From contig NZ_CP092365.1 of the NCBI RefSeq assembly GCF_022370835.2, positions 2,480,001-2,544,000 of the forward strand: DNA of 64,000 bases, given 5' to 3'. Position numbers and translations under genes: made by a program. Position 1 is the stretch's first letter; every line of letters starts with the position of its first letter. Positions 1 to 64,000 of the stretch are shown piece by piece. The notes under the pieces were generated by a model, which had not been told where the DNA came from, made no database searches, and saw only the letters and a list, made by a program, of their open reading frames with translations. This DNA is from Mycolicibacillus parakoreensis (GTDB taxonomy: Bacteria; Actinomycetota; Actinomycetes; Mycobacteriales; Mycobacteriaceae).

Positions 1-1603
1 GCGAGCCCAGCGGGCTCTGCTCCAAGGCGGGCGCGGCCGGGGCCGCCGCCGCCGGATGCTGCGCCAGATAGTCCCGGTGGGCGCCGTCGGGGTCGGTGCT
101 GATCCGGGAGAAGATGTCGGCCCAGTCCGCGGTGCCCATCGCCGACTCGATGTGGTCGGGGGGCCCGGCGAAGGCGGTTTTGCCGCCGGGGGCCAACAAC
201 AGCACCTGATCGCACATGTTCAGATAGGTCAGCGAGTGGGTGACCACCAGCACCACCCGGCCGGCGTCGGCGAGCTGGCGCAGCATCGTCATCACCTGGC
301 GGTCCAGCGCCGGGTCGAGCCCGGAGGTCGGTTCGTCCAGGATCAGCAGCGACGGCCCGGTCAGCAGCTCCATCGCCACCGACACCCGTTTGCGCTGCCC
401 ACCGGAGAGTTTGTCGATCCGCTTGGTCTTGTGGTCGGTCAGTTCGAGTTCGTCGAGGACCTTGTCGACGACCCGTTGGCGATCGGCGCCGGAGGTGTCC
501 GGTGGCAGACGCAGCTCGGCGGCGTAGCGCAGCGCCTGGTCGACACTGAGTTGACGGTGCACCACATCGTCTTGGGGGACCATCCCGATCCGCGACCGCA
601 TCGAGGCGTACTCGGCGTGTACGTCGTGGCCGTCGAAGGCGACCAGCCCGGCGGTCGGCGCAATGGCGCCCCCGGCGAGCTTGCTCAGCGTGGATTTGCC
701 CGCGCCGGACGGGCCGATCACCGCGGTGAGGCTGCCGGGACGCGCGGTGAACGACACGTCGCTGATCAGCGACTGGCTCTCGATGGCCAGGCCCAGGCCG
801 TAGACCTGCAACCCGCGCAGTTGCGGGGCGAGCGGGCGCGGCACCAGCGTGCCGTCGGCCACCACCAGGTCGGTGTTGCCGATGGTGACGACGTCGTCGT
901 CGTGCAGCACGGTGCGCTCGATGCGCTGGCCGTTGACGAACGTGCCGTTGCTGCTGCGATTGTCGAGGATCTCCAGCCCGGCCGGCGACGGCGTCAAGGT
1001 GGCGTGAACCCGCGACGCCAGGGCGTCGTCGACGACGATCGTGTTGGTCTCCAGACGCCCGACGGTGGTCGCGCCCTCCGGCGGCGCGGTCAACGGCGTC
1101 GGCATCAGCCGGCGCACCGCGCCGGTGATGCGCTCGGCCGCCCCCGGGGCGGCCGACCGGGCCTGCGGGGACACCCGGGCGATCACGGTCTGCGGCGCCG
1201 CGGCCGGCGGGACCCCCGCGGGGCCCGAGGACGCCCCCGCACCCGGCGCCGGTCGCGCCGGATACGCGCCGGGACCGCGGTGCGGCGGGGTCACCCGGAA
1301 CCGCAGCTTCGGACCGTTGGCCGCGCCGAGGGCGATGACCCGGCCGTCGTGCACGGGCCCGCCGGGCACCCGGTGGCCGTCGACGAAGATGCCGTTGCGG
1401 CTGCGGTCGACGGCGATCCACTGGTTGTCCTCGACCCGCACCAGCACGTGCACGCGCGACACCAGCGCCGCGACACCGGGGGCGTCGAGGGTGATGTCGC
1501 ATTGCTCGCTGCGGCCGATGGCGACCTCGTGTCCGGGCAGAAACGTGTACATCGCCTTGCCGAGCCACACGGTCAACGGCGGCACGGGCGGATGGGTCAC
1601 CAT
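1..1603 (-). CDS. FHA-domain ABC transporter (Rv1747-like), C-terminus off the left edge
   Basis: N-terminal part of an ABC exporter with two FHA domains, the arrangement of mycobacterial Rv1747. Reading leftward, residues about 10-85 form FHA1 (IGRSEQCDITL, SRVHVLV, RNGIFVDG). After a Pro/Ala linker, residues about 185-255 form FHA2 (VGRLETNTIVV, SRVHATL, SNGTFVNG). The nucleotide-binding domain follows, with Walker A GPSGAGKST near residue 298, signature LSGGQRKRVS and Walker B LLILDEPTSGLD. The membrane domain that normally follows lies beyond position 1. FHA domains bind phosphothreonine, so Ser/Thr kinase control is expected from the family; Rv1747 has been linked to cell-wall glycolipid export. 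The start is the ATG at 1603. Family assignment is strong; the exact substrate is unknown. Confidence 0.88.
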   Translation of the reverse strand, partial: MVTHPPVPPLTVWLGKAMYTFLPGHEVAIGRSEQCDITLDAPGVAALVSRVHVLVRVEDNQWIAVDRSRNGIFVDGHRVPGGPVHDGRVIALGAANGPKLRFRVTPPHRGPGAYPARPAPGAGASSGPAGVPPAAAPQTVIARVSPQARSAAPGAAERITGAVRRLMPTPLTAPPEGATTVGRLETNTIVVDDALASRVHATLTPSPAGLEILDNRSSNGTFVNGQRIERTVLHDDDVVTIGNTDLVVADGTLVPRPLAPQLRGLQVYGLGLAIESQSLISDVSFTARPGSLTAVIGPSGAGKSTLSKLAGGAIAPTAGLVAFDGHDVHAEYASMRSRIGMVPQDDVVHRQLSVDQALRYAAELRLPPDTSGADRQRVVDKVLDELELTDHKTKRIDKLSGGQRKRVSVAMELLTGPSLLILDEPTSGLDPALDRQVMTMLRQLADAGRVVLVVTHSLTYLNMCDQVLLLAPGGKTAFAGPPDHIESAMGTADWADIFSRISTDPDGAHRDYLAQHPAAAAPAAPALEQSPLGS

Positions 1604-1720
1604 AGCCGGATCGGGCCTTCCCCACCCGGCTCATCGCCGGGCGTCTGTGTTGTCTGACTGTTCTGCGCGTCCGCCGCACCCCGCGCCGATGCCGAGGTCA
1701 CCCGACGGTCCCCCGGCGGT

Positions 1721-2050
1721 CTAGGACGCCAGCATGCTGGCCAGGGCGGCGATACGTCGAGAACGATATCCCGGCCGCACCGGCGTGCCCCCGTATTCGG
1801 CCAGCGAACGCAGTTTGCGCAGGGCGAAGTCGCGCCCGCGGCCGGACTCGGGGATCTCCACCCCCGCCCACAGCCCCTGGGCCCCCGGGGTCTCCCAGGC
1901 CTCCCGGGCGCACAGCCAGCGGGCCGGGCAGGCCCGGCACAGCGCCTTGGCCCCCTCGTCGGGGTGGGTGGTCCAGCGCTCCGGATCGGCGGCGCAGGCG
2001 GGCACGAAACCGCGGGGCGGGACGGTACCGGCGGCGATCGTTGACGTCAT
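1721..2050 (-). CDS. whiB6: WhiB6-like iron-sulfur transcription factor
   Basis: WhiB-family [4Fe-4S] regulator of 109 aa. The four cluster ligands are visible as C19, C38, C41 and C47 (CX18CX2CX5C), followed by GLWAGVEIPESGR, which matches the WhiB6 variant of the usual G[VI]WGG turn, and a basic tail. DPERWTT and LCRACPARWLCA also match WhiB6 rather than WhiB1-4 or WhiB7. The ATG at 2050 is preceded by GAGGAGTGAA, a strong ribosome binding site, so the longer reading frame up to 2206 is not needed. In M. tuberculosis WhiB6 controls ESX-1 genes and is divergent from espM. The same divergent partner is present here, but no ESX-1 gene is in the window. Confidence 0.85.
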   Translation of the reverse strand: MTSTIAAGTVPPRGFVPACAADPERWTTHPDEGAKALCRACPARWLCAREAWETPGAQGLWAGVEIPESGRGRDFALRKLRSLAEYGGTPVRPGYRSRRIAALASMLAS

Positions 2051-2108
2051 TTCACTCCTCCTCGAACGACTCCGGTGCGGGCTGCACCAGCGATGGCACG
2101 ACTCTAAC

Positions 2109-2190
2109 CGTAGCGCTACGTTTATGCAACACAAAACAGCGCTTTCGCTACGATTTATGGCAGCTATCTGTCGCACCGCTACGTCATACC
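2109..2190. promoter_or_regulatory. Phased CGCTACG repeats in the whiB6/espM divergent promoter
   Basis: The heptamer CGCTACG occurs three times in the same orientation at 2114-2120, 2146-2152 and 2177-2183, with start spacings of 32 and 31 bp, close to three helical turns each. The first copy is half of a perfect 12-bp palindrome, CGTAGCGCTACG, at 2109-2120. The first two copies are followed by a T-rich stretch (TTTAT, ATTTAT). They lie 60-135 bp upstream of whiB6, in an unusually A+T-rich stretch. This looks like an operator array, probably for the divergent FHA-HTH protein or WhiB6 itself. The binding protein is inferred, not shown. Confidence 0.55.
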
Positions 2191-2279
2191 GCGGTGACCA
2201 GCACAAATCGATCGGGGGCGACTCCGCCCGGTCCCGAGAACGCCACGGTTATACGCCGGGACGGCCCCGACCGGTGCGG

Positions 2280-2286
2280 TATACAT
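2280..2286 (+). promoter_or_regulatory. Candidate -10 element for the espM-like gene
   Basis: TATACAT lies 60 bp before the ATG at 2346 and is the best -10-like hexamer on this strand. No convincing -35 box is seen. The downstream ribosome binding site AAAGGAGGGG (2327-2336) is very strong. Confidence 0.3.
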
Positions 2287-2345
2287 GTAGCAACGGCACG
2301 GAACGGGGCCGAGAAGTTGTAGCGTGAAAGGAGGGGTCCGCAGCG

Positions 2346-3473
2346 ATGAGTGAGCGGTCGTTCCCGGCCCCGGCGCCGACGCTGGCGGTTCAGATCGGAG
2401 CCGAGCGCCATCTGCTCGCCCCGGCCAACGGTCCGGTGGTGATCGGTCGCGACCCCGATGCCGCGGTCCACCTGCGCGACGATCGGATTTCACGCTCCCA
2501 CGTGCGCTTGGAACCCCAGGTCGACGGCTGGCAGGCGATCGACACCAGCACCAACGGCATCTTCGTCGACGGGGTGCAACGCAGCTCGGTGTTCATCACC
2601 GCCCCGCTGACGATCCATCTCGGTGATGCCCGCGGCATCCCGGTGCGGTTCACCCCGGGCTCTCCGATGGAGGTCACCGGCATCAGCGCCGGCATCAGCG
2701 CTGCCGCCGGGGCGGCCGACCGCACCGAGGTGGTCTCGCGCACCGCGGAGGTCTCCGCCGAATACGACCAGGTGGATCCGGCGGTCGCGCGGGCCGGGCG
2801 CGCGGTGGCCGCGCGCCGCCGCGAACTCGACATCACCCAGCGCAGCCTGGCCCGCGACAAGATCATCAATGCCGGCACCCTGATCTCCTTCGAGAAGGGG
2901 CGCAGCTGGCCACGACGGGGCACGCTGGCCAAACTCGAGGAGATCCTGCAGTGGGCGCCGGGCACCATCACCGAGATCCGCAACGGCGCTGTGCCCGACG
3001 AGGATCGCGAGACCACCGAGGCGGTCACCGACAGCGTGCGGGCCCCGCTGATGGCCGAGGCCGTGGAATTGGCGATGCACACCATCAACACCGCGGTCGC
3101 CGACCTGCCCGAGCCGTCGGATCCGGGATTCACCCCGAAGATCACCGCGGTCTTGGCCGACCTGCGCAAGCTGGAGGCCGTGGCCGCCAACGCGGCGCGC
3201 AACGCCAAGGGCACCCCGTCGGTGGTGCTGGCGTTGAGCACCGTGCGCCGTCGCTACCACGAGTTGATGCTGCGGGCGGTGCAGGCCCCGACCGCCACCC
3301 TGGGCCAGCGGCTGTATGCGGTGCGCGATCAGGCCGATCTCAGTGTGCAGGAGACCGCCAACGCCGCCGACCTGCCGGCGGAGACCATCGTCGACGCCGA
3401 GGCCGACCGCGAGATCGGCCAGGGCGCGGTGACGACGCTGGAGAACCTCATCGCCCAGCTGTCGATCAGTTAG
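2346..3473 (+). CDS. espM: FHA plus helix-turn-helix regulator, EspM-like
   Basis: A 375-aa protein with an N-terminal FHA domain (about residues 15-95: VVIGRDPDAAVHL, SRSHVRLEP, STNGIFVDG). An XRE-like helix-turn-helix follows (about 148-205: RRRELDITQRSLARDKI, LISFEKG). There is a long helical middle, and a second degenerate helix-turn-helix lies at the C-terminus (from about 316: LGQRLYAVRDQADLSVQETANAADL). It is divergent from whiB6 across 295 bp, the arrangement of espM in pathogenic mycobacteria, where EspM binds the whiB6 promoter and represses it. I assign EspM from domain layout and context, not alignment. The last 8 bp overlap the end of the convergent peptidase gene. The gene name is moderately sure; FHA-HTH regulator is sure. 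Confidence 0.65.
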   Translation: MSERSFPAPAPTLAVQIGAERHLLAPANGPVVIGRDPDAAVHLRDDRISRSHVRLEPQVDGWQAIDTSTNGIFVDGVQRSSVFITAPLTIHLGDARGIPVRFTPGSPMEVTGISAGISAAAGAADRTEVVSRTAEVSAEYDQVDPAVARAGRAVAARRRELDITQRSLARDKIINAGTLISFEKGRSWPRRGTLAKLEEILQWAPGTITEIRNGAVPDEDRETTEAVTDSVRAPLMAEAVELAMHTINTAVADLPEPSDPGFTPKITAVLADLRKLEAVAANAARNAKGTPSVVLALSTVRRRYHELMLRAVQAPTATLGQRLYAVRDQADLSVQETANAADLPAETIVDAEADREIGQGAVTTLENLIAQLSIS

Positions 3474-4923
3474 CGAAGCGCGCGAAACACCGGTCGGCGT
3501 TGCCGACCACCCCCGAGCGGAACGCGGTGATGCGGGTGAACCCCGCCGGGATCACCCCGCCGTTGACGTCGCTGGCCACGATGCCGTTGGTGAGCAGCCC
3601 CGCCACCGCTTCGTCGATGTCGCCGGCCGAGATCGTCAGTTCCCGGCCCGGGGCGGCCATCTCACGGTGGGCCACCCCGGTCAGGCACGCGGTGAGCATC
3701 GCCGAGCGCGGTGACTGCAACGACAGACCCCGCTGCTGCTGCACGGCGAGCATGTAGCGCGACATCACCACCGACAGCGCGGTGTCGTCGCCCTGCACCA
3801 GCACCCGCTGGTCGGTGTCGGCGGGCTGGCCCATCCGCTGCAGCGTGGGCAGATCGACCGCGATGACGCCGGTGGCCGGACAGTAGGACGCCGGCGGGCT
3901 CGGTCGGGCGTCGGCACACCCCGGCGCATCGAACGCCAGGCTCGGCGGCTCAGCCAGCGGGAAGATCTCGGCGAGCACCCCGAGCAAGGTCTGCAGGGTG
4001 TCCTCGTCGATATCGATCTCACCGCTTTGCAGGCTTCCGGTGGAGTCCGGCTGCAACGCCATCGGCAGATCACCGCGGCGCTCCCGGATCTCCTGCAGGT
4101 CGATGCCGCGACATCCGCGCGGACCGCTGTCGAATCCCATCTGAAAGGCACTGATGCGGTCCAGTGCGGTGCCGTGGCCGTACTTCTCCAGCAGCAGGCG
4201 TTCGGTGCGCGGGGTCAACACCGGGTCGCGCATCGCGATCAACCCGGCCAACAGGTGGCTCAGCCCGTCGCCGGTGCTCACCGTGAACCGCGGCGAACTG
4301 CCCTCGGCGACCCAGCGGATGTAGACCCCGGAGAAGCAGTCGGCCTGCTGTTCGAGCACGATGCCCGGGGTGCGCTCGTCGTTGAGGTCGGCCATGTGCT
4401 GGACCGCGTGACCGTACTCGTGTGCCAGCACCCCGGTGACCGCCATGTCGCCGAAGTATTTCTGCCCGGCGGGAAACAGCTGGCCGCGGTCCCAGGCCAT
4501 CAGGTTCTTGGGCGGACAGAACAGCGCGTTGGGTTCGTTATAGGTCTTGGCGCCACAGATTTTCGGGCTGCGCCGGTCGGTGGAGTCGTAGGACACCAGG
4601 GTGGCGACCGGCACGAACTCACCGGCGAAATACTCCGGGTAGTGCTCGCGCCAGTAGCCCTCGATGTCGTTGATCGACAGCACCGCAAGCCTGTCGATCT
4701 CACCGTCGTCGGTGTTGCGCACCGTGCCAACCGGATCGGGGGCATCGGCGCGCGGGCCACTGGGGCCGTCGCTGACCGGCAGCCCCCCGACGAAGAACGG
4801 GTCGTACATCATCGACACGGCCGTGCCCGGCAGATAGCTGGTGCAACCGGCCAGCACCAGTGCCGCGCCCACCGCGAGCACCGCCTGGACCACTCGGCTC
4901 CGCGCACCGCGGTGTTCGTTCAT
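3466..4923 (-). CDS. Neutral zinc metallopeptidase lipoprotein
   Basis: A 485-aa exported lipoprotein: an N-terminal hydrophobic segment ends in the lipobox VLAGC (Cys 27). Zinc-site motif HEYGH (near residue 168) and the downstream EQQADCFSG give the HExxH-type plus Glu/Asp pattern of the YpfJ-like neutral zinc metallopeptidase family (PF04228). The ATG at 4923 is preferred because AGAGGGCGAAAA precedes it at good spacing; an in-frame ATG at 4938 overlaps the upstream stop codon. It starts 12 nt after the DUF4333 gene, so the two are probably co-transcribed. The substrate is unknown. Confidence 0.8.
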   Translation of the reverse strand: MNEHRGARSRVVQAVLAVGAALVLAGCTSYLPGTAVSMMYDPFFVGGLPVSDGPSGPRADAPDPVGTVRNTDDGEIDRLAVLSINDIEGYWREHYPEYFAGEFVPVATLVSYDSTDRRSPKICGAKTYNEPNALFCPPKNLMAWDRGQLFPAGQKYFGDMAVTGVLAHEYGHAVQHMADLNDERTPGIVLEQQADCFSGVYIRWVAEGSSPRFTVSTGDGLSHLLAGLIAMRDPVLTPRTERLLLEKYGHGTALDRISAFQMGFDSGPRGCRGIDLQEIRERRGDLPMALQPDSTGSLQSGEIDIDEDTLQTLLGVLAEIFPLAEPPSLAFDAPGCADARPSPPASYCPATGVIAVDLPTLQRMGQPADTDQRVLVQGDDTALSVVMSRYMLAVQQQRGLSLQSPRSAMLTACLTGVAHREMAAPGRELTISAGDIDEAVAGLLTNGIVASDVNGGVIPAGFTRITAFRSGVVGNADRCFARFAN

Positions 4924-4934
4924 TTTTCGCCCTC

Positions 4935-5420
4935 TCATCGCGGTGCGCTCACCCCGTAGGTGCCCTCGGCGTCCTCGATGGTGACCACCACCGTGCGCGG
5001 CGCCCCGTCGACGCTGACCTCACAGGTGAAACTCAGCCCGACGGTGATCGTGGGGCTCCGCCCGCCGTTGCACGACGTCACGGTGGCGGCCGCCAGGCCG
5101 TAGCCGGTGGCGTCGTCGGCGAGGATGCGCTGTACACCGGCGGCCACCTCGTCGATGTCGAGTCGGGTGCTGACGAAGTAGCCGGGTTTCCAGAAGCCGA
5201 GCAGCAGGATCGCCGCGGCCATCGCCAGACTCACGGCGATGACGCTGCCCAGCAACGCCGTGACCCACCGGGAGTCCTTCCCGCACCCGTCTCCCTCGGC
5301 GGCGCGCGCCGGCGCTGCCGGCGCGGCCCGCGTGGGCTGCGGCCGATGGGGACGGCGGGCCATCCGAGCGGCGGGCTGGGTTGGTTCCTCCCACGGCCCC
5401 GGCCGGTGGGATCTGCTCAT
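4935..5420 (-). CDS. DUF4333 membrane protein
   Basis: A 161-aa protein with a Pro/Arg/Ala-rich cytoplasmic N-terminus (residues 1-50), one transmembrane helix (about 58-82, VTALLGSVIAVSLAMAAAIL) and an extracytoplasmic DUF4333 domain with the two conserved cysteines (VTSCNGG and FTCEVSVDG), probably a disulfide. DUF4333 proteins are common small exported proteins of mycobacteria with no known activity. The ATG at 5420 follows GGAG at 11 nt; a longer frame to 5501 adds only low-complexity sequence. It sits directly upstream of the Zn-peptidase gene, so a functional link to that enzyme is plausible but unproven. Confidence 0.75.
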   Translation of the reverse strand: MSRSHRPGPWEEPTQPAARMARRPHRPQPTRAAPAAPARAAEGDGCGKDSRWVTALLGSVIAVSLAMAAAILLLGFWKPGYFVSTRLDIDEVAAGVQRILADDATGYGLAAATVTSCNGGRSPTITVGLSFTCEVSVDGAPRTVVVTIEDAEGTYGVSAPR

Positions 5421-5535
5421 TGGGTCGTTCTCCGTCTCGCAGCGGTGCGCATCGGCGTCCCGTCGACTCGGTCCCCCTCGGGAAATACCGCTGGGGCCCA
5501 AGCCGGTGACGCCTGCGCCCCAGCGGTGAGTGGAA

Positions 5536-5907
5536 CTAGTTACACTGCCAGCTGAGGATCCAGCCGCCGGGGACGTGGCTCTGCGCGTCGTTCATCGCCG
5601 CCTGCAGCGTCGGTCCGTAGCCACCGTGCATGTAGTTGCTGTTGCGGGCCACCGCACCACATTCGGTGAAGCTGACCAGCACGGTGCAATCGGTGTATCC
5701 GCAGTAGCTCAGCGCCATGTTGTTCGCCGACGCCTGGGTGGGATGATCCCAGGCCCGACCTCCCGATCCGGTGGAACCGGAGTAGGCGATCGCGCCCCAG
5801 TAGCTGGCGGCGTTGGCGGCCGGCGCCACGGCGAGGGTCATCCCGGCCACCGACGCCAAACTCGCCACAACGGCGGCGGCCTGCCGTCGGAAAGCAGCCT
5901 TTGCCAT
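5536..5907 (-). CDS. Secreted DUF4189 protein (Rv1269c-like)
   Basis: A 123-aa secreted protein: basic N-terminus, hydrophobic core and a signal peptidase site after APAANA (cleavage near residue 33). The mature DUF4189 domain begins ASYWGAIAYSG and has paired cysteines (YCGYTDC, FTECGAV, SWQCN) typical of this small disulfide-rich family, which includes Rv1269c and Rv1813c. The ATG at 5907 follows AAAGGA; a longer frame to 6021 would run into lprA and carries no signal sequence, so it is rejected. It lies downstream of the lprA-like gene, the same pairing as Rv1270c-Rv1269c. Confidence 0.8.
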   Translation of the reverse strand: MAKAAFRRQAAAVVASLASVAGMTLAVAPAANAASYWGAIAYSGSTGSGGRAWDHPTQASANNMALSYCGYTDCTVLVSFTECGAVARNSNYMHGGYGPTLQAAMNDAQSHVPGGWILSWQCN

Positions 5908-5981
5908 GGTTTTTCCTTTCTCGATCCGGTCTGCCGGATAGGAGTGAATAGGGGTGGGGTTGAAAGTGGTTTCCATGGCGG

Positions 5982-6719
5982 TTACACCGGTGGCTTGCTG
6001 ACGTCGACCTGCTTGCCCCACTCGGACAGACTCAGGGTCAACACGGCGCCGTCAACCGGAACGACCTGCACCTTCACCGGATAGTTCGTGCCGTCGTCGG
6101 CGATCCAGACGGTGGTCGGCATCTCCACGGCGTCCTTGGGCGCCAGCCGCGAACCCGACAGCGCCATGATGTCGTCGGTCGACGACGTTCCGCTCACCTT
6201 GGTGGTCTCGGTGTCGCCGATCTTCTCGGTGCCCTCGATCTTCGGATCCTCCAGTTTGCTCAGCACGTTGGCCAGGCCCTTGTCCGGGTCGAGAATGGTC
6301 GACACGTCGTAAATCGAGGCCCCGTCACCGAAATCGGTGAATGCCCCGCCGGGGTCGCCGACATCGGAGTAGAGGTGACCGTCGACGTAGACGAATTTCG
6401 CGTCGATGTCCTTCTGTCCGACGATCAGCGTCGCGTCCCCGGTCGCCGCGGTCTGCGGGTCGTTGGAGATATCGCCCTGCAGGGATCGGACCGCCAGGTT
6501 GGGGACGGTGCCCTCGGTGGTCAGTTCCAGGTGCAGGCCGGTGACCTCGCTCAAGGCGTCGGCGGAGTCTTCGACGAGCTGGCTGGCGTCACCGTCGGTG
6601 GCGTTGCTCGGCCCGGTGTCGCTGGGCCCGGAGTCCGAGGACGAACACCCGGAGAGGGCCAGCGCTGCCGCGACAACGGCCGATGTTGCGACCACACCGG
6701 TTCGAAACCGGAGTTTCAT
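5982..6719 (-). CDS. lprA: LprA-like lipoprotein of the LppX/LprG family
   Basis: A 245-aa lipoprotein with lipobox ALSGC (Cys 25) and an LppX_LprAFG fold. Segments such as LQGDISNDPQTAATGDATL, FVYVDGHLYSD and GASIYDVSTILDPDKGLAN closely match LprA (Rv1270c), a TLR2-active lipoprotein. Family members carry a hydrophobic cavity for acylated lipids. The ATG at 6719 is chosen because AGGAG sits 6 nt upstream; the ATG at 6725 would overlap that site. The DUF4189 gene follows 74 bp downstream, so an operon is likely. Paralogue choice (LprA over LprG) rests on sequence recall and the neighbour gene. Confidence 0.78.
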   Translation of the reverse strand: MKLRFRTGVVATSAVVAAALALSGCSSSDSGPSDTGPSNATDGDASQLVEDSADALSEVTGLHLELTTEGTVPNLAVRSLQGDISNDPQTAATGDATLIVGQKDIDAKFVYVDGHLYSDVGDPGGAFTDFGDGASIYDVSTILDPDKGLANVLSKLEDPKIEGTEKIGDTETTKVSGTSSTDDIMALSGSRLAPKDAVEMPTTVWIADDGTNYPVKVQVVPVDGAVLTLSLSEWGKQVDVSKPPV

Positions 6720-6809
6720 AGACATCTCCTTTGTAGGTTCGCGGCAACGCCGCTGGTCTGACTCCTCTGGAGTCGGAAAAATCTTAACCGGACATTCGGG
6801 GGGCCGGAC

Positions 6810-6840
6810 CCGGAATTTTCGTTAACCCGGGTAATTCCGG
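6810..6840. promoter_or_regulatory. Inverted repeat upstream of lprA
   Basis: Arms CCGGAATT (6810-6817) and AATTCCGG (6833-6840) are separated by 15 bp, about 90-120 bp upstream of the lprA start. The arms are perfect and the spacer is A+T-richer than the surroundings. This is a candidate operator or two-component response-regulator site. The rest of the 6841-6994 stretch, down to the ftsK stop, shows nothing I can name. Confidence 0.3.
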
Positions 6841-6994
6841 TCGGACAATTCGACGATAGACGCCCGCGGCGGGGCCCTGGCACGCGAAATCTCTGCACCG
6901 ATGCCGAGCCGTACCGGGGCGACGACCGCCCGCGCCGATCACCGGCCGCGAGAGTTACTGCCGCGCAGCGTCGGTGAAGTCTGTGCGGGTGAAG

Positions 6995-9559
6995 TCAGTC
7001 GAACTCGGCGTCGGGCTCGGCCTCGTCGGGCTCGCCGCCACCGCGGATCGCCGTCAGCGTCGCGGCCAGCTCGTCGGGTTTGACCAGCACCTCGCGGGCC
7101 TTGGATCCCTCCGACGGGCCGACGATGCTGCGGGTCTCCATCAGGTCCATCAGCCGTCCGGCCTTGGCGAACCCGACCCGCAACTTGCGCTGCAACATCG
7201 AGGTGGAGCCGAACTGGCTGGAGACGACCAGTTCGACCGCCTGCAGGAACACGTCCATGTCGTCACCGATGTCGGGGTCGACGTCCTTGCGTTCCCCGCC
7301 GGTCCTGGTGGTGGTCACGCCGTCGGTGTACTCCGGCTCGGCCTGGTCCTTGCAGGCGCCGACCACGGCGTGGATCTCCTCGTCGGTGATGAACGCACCC
7401 TGCAGCCGCACCGGCTTGTTGGCCCCCATCGGCAAAAACAGCCCGTCGCCCATCCCGATCAGCCGCTCGGCGCCGGACTGGTCCAAGATGACCCGCGAAT
7501 CGGTCAGTGAGGAGGTCGCGAACGCCAGCCGCGACGGCACGTTGGTCTTGATCAGCCCGGTGACCACGTCCACCGAGGGCCGCTGGGTGGCCAGCACCAG
7601 GTGGATGCCGGCGGCACGGGCCTTCTGGGTGATCCGCACGATCGCGTCCTCGACGTCGCGCGGCGCGGTCATCATCAGGTCGGCCAGCTCGTCGACGATC
7701 GCCACGACGTACGGATAGGGCCGGTATTCGCGCTGGCTGCCCAGCGGCGCGGTGACCTCCCCGGAGCGCACCTTGGCGTTGAAGTCGTCGATGTGGCGGA
7801 CCCGGGAGGCCTTCATGTCCTGGTAGCGCTGCTCCATCTCCTCGACCAGCCAGGCCAGTGCGGCGGCGGCCTTCTTCGGCTCGGTGATGATCGGGGTGAT
7901 CAGGTGCGGGATGCCCTCATAGGGGGTGAGCTCCACCATCTTCGGGTCGATGAGGATCATCCGGACCTCCTCGGGGGTGGCCCGGGCCAGCAGCGACACC
8001 AGCATCGAGTTGACGAAGCTGGACTTCCCCGATCCGGTGGACCCGGCCACCAGCAGATGCGGCATCTTGGCGAGGTTCGCGGAGATGAAATCGCCCTCGA
8101 TGTCTTTGCCCAGACCGATCACCAACGGGTGGTGGTCGCGGCGCGTGGTCGGGGCGGTGAGCACGTCGGCCAGCCGCACCATCTCGCGGTCGGTGTTGGG
8201 GACCTCGATGCCCACCGCCGATTTCCCGGGGATCGGGGCCAGCATCCGCACGCTCTCGGTGGCCACCGCGTAGGCGATGTTCTTCTGCAGGGCGGTGATC
8301 TTCTCCACCTTCACACCGGGCCCGAGTTCCACCTCGTAGCGGGTGACGGTGGGCCCGCGGGTGCAGCCGGTGACCGCGGCGTCGACCTTGAACTGCTGCA
8401 GCACCGAGCTGATCGAGTCGGCCATCTTCTCGTTGGCCGCGGTGCGCCGCTTCGGCGGATCCCCGGCGGTCAGCAGGGCCAGCGGCGGCAGCGCGTAGGC
8501 CCCCTCGACGACCCGGTCCAGCGCCAGGGTGTCCTGCTGGGCACCGGCGGTGGCCGTCTTGGCCGCGGACTTGGCGGATCGGCGGCGTCGCGCCGGGCGC
8601 TCGGCGGCGGGCGCCTCGTCCAGCGGGTAGTTCTCCTGCGGGGTGCCCGACGGCGGGGGCGCAACCGGCTCGGCCAGTGCGGCGTAGGCCGCCGGGTCGT
8701 CGTAGTAGCCGTCGGAGAAATCCTCCGCCGGTGCCCCCGCGCCGTGGGCCCCGCCGCCGGGGTCGGGTTCGTCGAGGTAGTCGTCGTCGGCCCAGTCGCC
8801 GTCGGGGTCGGATTCGTCGAGGTACTCGTCGCGGTGGGCGCCGGTGGCGAACATCGCCCGGATGGCCGCCGGCGCCTCCCGGATGGTGGTCCCGCTGAGC
8901 AGCAGCACCCCGAAGAGCGCGGCCAGCACCAGCAGCGGCGCGGCGATGAACGGGGTCAGACCGTCGGAGAGCGGCCCGCCGATCGCGAAACCGACGAAGC
9001 CGCCGGCGTGTTGACGTCCCGCCGGGGTCTGCGGCGATCCCGACCACAGGTGCCACAGCCCCAGCACCGGCAGCGCCACCAGCGCCGCCCCCAACACCAG
9101 GCGCGGACGCGCATCCGGATGGGGTTCACTGCGCATCACGATCACCCCGACGGCGGCGGCGACCAGCGGCGCCACCACGGCCGCCGACCCGACCACGCTG
9201 CGCAGCGCCCCGTCGACCCAGTCGCCGACCGGGCCGGCGGCGTCGAACCACGAGCTGGCCGCGCCCACCACCGCGGCCGCCAGCAACGCCAACGCCAGAC
9301 CGTCACGGCGATGCCCCGGGTCGATGTCGCGGGCGCGGCCCACCGACCGGGCGGTGCCGCCGACCCCGCGGGCCAGCATCAGCCAGGAGGCCCGGGCGGC
9401 CCGACCGCAGGTCGCCGCCGCCCCTGCCGCGCGGGAGGGGCGGCGCGGCGCCGGTCGGCGCTGCGCCGCCGGCTTGCGGGCGGAGCGCGCCCCGCTCCGC
9501 GACGGGGCCTTTGACCTGCTCGTTCGGGTGCCGGATCGGGCGGCGGTCTTACTCGGCAT
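6995..9559 (-). CDS. ftsK: DNA translocase FtsK/SpoIIIE
   Basis: An 854-aa septal DNA pump that moves chromosome ends during division. It has a basic, Ala/Arg-rich N-terminal tail, four to five transmembrane helices (about residues 95-240), an acidic Pro/Asp-rich linker (about 240-330) and the RecA-type motor with Walker [10 protein letters not shown] near residue 506 and the Walker B region [16 protein letters not shown]-terminal winged-helix gamma domain ([18 protein letters not shown]) recognises polar KOPS-type sequences. The ATG at 9559 ([10 protein letters not shown]) fits mycobacterial FtsK; an upstream in-frame start at 9700 adds no recognisable sequence. It is divergent from the Rv2749-like gene, as in M. 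tuberculosis. Confidence 0.95.
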
Positions 9560-9650
9560 ACCGACCAGCCTAGTCGCAAACACCTCATCAGCACCATAGG
9601 CCACACGGGTCACCGGCTCCCGGCCTGCGGACAGGCTCGATCCGGCGGTG

Positions 9651-9670
9651 TATAGGGTGACAGGCGTCAC
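9651..9670 (+). promoter_or_regulatory. Candidate -10 box and Crp-like site between ftsK and the Rv2749-like gene
   Basis: A -10-like TATAGG (9651-9656) is immediately followed by GTGACAGGCGTCAC (9657-9670). This is a perfect GTGA-N6-TCAC dyad, the core of cAMP-receptor-protein sites used by mycobacterial Crp/Cmr. The next gene starts at 9753. A site just downstream of the -10 would repress. This is motif matching only. Confidence 0.35.
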
Positions 9671-9752
9671 TACCGGTGCCGGCGTGGACCACCGGCCCAC
9701 CCTGCCCTGCCCCGCCCAGACCCAGCCGTATCCGCCGTGAGGAGATCAGCCG

Positions 9753-10067
9753 ATGCCCGTCGTGGTCGTTGCCAGCATGACCGTCAAACCCGACTCGGTC
9801 ACCAGCGCCGAAGAGATCGTGACCAGGACCGCCGCCGAGGTGCACACCGAGTCCGGATGCGAGCTCTACGCGGTGCATCGCAACGACAACACGTTCGTGT
9901 TCATCGAACAGTGGGCCGACCCGGAGGCGCTGCAGGCGCACGGGTCGGCGCCCGCGGTCACCGGCATGTTCTCCGCGCTCAGCGCCCACCTCGACGGTGC
10001 GCCGCAGATCACCACGCTGCAGCCGGTCCCGGCCGGCGACCCCGAGAAGGGGCGGCTGCGCGGCTGA
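9753..10067 (+). CDS. Antibiotic-biosynthesis-monooxygenase (ABM) fold protein, Rv2749-like
   Basis: A 104-aa dimeric alpha-beta-barrel protein: VVVVASMTVKPDS opens a first strand and helix, and ESGCELYAVHRNDNTFVFIEQWADPEALQAH is the conserved ABM core. Family members range from quinol monooxygenases to haem-degrading enzymes; no haem or substrate ligand can be assigned here. The ATG is preceded by GAGGAGATCAGCCG. The methyltransferase gene begins 38 bp downstream; the short-chain dehydrogenase (Rv2750) that separates the two in M. tuberculosis is missing. Confidence 0.8.
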   Translation: MPVVVVASMTVKPDSVTSAEEIVTRTAAEVHTESGCELYAVHRNDNTFVFIEQWADPEALQAHGSAPAVTGMFSALSAHLDGAPQITTLQPVPAGDPEKGRLRG

Positions 10068-10104
10068 CCACCGCACCGATCGCCGATCAGCACAAGGGAG
10101 GACT

Positions 10105-10977
10105 GTGACGCCGACACCCGCCGCACAAACCGCCGCCGGCCCGATGGTGCTGGCGGCGATCGAGCAGCACGAGCCCCCCGAGCGCCGGTTGGTCGACGAC
10201 GACCTGGCCGAGCTGTTTTTGCCCGCCCGGCTGCGCTGGCTGGTGCGGGCGATGCGCCCGGCGCCGCTGCGCCGGGCGCTGCGGGCGGCCACGGTGCGTT
10301 CGGCCCCGGGCATCTGGGCCACGTTGACCTGCCGCAAACGGTTCATCGACGACGCCCTCGACGACGCCCTCGACGACGTCGACGCGGTGGTGATCCTCGG
10401 CGCCGGCCTCGACACCCGCGCCTACCGGGTGCTGCGGCGGCGCCGCATCCCGATCTTCGAGGTGGATCTGCCGGTCAACATCGCCCGCAAGGCGGCGGCG
10501 GTGCGGCGGTCGCTGGGCGAGCTGCCGCTGTCGGTGCGGCTGGTCGCCGTCGATCTGGAGAACGACGACCTGCTGACCGCGCTGGCCGAGCACGGCTACA
10601 ACACCGACTACCGGGTGTTCTTCCTCTGTGAAGGGGTCACCCAGTACCTCACCGACCGGGCGGTGGCCACGACCCTGGCGGGCCTGCGGGCCGCCGCCCC
10701 GGGCAGCCGGTTGGTCTTCACCTACGTGCGGCGCAGCTTCATCGACGGCACCGACCGTCACGGCGCCACCGCGCTGTACCGCCGGATGTGTCAGCGTCGG
10801 CAGATGTGGCGCTTCGGGTTGGAGCCCGACGAGGTCGAGGCGTTCCTGGCCGGCTACGGCTGGCGGCTGGTCGAACAGCTCGGCGCCGAGGGCATCGCCC
10901 GGCGCTACATCGCGCCCACCGGGCGCGACCTGACCGCCAGCGACCTGGAGTGGTCGATCTCGGCGATCAAGCAGTGA
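10105..10977 (+). CDS. SAM-dependent methyltransferase, LCM/PPM family (Rv2751-like)
   Basis: A 290-aa protein of the mycobacterial leucine-carboxyl-methyltransferase-like family (PF04072). Features are the SAM-binding motif VVILGAGLDTRAYR (about residues 93-106), FEVDLPVNIARKAA with the acidic ribose ligand, the RLVAVDLEND region and VFFLCEGVTQYLT. The GTG start at 10105 is chosen because AAGGGAGG lies just upstream and the start fits the family length. The gene ends 4 bp before the convergent RNase J gene. These enzymes probably O-methylate polyketide or lipid carboxylates; the substrate is not known. The sequence DDALDDALDD near residue 88 is a small in-frame tandem duplication. Confidence 0.8.
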   Translation: MTPTPAAQTAAGPMVLAAIEQHEPPERRLVDDDLAELFLPARLRWLVRAMRPAPLRRALRAATVRSAPGIWATLTCRKRFIDDALDDALDDVDAVVILGAGLDTRAYRVLRRRRIPIFEVDLPVNIARKAAAVRRSLGELPLSVRLVAVDLENDDLLTALAEHGYNTDYRVFFLCEGVTQYLTDRAVATTLAGLRAAAPGSRLVFTYVRRSFIDGTDRHGATALYRRMCQRRQMWRFGLEPDEVEAFLAGYGWRLVEQLGAEGIARRYIAPTGRDLTASDLEWSISAIKQ

Positions 10978-10981
10978 ACGC

Positions 10982-12658
10982 TCAGACCTCCAGGATCGTC
11001 GGCACGATCATCGGCTGACGTCGGTAGGTCTCCCCGACCCAGCGCCCGACGGTGCGGCGCACCGCCTGCACGATCCGCGCCGGGTCGGTGATGTTCTGCG
11101 CGGCCAGCGACTCCAACTCGGCGGCGACCTTGTCGGCCACCGGCTCGAGGGCCTTGGGGTTCTCGGAGAAGCCGCGGGCCTGCAGATGCGGCGGCGCGAC
11201 CGCGCGGCCGGTGCCCCGGCGCACCACCACGGTGACCGCGATGAACCCCGACGAGAGCACCAACCTCTCCCCCAGCGTGGCGTCGCCGACGTCACCGGTG
11301 ACCAGGCCGTCGATGAACATCTTGCCGACCGGCACCGCCCCGGCGATGCTCGCCGTGCCGGCGACCAGGTCCACGCTGACCCCGTTCTCGGCCAGCACGA
11401 TCGACTCCTCGGGCACGCCGGTGCGTGCGGCCAGCGCGGCGTTGGCGCGCAGCATCCGCCAGGTGCCGTGCACCGGCATCACGTTGCGCGGCCGAATCCC
11501 GTTGTAGAGGAACAACAGTTCCCCGGCGTAGGCGTGCCCGGAGACATGCACCCGCACCTGGGCGTTGGTCACCACCCGCGCCCCGAGCTTGGCCAGCGCG
11601 TCCATCACCCCGTACACGGCCTCCTCGTTGCCCGGGATCAGCGACGAGGAGAGCACCACCAGGTCGTCGGCGGTCAGCGTGATCGACCGGTGCTCGCCGC
11701 GCGACATCCGCGACAGCGCGGCCATCGGTTCGCCCTGGGTGCCGGTGGTGACCAGCACCACCCGCTCGGGCGGCAGCGCCTCGGCGGCCCCGATATCGAC
11801 CACATCGGCGTCGTCGACGTGCAGGAACCCCAGTTCACGGGCGATGTTCATGTTGCGCACCATGGAGCGCCCGACGAAGGCGACCCGGCGACCCAGCGCC
11901 ACCGCCGCGTCGACGATCTGCTGGACCCGGTCGACGTTGGAGGCGAAGCAGGCCACGATCACCCGGCCCTCGGCGCCGCGGATCAGCCGGTGCAGGGTCG
12001 GCCCGACCTCGCTCTCGCTGGGGCTGACCCCGGGCATCTCCGAGTTGGTCGAATCACACAGGAACAGGTCCACCCCGGCGGCCCCGAGCCGGGACATGCC
12101 CGGCAGGTCGGTGGGGCGCCCGTCAGGGGGTAGCTGGTCGAGTTTGATGTCGCCGGTGTGCAGCAGGGTGCCCGCCCCGGTGTGCACCGCGATCGCCAGC
12201 GCGTCGGGGATGGAGTGGTTGACCGCGAAGTACTCGCATTCGAACACCCCGTGGGTGCTGCGCTGACCCTCGGCGACCACCTCGACGGCCGGTTTGATCC
12301 GGTGCTCCCGGCATTTGGCGCTGACCAGCGCCAGCGTGAACCGCGAGCCGACCACCGGGATGTCGGGGCGCAGCTTGAGCAGAAACGGGATCGCGCCGAT
12401 GTGGTCCTCGTGGGCGTGGGTCAACACCAGCGCCTCGATGTCGTCGAGGCGGTCTTCGATGTGGCGCAGATCCGGCAGGATCAAATCGACCCCCGGCTCG
12501 TCGTGGCCGGGAAACAGCACGCCGCAGTCGATGATCAGCAACCGGCCCAGATGTTCGAGCACCGCCATGTTGCGGCCGATCTCGCCGATGCCGCCGAGCG
12601 CGGTGACCCGCAGCCCACCCGGCTGCAGCGGGCCGGGTGCCTTCAACGACGGGGTCAT
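10982..12658 (-). CDS. rnj: Ribonuclease J
   Basis: A 558-aa metallo-beta-lactamase/beta-CASP ribonuclease with 5'-3' exonuclease and endonuclease activity in mRNA and rRNA maturation. Visible features are GGIGEIGRNMAVLE, the zinc-site motif HAHEDH (near residue 80), HTGDIKLD, the beta-CASP block (CDSTNSEMPGVSPSE, GRSMVRN) and VHVSGHAYAGEL with MPVHGTWRML near the C-terminal third. The ATG at 12658 (MTPSLK) matches mycobacterial RNase J and lies 7 bp after the dapA stop, so dapA and this gene form an operon as in Rv2753c-Rv2752c. The longer open frame upstream overlaps dapA and is rejected. Confidence 0.95.
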   Translation of the reverse strand: MTPSLKAPGPLQPGGLRVTALGGIGEIGRNMAVLEHLGRLLIIDCGVLFPGHDEPGVDLILPDLRHIEDRLDDIEALVLTHAHEDHIGAIPFLLKLRPDIPVVGSRFTLALVSAKCREHRIKPAVEVVAEGQRSTHGVFECEYFAVNHSIPDALAIAVHTGAGTLLHTGDIKLDQLPPDGRPTDLPGMSRLGAAGVDLFLCDSTNSEMPGVSPSESEVGPTLHRLIRGAEGRVIVACFASNVDRVQQIVDAAVALGRRVAFVGRSMVRNMNIARELGFLHVDDADVVDIGAAEALPPERVVLVTTGTQGEPMAALSRMSRGEHRSITLTADDLVVLSSSLIPGNEEAVYGVMDALAKLGARVVTNAQVRVHVSGHAYAGELLFLYNGIRPRNVMPVHGTWRMLRANAALAARTGVPEESIVLAENGVSVDLVAGTASIAGAVPVGKMFIDGLVTGDVGDATLGERLVLSSGFIAVTVVVRRGTGRAVAPPHLQARGFSENPKALEPVADKVAAELESLAAQNITDPARIVQAVRRTVGRWVGETYRRQPMIVPTILEV

Positions 12659-12665
12659 CGGCGGG

Positions 12666-13727
<1,062 letters not shown>

Positions 13728-14471
13728 TCACGCCTCGGTGGCCAGCGGCGAGGTGGCCACCTCGCTGCCGTCGGCCAGCGTGATGATCTCGAAGTCGGCG
13801 AAGACCGTCGGTGCGGCCTCGGCGAGTCGGCGCAGGCAGGCCAGCGCCACCCGTCGGATCTCCAGGTCGGCGTGTTCGCTGGCCCGCATCGCCACGAAAT
13901 ACCGCCAGGCGCGGTAGTTTCCGCTGACCACCAGCCGGGTCTCGGTGGCGTTGGGCAACACCGCCCGCGCGGCTTGGCGCGCCTGTTTGCGGGCGCCGGC
14001 GGTGGCGCCGACGGTGTCCTGCAGCCGCTGCAGCAGCGCGGTGAAGGCGGCGTGGTCGGCGTCGGCGGCGGCGGTGAGCAGCTGCTGCAGTTCGGGATCG
14101 GTCTCCAGTTCGGGTGGGAGCACCACCCGCGCGGCGACGTCGGGCACGTAGCGCTGGGACAGTTCGGAGAACGACAGGTGGCGGTGGCGGACCAGCTCGT
14201 GGGCGCAGGACCGCGACACCCCGGTGATGTAGACGGTGGCGCTGGCGTGTTCGAACACCGCCAGGTGGCCGACGTCGAGGAGATGACGCAGGTAGGCGGC
14301 GTTGGTCGCGGTGCGCGGATTGGGCTTCGCCCAGCTTTCGTAGCACGCCCGGCCGGCGAACTCGACCAGGGCCTGACCACCGTCGGCATCGGTGCTCCAC
14401 GGCACGGCCGGCGGCGCGGTGAACTCGGTCTGGGCGATCAGCTGCACCTGCAGCGAGGCGGTTTCGGCCAC
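13728..14471 (-). CDS. thyX: Flavin-dependent thymidylate synthase
   Basis: A 247-aa FAD enzyme making dTMP from dUMP with methylene-tetrahydrofolate and NADPH. The ThyX signature [14 protein letters not shown] is at about residues 94-107, followed by a typical C-terminal half ([18 protein letters not shown]). It coexists with a classical thyA at 18.3-19.1 kb, as in M. tuberculosis. ThyX leaves tetrahydrofolate intact while ThyA produces dihydrofolate and depends on DfrA, so the two enzymes place different demands on folate recycling. The start at 14471 is 90 bp from the divergent monooxygenase gene. Confidence 0.96.
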
Positions 14472-14515
14472 GGCGCCCTACCTTAGCCGCCCGGTTGCGG
14501 CCGGCCGGCCCCACG

Positions 14516-14550
14516 GTTATGTTAGCGACTAACTTGTTAGTTCATAACAT
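14516..14550 (+). promoter_or_regulatory. Promoter with palindromic TetR-type operator
   Basis: A perfect dyad ACTAAC-TT-GTTAGT occupies 14528-14541 and a smaller one, TTAG-CGA-CTAA, overlaps it at 14522-14532; GTTATG (14516-14521) and CATAAC (14543-14548) flank them. A -10-like TAACAT (14545-14550) lies 17 bp after TTAGCG (14522-14527), placing the dyad in the promoter spacer. A TetR gene is the second gene of the downstream operon, so autoregulation is likely. Confidence 0.55.
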
Positions 14551-14561
14551 TGGGAGGGCGG

Positions 14562-16046
14562 ATGGACACCACGGTGCTCGTGGTCGGGGCGGGCCCGACC
14601 GGGCTGACCGCGGCGTGTCGCCTGGCGGCCGCCGGGGTCGGGGTGCGGGTCGTCGACGCCGCCGGCGCCCCGGCGACGACCTCGCGTGCACTGGCGCTGC
14701 AGCCGCGCGGCGTCGAGGTGCTGGCCCGCACCGGGGTGCTCGGTGAGCTGCGCGACCGCGCCCGGCAGATCAACCGGCTCACGGTGTTCGTCGACGGCCG
14801 CGAGCTCGCCACGCTGCGCCTCGATCAGGCGCTGGGCCGCTGGCACGGGCCCGGGGTGCTGGTGGTCTCGCAGGCCGAGGTCGAGGCCGCCCTGCGCGCA
14901 CGGCTGGCCGCGCTCGGGGTCACCGTCGAGTGGGGTCGCGCCCTGACCGGGCTCACCCAGGACCGCGACGCGGTGGCCGCGCAGATCGGTGGCCAGACGG
15001 TCCGCTGCGCCTGGCTCATCGGCGCCGACGGCGCGCGCAGCTCGGTGCGCACCAGCGCCGAGGTGGACTTCCCCGGTATGCCGCTGATCGAACGTTTCCT
15101 ACTCGCCGACGTGCACGCCACGATCGCCCGGCCCCGCGACGCCACCGTGGCGTGGCTGCGCGACGCCGACCTGCTGGCGGCGTTTCCGCTGCCCGGGGCG
15201 GACCTGTGGCGGCTGATGGCGCCCGCACCGGAGCACGGGCCGACACCGCAGACCCCCGAGGAGGTCGTGGCGTATCTGGCGGCGCGACTCGACGACGAGG
15301 CCGGCGGGCGGGTCGGTGCGACCGAGTGGACGTCGGTGTTTCGCATTCAGCGGCGGCTCGCCGCGCGCTACCGCACCGGGCGGGTGCTGCTGGCCGGCGA
15401 CGCCGCCCACATCCACAGCCCGCTGGGCGGGCAGGGACTCAACACCGGCGTCGGTGATGCGGAGAACCTGGCCTGGAAGCTGGCCCTGGTGGCCGCCGGC
15501 CGCGCCGGGGCGGGGTTGCTCGACAGCTACGAGGCCGAGCGCCGCCCGGTCGCCGAGGACGTGCTGGCCTCGACCAGCCAGGCGACCATGACCGCCGTCG
15601 GGAAGGGGTGGGCCGCGCGCATCCTGCGCGACCGGGTGGCGGTGCCGCTGCTCAACCGCGGGTGGGTGCAGCGGCTCATCACCGCCCAGGCCTCCCAGCT
15701 GCGGGTGTCCTACCGGCACGGCCCGCTGGGTGGGAGCGCCCGTCGGCTCACCCGCGGTCCCCGTCCCGGCGACCGGGTTCCCAACGTCACCAGGCCCAGC
15801 GCCGACGGCGCCACGGTGCGGCTGCACGAGGCGCTCGCCGCCGGCTGGGTGCTGGTCGGCGATGCCGCGCTCGCCGAGATCGCCCGCCACCGCCTCGGCG
15901 TCGTCACCCACCTGCCGGCCACGGAGGCGGATTCGCTGCTGGTGCGACCCGATGCGCACCTGGGCTGGCGGGGCCGGGATCGGCAGAACCTGCGCGACTG
16001 GCTGGATGGCGTGCTCGATACCGACGCCGCGGGCGCTCGGCGGTGA
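14562..16046 (+). CDS. FAD-dependent aromatic-ring-type monooxygenase (PheA/TfdB family)
   Basis: A 494-aa class A flavoprotein monooxygenase. The FAD-binding dinucleotide motif VVGAGPTGLTAACRL is at residues 6-20. LIGADGARSSVR supplies the DG motif, and LLAGDAAHIHSPLGGQGLNTG is the GD motif, near residue 277. The C-terminal thioredoxin-like part (from about 400) is short. The ATG at 14562 is preceded by GGGAGGGCGG. The stop overlaps the GTG of the TetR gene by 4 nt. Homologues hydroxylate phenols, polyketides or drugs such as rifampicin; the substrate here is open. No counterpart sits at this place in M. tuberculosis. Confidence 0.85.
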   Translation: MDTTVLVVGAGPTGLTAACRLAAAGVGVRVVDAAGAPATTSRALALQPRGVEVLARTGVLGELRDRARQINRLTVFVDGRELATLRLDQALGRWHGPGVLVVSQAEVEAALRARLAALGVTVEWGRALTGLTQDRDAVAAQIGGQTVRCAWLIGADGARSSVRTSAEVDFPGMPLIERFLLADVHATIARPRDATVAWLRDADLLAAFPLPGADLWRLMAPAPEHGPTPQTPEEVVAYLAARLDDEAGGRVGATEWTSVFRIQRRLAARYRTGRVLLAGDAAHIHSPLGGQGLNTGVGDAENLAWKLALVAAGRAGAGLLDSYEAERRPVAEDVLASTSQATMTAVGKGWAARILRDRVAVPLLNRGWVQRLITAQASQLRVSYRHGPLGGSARRLTRGPRPGDRVPNVTRPSADGATVRLHEALAAGWVLVGDAALAEIARHRLGVVTHLPATEADSLLVRPDAHLGWRGRDRQNLRDWLDGVLDTDAAGARR

Positions 16047-16624
16047 GTACCGACTGGCGGGCGGCGAAGCGGGCCGCCACCCGCCGCGCCATCCAGCAGC
16101 ACGCCCTGGCGCTCTTCACCGAGAAGGGCTATGAGGCGACGACGGTCGAGGAGATCGCCGCGGCGGCCGGGGTCTCCCACATGACCTTCTTCCGGTATTT
16201 CCCGCAGAAGGAGGCGGTGGTGGAGGCCGACGACTACGACCCGCTGATGGCGCGGCTGCTGGCCGCCCGACCGGCCGGTGAGGCGCCGCTGGTGGCGTTG
16301 CACGCCGCGCTGCGCCAGACCTACCACCATGTGCTGGCCGTCGACCGCGACGCGATGGCCGCGCGGGTGCGGCTGGTCATGAGCACACCGGCGCTGCGGT
16401 CGCGGCTGTGGGTCGCCCAGGACTCCACCCTGGCGTTGTTCGCCGACGGCCTGGCCGCCCGGGCCGGGCTGGCCGAGCCGGACCTGGCGGTGAGTGTGCA
16501 CGCCGCCGCGGCGCTGAGCGCCTCCGGCGCCGCGCTGACCGCGTGGGCCGCCGCACCGGAGCGCGACCTGGTGGCCCTGCTCGATGCGGCGTTCGCCGCG
16601 CTGCGGGCCGGGTTCGGCGGGTAG
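16043..16624 (+). CDS. TetR-family transcriptional regulator
   Basis: A 193-aa repressor with the N-terminal TetR helix-turn-helix (about residues 8-55: RRAIQQHALALFTEKGYEATTVEEIAAAAGVSHMTFFRYFPQKE, here split by its turn) and an Ala-rich ligand-binding half of the MftR-like C-terminal type. It begins GTGA, overlapping the monooxygenase stop, so the two are translationally coupled. The palindrome before the monooxygenase is its most likely operator. The effector is probably the monooxygenase substrate. It ends 2 bp before the convergent YcaQ-like gene. Confidence 0.88.
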   Translation: MSTDWRAAKRAATRRAIQQHALALFTEKGYEATTVEEIAAAAGVSHMTFFRYFPQKEAVVEADDYDPLMARLLAARPAGEAPLVALHAALRQTYHHVLAVDRDAMAARVRLVMSTPALRSRLWVAQDSTLALFADGLAARAGLAEPDLAVSVHAAAALSASGAALTAWAAAPERDLVALLDAAFAALRAGFGG

Positions 16625-16626
16625 AC

Positions 16627-17847
16627 TCAGACCGCCGGCAGCGCCGTGCGCAGCGGGCCCACCAGGTCACCGCGGCTGCCCACCGCAACGTCGTCGAGCC
16701 CCAACCAGGACGCCATCGTGGTCAGCTCATCGGCCAGCGCGGCGGCCACCCGGCAGCGGTCCCGTCCCGGTTCGGTGAACGCCCCGATCACCTGCAGCAC
16801 CCCGCGCGCCCGGTCGGCCTTGAGGTCGACGCGGGCCACCAGCTCGCCGTCGAGCAGCAACGGCCACACGTAGTAGCCGTAGCGGCGCCGCGACGCCGGG
16901 GTGTAGATCTCCAGGCGGTAGTGGAAGCCGAACAGCCGGGCCACCCGGGGCCGGAAGAAGATCAGCGGATCGAACGGGCAGAGCAGCGCGGTGCCGGTGT
17001 CGCGGCGCGGCACCGCCGAGCCGGCCCGCAGGTACGCCGGGGCGTCCCAGCCGTCGACGGCGCACGCTTCGAGCTCCCCGGCGGCCACCAGGTCGGCCAG
17101 CGCCGGGCCGACCTGGGCGCCCGACAGCCGGAAGTAGTCGCGCAGGTCGGCGGCGGTGGCCACACCCAGCGCCGCCGCCGAGCGGCGCAGCAACGCCCGG
17201 ATCGCGTCGGGCTCCTCGACGTCGCGGGCCAGGACGTCGGCGGGCAGCACGTTGTCCACCAGGTCGTAGTGGCGGGCGAATCCCACGCGGGTGGCGGTGG
17301 TCAGCCGCCCGGAGGAGAACAGCGCCTCGGCCACCCATTTGGTGTCGCTGCGGGCACCCCAGGAGCCGCCGGTGGTGCGGGCCCGGACCCGCGCCTGGGC
17401 GGCCAGGTGCGCCTCGATCTGCCCGGCGGTGGCCGGGCCCAGTTCGGCGACCGCCGCCAGCACCGCCTCGACCAGGCCCGGGTTGGCCCGCACCACGTGG
17501 CGGCCCCACCGGCCGTGCGGGTAGCGACGCATCCGCCAGCGCAGCAGTGGCCAATCCTCGACGGCCATCAGCGCGGCCTCGTGTGCCCAGTACTCCACCA
17601 GCAGCCGCGGCGTCGGGCCCCAGGCCGCGCGGTCGAGCAGCGCCCGGTCGTAGGGGCCGAGCCGGGAGAAGACCGGCGCGTAGTGGGCGCGCACCGCCAC
17701 CGACACCGAATCGAGCTGCAGCAGCTGGATCCGGTCGAGCAGCCGACGCAGATGCGCCCGGGTCAGCGGGCCCCGCGGGGCGGGGCGGCCGAACCCCTGG
17801 GCGCGCACGGCGATGCGCCGCGCCTGCGCCGCGGTCAGCGTGATCAC
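16627..17847 (-). CDS. YcaQ/AlkX-like winged-helix protein (possible crosslink-repair DNA glycosylase)
   Basis: A 406-aa protein of the HTH_42/YcaQ family. Its opening [42 protein letters not shown], the [12 protein letters not shown] motif and the C-terminal [31 protein letters not shown] are the hallmark blocks. In enteric YcaQ the QxQ/QLD region carries catalytic glutamines that unhook interstrand crosslinks; here QLLQLDS is present. The GTG start at 17847 overlaps the dfrA stop (GTGA), so it is the last gene of thyA-dfrA. In M. tuberculosis an hsdS/Rv2762c segment occupies this position. Activity is inferred from the family. Confidence 0.78.
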
Positions 17848-18323
17848 GCGCGCCGGTAGCTCACGAACCGGTATCGCAACCCGGTGCGGCTGGTCTGCCA
17901 GCCGCCCGCCTGCGCCCGCCAGGACGCGTCGAGCACCGGCGCCAGCACGTCACCGGGTTCGGCGGTGATGGCGGCGTCGACCTCGGTGACCTCGCAGCGG
18001 GTCGCGCGCGGCAGCGCCAGCGCGTAGATGTCGGCTCCCCCGATCACCCAGCTGTCCGGTTCGGTGATCACCGACTCGAGGTCGCCCACCACCTGCGCGC
18101 CCGCGGCGGTGTAGCCGGCGTTGCGGGTGATGACGATGTTGCGCCGCTTGGGCAGCGGGCGCACCGCCTCCGGCAACGACTCCCAGGTGCGCCGACCCAT
18201 CACCACGGTGCACCCGGTGGTCAACGCGCGGAAATGCGCCAGGTCCTCGGGCAGCTGCCACGGGATGGTTCCGTCGCGCCCGATCACCCCGGTGCGCGAC
18301 TGCGCCCAGATCAGTCCCATCAT
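17844..18323 (-). CDS. dfrA: Dihydrofolate reductase
   Basis: A 159-aa NADPH-dependent reductase that regenerates tetrahydrofolate. Motifs visible are [20 protein letters not shown] (Met20-loop region with the substrate-binding acidic residue in LPEDLAHF), [11 protein letters not shown], the NADPH phosphate-binding block RRNIVITRN, and [13 protein letters not shown]. The ATG at 18323 gives MMGLIWAQ, aligning with MVGLIWAQ of M. tuberculosis DfrA. It overlaps the thyA TGA (ATGATG junction), so coupling to ThyA, which produces dihydrofolate, is direct. Confidence 0.96.
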
Positions 18324-19120
18324 ACCGCGACGGGAGCCTTGATCGCCGGATGCGGGTGGTAGTCGGCGATGGTGACGTCGTCGAAGGTGTAGTCGAAGAT
18401 CGACTCCCGCGGCGCCAGCCGCAGCCGCGGGTACGGGCGGGGATCCCGGCGCAGCTGTTCGCGGACCTGCTCGACGTGGTTGTTGTAGATGTGGCAGTCC
18501 CCGCCGGTCCACACGAACTCCCCGACGGCCAGATCGGCCTGCGCGGCCATCATGTGGGTCAGCAGCGCGTAGCTGGCGATGTTGAACGGCACGCCCAGAA
18601 ACAGATCGGCGCTGCGCTGGTAGAGCTGGCAGCTGAGCCTGCCGTCGGCCACATAGAACTGGAACAGCGCATGGCACGGCGCCAGCGCCATCTTGTCCAG
18701 GTCGGCGACGTTCCACGCCGAGACGAGGATGCGCCGCGAATCCGGGTCGGTGCGCAGCAGCTGGACCGCCCGCTCGATCTGGTCGAGGTGCTCGCCGGTC
18801 GGGGTGGGCCACGACCGCCACTGCACCCCGTAGATCGGGCCCAGATCCCCGCTCGGCGAAGCCCATTCGTCCCAGATGCTCACCCCGTGCTCGTGCAGCC
18901 AGCCGACGTTGGAGTCACCGCGCAGGAACCACAGCAGCTCATAGATCACCGATTTGGTGTGCACCTTCTTCGTGGTGATCAGCGGGAACCCGGCCGCCAG
19001 GTCGTAGCGCAGTTGGTGACCGAACAGGCTGCGGGTCCCGGTACCGGTGCGGTCGGCTTTGGGGGTTCCCTGCTCGAGTACCCGGGCCAGCAGATCCTCG
19101 TACGGGGTAGCAATCGGCAC
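18320..19120 (-). CDS. thyA: Thymidylate synthase ThyA
   Basis: A 266-aa classical thymidylate synthase converting dUMP to dTMP with methylene-tetrahydrofolate as carbon donor and reductant. The nucleophilic cysteine is in [12 protein letters not shown] (about residue 147). [49 protein letters not shown] and [11 protein letters not shown] are the conserved substrate-binding blocks. The start is GTG at 19120, only 33 bp from the divergent dienelactone hydrolase, so the promoters must overlap or lie in each other's leader. First gene of thyA-dfrA-ycaQ. Confidence 0.97.
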
Positions 19121-19153
19121 ACGGTCAGCTTACGGGGCGGTACAACGGTAACC

Positions 19154-19894
19154 ATGCCGATCCTCGCCGACACCCTCGCCACCGCCGACGGCTCCTGCCG
19201 GCTCACCCTGGCCGTCCCGGACGGCACCGGCCCGTGGCCCGCCGCGGTGATGTACCCCGACGCCGGCGGGGCGCGGGAGACGTTCACGGCGATGGCCGCG
19301 GAGCTGGCCGGGTCCGGCTACGTGGTGCTGGTGCCCGACGTGTATTACCGCCATCCCGGCTGGGCGCCGTTCGCGATGGACACCGCGTTCACCGACCCGG
19401 CCGAGCGGACCCGGATCTTTGCGTTGATGCGCTCGGTGACCCCGCAGCGCATGGCCGCCGACGCCGCGGCGTTCTTCGACTATCTGGCCGCGCGCCCGGA
19501 GGTCGCCGGGGACTCCTTCGGGGTGTGCGGCTACTGCATGGGCGGGCGCACCGCGATGGTGGTGGCCGGACGGCTCGGTGACCGGGTCGCCGCGGCGGCC
19601 TCGTTCCACGGCGGCGGGCTGGTCACCGACGCCGCGGACAGTCCCCACCGGGCCGCAGCCGACATCCGTGCGGCGGTGTATGTCGCCGGGGCGCAGGACG
19701 ACGCCACCTTCACCGCCGCGCAGGCGCGCCGGCTCGACGAGGCGCTCAGCGCCGCCGGGGTGGAACACACCGTCGAGATCTACCCGGCCGCCCACGGGTT
19801 CGCCGTCCCCGACAACCCGACGTATCACCCGCAGGCCGCCGAGCGGCACTGGACGGCGCTGCGCGAGTTCTTCGCCGCCCGGCTCACCGGATAG
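19154..19894 (+). CDS. Dienelactone hydrolase family protein (Rv2765-like)
   Basis: A 246-aa alpha/beta hydrolase. The nucleophile elbow is GVCGYCMGGR with a cysteine nucleophile, as in dienelactone hydrolases; PDAGGARETF is the oxyanion region and YPAAHGFAVPD carries the catalytic His. True dienelactone hydrolases open lactones in chloroaromatic degradation, but many members act on other esters, so the substrate is not set. Same position and orientation as Rv2765 next to thyA. It ends 24 bp before the convergent flavodoxin-like gene. Confidence 0.85.
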   Translation: MPILADTLATADGSCRLTLAVPDGTGPWPAAVMYPDAGGARETFTAMAAELAGSGYVVLVPDVYYRHPGWAPFAMDTAFTDPAERTRIFALMRSVTPQRMAADAAAFFDYLAARPEVAGDSFGVCGYCMGGRTAMVVAGRLGDRVAAAASFHGGGLVTDAADSPHRAAADIRAAVYVAGAQDDATFTAAQARRLDEALSAAGVEHTVEIYPAAHGFAVPDNPTYHPQAAERHWTALREFFAARLTG

Positions 19895-19918
19895 CCGGCG
19901 CCCCGCACGGGTCGGCGC

Positions 19919-20370
19919 TCATCCCATGAGTCCGGCGGCCACGGTGCCGCCGAGTTCCCAGCACGCCTCGAGCTCCTCCTTGCTGGGTTTACCCGACACC
20001 GCCACATATTCGGCGGCCTTGGTCCAGCCCAGCCCGGTGGTGATCGTGTCGACGGCGCGCTCGGCACCCTCGGTGCCCTCGTTGCCGTGCAGGTACAGCC
20101 CGAACGGCCGGCCCCGCGTGGTGTCCAGGATCTGGTAGTAGGTGGTGTCGAAGGCGTGTTTGAGGGCCCCGGAGATGTAGCCCAGGTTGGCGGGGCTGCC
20201 GAGCAGATAGCCGTCGGCGTCGAGCATGTCCGACGCCGACACCGACAGGGCGGGGCGGCGCACCACTTCCACACCGTCGATCTCCGGGTCGGTGGCCCCG
20301 GCGAGCACCGCCTCGAACATCGCCTGGCAGAACGGCGACGGGGTGTGGTGGATGATCAGCAGCGTTGCAC

Positions 20371-20374
<4 letters not shown>
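19919..20374 (-). CDS. Flavodoxin-like protein (Rv2771c-like)
   Basis: A 151-aa flavodoxin/NADPH-dependent FMN reductase fold. LLIIHHTPSPFCQAMFEAVLAG resembles the phosphate-binding first loop, DGYLLGSPANLGYISGALKHAFDTTYY is the typical FMN-ring loop with a Gly-Tyr-Ile segment, and FGLYLHGNEGTEGAERAVDTITTGLGW is the third flavin loop. The start ATG overlaps the upstream stop (ATGA). It is the last gene of dapB - membrane protein - flavodoxin, the same trio as Rv2773c-Rv2772c-Rv2771c. The redox partner is unknown. Confidence 0.8.
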
Positions 20375-21878
<1,504 letters not shown>

Positions 21879-22955
21879 TCAGCGGTCGATGACGATGCGT
21901 CCGCCGCAGGAGCGCGACACACAGACCAGCATGTCGTGCTCGCCTTCGGCGGTGCGCCCACGCCGGTCCACCTCACCGTCCAGCACGGTGACCCGGCAGG
22001 TGCCGCAGAAGCCCTGCTGGCACGAGTACGGGGTGGTCGGCTCGCTGTCGAGCAGCACCGCCAGCGCCGAGCGGTCGGCGGGGACCTCCAGCACCCGCCC
22101 GGAGCGGGCCAGCTCCAACGCGAACGGCACCCCGTCGATGACCGGGGGCGGGCTGAACCGTTCGTAGTGCAGCGGTGCGGCGGCGTGGTCGTCGCGGGCG
22201 ACGCGCACCGCCTCGAGCATCGCGCCGGGCCCGCAGACGTAGACCGCCGTGTCGTCGCCGGCATCGGCCAGCAGCTCGGTGACCGTGGCGATGCGGCCGC
22301 GTTCGTCGTCGGCCCACACGGTGACCCGCTGCGGGTCCACCGCGATCACTTCGTCGAGAAGAGGCATGTACGCGCGGCTGCGCCCGGCGTAGACCGCGCG
22401 CCAGTGCAGGCCGCGCGCCTGCGCCTGGCGGATCATCGGCAGGATGGGGGTGACCCCGATGCCGCCGATGATGAACAGCACCGACGACTCCCCACTGCCG
22501 AGGTGAAAAGCGTTGCGGGGCCCCTCGAACCGTAGGGTATCGCCCTCGGCGTAGGCGTCGTGCATCTCGATCGAGCCACCGTTGCCGTCGGCGATGCGCC
22601 GCACCGCGATCCGGTAGTCGAGGCGCCGGCCCGGCTCACCGCACAGCGAGTACTGTCGGCGCCGGCCCGACGGCAGCCGGACGTCGATGTGGCCACCGGG
22701 CGTCCACGCCGGCAGCAGCGCCCCGTCGGGGTCGGCCACCGTCAACGCCACCACGTCGGGGGCGAGCATCTCGCGCCGGGTGACCACGGCGGTGCGGGTG
22801 CGCGGCACCGGGGTGACCTTCGCCGGATCCCACCGCGACACCGCGGTCACCCCGGCGAACAGCGCGCCGAGCCCGCTCAATGCGGTGTAGAGCCGGTCGC
22901 GTTTCCGGCGGCCGTACAGGTCGCTCGGTCGACTGTCCCAGAGCGGTTGTGACAC
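21879..22955 (-). CDS. Phthalate-dioxygenase-reductase-type oxidoreductase (FMN/2Fe-2S)
   Basis: A 358-aa electron-transfer reductase. Residues about 50-150 are the flavin domain (RQYSLCG, with a Ser/Cys flavin contact), 160-250 the NAD domain (VLFIIGGIGVTPILPMI, VYVCGPGAMLEAV) and about 265-358 a C-terminal plant-type ferredoxin with ligands CX4CX2CX29C (SCQQGFCGTC ... LVCVSRS). This layout feeds electrons from NAD(P)H to oxygenases. It is third in the operon metal-dependent protein - EphD fusion - reductase, 24 bp after the EphD stop. That makes an oxygenase partner encoded in the same operon plausible. Similar to Rv2776c. Confidence 0.85.
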   Translation of the reverse strand: MSQPLWDSRPSDLYGRRKRDRLYTALSGLGALFAGVTAVSRWDPAKVTPVPRTRTAVVTRREMLAPDVVALTVADPDGALLPAWTPGGHIDVRLPSGRRRQYSLCGEPGRRLDYRIAVRRIADGNGGSIEMHDAYAEGDTLRFEGPRNAFHLGSGESSVLFIIGGIGVTPILPMIRQAQARGLHWRAVYAGRSRAYMPLLDEVIAVDPQRVTVWADDERGRIATVTELLADAGDDTAVYVCGPGAMLEAVRVARDDHAAAPLHYERFSPPPVIDGVPFALELARSGRVLEVPADRSALAVLLDSEPTTPYSCQQGFCGTCRVTVLDGEVDRRGRTAEGEHDMLVCVSRSCGGRIVIDR

Positions 22956-22979
22956 CGTGTTGCCCCTCGTCAGATCTGA

Positions 22980-24785
22980 TCAGGTCTGGCGGATGTCCAT
23001 CCGCGCCAGCAGCCGGATCGCCGCCGGGCTGATCCGCCGCATCGCGTAGGCGACCCGCGATTCCGCGGCGATCGGCAGCACCGCCGGTCCGGTGCGCACC
23101 GCGTTGACGATCGCCTTCGCGGTCGCCTCCGGGGTGTAGTTGCGCCGCCGGTAGACCGCGTCGGCCTTCTCGCGGGCCCGCTGCTGCGCCTCCGCCGAGA
23201 GGCCCGCGTAGACGGTGCTTCTGGCGATGTTGGTGTTGACGAACCCCGGGCAGACCGCGGTGACGGTGATGCCGTCGTCGGCCAAATCGGCGCGCAGTGA
23301 CTCGCTGAACGCCAGCACCGCGGCCTTGGTGGTGCTGTAGGCGACCATCGCCTTCGACGGAAGATACGCCGAGGCGCTGGAGACGTTGATGATGGTCCCG
23401 CCCTCCCCACGGGTGACCATCTGCTCGGCGAAGACCCGGCTGCCACTGAGCACCGCGCGCAGGTTGACCGCCAGAATCGTGTCCCAGTTCTCCGGGCTGG
23501 TCTCCAAAAACCTTCCCGCCATGCCGATTCCGGCGTTGTTGATCAGGATGTCGACCACGCCGTGCTCGGCGTTGACCCGCGCGGCCAGCTCGCCGACCGC
23601 GGCATCGTCGGTGACGTCGACCTGGTAGACCGCGGCGCCGGCACCGGTGGCGCGGACCGCGGCCGCGGTCTGTTCGGCTGCATTGCCGTCCCGGTCGACG
23701 ACGAGGACGGTGCGCGCACCCTGGCGGGCCAGCTCCACCGCGGTGGCCCGGCCGATTCCGGCCCCGGCGCCGGTGACCAGCGCCAGTTTGCCGGCCGGGT
23801 CGCGACGCCCGGGGCGCACCTGTGTCGGCCCGGCCGGGGTGGTGCCCGCGACGGTCCGATCGACCCACTCGGCGGTGAGCCGGGCGATCACGTCGGGACG
23901 TGCGGTGATCACCCAGTGACCGCCCTCGATGGGCACGACCCGACCGCCGTCGGGGACGGCTCCGGTGAACCGCTGCAGGGCGGGGGTGACGAAGATATCC
24001 TTGCGCGGCACCAGAACCTGCACCGGCACCGTGGTGTCCGGCAGCGCCGCGGCCGGACTGACAAGCGGGGCGGGCATGTTCGCCCGGTACAGGTTCAGCC
24101 CGTTGAGGTAGTCGTTTCGCGTGCGGGGTGTCGGGGCGCGGCGGGTGCGGGTGCTGCTGCGCCCGATCCGGTCCATCGCCGCGATGACCCGCTGCCCGAG
24201 ACCGGAGCCGAACAGCGCCTCGGGCAACCGCGGGGTCAAAAACAACCCGATGTAGCCGGAGGCCAGCCCCTGGGTGAGCACGTCGGCGAGGGCGCGCGGG
24301 GTGCGCGCCGACCGCAAGAATCGGCCCGCATAGTCCAGGTGCGGCCCCGAGATCGAGGTGCAGGAGGCGATCGCGGTGCTCAACGTCGCGTCGGTGACCG
24401 CCGCCCAGGCCTGGATCGAGCCCCAGTCGTGGCCGAGCAGATGCACCCGCTCGACGCCGAGATCGGCGATGACCGCGCCGATGTCGTCCAGCAGCTGCCC
24501 GAACCGGTAGGCGGACCGCTCGGCGGGCGCGGTCGAGGCGCCGGCGCCGCGCACGTCGAAGGCGGCGACGTTGAAGCGATCCGGGTAGGCGGCGATCAGC
24601 TCGGCGGCCACCCCGTCCCAGACGTGGTGGTTGTCCGGGTAGCCGTGGATCGCCAGGATCGTCGGGCGGCCCGGGTCGATGTCGGTGTAGCGGTAGACGG
24701 CCAACCTGACCCCGTCGGAGGCGCTCACCTGGGAGGCCTCGGTCGGCGGGGTCTGCGGCGGCGCGGTGGGTGCGTCGTCGATCAT
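22980..24785 (-). CDS. ephD: EphD-like fusion: alpha/beta epoxide hydrolase plus short-chain dehydrogenase
   Basis: A 601-aa two-domain enzyme. Residues about 20-310 are an epoxide-hydrolase-type alpha/beta hydrolase: HGYPDNHHVW (oxyanion), GHDWGS with the Asp nucleophile, and EGGHWV with the catalytic His. Residues about 332-600 are a classical SDR: TGAGAGIGRA cofactor site, NNAGIG, INVSSASAYL (Ser) and YSTTK (Tyr-Lys pair). The same order is seen in M. tuberculosis EphD (Rv2214c), which has been tied to oxygenated mycolic-acid metabolism. It lies 9 bp after the ferritin-like gene and 24 bp before the reductase. Whether it is the true EphD orthologue or a paralogue cannot be settled here. 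Confidence 0.85.
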   Translation of the reverse strand: MIDDAPTAPPQTPPTEASQVSASDGVRLAVYRYTDIDPGRPTILAIHGYPDNHHVWDGVAAELIAAYPDRFNVAAFDVRGAGASTAPAERSAYRFGQLLDDIGAVIADLGVERVHLLGHDWGSIQAWAAVTDATLSTAIASCTSISGPHLDYAGRFLRSARTPRALADVLTQGLASGYIGLFLTPRLPEALFGSGLGQRVIAAMDRIGRSSTRTRRAPTPRTRNDYLNGLNLYRANMPAPLVSPAAALPDTTVPVQVLVPRKDIFVTPALQRFTGAVPDGGRVVPIEGGHWVITARPDVIARLTAEWVDRTVAGTTPAGPTQVRPGRRDPAGKLALVTGAGAGIGRATAVELARQGARTVLVVDRDGNAAEQTAAAVRATGAGAAVYQVDVTDDAAVGELAARVNAEHGVVDILINNAGIGMAGRFLETSPENWDTILAVNLRAVLSGSRVFAEQMVTRGEGGTIINVSSASAYLPSKAMVAYSTTKAAVLAFSESLRADLADDGITVTAVCPGFVNTNIARSTVYAGLSAEAQQRAREKADAVYRRRNYTPEATAKAIVNAVRTGPAVLPIAAESRVAYAMRRISPAAIRLLARMDIRQT

Positions 24786-24794
24786 CGGCGCTCC

Positions 24795-25715
24795 TTAGTG
24801 GGCGGCCCGGGCCGCCGGGGAGACGGCCAGGTAGTTGACGGCCTGGTCCACGCCGCCGAGCTGGGAGGGGTGGAAGCCGGGCCGGTAGTAGGCGCCGATC
24901 ACGCGCAGGAACCGCCACGGGGCCGGCACCAGCCCGCGGCGTGCGGAGGCGAACCAGTCCCGCCAGCGCGGCCGGGTGCCCGGCGCCAACTGCGGGTCCA
25001 CCGAGTACATGAACCGCAGCCCGCGCACCCACAGCAGCAGGATCAGCGGGGTGACCAGCAGCTGGGTGCGCACCTGCCGCGGGAAGCCGGCGCGCAGGTG
25101 CTTCATCACGTCGAAGGCGACCGCCTTGTGTTCGACCTCCTCGGCGCCGTGCCACCGCAGCATGTCGAGCATCACCGGGTCGGTGCCGATCGCATCGTGT
25201 TCGGGGGTGTTGAGGATCCATTCACCCAGAATCGCGGTGTAGTGCTCGATGGCGGCGACCAGGGCGACCCGTTCCAACAGCCAGTTGCGCTGCCGGCGCA
25301 CGCTCCAATGGGGCCGGTCGCCGAGCAGCTTCTCGAACAGCCAACGGATCTGGTCGGTGAACGGCGACAAATCGATGTCGTGGGCGTTGAAGTGGTCGAC
25401 GACCCCGGCGTGTGCCTGGGAGTGGATGGCCTCCTGGCCGATGAAGCCCTGCACGTCGAGGCGCAGCTGGTCGTCGTGGATCAGCGGCAGCGCCTGTTTG
25501 AACACCTCGACGAAGAACTCCTCGCCGGCCGGCAGCAGCAGGTGCAGCACGTTGCAGAAGTGGGTGGCGAACGGTTCGCCGGGCACGTAGTGCACCGGCA
25601 GCCCGGCCCAGTCGAAGCGGACGTCGCGGGCCTGCAACACGATGTGTTCGTGGTCCGACGCCATGTCCCGTTCGGCGATGTGGGTCTCGGGTTCGCGCGG
25701 GTTCGCGGTGAGCAT
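24795..25715 (-). CDS. PF10118-type predicted metal-dependent hydrolase with di-iron (ferritin-like) motifs
   Basis: A 306-aa protein of the family called predicted metal-dependent hydrolase. The helical core shows the order of ligands of a ferritin-like di-iron site: Glu in LLPAGEEFFVEVF, ExxH in QEAIHSQAH, Glu (with a following His) in VAAIEHYTAILGEW, and ExxH in EEVEHKAVAFD. One hydrophobic helix follows (VTPLILLLWVRGLRFMY). The ATG at 25715 has GGAGG 6 nt upstream. First gene of an operon with EphD and a 2Fe-2S reductase, which argues for an oxygen-activating rather than hydrolytic role. That reading is my inference; the family name is from homology. Confidence 0.75.
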   Translation of the reverse strand: MLTANPREPETHIAERDMASDHEHIVLQARDVRFDWAGLPVHYVPGEPFATHFCNVLHLLLPAGEEFFVEVFKQALPLIHDDQLRLDVQGFIGQEAIHSQAHAGVVDHFNAHDIDLSPFTDQIRWLFEKLLGDRPHWSVRRQRNWLLERVALVAAIEHYTAILGEWILNTPEHDAIGTDPVMLDMLRWHGAEEVEHKAVAFDVMKHLRAGFPRQVRTQLLVTPLILLLWVRGLRFMYSVDPQLAPGTRPRWRDWFASARRGLVPAPWRFLRVIGAYYRPGFHPSQLGGVDQAVNYLAVSPAARAAH

Positions 25716-25731
25716 CCCAGCCTCCAACTTT

Positions 25732-25766
25732 ACAAAACAATGTGGTTTGTCTCGTTGATGGACAAA
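25732..25766. promoter_or_regulatory. Tandem ACAAA/TTTGT operator half-sites
   Basis: Three half-sites in alternating orientation, ACAAA (25732-25736), TTTGTC (25746-25751) and GACAAA (25761-25766), form two overlapping dyads, each with a 9-bp spacer. They lie 17-51 bp upstream of the ferritin-like gene in an A+T-rich island, where the promoter must be. This is typical of a dimeric repressor binding on one face. No regulator gene is adjacent. Confidence 0.5.
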
Positions 25767-25774
25767 TATGTTTT

Positions 25775-27511
25775 TTAAGTATAGCCCGGGCGTCGGGTTC
25801 CGGGAAGCCTCGCGCGGTGCGGCGAGACCTCCCCGACCGGCGTGGGGTCGGCCAGACCCAGCAGCGCGATGCTGCGTCGGCGCAGCTCGGTTTTGCGGAT
25901 TTTGCCGGTCACGGTCATCGGAAACGCGTCGGCGACCTCGACGTAGCGGGGGATCTTGTGGTGGGCCAACCGGTCGGCGGCGAACTCGCGCAGTCCGGGC
26001 GCGTCCAGCGCCGGGCGGCCCGGCTTCATCAGCAGCCAGGCGCAGAGTTCCTCGCCGTAGGTGTCGTCGGGCACACCGACCACCTGGACGTCGGCGATGT
26101 CGGGGTGGGTGAGCAGGAATTCCTCGATCTCGCGTGGGTAGAGGTTCTCCCCGCCGCGGATCACCATGTCGTTGAGCCGGCCGACGATGGCGCAGTAGCC
26201 GTCCTCGCCCATCACCGCCAGATCCCCGGAGTGCATCCACCCGTCGTCGTCGATGGCCGCGCGGGTGGCGTCGGGCTGGCCCCAGTAGCCCAGCATCACC
26301 GAGTAGCCCCGGGTGCAGAACTCCCCCGGCCGGCCGCGCTTCACGATCGCACCGCTGATCGGGTCGACGATCTTGATCTGCAGGTGCGGGTGGACCCGGC
26401 CGACGGTGGCGCTGCGCCGCTCCGGGGCGTCGCCGGACCGGCTCTGGCACGACACCGGCGACGTCTCGGTCATCCCGTAGGCGATCGCCAGGTCCTGCAG
26501 GTGGAGTTCGCTGACACAGCGGGTCAGCAACGGCGCCGGACAGACCGCGCCGGCCATGATCCCGGTGCGCAACGTCGACACGTCGGCCTCGGGCAGGACG
26601 GGGTGATCCAGCAGCGCCGCAAACATCGTCGGCACCCCGTAGACCGCGGTGCAGCGTTCGGCGTCGATGGCGGCGAGGGTGGCCCCGGCGTCGAACCCGG
26701 CGGTCGGGATCACCACCGTGGCCCCGTGGCTCAGCGCGCCGAGGTTACCCATCACCATGCCGAAGCAGTGGTAGAACGGCACCGGAACGCACAGCCGGTC
26801 GGCCGGTCCTAACCCGATCAGCTCGGTGACGAAGAACCCGTTGTTGACGATGTTGTGGTGCGACAGGGTGGCGCCCTTGGGGAAACCGGTGGTGCCCGAG
26901 GTGTACTGGATGTTGATCGGGTCGCGGCAACGCAACTCGGCCTGACGTGTGCGCAGTCGCGCCCCCGGGACCCGCGCGGCGCCGTCGAGCAGCGCCGCCC
27001 AACTGGGCTGGCCGACGAAGATCACCTCCCGCAACTGCGGGCACCGCGGACGCACCTGCGCGATCATCGCCGCATAGTCGGACCGTTTGAACCCGGTGGC
27101 GGCCACCAGGGTTTCCACCCCGGACTGGTTGAGCACAAAAGCCAATTCGTCGGTGCGGTAGGCCGGGTTGACGGTCACCAGGATGGCGCCGATGGCGGCG
27201 GTGGCGTACTGCACCACCACCCACTCACCGCAATTGGGCGCCCAGATGCCGACCCGGTCGCCGCGCTGCACACCGAGCGCCATCAACGCCCGTGCCAGCC
27301 GGTCGGTCTCGGCGGCGAGCTGCCGATAGGTCCACCGCCGGCCCGCGGCGACGTCGACGAGGGCCTCGGCGTCGGGGGTGGCCGCGGCGACGCGCGCCAC
27401 GACCTGCCCGATCGTCTCCTCCAGCAACGGCGGGGCGAGGGGGCCGGCATCCACCGAGTCCCCGGCATCGTGGGGCCCGCAGCCGTGTGGGGAGCCGTCG
27501 GGTCGGGTCAT
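25775..27511 (-). CDS. fadD35: Fatty-acyl-CoA/acyl-AMP ligase (FadD35-like)
   Basis: A 578-aa ANL-superfamily ligase that activates a carboxylic acid as acyl-AMP and passes it to CoA. Motifs are YTSGTTGFPKGA (P-loop-like A3), YGMTETSPVS (A5), GWMHSGDLAVMGEDGY (A7), GRLNDMVIRGGENLYPREIEE (A8) and the catalytic Lys in MTVTGKIRKTELR (A10). The overall sequence resembles FadD35. ATG at 27511 follows CGGAGA. The C-terminal tail past the A10 Lys is longer than usual. It is divergent from the DUF1028 gene across 81 bp, and its end abuts the operator of the ferritin-like operon. Confidence 0.82.
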   Translation of the reverse strand: MTRPDGSPHGCGPHDAGDSVDAGPLAPPLLEETIGQVVARVAAATPDAEALVDVAAGRRWTYRQLAAETDRLARALMALGVQRGDRVGIWAPNCGEWVVVQYATAAIGAILVTVNPAYRTDELAFVLNQSGVETLVAATGFKRSDYAAMIAQVRPRCPQLREVIFVGQPSWAALLDGAARVPGARLRTRQAELRCRDPINIQYTSGTTGFPKGATLSHHNIVNNGFFVTELIGLGPADRLCVPVPFYHCFGMVMGNLGALSHGATVVIPTAGFDAGATLAAIDAERCTAVYGVPTMFAALLDHPVLPEADVSTLRTGIMAGAVCPAPLLTRCVSELHLQDLAIAYGMTETSPVSCQSRSGDAPERRSATVGRVHPHLQIKIVDPISGAIVKRGRPGEFCTRGYSVMLGYWGQPDATRAAIDDDGWMHSGDLAVMGEDGYCAIVGRLNDMVIRGGENLYPREIEEFLLTHPDIADVQVVGVPDDTYGEELCAWLLMKPGRPALDAPGLREFAADRLAHHKIPRYVEVADAFPMTVTGKIRKTELRRRSIALLGLADPTPVGEVSPHRARLPGTRRPGYT

Positions 27512-27592
27512 GGTCGGTCTCCGGTGGGTGTCGGGCCGGTCGCCGCCCGGCCGGCACCACTGAGCGTAGGTGGCGTTGGGACAATCGGGGCC

Positions 27593-28513
27593 ATGACCTA
27601 CTCGGTGTTGCTGCACGACCCGGCCACCGGCGGGTTCGGGGTGGCGGTGCAGTCGCACTACCTGGCGGTGGGCGCCGTGGTGCCGTGGGCGCAGGCCGGG
27701 GTCGGCGCGGTGGCGACCCAGGCGGTCCCCGACCGCGGCTACGGGCCGCGCGGCCTGGCGGCGCTGGACGCCGGCAGCGGGGCCGCTGCGGCGCTGCGCA
27801 CGCTGGTCGCCGCCGACGACGTCCGCGACCTGCGCCAGGTGGCGATGATCGACGCCTCCGGCGCCACCGCGGTGCACACCGGGGCGCGGTGCCTGCCGGC
27901 CGCCGGCCACCGCACCGGCGACGGCTGGTGCGTGCAGGGCAACATGTTGACCTCCGAGGCGGTGCTCGAGGCGATGGCGGCCGCGGTGGCCGCCCCCGAC
28001 CACGACGACCCGGCCCGGCGCCTGTGGGCGGCGCTGCGCGCCGGTGAGGACGCCGGGGGCGATCTGCGCGGATGCCAGTCGGCTGCGCTGGTGGTGGTCA
28101 GCGGGGTGCGCGGGCCGGCGCCGCACGATCAGGTGCTGGTGGATCTGCGCGTCGACGACAGCGCCGACCCGATCACCGATCTGGCCCGGCTGCTGGAGCG
28201 CCACGATGGTGCCGCCGCGGTGGGGGCCGCGTTCGGGCTGGTCATCGACGGGGCCGCGCAGTTGCCGGCCCGCCTCGTCGACGCGGTCACCGCCGGCACC
28301 CGCGCCGTCGAGCCGATGCTGGGCGCCGACAACCCCGAGGCCCCGCTCTGGCGGGCCGTGCTGCTGGCCCGCTCGGGGCGAATCACCGAGGCGCACACCG
28401 AGTACCGCGCCGCGGTGGCCCGCCAGCCGCGGCTGCGCGATGTGGGCCTGCGCCTGGCCGCGGCGGGATTGCTGCCGCAGGCCGCGGCCGCCGCGCTCTG
28501 CGGTCCGGCCTAA
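27593..28513 (+). CDS. DUF1028 family protein (Ntn-hydrolase-like)
   Basis: A 306-aa DUF1028 protein: MTYSVLLHDPATGGFGVAVQSHYLAVGAVVPWAQAGVGAVATQA is the characteristic beta-rich N-terminus (shown in parts), followed by GYGPRGL and GWCVQGNMLTSEAVL with the conserved asparagine. The fold is predicted Ntn-hydrolase-like. Many members carry a C-terminal peptidoglycan-binding or tetratricopeptide-like extension; here residues about 255-300 look helical and repeat-like. The function of the family is unknown. Its TAA stop (28511-28513) lies inside the left inverted repeat of the adjacent mobile-element remnant, so the original 3' end may have been altered. Confidence 0.75.
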   Translation: MTYSVLLHDPATGGFGVAVQSHYLAVGAVVPWAQAGVGAVATQAVPDRGYGPRGLAALDAGSGAAAALRTLVAADDVRDLRQVAMIDASGATAVHTGARCLPAAGHRTGDGWCVQGNMLTSEAVLEAMAAAVAAPDHDDPARRLWAALRAGEDAGGDLRGCQSAALVVVSGVRGPAPHDQVLVDLRVDDSADPITDLARLLERHDGAAAVGAAFGLVIDGAAQLPARLVDAVTAGTRAVEPMLGADNPEAPLWRAVLLARSGRITEAHTEYRAAVARQPRLRDVGLRLAAAGLLPQAAAAALCGPA

Positions 28514-28529
28514 AGCGTGTCGAACAACT
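28511..28529 (+). repeat. Left terminal inverted repeat
   Basis: TAAAGCGTGTCGAACAACT; identical to the reverse complement of 29295-29313. Its first three bases are the stop codon of the DUF1028 gene. Confidence 0.85.
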
Positions 28530-28537
28530 GGCTCTGA

Positions 28538-29253
28538 TCGAGTCTGTGTAGGAGCAGGGCGATTTGGCTGGGGATCAGGAAACACGACGACACCCGCCGG
28601 CTACGCCGTATGCTCGCTTGGGGCCGGGCCAAGATTCTGTTCGCCACCGTCACCCAGCGTGCGGGCCGCTGGTGGGTATCGGTGAACAGCGAAGCCGCCG
28701 ACCTACACCCGGCCCACCAGCACCCACCCGCACACATCGCCGATGGCGAGGGCTGGGTCGGGGTTGATCGGGGCCTGACCGCATTAGTCGTCGCCGCCAC
28801 GACCGGCTCGTCATCGAGAACCTGCATGTAGCCGCGATGCTGCGCAACCACCGACTCGCCCGCGCCATCTCCGACGCCGGCTGGGCCGAATTCGCCCGCC
28901 AACTGCACTACAAACAGGCATGGCGCGGCGGCCAGGTCATCGAGGCCGACCGCTGGTATCCCTCCAGCCAACTCCGCTCGACCTGCGGTGACCGGCGCAC
29001 CGACCTGACCCTGGCTGAGCGGGTATTCACCTGCCCACAAGGTCACACCCTAGATGGTGACACCAACGCTGCGGTCAACCTGGCCCGGTGGGGCCAAACC
29101 CATCATGACCCACCACGATCCCCGGACCCCCAAGCAGGAGGCCGGGCCACCAACGCCCGCCGACCGGACGGCTCTGACCAGCACCCTTCGCGTGCCGGTG
29201 AAACCAGCCTGGTTGACGCGGGAACTGACGTTCACGCCGCACCAGCAGCCTGA
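28538..29253 (+). pseudogene. tnpB: Degenerate TnpB (RNA-guided nuclease family) with internal deletion and frameshift
   Basis: Residual reading frames match TnpB of mycobacterial IS elements. Frame one (28538-28831) reads IRKHDDTRRLRRMLAWGRAK ... RWWVSVNSEAADLHPA ... GWVGVDRGLTALVVAA and holds the RuvC-I Asp. Frame two (about 28801-29253) reads LVIENLHVAAMLRNHRLARAI with the RuvC-II Glu, then WRGGQVIEADRWYPSSQL, and GDTNAAVNLAR with the RuvC-III Asp. Roughly 70-90 residues normally between RuvC-I and RuvC-II are missing and the join is out of frame. The N-terminal third is also absent. The zinc ribbon is damaged: the first CxxC reads RSTC and the second CPQGH. Inactive as a nuclease by any reading. 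Confidence 0.85.
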
Positions 29254-29294
29254 ACCGACGACGCCCGAGAAGGGCGGTGACGAACACTCAGCAG

Positions 29295-29313
29295 AGTTGT
29301 TCGACACGCTTTA
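29295..29313 (-). repeat. Right terminal inverted repeat
   Basis: Reverse complement of the left repeat, perfect over 19 bp. The bases 29311-29313 read TAA on the minus strand and are the stop codon of the nitronate monooxygenase gene, mirroring the left end. Confidence 0.85.
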
Positions 29314-30327
29314 ACCGGCCAGCGACGCGACGATCTCGGCGGCCGGCCCGCCGCGCACCGCGGCGTGGGCGACCCCGGCCCACAGATTGGTGCCGTCCGG
29401 ATCGCCGGCGGCCACCGCCGCCCGGCGGATCGGCCCGGTCATCTGGTTGACCTGCGGGTACGCCGCCGGTGCGAGCGCACCGAGACGGTCGGTGAAGCCG
29501 TTGACCAGGCTGCGTGCCCAGCGTCCGGAGAACGCCCGGGTGACCACCGTGGCCTGCGCGCGCCGAGCCTGCAGTGCGCCGCGGTGCACCGGGTTGGTGC
29601 CGGCCTCGTCGGCGAGCAGCAGCGCGGTCCCGACCTGGGCGGCGCGGGCACCGGCGCGCCGCACCGCGGCCACGTCGGCGGGCGTCGCGAGCCCACCGGC
29701 GGCGATCACCGGCACCGCGTGTGCGGCGGTGACCGCGGCCAGCAGTTCGGCCAGCGGTTGGGTGCCGGGATCGGCCGCGGGGTCGAAGGTGCCGCGGTGC
29801 CCGCCGGCGCCGGGGCCCTGCACCACCAGCCCGCCGGCCCCGGCGTCGACCGCCGCGGCGGCCTCGTCCACCGAGGTCACCGTGACCAGCGTCCAGATGC
29901 CGCGGCGGGCCAGGTCGGTGAGGACCTCACGCGCCGGGGTGCCGAAGGTGAACGACACCACCGCGGGTCGCGCGGCGGCCACCACCTCGAGTTTCTCCGA
30001 CCAGCCGTCGTCGTCGGGGGCGGTGGCGCCCACCCGGGTGCCGTAGTGGTGGGCCAGCGGGGCCAACGCCTCGGCGTAGCGGTCCAACGCCGCCGATGCC
30101 GGCGCGCCGGGCTGCGGGACGAACAGGTTCACCCCGATCGGGGCGGTGCTGCGGCCCGCGACCGCGGCGAGGTCGTCGGCGAGCCGCGCGGCGCTGACGT
30201 AGCCGCCGGCCACGAACCCCAGCGCGCCGGCCTCGGCGACCGCGACGGCCAGGTCGACGGTGCTGGGGCCGCCGGCCATCGGTGCCGCGGCGATCGGAAT
30301 TCGCAGATCCCCGATTCCGAACATCAC
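29311..30327 (-). CDS. Nitronate monooxygenase (2-nitropropane dioxygenase family, Rv2781c-like)
   Basis: A 338-aa FMN TIM-barrel. IPIAAAPMAGGPSTVDLAVAVAEAG and LGFVAGGYVSA form the N-terminal FMN site, GGLVVQGPGAGGHRGTF contains the conserved Gly-His loop, VPVIAAGGLATPADVAA and AAQVGTALLLADEAGTNPVHR form the phosphate-binding strands. Nitronate monooxygenases oxidise toxic alkyl nitronates such as propionate 3-nitronate. It lies 15 bp downstream of pepR, as Rv2781c follows Rv2782c. The stop codon is supplied by the right inverted repeat of the TnpB element, so the last residues may differ from the ancestral protein. Confidence 0.88.
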   Translation of the reverse strand: MMFGIGDLRIPIAAAPMAGGPSTVDLAVAVAEAGALGFVAGGYVSAARLADDLAAVAGRSTAPIGVNLFVPQPGAPASAALDRYAEALAPLAHHYGTRVGATAPDDDGWSEKLEVVAAARPAVVSFTFGTPAREVLTDLARRGIWTLVTVTSVDEAAAAVDAGAGGLVVQGPGAGGHRGTFDPAADPGTQPLAELLAAVTAAHAVPVIAAGGLATPADVAAVRRAGARAAQVGTALLLADEAGTNPVHRGALQARRAQATVVTRAFSGRWARSLVNGFTDRLGALAPAAYPQVNQMTGPIRRAAVAAGDPDGTNLWAGVAHAAVRGGPAAEIVASLAG

Positions 30328-30342
30328 CGCCCCAGTCTGGTC

Positions 30343-31659
30343 TCAGCCGGCGAGCCGGCGCAACGGCGCCGGCAGGGAGCGCGCCGACCGGTGCGGGCCG
30401 AGGACCGCCACCGCGTAGCGCTGCCCCAAAAGCCGGCGGGCCACGGCGTTGACCTCGGCCACCGAGACCCGGTCGAGTTGGCGCAGGGTCGAGGCCAGCC
30501 CCCGGTGCCGTCCGTAGTTGAGCTCGTGGCGGCCCAGCCGGTGCATGCGCGAGCCGGAGTCCTCCAGGCCCAGCACCAGCCCGCCGCGCAGCGCCCCCTT
30601 GGCGGTGGCGCATTCGGCGTCGGTGAGCCCGTCGGTGACGACCTGGTCGACGATGTCGGCGATGACGGCGCTGACCTGGCCGAACCGTTCCGGCTGGCAG
30701 GCGGCGTAGACGGTCAGCGCGGAGCTGTCGGCGAACGTCTCCGCCGCCGAGTACACCGAGTAGGCCAGCCCGCGGGATTCGCGAACCTGTTGGAACAGCC
30801 GCGAACTCAGCCCGCCGCCGAGGGCGGTGTTGAGCACCGACAGGGCGCATCGGTGCGGCCAGTGCCGCCCCGGTGCGCGCACCCCCAGCGCCAGATGGGT
30901 CTGTTCGCCGTCCCGGTGCGACACCACGGTGCCCGGGCGCCCCGGCACCCGGCCGGTGCCCTTACGGGGGCCGACCGGGCGGCGCCCCCGGGTCAGCCGC
31001 GCCCCGAAGTGCCGGCGCACCAGGGCCACCACCTCGGCGTGGTCGACGTTGCCGGCGACCGCCACGACCATGCGCTCCGGGGTGTAGCGGCGCCGGTGAA
31101 ACGAGTGCAGCTGCGCGCGGGTCATCGCCGACACCGAGGCGGTGGTGCCGATGACCGGTCGTCCGATCGGGTGATCGCCGAACAACGCGCCGGCGAACAG
31201 GTCCCCCAGCGCGTCCTCGGGATCGTCGTCGCGCATCGCGATCTCCTCGAGCACCACGTCACGCTCGAGTTCCACGTCCTCGGTGGCGCAGCGGCCGTTG
31301 AGCACGACATCGGCGACCACCTCCACTGCCAGCGCCAGGTCGGTGTCGAGCACGTGGGCGTGGTAGCAGGTGTGCTCCTTGCCGGTGAACGCGTTGAGGT
31401 CCCCGCCCACGGCGTCCATCGTCACCGCGATGTCGGCGGCGGTGCGGCTCGGGGTCGCCTTGAACAGAAGGTGTTCCAAGAAGTGCGCGGCCCCGGCCAC
31501 AGTGGTGCCCTCGTCGCGCGAGCCGACGCCGACCCACACCCCGACCGAGGCCGACCGCACTCCCGGCAGGTGCTCGGTGACCACCCGTAACCCGTTGAGG
31601 GTGCTGCGACGGATCCCGCCGCTGGCCGCGTCGCTGTCAGCTGTCGGCGGCGGCGGCAT
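30343..31659 (-). CDS. pepR: M16 family zinc peptidase PepR
   Basis: A 438-aa M16 metallopeptidase related to mitochondrial processing peptidase. The inverted zinc motif HFLEH is near residue 58-62, with the third ligand Glu in [38 protein letters not shown] ends the first domain. The second, inactive-type domain carries [16 protein letters not shown], the R/Y substrate-binding region. The ATG at 31659 gives the same length as M. tuberculosis PepR and overlaps the 3' end of gpsI by 23 nt; an in-frame ATG at 31674 is the alternative. Co-transcribed with gpsI. Confidence 0.93.
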
Positions 31660-33886
31660 CGGCGGGCGCGCCATCGGCGGCGTCTTCGGCGACCAACACC
31701 AGCGAGATCTTGCCGCGGTTGTCGATGTCGGCGATCTCCACCCGCAGCTTGTCGCCGACGGTGACCACGTCCTCGACCTTGGCGATGCGTTTGCCGCGGC
31801 CCAGCTTGGAGATGTGCACCAGACCGTCACGCCCGGGCAACAGCGACACGAACGCCCCGAAGTCGGTGGTCTTGACCACGGTGCCCAAAAACCGTTCCCC
31901 GATCTTGGGCAGCTGCGGGTTGGCGATCGCGTTGATCTTGTCGATCGCGGCCTGCGCCGACGGGCCGTCGGTGGCGCCGACGAACACGGTGCCGTCGTCC
32001 TCGATCGAGATCTGGGCGCCGGTCTCCTCGGTGATCGAGTTGATGATCTTGCCCTTGGGCCCGATCACCTCACCGATCTTGTCCACCGGCACCTTGATGG
32101 TGGTCACCCGCGGCGCGTACGGGCTCATCTCATCCGGCTCGTCGATGGCCTCGGCCATCACGTCCAGGATCGTCAGCCGCGCTTCTTTGGCCTGGCTCAG
32201 GGCCCCGGCCAGCACCTGCGACGGGATGCCGTCGAGCTTGGTGTCCAGCTGCAGGGCGGTGACGAAATCCTTGGTGCCGGCCACCTTGAAGTCCATGTCG
32301 CCGAACGCGTCCTCGGCGCCGAGGATGTCGGTCAGCGCGACGAAGCGGCGCTCGGTCGTGCCGTCGATCTCCACGTCGTCGGAGACCAGACCCATCGCGA
32401 TGCCGGCCACCGGCGCCCTCAGCGGCACCCCGGCGTTGAGCAGCGACAGCGTCGAGGCACAGACCGAGCCCATCGAGGTGGAGCCGTTGGAGCTCAACGC
32501 CTCCGACACCTGACGGATGGCGTAGGGGAACTCCTCGACGCTGGGCAGCACCGGCATCAGCGCCCGTTCGGCGAGCGCACCGTGGCCGATCTCGCGGCGC
32601 TTGGGCGAGCCGACCCGGCCGGTCTCGCCGGTCGAGTACGGCGGGAAGTTGTAGTGGTGCATGTAGCGCTTGCTGGTCTCCGGGCCCAGCGAGTCGATCT
32701 GCTGGGCCATCTTGACCATGTCCAGCGTGGTCACGCCCAGGATCTGGGTCTCGCCACGCTCGAACAGCGCGCTGCCGTGGGCCCGCGGCACCACCGCCAC
32801 CTCGGCGGAGAGCGCCCGGATGTCGGTGACCCCGCGGCCGTCGATACGGAAGTGGTCGGTCAGGATGCGCTGGCGCACGAGCTTTTTGGTCAGCGAACGG
32901 AATGCGGCGCTGACTTCCTTCTCCCGGCCCTCATAGGTCGCGGCGAGCCGTTGGGCGACCTCGGCTTTGATCTCGTCGGTACGGTCGTTGCGTTCGGTCT
33001 TTCCGGCGATGCTCAGCGCGGCGGCCAACTCGTCGGTGGCCAGCGAGGCGACCGAGTGGTACACGTCGTCGCCGTAGGCGGGGAACAGCGGGAACTCGCC
33101 GGTGGGTTTGGCTGCCGCATCGGCCAGCTCCTGCTGGGCGGCGCAGAGCACGGCGATGAACGGCTTGGCCGCCTCCAGCCCCTCGGCCACCACGGTCTCG
33201 GTGGGCGCCTGCGCGCCGGCGTCGATGAGCTCGATGACGTTGTCGGTGGCTTCCGCCTCGACCATCATGATCGCCACGTCGGAGCCCTCGGCGGTGTCGA
33301 CCTTGCGTCCGGCCACCACCATGTCGAACACCGCGCGGCCCAGCTGCTCCACGGTCGGGAACGCCACCCAGGTGCCGTCGATGAGCGCCACCCGCACCGC
33401 ACCGACCGGCCCGGAGAACGGCAGCCCGGCCAGCTGGGTGGAGGCCGAGGCGGCGTTGATCGCCACCACGTCGTACAGATCATTGGGGTCCAGGCTCATC
33501 ACGGTCACCACGACCTGGACCTCGTTGCGCAGGCCGTCGACGAACGAGGGGCGCAGCGGACGGTCGGTGAGCCGACAGGTCAGCACCGCGTCGGTCGACG
33601 GACGCCCCTCCCGGCGGAAGAACGACCCCGGGATGCGCCCGGCGGCATACATCCGCTCCTCGACGTCGACGGTGAGCGGGAAGAAGTCGAAGTGGTCCTT
33701 GGGGGTTCTGCCGGCGCTGGTCGCCGAGAGCAGCATGGTCTCGTCGTCGAGGTAGGCGGCGACGGCGCCGGCGGCCTGCTGGGCCAGCCGACCGGTCTCG
33801 AAACGGATGGTGCGGGTGCCGAAGCTCCCGTTGTCGATGGTGGCGGTGGATTCGAAGACGCCGGGGTCGATTTCAGCGACAGACAT
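31637..33886 (-). CDS. gpsI: Polyribonucleotide nucleotidyltransferase (PNPase/GpsI)
   Basis: A 749-aa phosphorolytic 3'-5' exoribonuclease. Two RNase PH domains (about residues 12-240 and 330-570; FFRREGRPS and [11 protein letters not shown] are the RNA/phosphate sites, with catalytic acids in [18 protein letters not shown]) flank an all-helical segment. A KH domain ([19 protein letters not shown], about 605-665) and an S1 domain ([28 protein letters not shown], about 675-745, shown in part) follow. Length and sequence fit Rv2783c. It overlaps pepR at its 3' end. Upstream lies a 315-bp gap that probably holds its promoter and leader. Confidence 0.96.
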
Positions 33887-34201
33887 AGGTGTCCGTACAG
33901 CCTCTCTGGGATTGATTCAGGTGGTTTCGCGCCGTCACCGCCGCCCTTGCGGGCCGGCGGGCGGCTGCCATCGGAATGCGGCCACGGCCGTCGATCGAAG
34001 CGGCCGACCTGCCCCGTGGTGGGGAGCCCGGCAGCCACTACCGAAGACCGCCCGTAGACAGGTGTGCAGCCGTCGTGGTGACACGCCGGAACGGTGTGCG
34101 CAGGCTGCGCGAACCGCACCGATCGTCCTGCGCCGCGCGGCGCAGGACGCCCTTACTCTACACGGCGGCCCCACGCCGGCCCCACGCCGGCAGCACCCCG
34201 G
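33887..34201. other. Intergenic gap between lppU and gpsI
   Basis: There are 315 bp without a supportable gene. It holds the 26-bp palindrome at 34124-34149 and two tandem copies of CCCCACGCCGG near 34168-34191. The gpsI promoter should lie in its left part. No clear -10/-35 pair stands out in the G+C-rich sequence. PNPase leaders are often RNase-processed hairpins controlling autoregulation, which could apply here. Confidence 0.5.
34124..34149. terminator. Perfect 26-bp palindrome downstream of lppU
   Basis: Two 13-nt arms, CGTCCTGCGCCGC and its complement, meet without a spacer. It lies 52 bp beyond the lppU stop in the direction of rpsO-lppU transcription and would fold into a very stable RNA hairpin. 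No U tract follows on the minus strand, so it is either a mycobacterial I-shaped (U-less) terminator, an mRNA 3'-end stabiliser, or a protein-binding dyad upstream of gpsI. Confidence 0.45.
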
Positions 34202-34729
34202 TCAGCCGAGGTTCTCGACACAGACGGTGAAACCGCGTTCGCTGTAGGTGTAGCCCAGGCCGCTGGCGCACTGATCAGCGGCGAACGGACCGTTCGCGGC
34301 GGTGAGGATCTGGGTGGCGCGCTGGCGCGGGTGCACCGCGGTGTCGGCGCAGTCGACCCGGACCGGGTCGGTGTCGTGCTGGGGATCGACGCTCATGCAG
34401 CCGCCGAGCACCCAGTCGATGTCGAGGCACAGGGTGCCCGCGGAGCGGTTGAACGAATCCCGCAGCGAGTAGGTGGAGTCGACGTCAACCGGACACTCGT
34501 CGGCGCTGGTGGCGGTGGCGACTACCTTGAAATTGGCCGCGGCACTGCCGCATTCGGCTTTCTCCACGCGCGGCTGGTCGGCGGTGCCGCCCATCGCCAG
34601 GCAGTCGTCGACCTGCAGGTCGGCGACGTCGCCGGCCGGTGCGCAGCCGATCATCGCGCCGACCGACGCCAGCAGCGCGGCCAGCCCGAGCGCCGGACAC
34701 CGTCGCGGTGGCCGAGGGCGTCGGGTCAG
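34202..34729 (-). CDS. lppU: LppU-like lipoprotein, probable CTG start
   Basis: A mycobacterial lipoprotein between gpsI and rpsO. The frame encodes a basic stretch ([12 protein letters not shown]), a hydrophobic segment ([17 protein letters not shown]) and a lipobox Cys, then [33 protein letters not shown] and [15 protein letters not shown], matching LppU. No in-frame ATG, GTG or TTG precedes the hydrophobic segment. The CTG at 34729 overlaps the rpsO TGA exactly as ATGA/GTGA junctions do elsewhere in the window, so I take it as the start (175 aa). The first canonical start, ATG at 34654, falls inside the signal peptide and would give a protein that could not be exported as a lipoprotein. 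Confidence 0.7.
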
Positions 34730-34995
34730 CGACGCAGCCCCAGCCGTTCGATCAGCGACCGGTACCGCTTGACGTCGACGTCGGCGACGTATTTGAGCAG
34801 CCGGCGCCGCCGCCCCACCAGCAGCAGCAGCCCCCGGCGCGAGTGGTGGTCGTGCTTATGGGTCTTCAGGTGCTCGGTGAGCCCGATGATCCGGTTGGTC
34901 AGCAGCGCCACCTGGGCCTCGGGCGAGCCGGTGTCGGTCTCGTGCAGCCCGTAGTTCGTGAGGATCTCTTTTTTCTGCTCGGCGGTCAGCGCCAC
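34726..34995 (-). CDS. rpsO: Ribosomal protein uS15
   Basis: An 89-aa small-subunit protein that binds 16S rRNA near the central junction and bridges to 23S r[34 protein letters not shown] and [15 protein letters not shown] ... RRRLLKY are the diagnostic blocks (each shown in part). The GTG at 34995, 7 nt after GGAGAG, gives the normal length; an upstream in-frame ATG at 35046 would add a 17-residue extension not found in S15. It overlaps the proposed lppU CTG start. Confidence 0.95.
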
Positions 34996-35073
34996 GACAA
35001 TCTCTCCATCGGTCGGTTCGCGATCAATCAACGCGGGCGCGGCCACCGCGAACCGCAGCGCACGCCGTCGGGC

Positions 35074-35079
35074 AGTTTA
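35074..35079 (-). promoter_or_regulatory. Candidate -10 element for rpsO
   Basis: TAAACT on the minus strand, about 80 nt upstream of the rpsO GTG in the 114-bp gap after ribF, is the only A+T-rich hexamer there. No good -35 is seen. An 80-nt leader would leave room for S15 autoregulation, but I cannot identify the structure. Confidence 0.3.
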
Positions 35080-35109
35080 ACACCGGCGTGCGGTCGTGGC
35101 CGAATTCGC

Positions 35110-36084
35110 TCAATCGGCGACGAGGATCTCTCGGGCCCGGGCGGTGTCGATCTCCATGGCGGCCACCAGCGCCTCCACCGAGTCGAAACGTTGCTGGCCA
35201 CGCAGGTGGTCGACGAAGTCGACGGCGACGTGTTCGCCGTAGAGATCGGCGGAGGCGTCGAGCACGTAGGCCTCGACGGTGCGGTTGCGTCCGGAGAACG
35301 TGGGGTTGGTGCCGACCGAGACCGCCGCCCGGCACCGCTGGCCGGGCACGACGGTGCCGGTCAGCGGACCGGGGCCCAGCACCGTGAACCAGGCGGCATA
35401 CACCCCGTCGGCGGGGATCGCCGCGTGCATCGGTGGGGCGACGTTGGCGGTGGGGAACCCCAGCGTCGCACCCCGGCCGTCCCCGCGCACCACCACGCCC
35501 TCGACGCGGTGCGGCCGGCCCAGCGCCTCGGCGGCGGCGACGACGTCGCCGGCGTCGACGCACGAGCGGATGTAGGTCGAGGAGTAGGTGACGGTCTCGC
35601 TGCGGTGATGTTCGGCGACCAGCGAGACCGCCTCGACCGCGAAGCCGAGTTGGGCCCCGGCCTGGCGCAGCGTGGCCACGTCGCCGGCGGCCTTGCGTCC
35701 GAAGGTGAAGTTCTCCCCCACCACCACCTCCACCACGTGCAGGCGTTCGACCAGCAACTCGTGGACGTAGCGCTCGGGGGTCAACTTCATGAAGTCGTGG
35801 GTGAACGGCATCACCAAAAACACGTCGATGCCGGCCTGCTCCACCAGCTCGGCACGCCGGGTCAAGGTGGTCAACTGGGTGGGGTGGCTGCCCGGGTAGA
35901 CCACCGACATCGGATGCGGATCGAAGGTCATCAGCACCGTCGGGATGCCGCGTTCACGGCCCGATCTCACCGCGTGGGCGATCAATTCGGCGTGGCCGCG
36001 GTGCACACCGTCGAACACCCCGATCGTCAGAACACAGCGCCCCCAGTCGGTGGGGATCTCATCCTGTCCGCGCCATCGCTGCAC
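35110..36084 (-). CDS. ribF: Bifunctional riboflavin kinase / FAD synthetase
   Basis: A 324-aa enzyme converting riboflavin to FMN and FAD. The N-terminal adenylyltransferase half has VLTIGVFDGVHRGH (HxGH-like nucleotide motif), TFDPHP, GENFTFGRKAAGD and YSSTYIR. The C-terminal kinase half (from about residue 180) has RVEGVVVRGDGRGATLGFPTANV, with the PTAN motif binding ATP/Mg, and VSVGTNPTF. The GTG at 36084 (VQRWRGQDEIPTDWGRCVLT) aligns with MQRWRGQDE of M. tuberculosis RibF. It is divergent from sirR with 85 bp between starts. Confidence 0.95.
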   Translation of the reverse strand: MQRWRGQDEIPTDWGRCVLTIGVFDGVHRGHAELIAHAVRSGRERGIPTVLMTFDPHPMSVVYPGSHPTQLTTLTRRAELVEQAGIDVFLVMPFTHDFMKLTPERYVHELLVERLHVVEVVVGENFTFGRKAAGDVATLRQAGAQLGFAVEAVSLVAEHHRSETVTYSSTYIRSCVDAGDVVAAAEALGRPHRVEGVVVRGDGRGATLGFPTANVAPPMHAAIPADGVYAAWFTVLGPGPLTGTVVPGQRCRAAVSVGTNPTFSGRNRTVEAYVLDASADLYGEHVAVDFVDHLRGQQRFDSVEALVAAMEIDTARAREILVAD

Positions 36085-36169
36085 GGGTGTCAGCCTACGA
36101 TGCGCGCGGCGACGCGCGAGACACCGCCGGTGACTTCGCCGCGGCGCGCAGTTGCCTAGACTCGTGGTC

Positions 36170-36886
36170 GTGGCCGCCAGGGACAAGCCCGGGGACGACA
36201 GCCCCGGAGATCACGCCGATGACCTGACCGCGGTCGCCCAGGACTACCTGAAGGTCATCTGGACCGCCCAGGAATGGTCCGCGGAGAAGGTCAGCACGAA
36301 GAGGCTCGCCGAACGACTGGGGGTCTCGGCGTCCACCGCCTCGGAGTCGATCCGCAAACTCGCCGATCAGGGGCTGGTCGATCACGAGAAGTACGGCGCG
36401 GTGACGTTGACGGCCGCGGGCTCGCGTGCGGCGGTGGCGATGGTGCGCCGCCACCGCCTGCTGGAGACGTTTCTGGTCAACGAACTCGGCTACAGCTGGG
36501 ACGAGGTGCACGATGAGGCCGAGGTGCTCGAGCACGCGGTCTCCGATCGGCTGATGGCCCGTATCGATGCCAAGCTGGACTACCCCGACCGCGATCCGCA
36601 CGGCGATCCGATCCCGGCCGCCGACGGTCAGGTGCCCTCGGCGCCGGCCCGTCAGCTGTGGGACTGCCAGGACGGCGAGTCCGGGACCGTGGCCCGCATC
36701 TCCGACGCCGACCCGGACATGCTGCGCTACTTCGCCGACGTCGGCATCAGCCTGGATTCGCGACTGCGGGTGCTGACCCGCCGCGAATTCGCCGGAATGA
36801 CCTCGGTGGCCATCGACGCCGCCGACGGCAACCACACCACGGTGGATCTGGGCAGCCCCGCCGCCCAAGCCATCTGGGTCAGCTGA
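36170..36886 (+). CDS. sirR: DtxR/MntR-type metalloregulator SirR
   Basis: A 238-aa metal-dependent repressor. The N-terminal winged helix (KVSTKRLAERLGVSASTASE), the dimerisation/metal domain (LVDHEKYGAVTLTAAG, RRHRLLETFLVNELGYSWDEVHDEAEVLEHAVSD, with His/Glu ligands) and a C-terminal SH3-like FeoA domain (about 160-238) are in order. The conserved M/E/H ligand set resembles MntR; family members control manganese or iron uptake. The GTG at 36170 is preferred to the TTG at 36152 by comparison with Rv2788. Confidence 0.9.
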   Translation: MAARDKPGDDSPGDHADDLTAVAQDYLKVIWTAQEWSAEKVSTKRLAERLGVSASTASESIRKLADQGLVDHEKYGAVTLTAAGSRAAVAMVRRHRLLETFLVNELGYSWDEVHDEAEVLEHAVSDRLMARIDAKLDYPDRDPHGDPIPAADGQVPSAPARQLWDCQDGESGTVARISDADPDMLRYFADVGISLDSRLRVLTRREFAGMTSVAIDAADGNHTTVDLGSPAAQAIWVS

Positions 36887-36899
36887 TCCCCGTGGTAGG

Positions 36900-37328
36900 T
36901 CAGGGCAGCGGATTGGTTCTCGCGTCGGCGCCGTAGACGCCGAGCAGGTCGCGCGCCGAGACGATCCCGATGAGCACGCCGGCCCGTTCCACCAGGATGT
37001 GGCGGATGTAGTGGTTCATCATCCGCACCGCGGCCTCGTCGACGGTGGTCTCGGCGTCACACCAGATCAGGTTCGTGCTGGCCACCTCGGCGGCCGGCAC
37101 CGCCGCCGGGTCCTTGCCGTCGGCGATCACCGCGACCACGTCGCGTTCGCTGACCAGCGCCGTGGGCCGCTCCTCGACGCCGACCACGACCGCACCGACC
37201 TCGCCGTGCACGATCGCCTGGGCGACGTCGGCGACGGTGGCCGTGGCCGCCACCCGCACCACCGGGTCGCCGGTGACCGTCGCGATCGGGATCGACCCGG
37301 CCGCAGGGATCGCCGAATAGTCAGTCAT
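36900..37328 (-). CDS. CBS-domain pair protein
   Basis: A 142-aa stand-alone Bateman module with two CBS motifs: residues about 20-75 (VRVAATATVADVAQAIVHGEVGAVVVGV, ALVSERDVVAVIAD, each in part) and about 85-140 (TNLIWCDAETTVDEAAVRMMNHYIRHILVE, LIGIVSARDLLGVY). Such proteins bind adenine nucleotides and sense energy state or act as small regulators. It converges on sirR with 13 bp between stops. The ATG at 37328 is chosen; an ATG at 37337 lies inside the adjacent palindrome. The ribosome binding site is weak. Confidence 0.8.
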   Translation of the reverse strand: MTDYSAIPAAGSIPIATVTGDPVVRVAATATVADVAQAIVHGEVGAVVVGVEERPTALVSERDVVAVIADGKDPAAVPAAEVASTNLIWCDAETTVDEAAVRMMNHYIRHILVERAGVLIGIVSARDLLGVYGADARTNPLP

Positions 37329-37335
37329 GGGTCTC

Positions 37336-37353
37336 ATCGTCGCATGCGACGAT
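37336..37353. promoter_or_regulatory. Perfect 18-bp palindrome at the CBS-gene start
   Basis: ATCGTCGCATGCGACGAT is self-complementary over its full length and begins 8 bp upstream of the CBS start codon, over the expected ribosome binding site. It is either an operator dyad or a hairpin masking translation. A second imperfect stem-loop, CGCTGCGAA-GCGT-TTCGTAGCG (one mismatch), lies just upstream at 37379-37400. Confidence 0.5.
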
Positions 37354-37988
37354 CCCGGCCCGACTCGCGAACCGGTCACGCTGCGAAGCGTTTCGTAGCG
37401 ATGTCGCTCGCCCGACGGTGCCCGTTACCGAAGATGGCCCACTAATTCACCGTCGGCGCCGAACAACTCGCGCTGCCAGTGGGTCGTCAACGCATCGGTG
37501 TCGACCTGATCAGGGTGAAAATCAGGTTTGGTGAACGGCCTCATGTCCGAGTAGAACCCGCGCCACATCGGGTTGCGCAGCATCCGCACGTCGGTGAGGA
37601 TCTGAATCGGCCGACGACGCATTGGCGGTCAGCGGTAGCGATCGAGCGACAGGGATCGCCATCCGGCCCACTCAACCCGGCACCCCCGATGAGCGCGTGC
37701 CGGCCGGGTAATGGCCCAAGAACGCCGTCGGCCCCTTGTGCCAGATACGGTCGATGCTCACACCGTGCCGCGCAAGCCAGTGACATTTTTCGCCATCGTT
37801 GTGGCCTTTCTGTCGGGGCGTGCCGAGCCGGCCTCCTCTCCGTGGACGACGGGCTCATCCGGGCGCGTGGGTATTCGCAGGCGCTGTCGCCGTGGGGACA
37901 CGCCACCGGTGTTCGCTCACCGGGCACGCCCAGCGCCGGTGCCGTGATCTCGGCGAACTCCATCGTTCGTTGGGTGATCATCGTCAAA
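37354..37988. other. Decayed or non-coding stretch between the CBS gene and fadE21
   Basis: Apart from the 65-codon relic, no frame here is supportable. One minus-strand stretch around 37682-37795 reads CHWLARHGVSIDRIWHKG and PTAFLGHYPAGT before a stop, looking like a protein fragment I cannot name. The G+C content is lower and more uneven than in the neighbours. In M. tuberculosis fadE21 directly follows sirR, so the stretch is extra DNA here, probably relics of lost genes. Confidence 0.45.
37425..37622 (-). pseudogene. Probable C-terminal remnant of a metal-dependent hydrolase (PF10118-like)
   Basis: A 65-codon frame ending RNPMWRGFYSDMRPFTKPDF, HPDQVDTDALTTHWQRELFG. The pattern of a basic-aromatic stretch, Pro-x-Phe-His-Pro, then a short acidic helix resembles the C-terminus of the PF10118 protein at 24.8 kb (YYRPGFHPSQLGG). 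The frame has a stop three codons upstream and no N-terminal domain, so it is most likely a gene relic. Weak similarity by eye only. Confidence 0.4.
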
Positions 37989-39245
37989 TCAGCTGTTCAG
38001 CAAGCCTTTGGCGATGTGGGTGATCTGCACCTCGTTGCTGCCGGCGTAGATCATCAGCGACTTGGCGTCGCGGGCGAGTTGCTCGACCCGGTATTCGGCC
38101 ATGTAGCCGTTGCCGCCGAACAGTTGTACGGCCTCCATGGCCACGTCGGTGGCGGCCTGCGAGGAGTACAGCTTCATCGCTGACGCCTCGGCAAGGGTGG
38201 GGATCTTTTTGTGCTGCAGCTTCTCCAACGTCTGGAACACCATGTTCTGCACGTTGATCCGCGCGACCTCCATCTGCGCCAGCTTCAGTTGGATCAGCTG
38301 GAACTGACCGATGTTCTGGCCCCACAGCGTGCGGGTTTTGGCGTAGTCCACACACAGCCGGTGGCATTCGTTGATGATGCCCAGCGACATCAACGCGACC
38401 CCGACGCGTTCGGCGACGAAGTTGGCCCGCGCACTCTCCCGACCGTCGCCGCCGGTGTGCTGTTCGGTCTCCCCCAGCAGCCGATCCGCAGTGAGCCGTA
38501 CCTGGTCGAAGAACAGCTCCCCGGTCGGCGAGGACATCATGCCCATCTTCTTGAAGGCTTTGCCCTGGGTGAGCCCGGGCATCCCGGCGTCGAGAACGAA
38601 GGTCAGCACCGGCCGGTTGCGCTTGTCGACGGCCGGCTCCCCCTCGTCGAGTTTGGCGTAGACGATCAGCACGTCCGCGTCGGGACCGTTGGTGATGAAG
38701 GTCTTCTGTCCGCTGAGGATGTAGTCGTCCCCGTCGCGGCGGACATAGGTTTTCATCCCGCCGAACGCGTCGGAGCCGGCGTCGGGTTCGGTGATCGCCC
38801 AGCAGGCGATCTTGTCGAGCGTCATCAGCTCGGGCAACCAGCGTTCCTTCTGTGCCAGGGTGCCGCGGGTGGCTATCGTCGCCGCACCCAAGCCGAGGCT
38901 CACCCCGACCGTGGACAGCAGCCCGATGCTCACCCCGGAGAGCTCCGAGACCAGCACCGCCGCCATCGACAGCTGGCCGCCCATGTCGCCGAGCCCGCCG
39001 GACTCGGTTTCCTCCGTGTCGGTGGTCGCCATGCCGTCGGCCGTGGCGCGCTGGCGCTCCAGCATGTTTTTGACCGCTTCGCCGGCCATCACGTCCAGCC
39101 CGAACTCGCTGAATAGTTTCCGCACGATCGGATACGGCGAGCTCTCACCGCTTTCGAGGGCGTCCTGAAGCGGGCGGATCTCCTTGTCGATGAACGCACG
39201 CATGGTGTCGCGCATGATGATGTCGGTCTCAGACCACTCGAACAT
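37989..39245 (-). CDS. fadE21: Acyl-CoA dehydrogenase (FadE21-like)
   Basis: A 418-aa FAD acyl-CoA dehydrogenase catalysing alpha-beta desaturation of an acyl-CoA. IACWAITEPDAGSDAFGG and YILSGQKTFITNGPDADV are the FAD/substrate signature regions, FNVAERVG-like FVAERVGVALMSLG the middle helix region, and AMEAVQLFGGNGYMAEYRVEQLARDAKSLMIYAGSNEVQ (in part) the C-terminal signature. An acidic insert near residues 70-90 (TTDTEETESGG) is unusual. ATG 39245 follows AGGAG. Last gene of the ltp1 operon; in M. tuberculosis fadE21 directly follows ltp1. Confidence 0.85.
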   Translation of the reverse strand: MFEWSETDIIMRDTMRAFIDKEIRPLQDALESGESSPYPIVRKLFSEFGLDVMAGEAVKNMLERQRATADGMATTDTEETESGGLGDMGGQLSMAAVLVSELSGVSIGLLSTVGVSLGLGAATIATRGTLAQKERWLPELMTLDKIACWAITEPDAGSDAFGGMKTYVRRDGDDYILSGQKTFITNGPDADVLIVYAKLDEGEPAVDKRNRPVLTFVLDAGMPGLTQGKAFKKMGMMSSPTGELFFDQVRLTADRLLGETEQHTGGDGRESARANFVAERVGVALMSLGIINECHRLCVDYAKTRTLWGQNIGQFQLIQLKLAQMEVARINVQNMVFQTLEKLQHKKIPTLAEASAMKLYSSQAATDVAMEAVQLFGGNGYMAEYRVEQLARDAKSLMIYAGSNEVQITHIAKGLLNS

Positions 39246-39274
39246 TGCGGTTCTCCTGTTGTCGTCTCGGTCGG

Positions 39275-40144
39275 CTACTGGGGCAGCCGGGCGGCGATGT
39301 CGTCGATCTGCCAGACCCCGTCGGTTTCGATGGTCTCGGTGTCGTGCCAGCCGGCCAGCCGCGAGATCGCCCCGCCCTGGACGGCGTAGACCCCGCCGGT
39401 GACCGGGCATTTCTCCGTCGCCAGGTAGGCGACCAGCGGCGAGATGTTGGCGGGGGCGAACAGGTCGACCTCACCCTGATCGGGTTCGGCCATCAACGCA
39501 CCCATGCCGGGGGTGGCCAGGGTCAGTCGGGTGCGGGCGATCGGGGCGATCGCGTTGACCCGCACCCCGTAACGCTCGAGTTCCTCGGCGGCGATCAGGG
39601 TCAGCGCCGCGATTCCGGCTTTGGCGGCCCCGTAGTTGGCCTGGCCGGCATTCGGCAGTGTCACCCCCGAACCCGACGCGGTGTTGATCACCGCGGCGTT
39701 GGGCTGATCACCGGACTTCGACTGGGTCTTCCAGTATTCGGCGGCGTGGCGCAGCATCGCGAAGTGGCCTTTGAGGTGCACCGCGAGCACCGCGTCCCAC
39801 TGCGACTCCTCCATGCCGGCGATGAACGCATCCCGCAGGATGCCGGCGTTGTTGACCAGGACGTCGAGGCGGCCGAATTCGTCGACCGCCTGGGCGACCA
39901 GGTTCTTCGCCGCGTTCCAGTCTGCGACACTGTCGGTGTTGGCCACCGCACGGCCCCCCGCGGCGATGATCTCGTCGACCACCTGCTGGGCCGGCCCGGG
40001 GTCGGCGCCCTCGCCGGTGTTGGTGCCGCCGGCATCGTTGACCACGACCGCGGCGCCTTCGCGGGCGAACAGCAGCGCGTGTTCGCGACCGATTCCGCGC
40101 CCGGCGCCGGTGACGATGGCGACGCGCCGGTCCAAAACTCCCAT
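39275..40144 (-). CDS. Short-chain dehydrogenase (HSD17B4/MFE-2 type)
   Basis: A 289-aa NAD(P)-dependent oxidoreductase: cofactor motif TGAGRGIGRE (residues 12-21), VVVNDAGG with the insertion typical of peroxisomal multifunctional-enzyme-type 3-hydroxyacyl-CoA dehydrogenases, NNAGILRD, INTASGSG (Ser) and YGAAKAG (Tyr-Lys). In this class the product is usually a (3R)-hydroxyacyl-CoA being oxidised. Next to a double hot-dog MaoC hydratase, it would carry out the step after hydration. A strong AAGGAGAA site precedes the ATG. 29 bp separate it from each neighbour. Confidence 0.87.
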   Translation of the reverse strand: MGVLDRRVAIVTGAGRGIGREHALLFAREGAAVVVNDAGGTNTGEGADPGPAQQVVDEIIAAGGRAVANTDSVADWNAAKNLVAQAVDEFGRLDVLVNNAGILRDAFIAGMEESQWDAVLAVHLKGHFAMLRHAAEYWKTQSKSGDQPNAAVINTASGSGVTLPNAGQANYGAAKAGIAALTLIAAEELERYGVRVNAIAPIARTRLTLATPGMGALMAEPDQGEVDLFAPANISPLVAYLATEKCPVTGGVYAVQGGAISRLAGWHDTETIETDGVWQIDDIAARLPQ

Positions 40145-40173
40145 GGGGGGTTCTCCTTATCTGGTGGAAACGT

Positions 40174-41064
40174 CTAGTCCGCGAGGACGGCCAGGCCGTC
40201 GGTGATCGCCATCTGTTGTCCCGGTGGGGCACCGATGCGCGCGGTCTGGAAGGCGTAGCTGGTGGTGTTCTCGGCGGAGCCGACCTTCCAGATCTGGGTC
40301 TGCAGGTCGTCACCGGGAAGCACCATCTTGGAGAACCGGACCGCCAAGCGTTTGAGTCGGTTCACGTCCGATCCGCCGACCTCGGTGAGCACCGCCCACG
40401 AGGTGAACGCCATCGTGCACAGGCCGTGCGCGATGATGCCCGGCAGCCCGGCGTCGGTGGCGACCTCCTCATCGAGGTGGATCGGCATCGGGTCACCGGC
40501 GGCCGGCCCATAGCGGAACGTCTGGTCGTCGTCGACGCGCTGCACGACGGTGGCCACCGGCGGCCGGTCGATCAGCGCCTGATCGAACTTGTGCTCCGGG
40601 CTCAGTTCGCCGATCTTCTTCCCGGCGTCGTGGCCCCGGAAGAAGGTGGTGACAAACTGCTCGTTGACCAGTTCCCCGTCCTCGGTGCGACATTCGAGGT
40701 AGATCGCGGCCCGGGTGCCGTTCTCCAATCCCTCGTAGCCGATCATCTTTGCGCGCGAGACCAGTTTGTCGCCGGGCCGGATCGGGCGGTGGAAGTGGAA
40801 GTCCTGTTCGCCGTGGACGACCCGGGGAATCAACTCCACCGGGGCGACATCGACGGCCGGGGTCAACAGCGACTCGAACACCGGCACGATCGCGAAGACC
40901 GGCGGGGCGACGTCACCGGCCAGGTGCGCCGGGATCGGGTCATTGGTCGCCTCGGCGTACTCGACGATCCGTTCGCGGGTGACTTCGAAGCGGTCCTCGT
41001 CGGACCACCGGTTCAACCCGCTGTCGTCGAACGCCAACTCGTCGTCGGTGGCGGTGTCGGTCAT
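40174..41064 (-). CDS. MaoC-like double hot-dog (R)-enoyl-CoA hydratase
   Basis: A 296-aa protein with two hot-dog halves. The N-terminal half (about 20-145; VVHGEQDFHFHRPIRPGDKL) lacks the catalytic pair. The C-terminal half has the hydratase-2 motif YGPAAGDPMPIHLDEEVATDAGLPGIIAHGL with its Asp-His dyad (in part). It hydrates trans-2-enoyl-CoA to (R)-3-hydroxyacyl-CoA, like Rv3389c-type enzymes and the steroid-pathway hydratases. It begins 2 bp after the SRPBCC gene. Fits between the FadE and SDR steps of a beta-oxidation cycle. Confidence 0.87.
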   Translation of the reverse strand: MTDTATDDELAFDDSGLNRWSDEDRFEVTRERIVEYAEATNDPIPAHLAGDVAPPVFAIVPVFESLLTPAVDVAPVELIPRVVHGEQDFHFHRPIRPGDKLVSRAKMIGYEGLENGTRAAIYLECRTEDGELVNEQFVTTFFRGHDAGKKIGELSPEHKFDQALIDRPPVATVVQRVDDDQTFRYGPAAGDPMPIHLDEEVATDAGLPGIIAHGLCTMAFTSWAVLTEVGGSDVNRLKRLAVRFSKMVLPGDDLQTQIWKVGSAENTTSYAFQTARIGAPPGQQMAITDGLAVLAD

Positions 41065-41066
41065 GG

Positions 41067-41507
41067 TCAGGCCGCCGCCGATGCCAGGGCCTCGAGTTGC
41101 GCGAGGCTCTTGTCGAGTTGCTTGGCGCCGTCCTTCTCCACGGCCTTGCCCAACGCGCCCTTGATCAGCGCACCTTCGAAGTCACCGGCGACCTGGAACG
41201 CCGACCCGTCCCCGTCGGGGGTCACGGTGAAGGTGAAGGCACATTTCACTCCGGCCATGCCGGTACCGGACAGGGTCAGGCTGTGGGGTGCGTCGATCTT
41301 CTCGACTTTCCATTCGATCTTGTTGGCCATGCCCAGCATGACGATCTTGGCGATCAACGTCGCGCCCTCGCTGAGGCTCGCCGGCGGCTCCTCGAGCCAC
41401 TTCTCGTGGATGGTGAACCACTTGTCCCAGGTGGACAGGTCGGAAATGGTGTTCCACAGCGGCTGCGGGCTGACCGACAGGTTCTTGGTGGCTTCGATGT
41501 GTCCCAT
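41067..41507 (-). CDS. SRPBCC (START-like) lipid-binding/cyclase protein
   Basis: A 146-aa polyketide-cyclase/START-type fold: GHIEATKNLSVSPQPLWNTISDLSTWDKWF is the canonical first strand and helices (in part), followed by IEWKVEKIDAPHSLTLSGTGMAG and a final long helix (GALGKAVEKDGAKQLDKSLAQLEALAS). Such proteins hold hydrophobic ligands in a deep pocket; no catalytic residue can be named. ATG 41507 follows GAGGAGAAGG. It is inserted between ltp1 and the MaoC gene, and may bind or shuttle the hydrophobic substrate. Confidence 0.82.
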   Translation of the reverse strand: MGHIEATKNLSVSPQPLWNTISDLSTWDKWFTIHEKWLEEPPASLSEGATLIAKIVMLGMANKIEWKVEKIDAPHSLTLSGTGMAGVKCAFTFTVTPDGDGSAFQVAGDFEGALIKGALGKAVEKDGAKQLDKSLAQLEALASAAA

Positions 41508-41545
41508 GAGCCTTCTCCTCTTGTCTGTGACGGGTTGTGGCGGGC

Positions 41546-42751
41546 TCAGCGCTCGGCGCGCTGGTAGGCGGTGACGACGGCCGCTCCGCCCAAACCGATG
41601 TTGTGCTGCAGGGCGGCGGTGACGCCGTCGACCTGGCGTTTGTCGGCCGCACCGCGCAGCTGCCAGGTGAGCTCGGAGCACTGCGCCAGTCCGGTCGCCC
41701 CCAACGGGTGCCCTTTGGAGATCAGCCCACCGGATGGGTTGACCACCCAGCGTCCGCCGTAGGTGGTGTCGTTGTCGTCGATCAGTTTGGGGGCCTCGCC
41801 GGGCCCGCACAGGCCGAGCGCCTCATACAGCAGCAGTTCGTTGGCCGAGAAGCAGTCGTGCAGTTCGATGACCTGGAAATCCTGCGGACCGAGCCCGGAC
41901 TGCTCGTAGACTCGCTGGGCGGCTTGGACGTTCATGTCGTAGCCGATGAGGTTCTTGGCGGTGCCGTCGAAGGTGGAGGCGAAGTCGGTGGTCATCGCCT
42001 GTCCGACGATCTCCACCGCTTGCCCGGCCAGCCCATGGTCGTCAACGAACGCCTCGCTGGCGAGCACCGCCGCCCCGGAGCCGTCGGAGGTCGGTGAGCA
42101 CTGCAATTTGGTCAGCGGGTCGTAGATCATCCGCGCATCGATGATCTCCTCCAGGGTGTAGGTGTCCTGGAACTGCGCGTACGGGTTGTTGACCGAGTGC
42201 TGGTGGTTCTTGTAGCCGATCTTGGCGAAATGCTCGGCGGTGGAGCCGTAGGACTTCATGTGCTCGCGTCCGGCCGCGCCGAACATCCACGGCGCCGGCG
42301 GAAACAGCACCTCGGAGATCTCGGCCATCGCCAGGATGTGTTTGTCCATCGGCTGGGCGCGGTCGTCGTAGGAGGCCTCCAGCGAGCCCGGTTTCATCTT
42401 CTCGAATCCGAGCGCCAGGGTGCAGTCGGCCAGCCCGCCGCGGATCGCCTGGGCCGCAAGGTAGAGCGCCGTGGACCCGGTGGAGCAGTTGTTGTTGACG
42501 TTGACCACCGGAATGCCGGTCACTCCGAGTTCGTAGACCGCCCGCTGCCCCGAGGTGGATTCGCCGTAGACGTAGCCGACGTAAGCCTGCTGCACCTCGC
42601 GGTAGTCCACGGCGGCGTCGGTCAGCGCCTTGGACCCGGATTCCCGGGCCATGTCCGGGTAGTCCCAGGCGGAGCCGTCGTCGTTTTGCCGGCGTCCCGG
42701 CTTCTCGAACTTCGTCATCCCGACGCCGACCACGTACACCCCTTTTGCCAT
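41546..42751 (-). CDS. ltp1: Lipid-transfer protein/thiolase Ltp1
   Basis: A 401-aa SCP-x type thiolase, near-identical in many stretches to Rv2790c: [37 protein letters not shown] (nucleophile Cys region), [52 protein letters not shown] (in part, carrying the GHP His). Homologues act as thiolases or aldolases on steroid or branched acyl side chains. First gene of a five-gene minus-strand operon ltp1-SRPBCC-MaoC-SDR-FadE, divergent from a BVMO gene. A palindrome lies in its promoter region. Confidence 0.92.
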
Positions 42752-42780
42752 CCCATTCCCTTCAGCGAGTTACCGATATA

Positions 42781-42806
42781 AAACATACACACCTGACTGT
42801 ATCTTT
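42781..42806. promoter_or_regulatory. Palindrome in the ltp1/BVMO divergent promoter
   Basis: Arms AAACATACA (42781-42789) and TGTATCTTT (42798-42806) are inverted with one mismatch around an 8-bp spacer; the perfect core is ATACA-N8-TGTAT. It lies 30-55 bp upstream of ltp1. TATCTT also appears in the promoter region of the nearby TetR gene (45249-45254), so the two may share a regulator. Confidence 0.45.
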
Positions 42807-43016
42807 GCAATCGTCGTGGGCGCCGGTTCGGTCGCCGAATCAGGGCGGGCCCGGGCATCGCGGGCGGGTTTCGGCGGGTTTCGGCGCGTTTCTGAGGGCC
42901 CCCGCGCGAAATCCCTGCCATTGACAAATGGCGTCAGTTTCGATTGCCTGGGTCGTGACGCCGCGCCCCGCCGCAGATACCTACCGGGGCGCACGGCATT
43001 ACGAAAGCGAAGGTCG

Positions 43017-44540
43017 ATGCCAGCTCCCCGATCCGACGCCGAGACAATCAACCAGACGATCGACCACGAGATCGTTGTGATCGGCGCCGGTTTCGCCGGT
43101 ATCGGCGCCGGGATCAAGCTGACCCGGGCCGGTTTCGACGACTTCGTGATCCTCGAGGCCGGCGACGACGTGGGCGGGACCTGGCATTGGAACACCTACC
43201 CTGGTATCGCCGTCGACATCCCCTCGTTCTGCTACCAGTACTCCTTCGAGCAGCGGGCCGACTGGTCGCGCACCTACGCTCCGGGCGAGGAACTGAAGGC
43301 TTACGCCACCCACTGCGTGGACAAGTACGGTCTGGGCCCGCGGCTGCGGTTCGACACCACCGTCACCGCAGCGGAGTTCGACAATGATCGAAACTTCTGG
43401 CGGTTGTCGACCGCCGCCGGTGAGCGACTGTCGGCGCGGTTCGTCATCAACGCTTGCGGAATCCTGACCCAGCCGGTCATCCCGGATATCCCCGGCGCCA
43501 CCGAGTTCGGCGGAACCACCATGCACACCGCCCGCTGGGATCACGATCAGTCGCTACAGGGCAAGCGGGTGGGCATCATCGGCACCGGCGCCTCAGCGGT
43601 GCAGGTGATCCCGACGATCGCCGCCGACGTCGAACACCTCACGGTGTTTCAGCGCACCCCGATCTGGTGCCTACCCAAACCCGATGTGGCCGTGCCGCGC
43701 CCGGTGCAATGGCTGCTCGACCGGGTTCCCGCCGCGCAGTGGGGGTCGTGGCTGGCCGCCCAGCTGTTCGTCGAGTTCACCTTCCCCATTCCGGCGCACT
43801 ATCAGCGCGCGATCCCCCGGTTCCTGCCGGTCAGCCATGCGCTGGCGAAGCGCTATCTGCGCAGCCAGGTCCGCGACCCGCAGGTGCGCGACAAGCTCAC
43901 CCCACGCTACGGCCTGGGCTGCAAGCGGCCGAGCTTCCACAATTCGTATCTGTCGACATTCAACCGGCCGAACGTCTTCTTGGAGACCACCCCGATCAGC
44001 GCGATCAACACCGGCGGCGTGCGGGTCGACGACGGCACCCAGCACGACCTCGACGTGCTGATCTTCGCCACCGGATTCAAGGTGATGGATCCGGACAACA
44101 TGCCCACCTACGCCCTGCGCGGACTCGGCGGCGTCGAACTCGGCGCGTTCTGGGACGAGAACAGGCTGCAGGCCTATCAGGGGGTCAGCGTGCCGGGTTA
44201 CCCCAACCATTTCTCGGTGGTCGGCCCCTACGGCTACAACGGGTCGTCGTACTTCAACCTTATCGAAGCGCAGACCGATCACATCCTGCGCTGTCTGCAC
44301 CACGCCCGGGACCGCGGCGTCGGCTATGTCGAGGTGTCCCGTGAGGCCCACGACCGCTTCTTCGCCGAGATGATGCGCCGCAGGCGCAGCCAGATCTTCT
44401 GGCAGGACACCTGCGCCGCGGCCAACAGCTACTACTTCGACAAGCACGGCGATGTGCCGCTGCGGCCGGCCACCTCCCTTGAGGTGGCGTGGCGCAGCCG
44501 CAGTTTCCGGCTCGACGATTACCTGTTCCGAGCCGGCTGA
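43017..44540 (+). CDS. Baeyer-Villiger flavoprotein monooxygenase
   Basis: A 507-aa FAD/NADPH monooxygenase. First dinucleotide site VVIGAGFAGIGAG (about 19-31) and the type I BVMO fingerprint in FGGTTMHTARWD (about 163-174) are followed by the second site VGIIGTGASAVQV (about 184-196). Motif DVLIFATGFKVMD lies near residue 345. Such enzymes insert oxygen next to a carbonyl to make esters or lactones; mycobacterial examples include EthA and MymA. ATG 43017 follows GAAGG. It is divergent from the ltp1 operon and converges on the TetR gene with a 22-nt overlap. The substrate is likely a cyclic or long-chain ketone; this is inference. Confidence 0.88.
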   Translation: MPAPRSDAETINQTIDHEIVVIGAGFAGIGAGIKLTRAGFDDFVILEAGDDVGGTWHWNTYPGIAVDIPSFCYQYSFEQRADWSRTYAPGEELKAYATHCVDKYGLGPRLRFDTTVTAAEFDNDRNFWRLSTAAGERLSARFVINACGILTQPVIPDIPGATEFGGTTMHTARWDHDQSLQGKRVGIIGTGASAVQVIPTIAADVEHLTVFQRTPIWCLPKPDVAVPRPVQWLLDRVPAAQWGSWLAAQLFVEFTFPIPAHYQRAIPRFLPVSHALAKRYLRSQVRDPQVRDKLTPRYGLGCKRPSFHNSYLSTFNRPNVFLETTPISAINTGGVRVDDGTQHDLDVLIFATGFKVMDPDNMPTYALRGLGGVELGAFWDENRLQAYQGVSVPGYPNHFSVVGPYGYNGSSYFNLIEAQTDHILRCLHHARDRGVGYVEVSREAHDRFFAEMMRRRRSQIFWQDTCAAANSYYFDKHGDVPLRPATSLEVAWRSRSFRLDDYLFRAG

Positions 44541-45178
44541 TCGGCTGACAGCGCCGGGAGCGTCTCGGCCATCGACGCGGTCAAGTCGACGCAAGCCCGC
44601 TCCCAGCGCCGCCGGGTCCGCGCGGTGTCGCCGTCAACGAACCCGGCGATCAGGATGCCGCGCAGCACGTCCATGGCGGTGTAGACGAGGTTGCGGATCT
44701 CTTTCTGCGCGGGATGGTCGGGCATCAGTTGCGCGATCGCCGCGATCAGCGTGCTGTTGACGATCGGCTCCATCCGAGCGATGTGCCCGGCGAGTACCCG
44801 GTCGGTGCGGGCGGCCACCCACAACTCCACGGTCGCGACGAACAACGGCCCCTGATGGGATTCCCACAGGAACTCCAACACCGTGGCGACCGGGTCCGGA
44901 CTCGAGCGCACCCGCCCGACCTCACGGATCGCGCTCTGCACCCGCTGTTGTGCGAGATGCTCGACCGCGGCGACGACGAGATCCTCCTTGGAACGGAAGT
45001 GGTGGATCTGGGCGCCGCGGGTGACCCCGGCGATCTCGGCGATCCGTGGGGTGGTGGTTCCGGCGTAGCCGTAGGAGACCAGGCAGTCGATGGTGGCGTC
45101 GAGCAGTCGGGTGCGCATCGCCGCGCTGCGCTCGGCCTGGGTGCGCCGCACGGGTTGCTCCTCGACGCCGGTCGCCAT
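44519..45178 (-). CDS. TetR-family transcriptional regulator
   Basis: A 219-aa repressor with an N-terminal helix-turn-helix (about 15-65: LLDATIDCLVSYGYAGTTTPRIAEIAGVTRGAQIHHFRSKEDL, in part) and a C-terminal dimer/ligand domain (FLWESHQGPLFVATVELWVAARTD) of the TetR_C_33-like class often beside acyl-CoA or Baeyer-Villiger genes. Its 3' end overlaps the BVMO gene by 22 nt. It probably controls the BVMO/ltp1 divergent promoter and itself. Effector unknown. Confidence 0.85.
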   Translation of the reverse strand: MATGVEEQPVRRTQAERSAAMRTRLLDATIDCLVSYGYAGTTTPRIAEIAGVTRGAQIHHFRSKEDLVVAAVEHLAQQRVQSAIREVGRVRSSPDPVATVLEFLWESHQGPLFVATVELWVAARTDRVLAGHIARMEPIVNSTLIAAIAQLMPDHPAQKEIRNLVYTAMDVLRGILIAGFVDGDTARTRRRWERACVDLTASMAETLPALSADQPARNR

Positions 45179-45220
45179 CGTCGGTCCTTCCGCGCGGGGC
45201 TTGGTCGCCTCACCCTAACC

Positions 45221-45263
45221 CACCGACAGATAAATGCAGCACCGAACGTATCTTGTCTCGGTG
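45221..45263. promoter_or_regulatory. Imperfect dyad upstream of the TetR gene
   Basis: CACCGA (45221-45226) and TCGGTG (45258-45263) enclose the inner arms GATA (45229-45232) and TATC (45249-45252), part of TATCTTGT (45249-45256). The dyad sits about 40-85 bp upstream of the TetR start. Sharing TATCTT with the ltp1 promoter palindrome supports a common operator, though the match is short. Confidence 0.35.
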
Positions 45264-45282
45264 GATACCCGCACACGCCGTT

Positions 45283-46185
45283 TCACAGCGTCGCCGGCCG
45301 GATCACCACCACGGAGGTGGTGCGCGCCCCGGCGTCGCGCAGCAGGGCGATGACCCGCCCGTCGGCGGCGGTGGCCGCGTAGATTCCGTCGATGCCGGCG
45401 GCGCTCAGCGCGCGCCCGTGGCCGGCGGCCTCGGCCTCGGCGGCGCTGAGGTCCCGGCGGGCGAAGGCCGCCAGGCACGCCTCATCGAGGGTGTAGCTCA
45501 ACGCGGGGTGCTCGGTGAGCTCTTCGAGGGTGCGGGCCTGCTCCAGGCCGAACCGCCCGGATCGGGTGCGCCGCAGCGCCACCAGATGTCCGCCCACTCC
45601 GAGCATCTCCCCGACATCGCGGGCCAGGGCGCGCACGTAGGTGCCCGCCGAACACTGCACCTCCACGTCGAGGTCGATCGTGTCGGCGCCGCGGCGCAGA
45701 TCCAGCAGGTCGAACCGCTCGATGCGCACCGGGCGGGCGGCCAGTTCGACCTCCCGGCCTTCCCGGGCGAGCTGGTAGGCGCGCTTGCCGTCGATTTTGA
45801 TCGCGCTGACCGCCGAGGGCACCTGCGCGATCTCGCCGCGCAGCCGGGCGATCGCCGCGTCGATCGCCGCCGCGTCCAGGTGCGCGGCCGCCGTGGTGGC
45901 CAGCACTGTGCCCTCGGCGTCCTCGGTGGTGGTGGTCTGGCCCAATCGGATGGTGGCGCGGTAGCCCTTGGTGTCGCCGGTGAGCAGCCCGAGGATCTTG
46001 GTGGCACGGTCGACGCCGATCACCAGCACCCCGGTGGCCATCGGGTCGAGGGTCCCGGCGTGACCGACCTTGCGGGTGTGGAACAGTCGCCGGCACCGGC
46101 CCACCACGTCATGGCTGGTCATCCCGGCCGGCTTGTCCACGATCACCAGCCCGGGCAGGACCGGCGGCGACGAACGGCGGCTCAC
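45283..46185 (-). CDS. truB: tRNA pseudouridine-55 synthase
   Basis: A 300-aa enzyme making pseudouridine 55 in the tRNA T loop. Motif [13 protein letters not shown] carries the catalytic Asp (about 46). [19 protein letters not shown] is the N-terminal signature (in part), with [19 protein letters not shown] and [22 protein letters not shown] following. A short C-terminal TruB_C/PUA-like part ends the protein. The GTG at 46185 overlaps the pptT stop (GTGA), the same pairing as Rv2793c-Rv2794c. Confidence 0.95.
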
Positions 46186-46862
46186 AGCACGATCGCCGTC
46201 AACACCAGCTCCCGGGCCACCGCCCAGCGCCCCCGCAGCACGGTCAGCGGCGGGCCGGCCAGCGCCGCCGGGTCGATGAGGATGCGGGAGGTGAACCTCC
46301 CGGTGTCCCCGGAGGGGTCGACGTCGACACTGATGTGGGCGTCTTCGAACCCCAGCCAGCGTTCGGTCAGCGGGAACCAGGCTTTGTAGGTGGCTTCTTT
46401 GGCGCAGAACAGCACCCGGTCCCAGTGCACGCCGCCGGGCAGCGTCGACAGTGCGTCGCGTTCGGCGGGCAGGCTGACCGCGTCCAGCACGCCGGTGGGC
46501 AGCACGCCGTGCGGTTCGGCGTCGATACCGACCGACCGCACCGCGGTGGCGCGCCCGACCACCGCGCCGCGGTAGCCGGCGGTGTGGGTGAGGCTGCCGA
46601 CGATGCCGTCGGGCCAGCGTGGCTGGCCCTTCTCCCCCTTGAGGATCGGCACCGGCGGCACCCCGAGTTGGCCCAGCGCGGTGCGGGCGCAACCGCGCAC
46701 CGTGATGAATTCGCGCCGTCGTTTCTCGACCGACCGGGCGATCAGCGGTTCTTCCTCGGGCAGTGCGGCCAGCTCGGTCGGATCGTCGTAACGTTCGGCG
46801 GCGGCCAACGCGGCGCCGTCGACCCCAGCGGGCAGCACCGCCGCCAGCAAGGTCGTCGTCAT
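46182..46862 (-). CDS. pptT: 4'-phosphopantetheinyl transferase PptT
   Basis: A 226-aa Sfp-type enzyme that loads coenzyme-A phosphopantetheine on the carrier domains of mycolate and lipid polyketide synthases and of siderophore synthetases. Motifs are [17 protein letters not shown] (P1a/P1b), [13 protein letters not shown] (Mg-binding Asp-x-Glu) and [15 protein letters not shown] (KExxYK). In M. tuberculosis the gene is essential. Its ATG overlaps the stop of the phosphoesterase gene and its stop overlaps truB, so the three genes are coupled. Confidence 0.95.
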
Positions 46863-47818
46863 CGGGCCCGCCGGCGCTGCAGGCGGTCGCGGAACTGCTC
46901 GGAGGCGGCGCGCATCTCGGCGGTGATGACGAAATGGCCGCCGAAGTCGTTGAGGTAGCCCGGCGCGTACTGCGGGTCGGGCAGCACTTGGCGCAGCCAG
47001 CGGTAGGGTTTGCGTCGCCGCCACTCCCGCGGATAGCCCACCGACACCTCCTCGAAGCGCACCTCGTCGTACCAGGTGGTGCGCGGAATGTGCAGGTGGC
47101 CGTAGACCGAGCAGACGGCGTTGTAGCGGGTGTGCCAGTCGGCGGTGGCGGTGGTGCCGCACCACAGCGCGAACTCCGGGTAGAACAGCACGTCGCAGGG
47201 GTCGCGGACCAGCGGGAAATGGTTGACCAGCACCGTCGGGGTCATCCAGTCGAGCTGTTCGAGGCGTTTGCGGGTGGCGGCCACCCGCTCACGGCACCAG
47301 GCGTCGCGGGTGGCGTAGGGCTCACACGACAGCAGGAACTCGTCGGTGGCCACCACGCCCGCGTCCCGCGCGATCGCCAAACCCTCGGCCTTGCTGGTCG
47401 CCCCGGCCGGCAGGAAGGTGTAGTCGTAGAGCAGAAACATCGGCACGATGGTGGCGGGCCCGCCCTGCTCGGTCCAGACCGGATAGGGGTGTTCGGGGGT
47501 GAGGACGCCCATCTCGTCGCACATGTTGACCAGGTAGTCGTAGCGGGCACGACCGAAGATCTGCGTCGGGTCCTTGCCGGTGGTCCACAGTTCGTGGTTG
47601 CCGGGCACCCAGATCACCTTGGCGAACCGTTTGCGCAGCAGGTCCAGCGACCAGCGGATGTCGTCGGTGCGTTCGGCGACATCGCCGGCCACGATCAGCC
47701 AGTCGTCGGGCGAGGACGGATACAGCGACTCGGTGACCGGCTTGTTGCCGACATGTCCGGTGTGCAGATCGGCGATCGCCCACAGGGTGGGCTGGACCTC
47801 TCCGCTCTGTTGCCACAT
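46859..47818 (-). CDS. Calcineurin-like metallophosphoesterase (Rv2795c-like)
   Basis: A 319-aa phosphoesterase. Metal-binding motifs are IADLHTGH (D-x-H), [13 protein letters not shown] (GD), [14 protein letters not shown] [11 protein letters not shown] (GNHE), NHFPL and [12 protein letters not shown] (GH-x-H). In M. tuberculosis the neighbouring hydrolase (PptH, Rv2795c) removes phosphopantetheine from carrier proteins and opposes PptT. The ATG at 47818 gives [19 protein letters not shown]. Encoding the opposing activities in overlapping genes suggests balanced expression. Confidence 0.9.
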
Positions 47819-47924
47819 CACCACAGTTCCCCAGCGTAACGGTGCACCGTCGACCGCCGCCGCCGGTGCTCGCGCGGCGCCGGCGAGGTTGGCGGCTTTC
47901 CCGATGCGTCGTCGGGGCGACTTG

Positions 47925-47930
47925 TACACT
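47925..47930 (+). promoter_or_regulatory. Candidate -10 element for the Rv2799-like gene
   Basis: TACACT lies 55 bp upstream of the ATG at 47985 in the 166-bp divergent gap with the phosphoesterase gene. No matching -35 is clear. Confidence 0.3.
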
Positions 47931-47984
47931 CCCGGCAAAGAGGCGTCCGGCCGGCGTCTCGGCACAGCACAGACAAGGGGTGTC

Positions 47985-48560
47985 ATGATCGCCAAGGTGC
48001 GTCTGGGTGCGGCGCTGGGTGCGCTGCTGCTGGCGGTGGTGATGGTGGTGGTGCACACCCCGTCGGCGACCGGCGAACGCACGACGCTGCAGTTGCGCTC
48101 GACCGCCGCGCCGATGACCACGACGATCAAGAGCCCGATCGCCAAGCTGACCGATCCCAAGCCGTTCGAACCGTGCGAGGAGATCCCGTTCGACGTCATC
48201 GAGGGGTTGGGGCTGGCCTACACCCCGCCGGAGCCCGAGACGCCGATGCGCTGCCACTACGACGCCGGCAACTATCAGTTGGCGGTGGAGGCGATCATGT
48301 GGCGCACCTACAACCAGACCCTGCCCGCCGACGCGATCGAGACCACGATCAACGGTCACCGGGCCGCCGAGTACTGGGTGATGAAACCCACCGACTGGAA
48401 TGACCGCTGGTGGGTGACCTGCATGGTGACGTTCAAAACCAGCTACGGGGTGATCCAGCAGACGGTGTTCTATTCGCCGATCTACTCCAATCCCCAACCC
48501 GACTGCCTGGCCACCAACCGCCAACGCGCCGAGGAGCTTTCTCCGTACTACAAGTTCTAG
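47985..48560 (+). CDS. Exported protein, Rv2799-like (DUF3558-type features)
   Basis: A 191-aa protein with an N-terminal hydrophobic helix (GAALGALLLAVVMVVVHTP, residues 8-26) acting as signal anchor or signal peptide. The rest is extracytoplasmic, with FEPCEEIPFDVIEGLGL, MRCHYD, WWVTCMVTF and PDCLATN. The Pro-Cys-x-x-Ile-Pro start and paired cysteines recall DUF3558 exported proteins. AAGGGG precedes the ATG. It lies 12 bp before the CocE-like hydrolase, the same order as Rv2799-Rv2800, while the genes usually found before Rv2799 are missing. Function unknown. Confidence 0.7.
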   Translation: MIAKVRLGAALGALLLAVVMVVVHTPSATGERTTLQLRSTAAPMTTTIKSPIAKLTDPKPFEPCEEIPFDVIEGLGLAYTPPEPETPMRCHYDAGNYQLAVEAIMWRTYNQTLPADAIETTINGHRAAEYWVMKPTDWNDRWWVTCMVTFKTSYGVIQQTVFYSPIYSNPQPDCLATNRQRAEELSPYYKF

Positions 48561-48572
48561 TAGAAAGTTCTG

Positions 48573-50210
48573 GTGGCGGTAACTTCATCACGGCGCCTCG
48601 GCGACCGGGTCACGGGCCGACTGCTGGGGCTGCCGAAACCCACCGGGGGTTACCTGGTGCGGCGGCTGACCGTGCCGATGCGCGACGGCGTCGAACTGGT
48701 CGCCGACCATTACGCCCCGCGGCGCGATCCCGTGGGCACCCTGCTGGTCCGCTGCCCCTACGGGCGGGGTTTTCCGTTCCAGCAGGTGTTCGCCCGGATC
48801 TACGCCGCGCGCGGCTATCACGTGCTGCTGCAGAGCGTGCGCGGAACGTTCGGGTCGGGAGGACGGTTCACCCCGATGGCGCACGAGGTCGACGACGGTG
48901 CCGACACCGTCGCCTGGCTGCGCCGCCAACCCTGGTTCACCGGGTCGTTCGCCACCGTGGGGCTGTCGTACCTGGGTTTCACCCAGTGGGCGCTGCTGAC
49001 CGATCCGCCCCCGGAGTTGACCGCCGCGGTGATCGCGGTCGGCCCGCACGACTTCAGTGCCTCCTCGTGGGGCACCGGCGCGTTCGCGCTCAACGACTTC
49101 CTGGGCTGGAGTGACCTGATGGCCCGCCAGGAGGGGCTGCGGCGGGTGCGGTTGTTGTGGGGCCGGCGGCGGGTGCGACGCACCGCCGGTCGGCTGCCGC
49201 TGGGGGCGGCGGGGCGGGCCATGCTGGGCCGCGGCGCCCCCTGGTACGAGTCGTGGCTGGCCCACCCCGACCCCGACGACCCGTTCTGGGAGCCGCTGCG
49301 GGTCAGCACCGCCCTGGACCGGGTGCAGGTGCCGGTGCTGCTGTTCAGCGGCTGGCAGGACCTGTTTTTGCCGCAGACCCTGACGCAGTATCGCCGGCTG
49401 CGGGAGCGCGGTGTGGACGTCGGGTTGACGATCGGGCCGTGGACGCACTCTCAGATGCTCACCACCGGGCTGCGCACCGTGTGCCGGGAGTCGCTGGCCT
49501 GGCTCGACACCCACCTGGCCGGCCGGGAGCGCCCCGCACGCCACCCTCGGGTGCGGGTGTTCGTCACCGGTGCGGGCTGGGTGGAGACCGACGAGTGGCG
49601 GCCCGCCGAGACCGAGAAGGTGCTCTACCTGCACACCGGTCGCCTGGAGGAGGATGCGCCCCCGGAGGGCAAGGCGCCGTTGTCGTTTCGGTTCGATCCC
49701 GCCGACCCCACGCCGACGGTCGGGGGCCGGCTGCTCTCCCCCGACGCCGGCTATCACGACGATCGCCGGCTGGCCTCCCGTGACGACGTGCTCTCCTGCA
49801 CCGGGGCGGTGCTCTCCCGCGACCTGGTGGTGACCGGCAGCCCGGTCGTGGAGCTGGTCCACACCAGCGACAACCCGCACGCCGACGTGTTCGTCCGGGT
49901 CTCGGAGGTCCACGCCGACGGTCGGTCGGTCAACGTCAGCGACGGCTACCGCCGGCTGGCCCCCGGCCGCGAGCCCGGGCCCCTGCGGCTGGAACTGGAT
50001 CCGATCGCCCACCGGTTCGCGGCCGGTTCACGCATTCGGCTGTTGATCGCCGGGGGGTGCCATCCGCGGTACGCCCGCAACCTGGGCACCGACGAGCCGC
50101 CGGTGTCGGGCACCGCGCTGCGCCCGGCTGTGCACACCGTGCAGCCGGGCTCCTCGCTGCTGCGACTTCCGGTGGGCCGGCCCGACGATCCCGACGCCCG
50201 GCGGCTCTGA
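48573..50210 (+). CDS. CocE/NonD family hydrolase (Rv2800-like)
   Basis: A 545-aa X-Pro-dipeptidyl-peptidase S15-type alpha/beta hydrolase. The N-terminal catalytic domain has MRDGVELVADHYAP, SVRGTFGSGG, the nucleophile elbow VGLSYLGFTQW (GxSYxG, about 131), and GPWTHSQ with the catalytic His. The C-terminal jelly-roll domain (from about 330; VFVTGAGWVETDEW ... ) is typical of CocE. Substrates could be esters, beta-lactams or peptides with penultimate proline. Starts GTG at 48573, just after the Rv2799-like stop. Confidence 0.85.
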   Translation: MAVTSSRRLGDRVTGRLLGLPKPTGGYLVRRLTVPMRDGVELVADHYAPRRDPVGTLLVRCPYGRGFPFQQVFARIYAARGYHVLLQSVRGTFGSGGRFTPMAHEVDDGADTVAWLRRQPWFTGSFATVGLSYLGFTQWALLTDPPPELTAAVIAVGPHDFSASSWGTGAFALNDFLGWSDLMARQEGLRRVRLLWGRRRVRRTAGRLPLGAAGRAMLGRGAPWYESWLAHPDPDDPFWEPLRVSTALDRVQVPVLLFSGWQDLFLPQTLTQYRRLRERGVDVGLTIGPWTHSQMLTTGLRTVCRESLAWLDTHLAGRERPARHPRVRVFVTGAGWVETDEWRPAETEKVLYLHTGRLEEDAPPEGKAPLSFRFDPADPTPTVGGRLLSPDAGYHDDRRLASRDDVLSCTGAVLSRDLVVTGSPVVELVHTSDNPHADVFVRVSEVHADGRSVNVSDGYRRLAPGREPGPLRLELDPIAHRFAAGSRIRLLIAGGCHPRYARNLGTDEPPVSGTALRPAVHTVQPGSSLLRLPVGRPDDPDARRL

Positions 50211-50238
50211 GCGGTCGACCACTGGTTACGGTGAAGTC

Positions 50239-51003
50239 ATGCCCTCGCCGAATGACGACATCCTGCTGATCGAGACCGCCGACCGGGTGCGCACGCTGAC
50301 CCTGAACCGGCCGGCGGCGCGCAACGCGCTCTCCGCGGCGCTGCGGGACCGCTTCTACGGCGCCCTGGCCGACGCGCAGACCGACGACGACGTCGACGTC
50401 ATCATCCTCACCGGCGCCGACCCGGTGTTCTGTGCGGGCCTGGACCTGAAGGAACTCGGCGACAGCGCCGCGCTGCCCGATATCTCGCCGCGCTGGCCGG
50501 AGTTGAGCAAACCGGTGATCGGGGCGATCAACGGCGCGGCGGTGACCGGCGGGTTGGAGTTGGCGCTGTACTGCGACATCCTCATCGCCTCCGAGCAGGC
50601 CCGGTTCGCCGACACCCACGCCCGGGTGGGGATTCTGCCGACCTGGGGGCTCAGTGTGCGCCTGCCCCAGAAGGTGGGGGTGGGCCTGGCCCGCCGGATG
50701 AGCATGACCGGCGACTACCTGTCGGCCGCCGAGGCGCTGCGCGCCGGGCTGGTCACCGAGGTGGTCCCGCACGCCGAACTGCTGGCCAGCGCCCGCGGTG
50801 TCGCCGCCTCGATCGTCGGCAACAACCAGGCGGCGGTGCGCGCGCTGCTGGCCTCCTATCACCGCATCGACGAGGCCCAGACCGGGGCCGGGCTGTGGAT
50901 CGAGGCCGCCTCGGCGCGGCGCTGGCTCGCCGGCACCAGCGGCACCGACGTGGCCGCCAGTCGGGATGCGGTGCTGGCCCGCGGACGCGAGCAGGTGCGC
51001 TGA
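50239..51003 (+). CDS. echA16: Enoyl-CoA hydratase/isomerase (EchA16-like)
   Basis: A 254-aa crotonase-fold enzyme: LTLNRPAARNALSAALRD, GADPVFCAGLDLKELGD (first oxyanion loop), AINGAAVTGGLELALYCDILIAS (second oxyanion loop, in part) and ARFADTHARVGILPTWGLSVRLPQKVG with the region for the catalytic Glu/other acids. Position next to Rv2799/2800-like genes and dinF suggests the echA16 (Rv2831) orthologue after loss of the intervening genes. The ribosome binding site is weak. Reaction most likely enoyl-CoA hydration in beta-oxidation. Confidence 0.82.
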   Translation: MPSPNDDILLIETADRVRTLTLNRPAARNALSAALRDRFYGALADAQTDDDVDVIILTGADPVFCAGLDLKELGDSAALPDISPRWPELSKPVIGAINGAAVTGGLELALYCDILIASEQARFADTHARVGILPTWGLSVRLPQKVGVGLARRMSMTGDYLSAAEALRAGLVTEVVPHAELLASARGVAASIVGNNQAAVRALLASYHRIDEAQTGAGLWIEAASARRWLAGTSGTDVAASRDAVLARGREQVR

Positions 51004-51013
51004 ACCCGCGGCG

Positions 51014-52336
51014 CTATCCGCGTGCGCCGACCACCGCCCAGCGCCCCGACAGCCCCCGGTAGCCGACGAACAGCAGCCGCAGCACCATGAACGCGGTCAG
51101 CCCCGACCAGATCCCGGCCAGCCCCCAGCCGAACACCAGCGACATCCAGACCGCCGGCAGAAACCCGGTCACCGCGCTGACCACGGTGGCGGTGCGCATG
51201 AACGCCGCGTCCCCGGCGCCCAACAGCACCCCGTCGAGACCGAACACCAGTCCGGCGATCGGCAACTGGGCCACCAGAAACCACCACGGCACCCCGATCG
51301 TCGCCAGCACCGCCGGGTCGTCGGTGAACAGCGCGGGCAGGATCGGCGCGCCCGCCGCCAACAGCGCCGCCAGCGCGCCGGCCGCCATCCCCGAGTAGGC
51401 GGTGACCCGCACCCCCACCGTCCGGGCGTGGCGGGCGTCGCCGGCGCCCAACGCCGCGCCCACCAGCGCCTGGGCGGCGATCGCCAGCGAATCGAGCACC
51501 AAGGCCAGAAACGTCCAGAGCTGCAGCACCACCTGGTGGGCGGCCAGCGCGGCGGCGCCGAATCGGGCGGCCACCGCCGCGGCGGAGACGAAGCAGGCCT
51601 GAAACGCCAGGCTGCGCACCACCAGGTCGCGCCCGAGGATCAGCTGCGCCCGCAGCGCCGCGGCGTTTGGGCGCAGCGCCGCCCGCTCGCCGACCAGCGC
51701 GGCGAGGAACAGGGTGGCCGCCAGCCACTGCCCGGCCAGGTTGGCCACCGCCGAACCGGCCAGCCCCAGCCGCGGCATCCCCAGCAGGCCGTAGACCAGC
51801 AGCGGGCAGGCCAGCGCCGACAACGAGAACCCGGCGGCGACGAACCACAGCGGCCGCACGGTGTCCTGCACGCCGCGCAGCCAGCCGTTGCCGGCCAGCG
51901 ACACCAGGATCGCGGGCACCCCGAAGATCGCGATCCGCAGCCATCCCAACGCCGCCGCGGCGATGTCGGGTTGGCCGGCCAGCGCCGACACCAGCGCCGG
52001 GGCGCCGAGGTGCACCGCGGCGACCAGAACCACGCCGATCAGCAGCGCCAGCCAGGTGGCCTGCACCCCCTCGGCCACCGCACCGGGGCGGTCTCCGGCG
52101 CCGAACCGGCGGGCGGCGCGCGCGGTGGTGCCGTAGGACAAGAACGTGGCCTGCGACCCCAAGACCGCCAGCACCAGGCCCCCGATGGCCAGCCCGGCCA
52201 GCGACAACGCCCCCAACCGTCCGACGATCGCGGTGTCGACCAGCAGGTACAGCGGTTCGGCGGCCAGCACCCCCAGCGCGGGCACGGCCAGTGCGGCGAT
52301 CTCCCGGGCGGCCGGTGCCCGGGGCAGGTCGGTCAT
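51014..52336 (-). CDS. dinF: MATE-family efflux pump DinF
   Basis: A 440-aa membrane protein with about 12 hydrophobic helices. LAVPALGVLAAEPLYLLVDTAIVGRLG is the MATE-family opening (in part), with GGLVLAVLGSQATFLSYGTTARAARRFG and RGVQDTVRPL following; a second repeat begins VAARFGAAALAAHQVVLQLW. Multidrug and toxic-compound exporters of this kind use Na+ or H+ gradients. Orthologue of Rv2836c by position next to the CnpB gene. It converges with echA16 (10 bp). Its start lies 13 bp from the stop of the CnpB gene. Confidence 0.9.
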   Translation of the reverse strand: MTDLPRAPAAREIAALAVPALGVLAAEPLYLLVDTAIVGRLGALSLAGLAIGGLVLAVLGSQATFLSYGTTARAARRFGAGDRPGAVAEGVQATWLALLIGVVLVAAVHLGAPALVSALAGQPDIAAAALGWLRIAIFGVPAILVSLAGNGWLRGVQDTVRPLWFVAAGFSLSALACPLLVYGLLGMPRLGLAGSAVANLAGQWLAATLFLAALVGERAALRPNAAALRAQLILGRDLVVRSLAFQACFVSAAAVAARFGAAALAAHQVVLQLWTFLALVLDSLAIAAQALVGAALGAGDARHARTVGVRVTAYSGMAAGALAALLAAGAPILPALFTDDPAVLATIGVPWWFLVAQLPIAGLVFGLDGVLLGAGDAAFMRTATVVSAVTGFLPAVWMSLVFGWGLAGIWSGLTAFMVLRLLFVGYRGLSGRWAVVGARG

Positions 52337-52349
52337 GGCCTCCGCCCGT

Positions 52350-56532
<4,183 letters not shown>

Positions 56533-56607
56533 TACTTCTCCTGTCCATGAGGCGACAGCGGTGGTGGGCCGCGCCTCGGTTAGCTATGACACATGGTCAT
56601 CGGGTCT

Positions 56608-56985
56608 TCACGGTGTGCTCATGTTCTTCATTGCCTGTTCTGTAGTCAGGGGCTCCGGGGAGCTGGACGCCTCGGCGACACCGAGGTGTTCAGCCACCGG
56701 GGCTGTGTCCGGCGAACCGGTGATCCGCAGTGCCCTGCCGAAAGCTCGCCGTCGCACCGCTGCGTGCAGACACTCCCGGGTGGGGTGCAGCCACGCACCC
56801 CGCCCCGGTACGTTACCCGCTGCATCGACGGTCACGGCATAGTTGCCGTTCCCGCGCGACACCGCGACTGTCCGAAGCAGTTCGGCGGCCAACTCTCGTC
56901 TCCGGCATCCGACACACGTGCGCACCGGCCCGCGGGGGCTGCGATGCGGTTGTGTCTCGAAGGTCGGAGTCTCGCGCTGGATCAC
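56608..56985 (-). CDS. YlxR-family RNA-binding protein (Rv2840c-like)
   Basis: A 125-aa YlxR protein between nusA and infB, where YlxR is found across bacteria. TCVGCRRRE is the signature CxGCR motif, followed by GRGAWLHPTRECLHAAVRRRAFGRAL with the GRGA(W/Y) loop (in part). The family binds RNA and is proposed to assist transcription/translation coupling. The GTG at 56985 is the likely start; the last 25 residues are a poorly conserved tail. 75 bp separate its stop from infB. Confidence 0.87.
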   Translation of the reverse strand: MIQRETPTFETQPHRSPRGPVRTCVGCRRRELAAELLRTVAVSRGNGNYAVTVDAAGNVPGRGAWLHPTRECLHAAVRRRAFGRALRITGSPDTAPVAEHLGVAEASSSPEPLTTEQAMKNMSTP

Positions 56986-57035
56986 GGGTCAGTCTACCTT
57001 CACCGCCGGGGTGCTTCGCACCAGCCCGCGACCGT

Positions 57036-58088
57036 TCAGTGCTCGCCGACCTGCTCGGCCGGTGCGACGTCGGCGCTCGGCGCGATCTCGCCGGGCGCGG
57101 ACTCGCCGGTGTCGCTGCGGATATCGATCCGCCAGCCGGTGAGCCGGGCCGCCAATCGGGCGTTTTGGCCTTCTTTACCGATCGCCAACGAGAGCTGGAA
57201 GTCCGGGACCACCACGCGCGCGGCCCGCGCGGCGAGGTCGATGACGGTGACCGACACCACTTTCGCCGGGGAGAGCGCGTTGGCCACGAACCGCGCCGGA
57301 TCCGGGTCGTAGTCGATGATGTCGATCTTCTCCCCCGACAGCTCGCTCATCACGTTGCGCACCCGCTGCCCCATCGGCCCGATGCAGGCCCCCTTGGCGT
57401 TGAGGCCGGCGATCTGGGAGGCCACCGCGATCTTGGAGCGGTGTCCGGCCTCGCGGGCCACCGCGACGATGTCGACCGAACCGTCGGCGATCTCGGGAAC
57501 CTCCAGCGCGAACAGTTTGCGCACCAGGTTGGGGTGGGTCCGCGACAGGGTGACCAACGGTTCCCGCGGCCCCCGGGTCACGCCCACCACGTAGCAGCGC
57601 ACCCGGTCGCCGTGCTCGTAGGTCTCCCCGGGCACCTGCTCTGCGACCGGGATCACCCCTTCGGAGCCGGTGGTTTCGCTGCCGATGCGCACCACCACCA
57701 GGCCGCGGGCGTTCTGCCGGGTGTCACGCTGGATCACCCCGGCCACGATGTCGCCCTCCCGGGCGGAGAACTCCCCGTAGGTGCGCTCGTTCTCCGCGTC
57801 CCGCAGTCGCTGCAGGATCACCTGACGCGCGGTGGTCGCCGCGATCCGGCCGAACCCCTCCGGGGTGTCGTCCCATTCGCTGATGAGGTTGCCGTCGGCG
57901 TCGGTCTCCCGGGCGATCACCTGCACCGCCCCGGTTTTGCGGTCGATGTCGATGCGGGCGTCGGGCTGGTGGCCGTCGGTGTGCCGGTAGGCGGTCAACA
58001 GCGCCGATTTGATGGTCTCGACCACCACCTCCGCCGAGATGCCCTTCTCGGCCTCGATCGCGTGCAGCGTGGCCATGTCGATGTTCAC
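57036..58088 (-). CDS. nusA: Transcription termination/antitermination factor NusA
   Basis: A 350-aa factor binding RNA polymerase and nascent RNA. The N-terminal RNAP-binding domain starts [35 protein letters not shown] (in part). An S1 domain ([11 protein letters not shown], about 110-180) and two KH domains ([50 protein letters not shown]) follow. As in other actinobacteria it lacks the C-terminal acidic repeats of E. coli NusA. Its start ATG overlaps the rimP stop. Confidence 0.97.
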
Positions 58089-58633
58089 GCCCCGGCCTCC
58101 TCGGTGTCGACGTTCCCGGCGGGGCCGCTGACACCCGCCAGCTCCAACTCGCGGCGGGTCGGCGCGGCGAACTCGATCTGCACGATCGCCTGCGCGACCT
58201 GCGCCAGCGGGATCTGCCGCACCGACCAGCCGGCCTGACCGGCCTTGACCACCAGGTCGAATCCGTCGGCGCGGCTCGCTCCGACCCGGCCGGTCAGCAC
58301 CGTGCGGTCGGTCAGGGTCACCTCGACTTTGCGGCCGCGGGCACGGCGGAAATGTTTCGCCACCGTCAACGGCCGGTCCACCCCCGGCGAGCTGACCTCC
58401 AGGCGGTAGGCGCCGGCGGCGGTGGTGACCTCGTCGAGCAGGGCGGAGGCCGAGCGCGACAGCGCCGCCGCGGTGTCGAGATCCAAGGCGCTGTCCCCGT
58501 CGGCGATCACGGTGATGCGGGGCGGCCGGGCGCGCGCGTCGATGACGACGTCGTCGATCTCATACCCGGCCCGCGTGAACTCCGCATCGAGTAGCTCGAT
58601 CACCTGCGTCTGAGAAGGTAGGCCGGTGGCCAC
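58085..58633 (-). CDS. rimP: Ribosome maturation factor RimP
   Basis: A 182-aa 30S assembly factor. [47 protein letters not shown] and [16 protein letters not shown] are the conserved blocks (in part), the last being in the SH3-like C-terminal domain. GTG 58633 follows GAGGAG and aligns with VTTGLPSQ of M. tuberculosis RimP. It is first in the rimP-nusA-ylxR-infB-rbfA-cnpB-dinF series. Confidence 0.94.
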
Positions 58634-58711
58634 GGCGAGCTCCTCATCTTGAGTTGTCCGGTCGTTCGGGCGCGAGCCGATCCGAGGGTTCGGCATGCGC
58701 GCCAGCCACCT

Positions 58712-58741
58712 ACGATACGCCAGAATCCCGCACCGCGGTCA
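58712..58741 (-). promoter_or_regulatory. Candidate promoter of the rimP-nusA-infB operon
   Basis: On the minus strand TGACCG (58741-58736) is followed after 18 bp by TATCGT (58717-58712), about 80 nt upstream of the rimP start. It is the only reasonable sigma-A-like pair in the 166-bp divergent gap with the Rv2843-like gene. Confidence 0.4.
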
Positions 58742-58799
58742 CGAACAGGGCGACGCCGGGGCCCGGGTGCGGCCACGGTCACCCCCGCGCAGTGGCAGG

Positions 58800-59306
58800 A
58801 TGACCGCTGTGTTGGACTCCCCGCTTCCGGTCAGCCGCCGCCGGGTGCTCATCGCCGCCGCGACGCTCGCCGCGGTCGGGGCGTCGGGCTCGGGGTGTGC
58901 CCCGCCCGCCCCGCCCGAACCCGATGTGCTGATCGCCCAGCGGGATCTGGCCCGCGGCGACGCCGCGTTGGCCACCGCGGCGGCCGCCGCGACCACCGGG
59001 CCGACCGCGGCGGCCCTGACCGTGGTCGCCGAGCACCGGCAGGCACACGCCGCAGCGCTGGCCACCGAGATCGACCGGCTGGCCACCGGCGCCACACCGA
59101 GCACCGCCGCCACCACCGCGACCGAGGCCACCCCGGGGGCGGCCTCGGTCGATGCTGTCGTGGCCGCGCTGGGCACCGCCGCGCAGCGCGCCGGGCAGCT
59201 GGCCACCACGGTGTCGGGGTACCGGGCCGGGCTCCTGGGGTCGATCGCGGCCTGCTGCACGGTGGATCAGACGGTGACCCTCGGCGGCGAGGAGTCGCCC
59301 CGATGA
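58800..59306 (+). CDS. Probable lipoprotein, Rv2843-like
   Basis: A 168-aa Ala/Thr-rich exported protein. A twin-arginine-like start (VSRRRVLIAAATLAAVGASGSGC) ends in a lipobox-type Gly-Ser-Gly-Cys near residue 33. A helical domain follows (LIAQRDLARGDAALATAA ... VVAEHRQAHAAALATEIDRLA), ending in GSIAACCTVDQ. The ATG at 58800 is chosen by position of the signal. Stop overlaps the next gene (ATGA). The Rv2843-Rv2844 order is kept. Function unknown. Confidence 0.72.
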   Translation: MTAVLDSPLPVSRRRVLIAAATLAAVGASGSGCAPPAPPEPDVLIAQRDLARGDAALATAAAAATTGPTAAALTVVAEHRQAHAAALATEIDRLATGATPSTAATTATEATPGAASVDAVVAALGTAAQRAGQLATTVSGYRAGLLGSIAACCTVDQTVTLGGEESPR

Positions 59307-59705
59307 GCCCCGTCGACCAGGCGTTGAGCGCGGCGCTCGACGTCGAGCACGGCGTCATCTACGGCTACGGCTTGGTGTCGGCGCACTCCCCGTTCGACGT
59401 CAACGACCTGGTGGCCGCCGCGATGCGCGAACACCGCGACCGCCGCGACGAACTCACCGACATGCTGCTGGGCCGCGGGGTCGACGCCCCGCCCGCCGCA
59501 CCCGGCTATGAGCTGCCGATCACGCTGCGCACCCCGACCGACGCCGCACAGCTGGCGGTGCGCATGGAGCGTGACGCCGCGGTGGCCTGGCGGGCGGTGC
59601 TCGAGCAGGCCGACACCGACGGCGATCGCGAGTTCGCTCTCAGGGCGCTGAGCGCCTGCGCGGTCACCGCCGCCCGGTGGAACGCGGTGGCGGGTGTCAG
59701 CCCGG

Positions 59706-61472
<1,767 letters not shown>

Positions 61473-61549
61473 AGCCGGAGAGCCTAATGGGAGCCGATCA
61501 CCCCGCCGGTGACCGGGATCGCGCACTGTGGACCACCGGGTCGCTCATC

Positions 61550-61604
61550 GAGCCGCACGTTTCGGTGCGTCGTGGGCACGCAGACGCACCGAAACGTGCG
61601 GCTC
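61550..61604. terminator. Perfect 22-bp stem hairpin between efpA and proS
   Basis: Arms at 61550-61571 and 61583-61604 are perfectly complementary over 22 bp around an 11-nt loop (GTGGGCACGCA). The element sits about 50 bp past the efpA stop and about 80 bp before proS. It would halt or process the efpA transcript. No U tract follows on either strand. The arms contain CGCACGTTTCGGTGCG, itself an internal near-dyad, so the structure can fold in more than one way. It may be a dispersed repeat. Confidence 0.55.
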
Positions 61605-61654
61605 AGTGCGCCCGCGCCCTCGGGGGCCGGCTCGACGCGCCTCCGGCGGGCGGC

Positions 61655-63178
61655 CTACAGGTCGCCGGCGTCGAAGGCGTCCTTGACTTCCTGGGCGTGG
61701 GCGACCTGTCGGGAGGTGTAGCCGATCAGCAGCGCCGCCCCGCCGACGAGCACCGCGACCGCCGCCACCCACAGCAGCCCGTAGGTGTAGCCCTGATCCA
61801 GCGCGTTCAGCTGGGCGGGGTTCATGTCCTTGACCGGCCCGGTGATGCCACCGAGGTAGAGGGTGCGGGAGGTGATGACCGCCTGGATGACCGCGAGCAC
61901 CAGCGGCCCGCCCAGGTTCTGCAGCATCAGCGCGATCGCCGAGACCGGCCCGATCTGGTCGAAGCCCACCCCGGCGATCGCGGAGAGGGTCAGCGGCACG
62001 ACGATGGTGCCGATGCCGATGCCGCCGACGGTGATCGGCACCACCAGGTCGGGGAAGTAGGGAATGCCGGCGTGCAGGGTGGAGCCGTACAGCATGGCGC
62101 CGAGCACCAGGATGCCGCCGACGATCACCAGAACCCGGGGCGCGAAGAACCGCACCAGCTGCGACGAGGCGCCCAGCCCGATGCCCATGCCGATGACGAA
62201 CGGGATGAAGCCGATCCCGGCACGCAGCGCCGAATAGCCCAGGATGTCCTGCACGTACAGGCCGATCAGCACGGTCAGCGTGAACAGCACCCCGCCGGCC
62301 AGGAAGATCGCCAGGAAGGTCGCCAGCCTGTTGCGGTCGTAGAACAGCTCGAACGGCACCACCGGGTTCTCGGCGCGGCGTTCGGCGAGGATGAACGCCA
62401 GCCCGCAGGCGGCGGCCGCCGCACCGGAGGCCAGCGTGATCGGCGAGAGCCACCCGCTGGCCGGCCCCTGGGTGAACGCGAACACCGCGGCGGTGCAGCC
62501 CATGGTGGCCAGCAGCGCGCCGCTGGCGTCGAGTTTCATCCGTTCGCGCACGGTCTCCCGCAGCGCCTTGCGGGCCAGGTAGATCATCAGCAGCCCGATC
62601 GGCACGTTGACCAGAAACGCCAGCCGCCACGACACCTCGGTCAACGCCCCGCCAACCACCAGGCCCATCACCGACCCGATCGCGGTCATCGCGCCGAACA
62701 CCGCGGTCGCGCTGTTGCGCGCCGGCCCCTTGGCGAAGGTGGTGGCGATCAACGCCAACCCGGTCGGCGAGGCGATCGCCGAACCGACCCCCTGCAGCAG
62801 CCGGGCGATCACCAGCGTGGGCGCGTCCCAGGCCACCCCGCACAGCACCGAGGCGATCGTGAACAGCGACACCCCGACGATGAAGGTGCGTTTGCGTCCG
62901 ATGGTGTCGCCCAGGCGCCCACCGAGGAGCATCAACCCCCCGAAGGTGAGCACGTAGGCGGTGATCACCCAGCTGCGGCCGGCGTCCGAGAGGCCGAGGT
63001 CGTCTTGGATCCGCGGCAGCGCGACGATCGCGACGGTGCTGTCCATGGTGGCCATCAACTGCATCCCGCCGATGGCGATGACCGCGGCGACAAACCGGTA
63101 GGAAGGCAGCCACGCCGGGTAGAACCTGCTCAGATCATTCACTGAAGTTACCCGCTCTGCATCTTTGAGAGCCGTCAT
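61655..63178 (-). CDS. efpA: EfpA-like major facilitator efflux pump
   Basis: A 507-aa MFS drug/H+ antiporter of the QacA family with 14 predicted helices. Family motifs visible are the D1 motif in MATMDSTVAIVALPRI, motif A GGRLGDTIGRKRTF (loop 2-3), motif C-like GSVMGLVVGGAL, and VPFELFYDRN. In mycobacteria EfpA exports drugs and lipids and is induced by isoniazid. Start ATG 63178. Downstream is the long hairpin, then proS. Same order as Rv2846c. Confidence 0.94.
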   Translation of the reverse strand: MTALKDAERVTSVNDLSRFYPAWLPSYRFVAAVIAIGGMQLMATMDSTVAIVALPRIQDDLGLSDAGRSWVITAYVLTFGGLMLLGGRLGDTIGRKRTFIVGVSLFTIASVLCGVAWDAPTLVIARLLQGVGSAIASPTGLALIATTFAKGPARNSATAVFGAMTAIGSVMGLVVGGALTEVSWRLAFLVNVPIGLLMIYLARKALRETVRERMKLDASGALLATMGCTAAVFAFTQGPASGWLSPITLASGAAAAACGLAFILAERRAENPVVPFELFYDRNRLATFLAIFLAGGVLFTLTVLIGLYVQDILGYSALRAGIGFIPFVIGMGIGLGASSQLVRFFAPRVLVIVGGILVLGAMLYGSTLHAGIPYFPDLVVPITVGGIGIGTIVVPLTLSAIAGVGFDQIGPVSAIALMLQNLGGPLVLAVIQAVITSRTLYLGGITGPVKDMNPAQLNALDQGYTYGLLWVAAVAVLVGGAALLIGYTSRQVAHAQEVKDAFDAGDL

Positions 63179-63194
63179 AGCGGGCTACCCTACA

Positions 63195-63223
63195 GTAATA
63201 TTAAGAAGAGTTTAAGCGCCCAA
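63195..63223 (-). promoter_or_regulatory. Candidate efpA promoter overlapping the cysG stop
   Basis: On the minus strand TTGGGC (63223-63218) and TATTAC (63200-63195) are separated by 17 bp. The -35 falls within the last codons of the upstream gene and the -10 within 20 nt of the efpA ATG, which implies a very short leader. The A+T-rich island 63191-63216 is unusual for this window. Confidence 0.45.
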
Positions 63224-64000
63224 GCCGGCGACCGGGCCGATCACGATGATCGCGGGAGGCCGAATGCCCTCGGCGCGGATCTTCTCCGGCGCGTCGGCCA
63301 GTGATGCCCGCAACAGATACTGCGCGGCGGTGGTGCCGTGCTGCACCACCAGCACCGGTGTCTGCGCAGGTCGGCCGCCTTGGAGCAGGACGTCGCAGAA
63401 CTGTTCGATGCGCTCGACGGCCATCAGCAACACGATCGTGCCGCCCATGGCGGCCAATGCGTCCCAATTCACTAACGATTCGGGGTGCCCGGGCGCGACG
63501 TGGCCGCTGACGACGACGAACTCGTGGTTGAGCCCCCGATGGGTCACCGGCACCCCGGCCAGCGCCGGCACGGCGATGGCGCTGGTCACCCCGGGCACGA
63601 CGGTGACCGGAACCCCCGCCGCGGTGCAGGCCTGCACCTCTTCGTAACCCCGGGCGAACACGAACGGGTCCCCGCCCTTGAGCCGGACCACGAACCGGCC
63701 GGCGCGGGCGTGTTCGATGAGCAGCGCGTTGATGGCCTCCTGCGCCATCGCCCGCCCGTAGGGGATCTTGGCGGCGTCGATGACCTCGACGTGCGGCGGG
63801 AGCTCGCCGAGCAGTTGCGGCGGGGCGAGCCGGTCGGCGATCACCACGTCGGCCTGGGCGAGCAACCGGCGTCCCCGCACCGTGATCAGCTCCGGGTCGC
63901 CGGGCCCGGCGCCGACCAGCGCCACCCCGCCGGGCACCGCGTCGGCGCTGGGGGCGCTGACCGCCCCGGTCTGCAGGGCCTCGGCGATCGCCGAGCGGAT
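63212..64000 (-). CDS. cysG: Uroporphyrinogen-III C-methyltransferase (CysG/CobA), N-terminus off the right edge
   Basis: Open to the right edge. The C-terminal SUMT domain is complete: VALVGAGPGDPELITVRG, DVVIADRLAPPQLL, VVRLKGGDPFVFARGYEEVQAC and VTVVPGVTSAIAVPALAGVPVTHRGL. It adds two methyl groups to uroporphyrinogen III on the way to sirohaem or cobalamin. Upstream, IRSAIAEALQTGAVSAPSADA continues in frame, the linker to the N-terminal sirohaem synthase-type domain of Rv2847c, which lies outside the window. A GTG at 63937 would start a single-domain version but is not needed. Confidence 0.88.
   Translation of the reverse strand: MRSAIAEALQTGAVSAPSADAVPGGVALVGAGPGDPELITVRGRRLLAQADVVIADRLAPPQLLGELPPHVEVIDAAKIPYGRAMAQEAINALLIEHARAGRFVVRLKGGDPFVFARGYEEVQACTAAGVPVTVVPGVTSAIAVPALAGVPVTHRGLNHEFVVVSGHVAPGHPESLVNWDALAAMGGTIVLLMAVERIEQFCDVLLQGGRPAQTPVLVVQHGTTAAQYLLRASLADAPEKIRAEGIRPPAIIVIGPVAGLGA

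Follow-up and report, generated by a model that had tools for sequence, protein, structure and literature searches.

In the partially available text of PMC3627910, prokaryotic TnpB proteins are described as encoded by IS200/605 or IS607 elements, and Fanzor1 proteins are assigned to Mariner, Helitron, IS4-type, Sola2, and other eukaryotic and viral elements (PMC3627910). Excerpts of a second paper associate TnpB with Y1 and serine transposases (PMC9956272), and those of a third contain the proposal of a maintenance role for TnpB (PMC10278001). For Fanzors in elements with terminal inverted repeats (TIRs), reRNA reads extend beyond the target-site duplication (TSD), according to the accessible portion of PMC10711439. 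In the literature that we searched, which was largely without subscription papers, bacterial TnpB is known with Y1 or serine transposases and Fanzors are also known in DDE cut-and-paste elements; we found no description there of a tnpB-carrying IS5-type element from bacteria. Here, we describe a tnpB locus of Mycolicibacillus parakoreensis and its relatives in other genomes and compare them with these systems.

We analyzed a 64,000 bp stretch (hereafter the window; positions 2480001–2544000) of the 3.94 Mb M. parakoreensis genome. A preliminary description of the window had reported a decayed tnpB between perfect 19-bp inverted ends, and this was confirmed: the repeats lie at 28511–28529 (plus strand) and 29295–29313 (minus strand) with a spacing of 765 bp, and the tnpB sequence between them matches the Pfam domain Cas12f1-like_TNB (65.8 bits). 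When the 15-bp TIR core was searched with up to two mismatches, these two TIRs were the only sites in the window (0.04 expected). The whole element, termed copy A, occupies 28511–29313 (803 bp with both terminal TAs counted; plus strand by its tnpB), and the first two bases of the left TIR and the last two of the right TIR are the TA of the duplicated target. Positions 28511–28581 on the minus strand hold the 3′ end of an IS5-family DDE transposase gene, with 71 bp of the gene end kept, 23 residues matching, and a stop codon composed of the TA and the flanking base; retention of this gene end indicates that a transposase was once present. The tnpB gene survives as two plus-strand pieces, one at 28583–28807, equivalent to positions 1452–1676 of copy C (see below), and one at 28798–29253, which carries the RuvC and zinc-ribbon part in another frame and ends with a stop codon at 29251–29253. 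The damage listed in the preliminary description (internal deletion, frameshift, and a damaged zinc ribbon) was thereby located: tnpB of copy A has two internal deletions relative to copy C, a frameshift, and an Arg codon at 28975–28977 (plus strand) in place of the first zinc-ribbon Cys, so that QLRSTCG stands where copy C has QLCSVCG.

Copy A is flanked by two convergent genes, which we take to resemble DUF1028-type and nitronate monooxygenase genes. The element ends, 28511–28513 and 29311–29313, provide the stop codons of both genes, so neither frame was harmed by the insertion. When 61 genomes were searched for the right flank, the right-hand gene was recovered, the left-hand gene adjoined it in 0 of the 19 loci checked, and hence no empty site of copy A was found.

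In the complete M. parakoreensis genome, 13 sites matched the 15-bp core with up to two mismatches, and a control search with the reversed pattern gave 0. Six of the 13 sites, those with 0–1 mismatch, are the ends of three TIR-bounded elements, namely copy A (803 bp, in the window), copy B (757 bp), and copy C (2,418 bp); the other seven have two mismatches. Recurrence of the 19-bp repeat in these three elements, and in relatives, disposes of the objection, raised in advance, that it might be single-copy. Copy C contains an IS5-type transposase gene on the minus strand, frameshifted across two frames (Pfam DDE_Tnp_1 and DUF4096), and, divergent from it, an open tnpB frame with TnpB domains. 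Copy A maps to positions 1–71, 1452–1676, and 1887–2418 of copy C, and copy B maps to 1–302 and 2061–2418 together with a short piece. Because A and B map differently onto C, they represent distinct deletion products of a single element type; copy A retains the end of the transposase gene and two tnpB pieces.

Elements of this kind, which we call composites, are all built alike. From the left TIR, which adjoins the C-terminal end of a minus-strand DDE transposase gene, they run through that gene, a gap of about 80–120 bp, and a plus-strand tnpB to the right TIR. When copy C was compared with 297 genomes of the genus, 101 of them yielded matches, many of which were short, and 55 of the 297 reached an E value of 1e-20 or better. 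Scanning of the named genomes with two short peptide patterns of the transposase, by which divergent relatives are missed, identified 15 loci, 12 of which have both TIRs. Both genes or their remains were present in all 12, and in none of these 12 loci does the transposase stand between such TIRs without tnpB. The three loci without both TIRs are L056, which has both genes and no TIR and lies at the end of a short contig, the fragment L061, and L063, a distant Streptomyces protein. Complete copies measure 2.39–2.43 kb, with the DDE gene and tnpB both inside about 2.4 kb; examples occur in Mycobacterium sp. SM1 (two copies), M. vanbaalenii BC8_1, Mycobacterium sp. PO1, and M. fortunisiensis. Thus the full-length copies and the DDE transposase with matching ends that the preliminary description had suggested looking for do exist, the former as copy C (2,418 bp) and the complete copies in relatives, the latter in copy C and the 12 named two-TIR loci. 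No inner TIR with fewer than eight mismatches was found between the two genes in any of the five copies checked. A remnant with both TIRs (L079) occurs in another family of the order. Among plasmid records, 25 matched the transposase, each at less than 60% identity, and one matched TnpB at 46%.

In Mycobacterium sp. SM1, the two copies share 97.3% identity over 2,399 columns; the BC8_1 and PO1 copies share 97.5% over 2,404 columns with no gaps, and the 500-bp flanks are unmatched within both pairs. The insertion site of another composite, L055, was found in 109 of 118 genomes; L055 reads TA-element-TA, versus a single TA in 18 of the 19 relatives aligned across the junction, and L140, the nineteenth, carries two additional bases at that position. 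Near-identical complete copies at unrelated sites, together with the TA duplication at L055, show that both genes move as a unit; the near-identical copies suggest transposition by the element's own transposase. As a separate observation, L055 and L032 are two rather different element copies at the same chromosomal CTA site.

IS5 elements prefer YTAR as target. In our count, comprising 25 insertions with a left end and six more (four left ends were set by hand, and that of L033 is probably one base off), the base before the left TA was C in 30 of 31 insertions, and the base after the right TA was G in 23 and A in 8. The target, as read from these flanks, is CTAR-like, in line with YTAR. The transposase frame is closed by the TA and the neighboring base, so a pyrimidine at that position creates a stop codon, and the need for this codon could also account for the C beside the left TA. 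As evidence for a TAM (see below), the excess of the left C over the right G is weak (P = 0.026), and C or T at that position also closes the transposase frame.

The transposase matched the NCBIfam IS5 family model NF033580 (transpos_IS5_3) with 176.5 bits against a cut-off of 110. TnpB of the PO1 copy scored 222.6 bits with guided_TnpB (cut-off 100) and 324.2 bits with IS607_TnpB, below the cut-off of 350; it aligned with ISDra2 TnpB (E = 8.7e-37), including the RuvC motif residues, which we take to be the catalytic ones. RuvC and zinc-ribbon motifs are present in PO1 TnpB, and the window copy is broken. In a sample of 45 loci, picked mostly by likeness to tnpB, tnpB was intact in 31 and not intact in 14, and the transposase was intact in five, two of which (L020 and L022) have shifted stretches. 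Among the 15 transposase-anchored loci, tnpB was a full frame in eight. Values of dN/dS ranged from 0.24 to 0.55 for tnpB (11 pairs, all below 1) and from 0.21 to 0.35 for the transposase (three pairs); the two closest tnpB pairs, at 0.45 and 0.55, indicate little constraint. These ratios suggest purifying selection on both tnpB and the transposase. Activity of TnpB in these elements is inferred.

The conserved region 3′ of tnpB terminates in two hairpins, and the 3′ arm of the last one is the right TIR. In copy A, the 3′ part of the predicted omega-RNA scaffold extends over 29153–29313 on the plus strand and overlaps the end of tnpB, at the right end, where the preliminary description had suggested looking for an omega-RNA; it is defined by an RNAalifold consensus of 17 copies with 38 pairs, 12 of which show double changes. 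An invariant GC hairpin (CGCCC-GAGAA-GGGCG; 29262–29276, plus strand) is followed by the terminal hairpin (GTGYCGAAC...GTTCGRCAC-GCTTTA; 29277–29307, plus strand), whose 3′ arm at 29299–29307 lies within the right TIR. In outgroup loci, the letters of the arms are changed and the pairing is kept, as in L099 (GTGTCCGATAAC/GTTATCGGACAC) and L101 (GTGTCTCA/TGAGACAC), and the arms of L032 (CCAGC/GCTGG) are likewise paired. A simple count of arm positions gave 199 of 243 cells paired, a value reached by eight of 2,000 shuffles and thus weak. In a set of 28 distinct arm pairs (L106 included; L025, L033, L030, L048, L104, and repeats of listed arm pairs left out), 82.1% of the cells paired versus 76.1% after shuffling (0 of 500 as high), both-side changes affected six of the nine hairpin pairs versus 2.9 in shuffles (2 of 500 as high), and pairing fell to 18–33% when the arms were slid by 1–3 columns. 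Folded alone, all 11 hairpins tested were more stable than the shuffle mean (z from −1.7 to −4.9). Three loci searched against Rfam gave no match up to an E value of 0.01. These comparisons show that the right TIR coincides with the 3′ arm of a conserved, covarying predicted hairpin that ends the tnpB region. At hairpin position 4, a non-standard pair, mostly C-A, occurs in 16 of the 28 rows, with A in the TIR and C in the RNA arm, which either counts against perfect pairing or reflects two demands pulling apart. The hairpin is also kept where the transposase and left TIR are gone, which argues for a role in RNA and not for a joint function. Since the right TIR forms the 3′ arm of the hairpin that closes the predicted omega-RNA, the scaffold would end where the transposon ends, and the flanking DNA would act as the guide.

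Outgroup loci were sought in 397 genomes of the order: of the 30 transposase loci fetched, 26 are ordinary IS5 relatives with about 40% identity, whose best inverted ends are 0.93–1.11 kb apart, and for 25 of the 26 no tnpB was found in the fetched stretch. In the one other case (L081, genome G508), a distant tnpB (30% identity) is the neighbor of an ordinary IS5-type element whose inverted ends are too close together to hold it. In a DNA tree of 42 tnpB genes, with modest support at several deep nodes, the deepest branches were L101, L103, L106, L104, L047, L099, and L100, none of which has a transposase match or left TIR; within the inner tree, composites are intermixed with copies without a left TIR. 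At L032, the left TIR is degraded and the transposase mostly lost, tnpB is open, and the right hairpin is paired, so this locus may illustrate a route by which the mobile part is lost. Capture of tnpB by an IS5-type element, after which some lineages lost the mobile part, would fit these observations best. The right ends of L047, L099, and L101 resemble IS5-type TIRs (0, 4, and 5 of 1,000 shuffles as high, in a test that used 17 hand-picked TIRs of the 26 outgroup ones and right ends with one flanking base), and neither a transposase nor a left TIR was found alongside them. The capture may have used a pre-existing resemblance between omega-RNA end and TIR, or these three loci may be relics of older composites.

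L101, L102, and L103, each with tnpB and no transposase match or left TIR, represent a resident tnpB that occupies the same place in three species of another genus; the region is 92–93% identical over 4.3 kb, and dN/dS is 0.29 for one pair. L043 and L044, with tnpB, a perfect 19-bp right TIR, and no left TIR or transposase match, lie at corresponding positions in two species, 93% identical over 4.5 kb, with tnpB open in one and frameshifted in the other. In five of the 297 genomes (L048, L104, L156, L157, and L158), tnpB of this clade is followed, immediately behind the predicted RNA end, by a tRNA D-arm stretch of 12–15 nt (TAGCTCAGTTGGTAG or close), beyond which the DNA varies between species; L188, the match to this pattern in a sixth genome, is not of that form. 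The D-arm stretch is possibly a kept guide, or a trace of an old insertion in a tRNA gene; tnpB is frameshifted in four of the five loci, which argues against a working guide.

Taken together, we consider it likely that the window feature is a decayed deletion copy of an approximately 2.4-kb IS5-family DDE transposon that captured tnpB, with TnpB as its maintenance nuclease. In such an element, the DDE transposase would excise the element and insert it at CTAR-like sites. The omega-RNA would run past the right TIR into the flank, and TnpB would bind it, with its scaffold reaching to the TIR/TA boundary and the host DNA beyond the right end serving as guide. After excision, the rejoined donor site, in which the left flank ending in CTA is followed by the guide match, would be a target of TnpB, and repair of the cut from a chromosome still bearing the element would restore the element. 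The candidate TAM would be the CTA that precedes the guide match at the vacated site; the element's own end reads TTTA. The more specific proposal that this lineage fused its right TIR with the last stem of the TnpB guide RNA, such that one sequence would be both transposase site and scaffold, the CTAR target would supply both guide and TAM, and every vacated site would be cuttable by TnpB, seems to us evenly poised between true and false.

Several other explanations were weighed against the captured-tnpB transposon. Its tnpB might be idle cargo, the hairpin an ancestral omega-RNA end, and TnpB without part in the life of the composite. This is unlikely in our judgment: persistence of the hairpin in relatives without transposase or left TIR and the many broken tnpB genes (14 of 45) agree with idle cargo, whereas the full tnpB frame in 8 of 15 transposase-anchored loci and dN/dS below 1 in 11 of 11 pairs do not. 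A role of the terminal hairpin as transcription terminator or DNA transposition signal, and not as part of a guide RNA, would accord with its position 3′ of tnpB and, in the window, between convergent genes, and hairpins in DNA do have a function at IS200/IS605 ends, as the available text of PMC3627910 states. Yet no T-run follows the hairpin (GCTTTA, then varied DNA), it belongs to a longer structured stretch that reaches into the end of tnpB, and its pairing is kept in relatives without left TIR or transposase, so that we give this role little credence. A bidirectional terminator was also considered and dropped. As to the other objection raised in advance, such a terminator conserved without tnpB, each of the 12 transposase-anchored loci with both TIRs has tnpB or remnants of it.

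The preliminary description had further proposed that copy A, having no tnpA, was a transposase-less inverted-repeat carrier of tnpB that moved in trans. Placement of tnpB in an inverted-repeat element stands; the absence of a transposase and the movement in trans are not supported. The parent element encodes an IS5-family transposase of its own. The TIRs and TA of copy A are intact, and three loci have both TIRs and tnpB with little or no transposase (L025, 1,684 bp; L028, 1,741 bp; L039, 1,704 bp), which speaks for trans movement, but tnpB of copy A is broken, and the different deletions of A and B give no sign that A moved after loss of the transposase, which makes this origin quite improbable. 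Even a chance neighborhood of an IS5 element and a tnpB element, with repeats unrelated to tnpB, has a parallel in the adjoining genes of L081. Against it, both genes lie within one TIR pair with no inner TIR, they moved jointly over 2.4 kb, and the layout is repeated in 12 named loci; we attach almost no probability to this explanation, and it was dropped on the grounds of the single enclosing TIR pair, the joint movement, and the recurring layout.

An IS5-type element of bacteria that carries tnpB, and whose TIR lies within the predicted scaffold, would demonstrate that the jump of these nucleases to DDE elements took place in bacteria too, and it makes testable both the role of TnpB as a retention nuclease for a DDE transposase and the evolution of a guide RNA and a transposon end that share one sequence. 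The composite resembles IS5-family insertion sequences in its DDE transposase, TIRs, 2-bp TA duplication, and CTAR-like target, and the TIRs of ordinary IS5 relatives are related to its own. Unlike these insertion sequences of about 1 kb, it measures about 2.4 kb, with tnpB placed between the start of the transposase gene and the right TIR. With IS607 elements and those IS200/IS605 elements that carry tnpB, it has in common the RuvC/zinc-ribbon layout of TnpB and a structured RNA region up to the right end, whereas those elements, as far as described in the available text of PMC3627910, are without the DDE transposase, TIRs, and target duplication that the composite has. The maintenance role of TnpB put forward in the excerpts of PMC10278001 would here be coupled to a DDE transposase. 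Fanzor DDE transposons of eukaryotes and viruses likewise place a TnpB-family nuclease gene in a cut-and-paste element with TIRs and TSD, and for Fanzor TIR elements the guide-RNA scaffold is predicted to include the TIR and TSD, according to the accessible portion of PMC10711439. Compared with them, the composite is bacterial, encodes TnpB and not Fanzor, belongs to the IS5 family, and has a guide RNA predicted from sequence.
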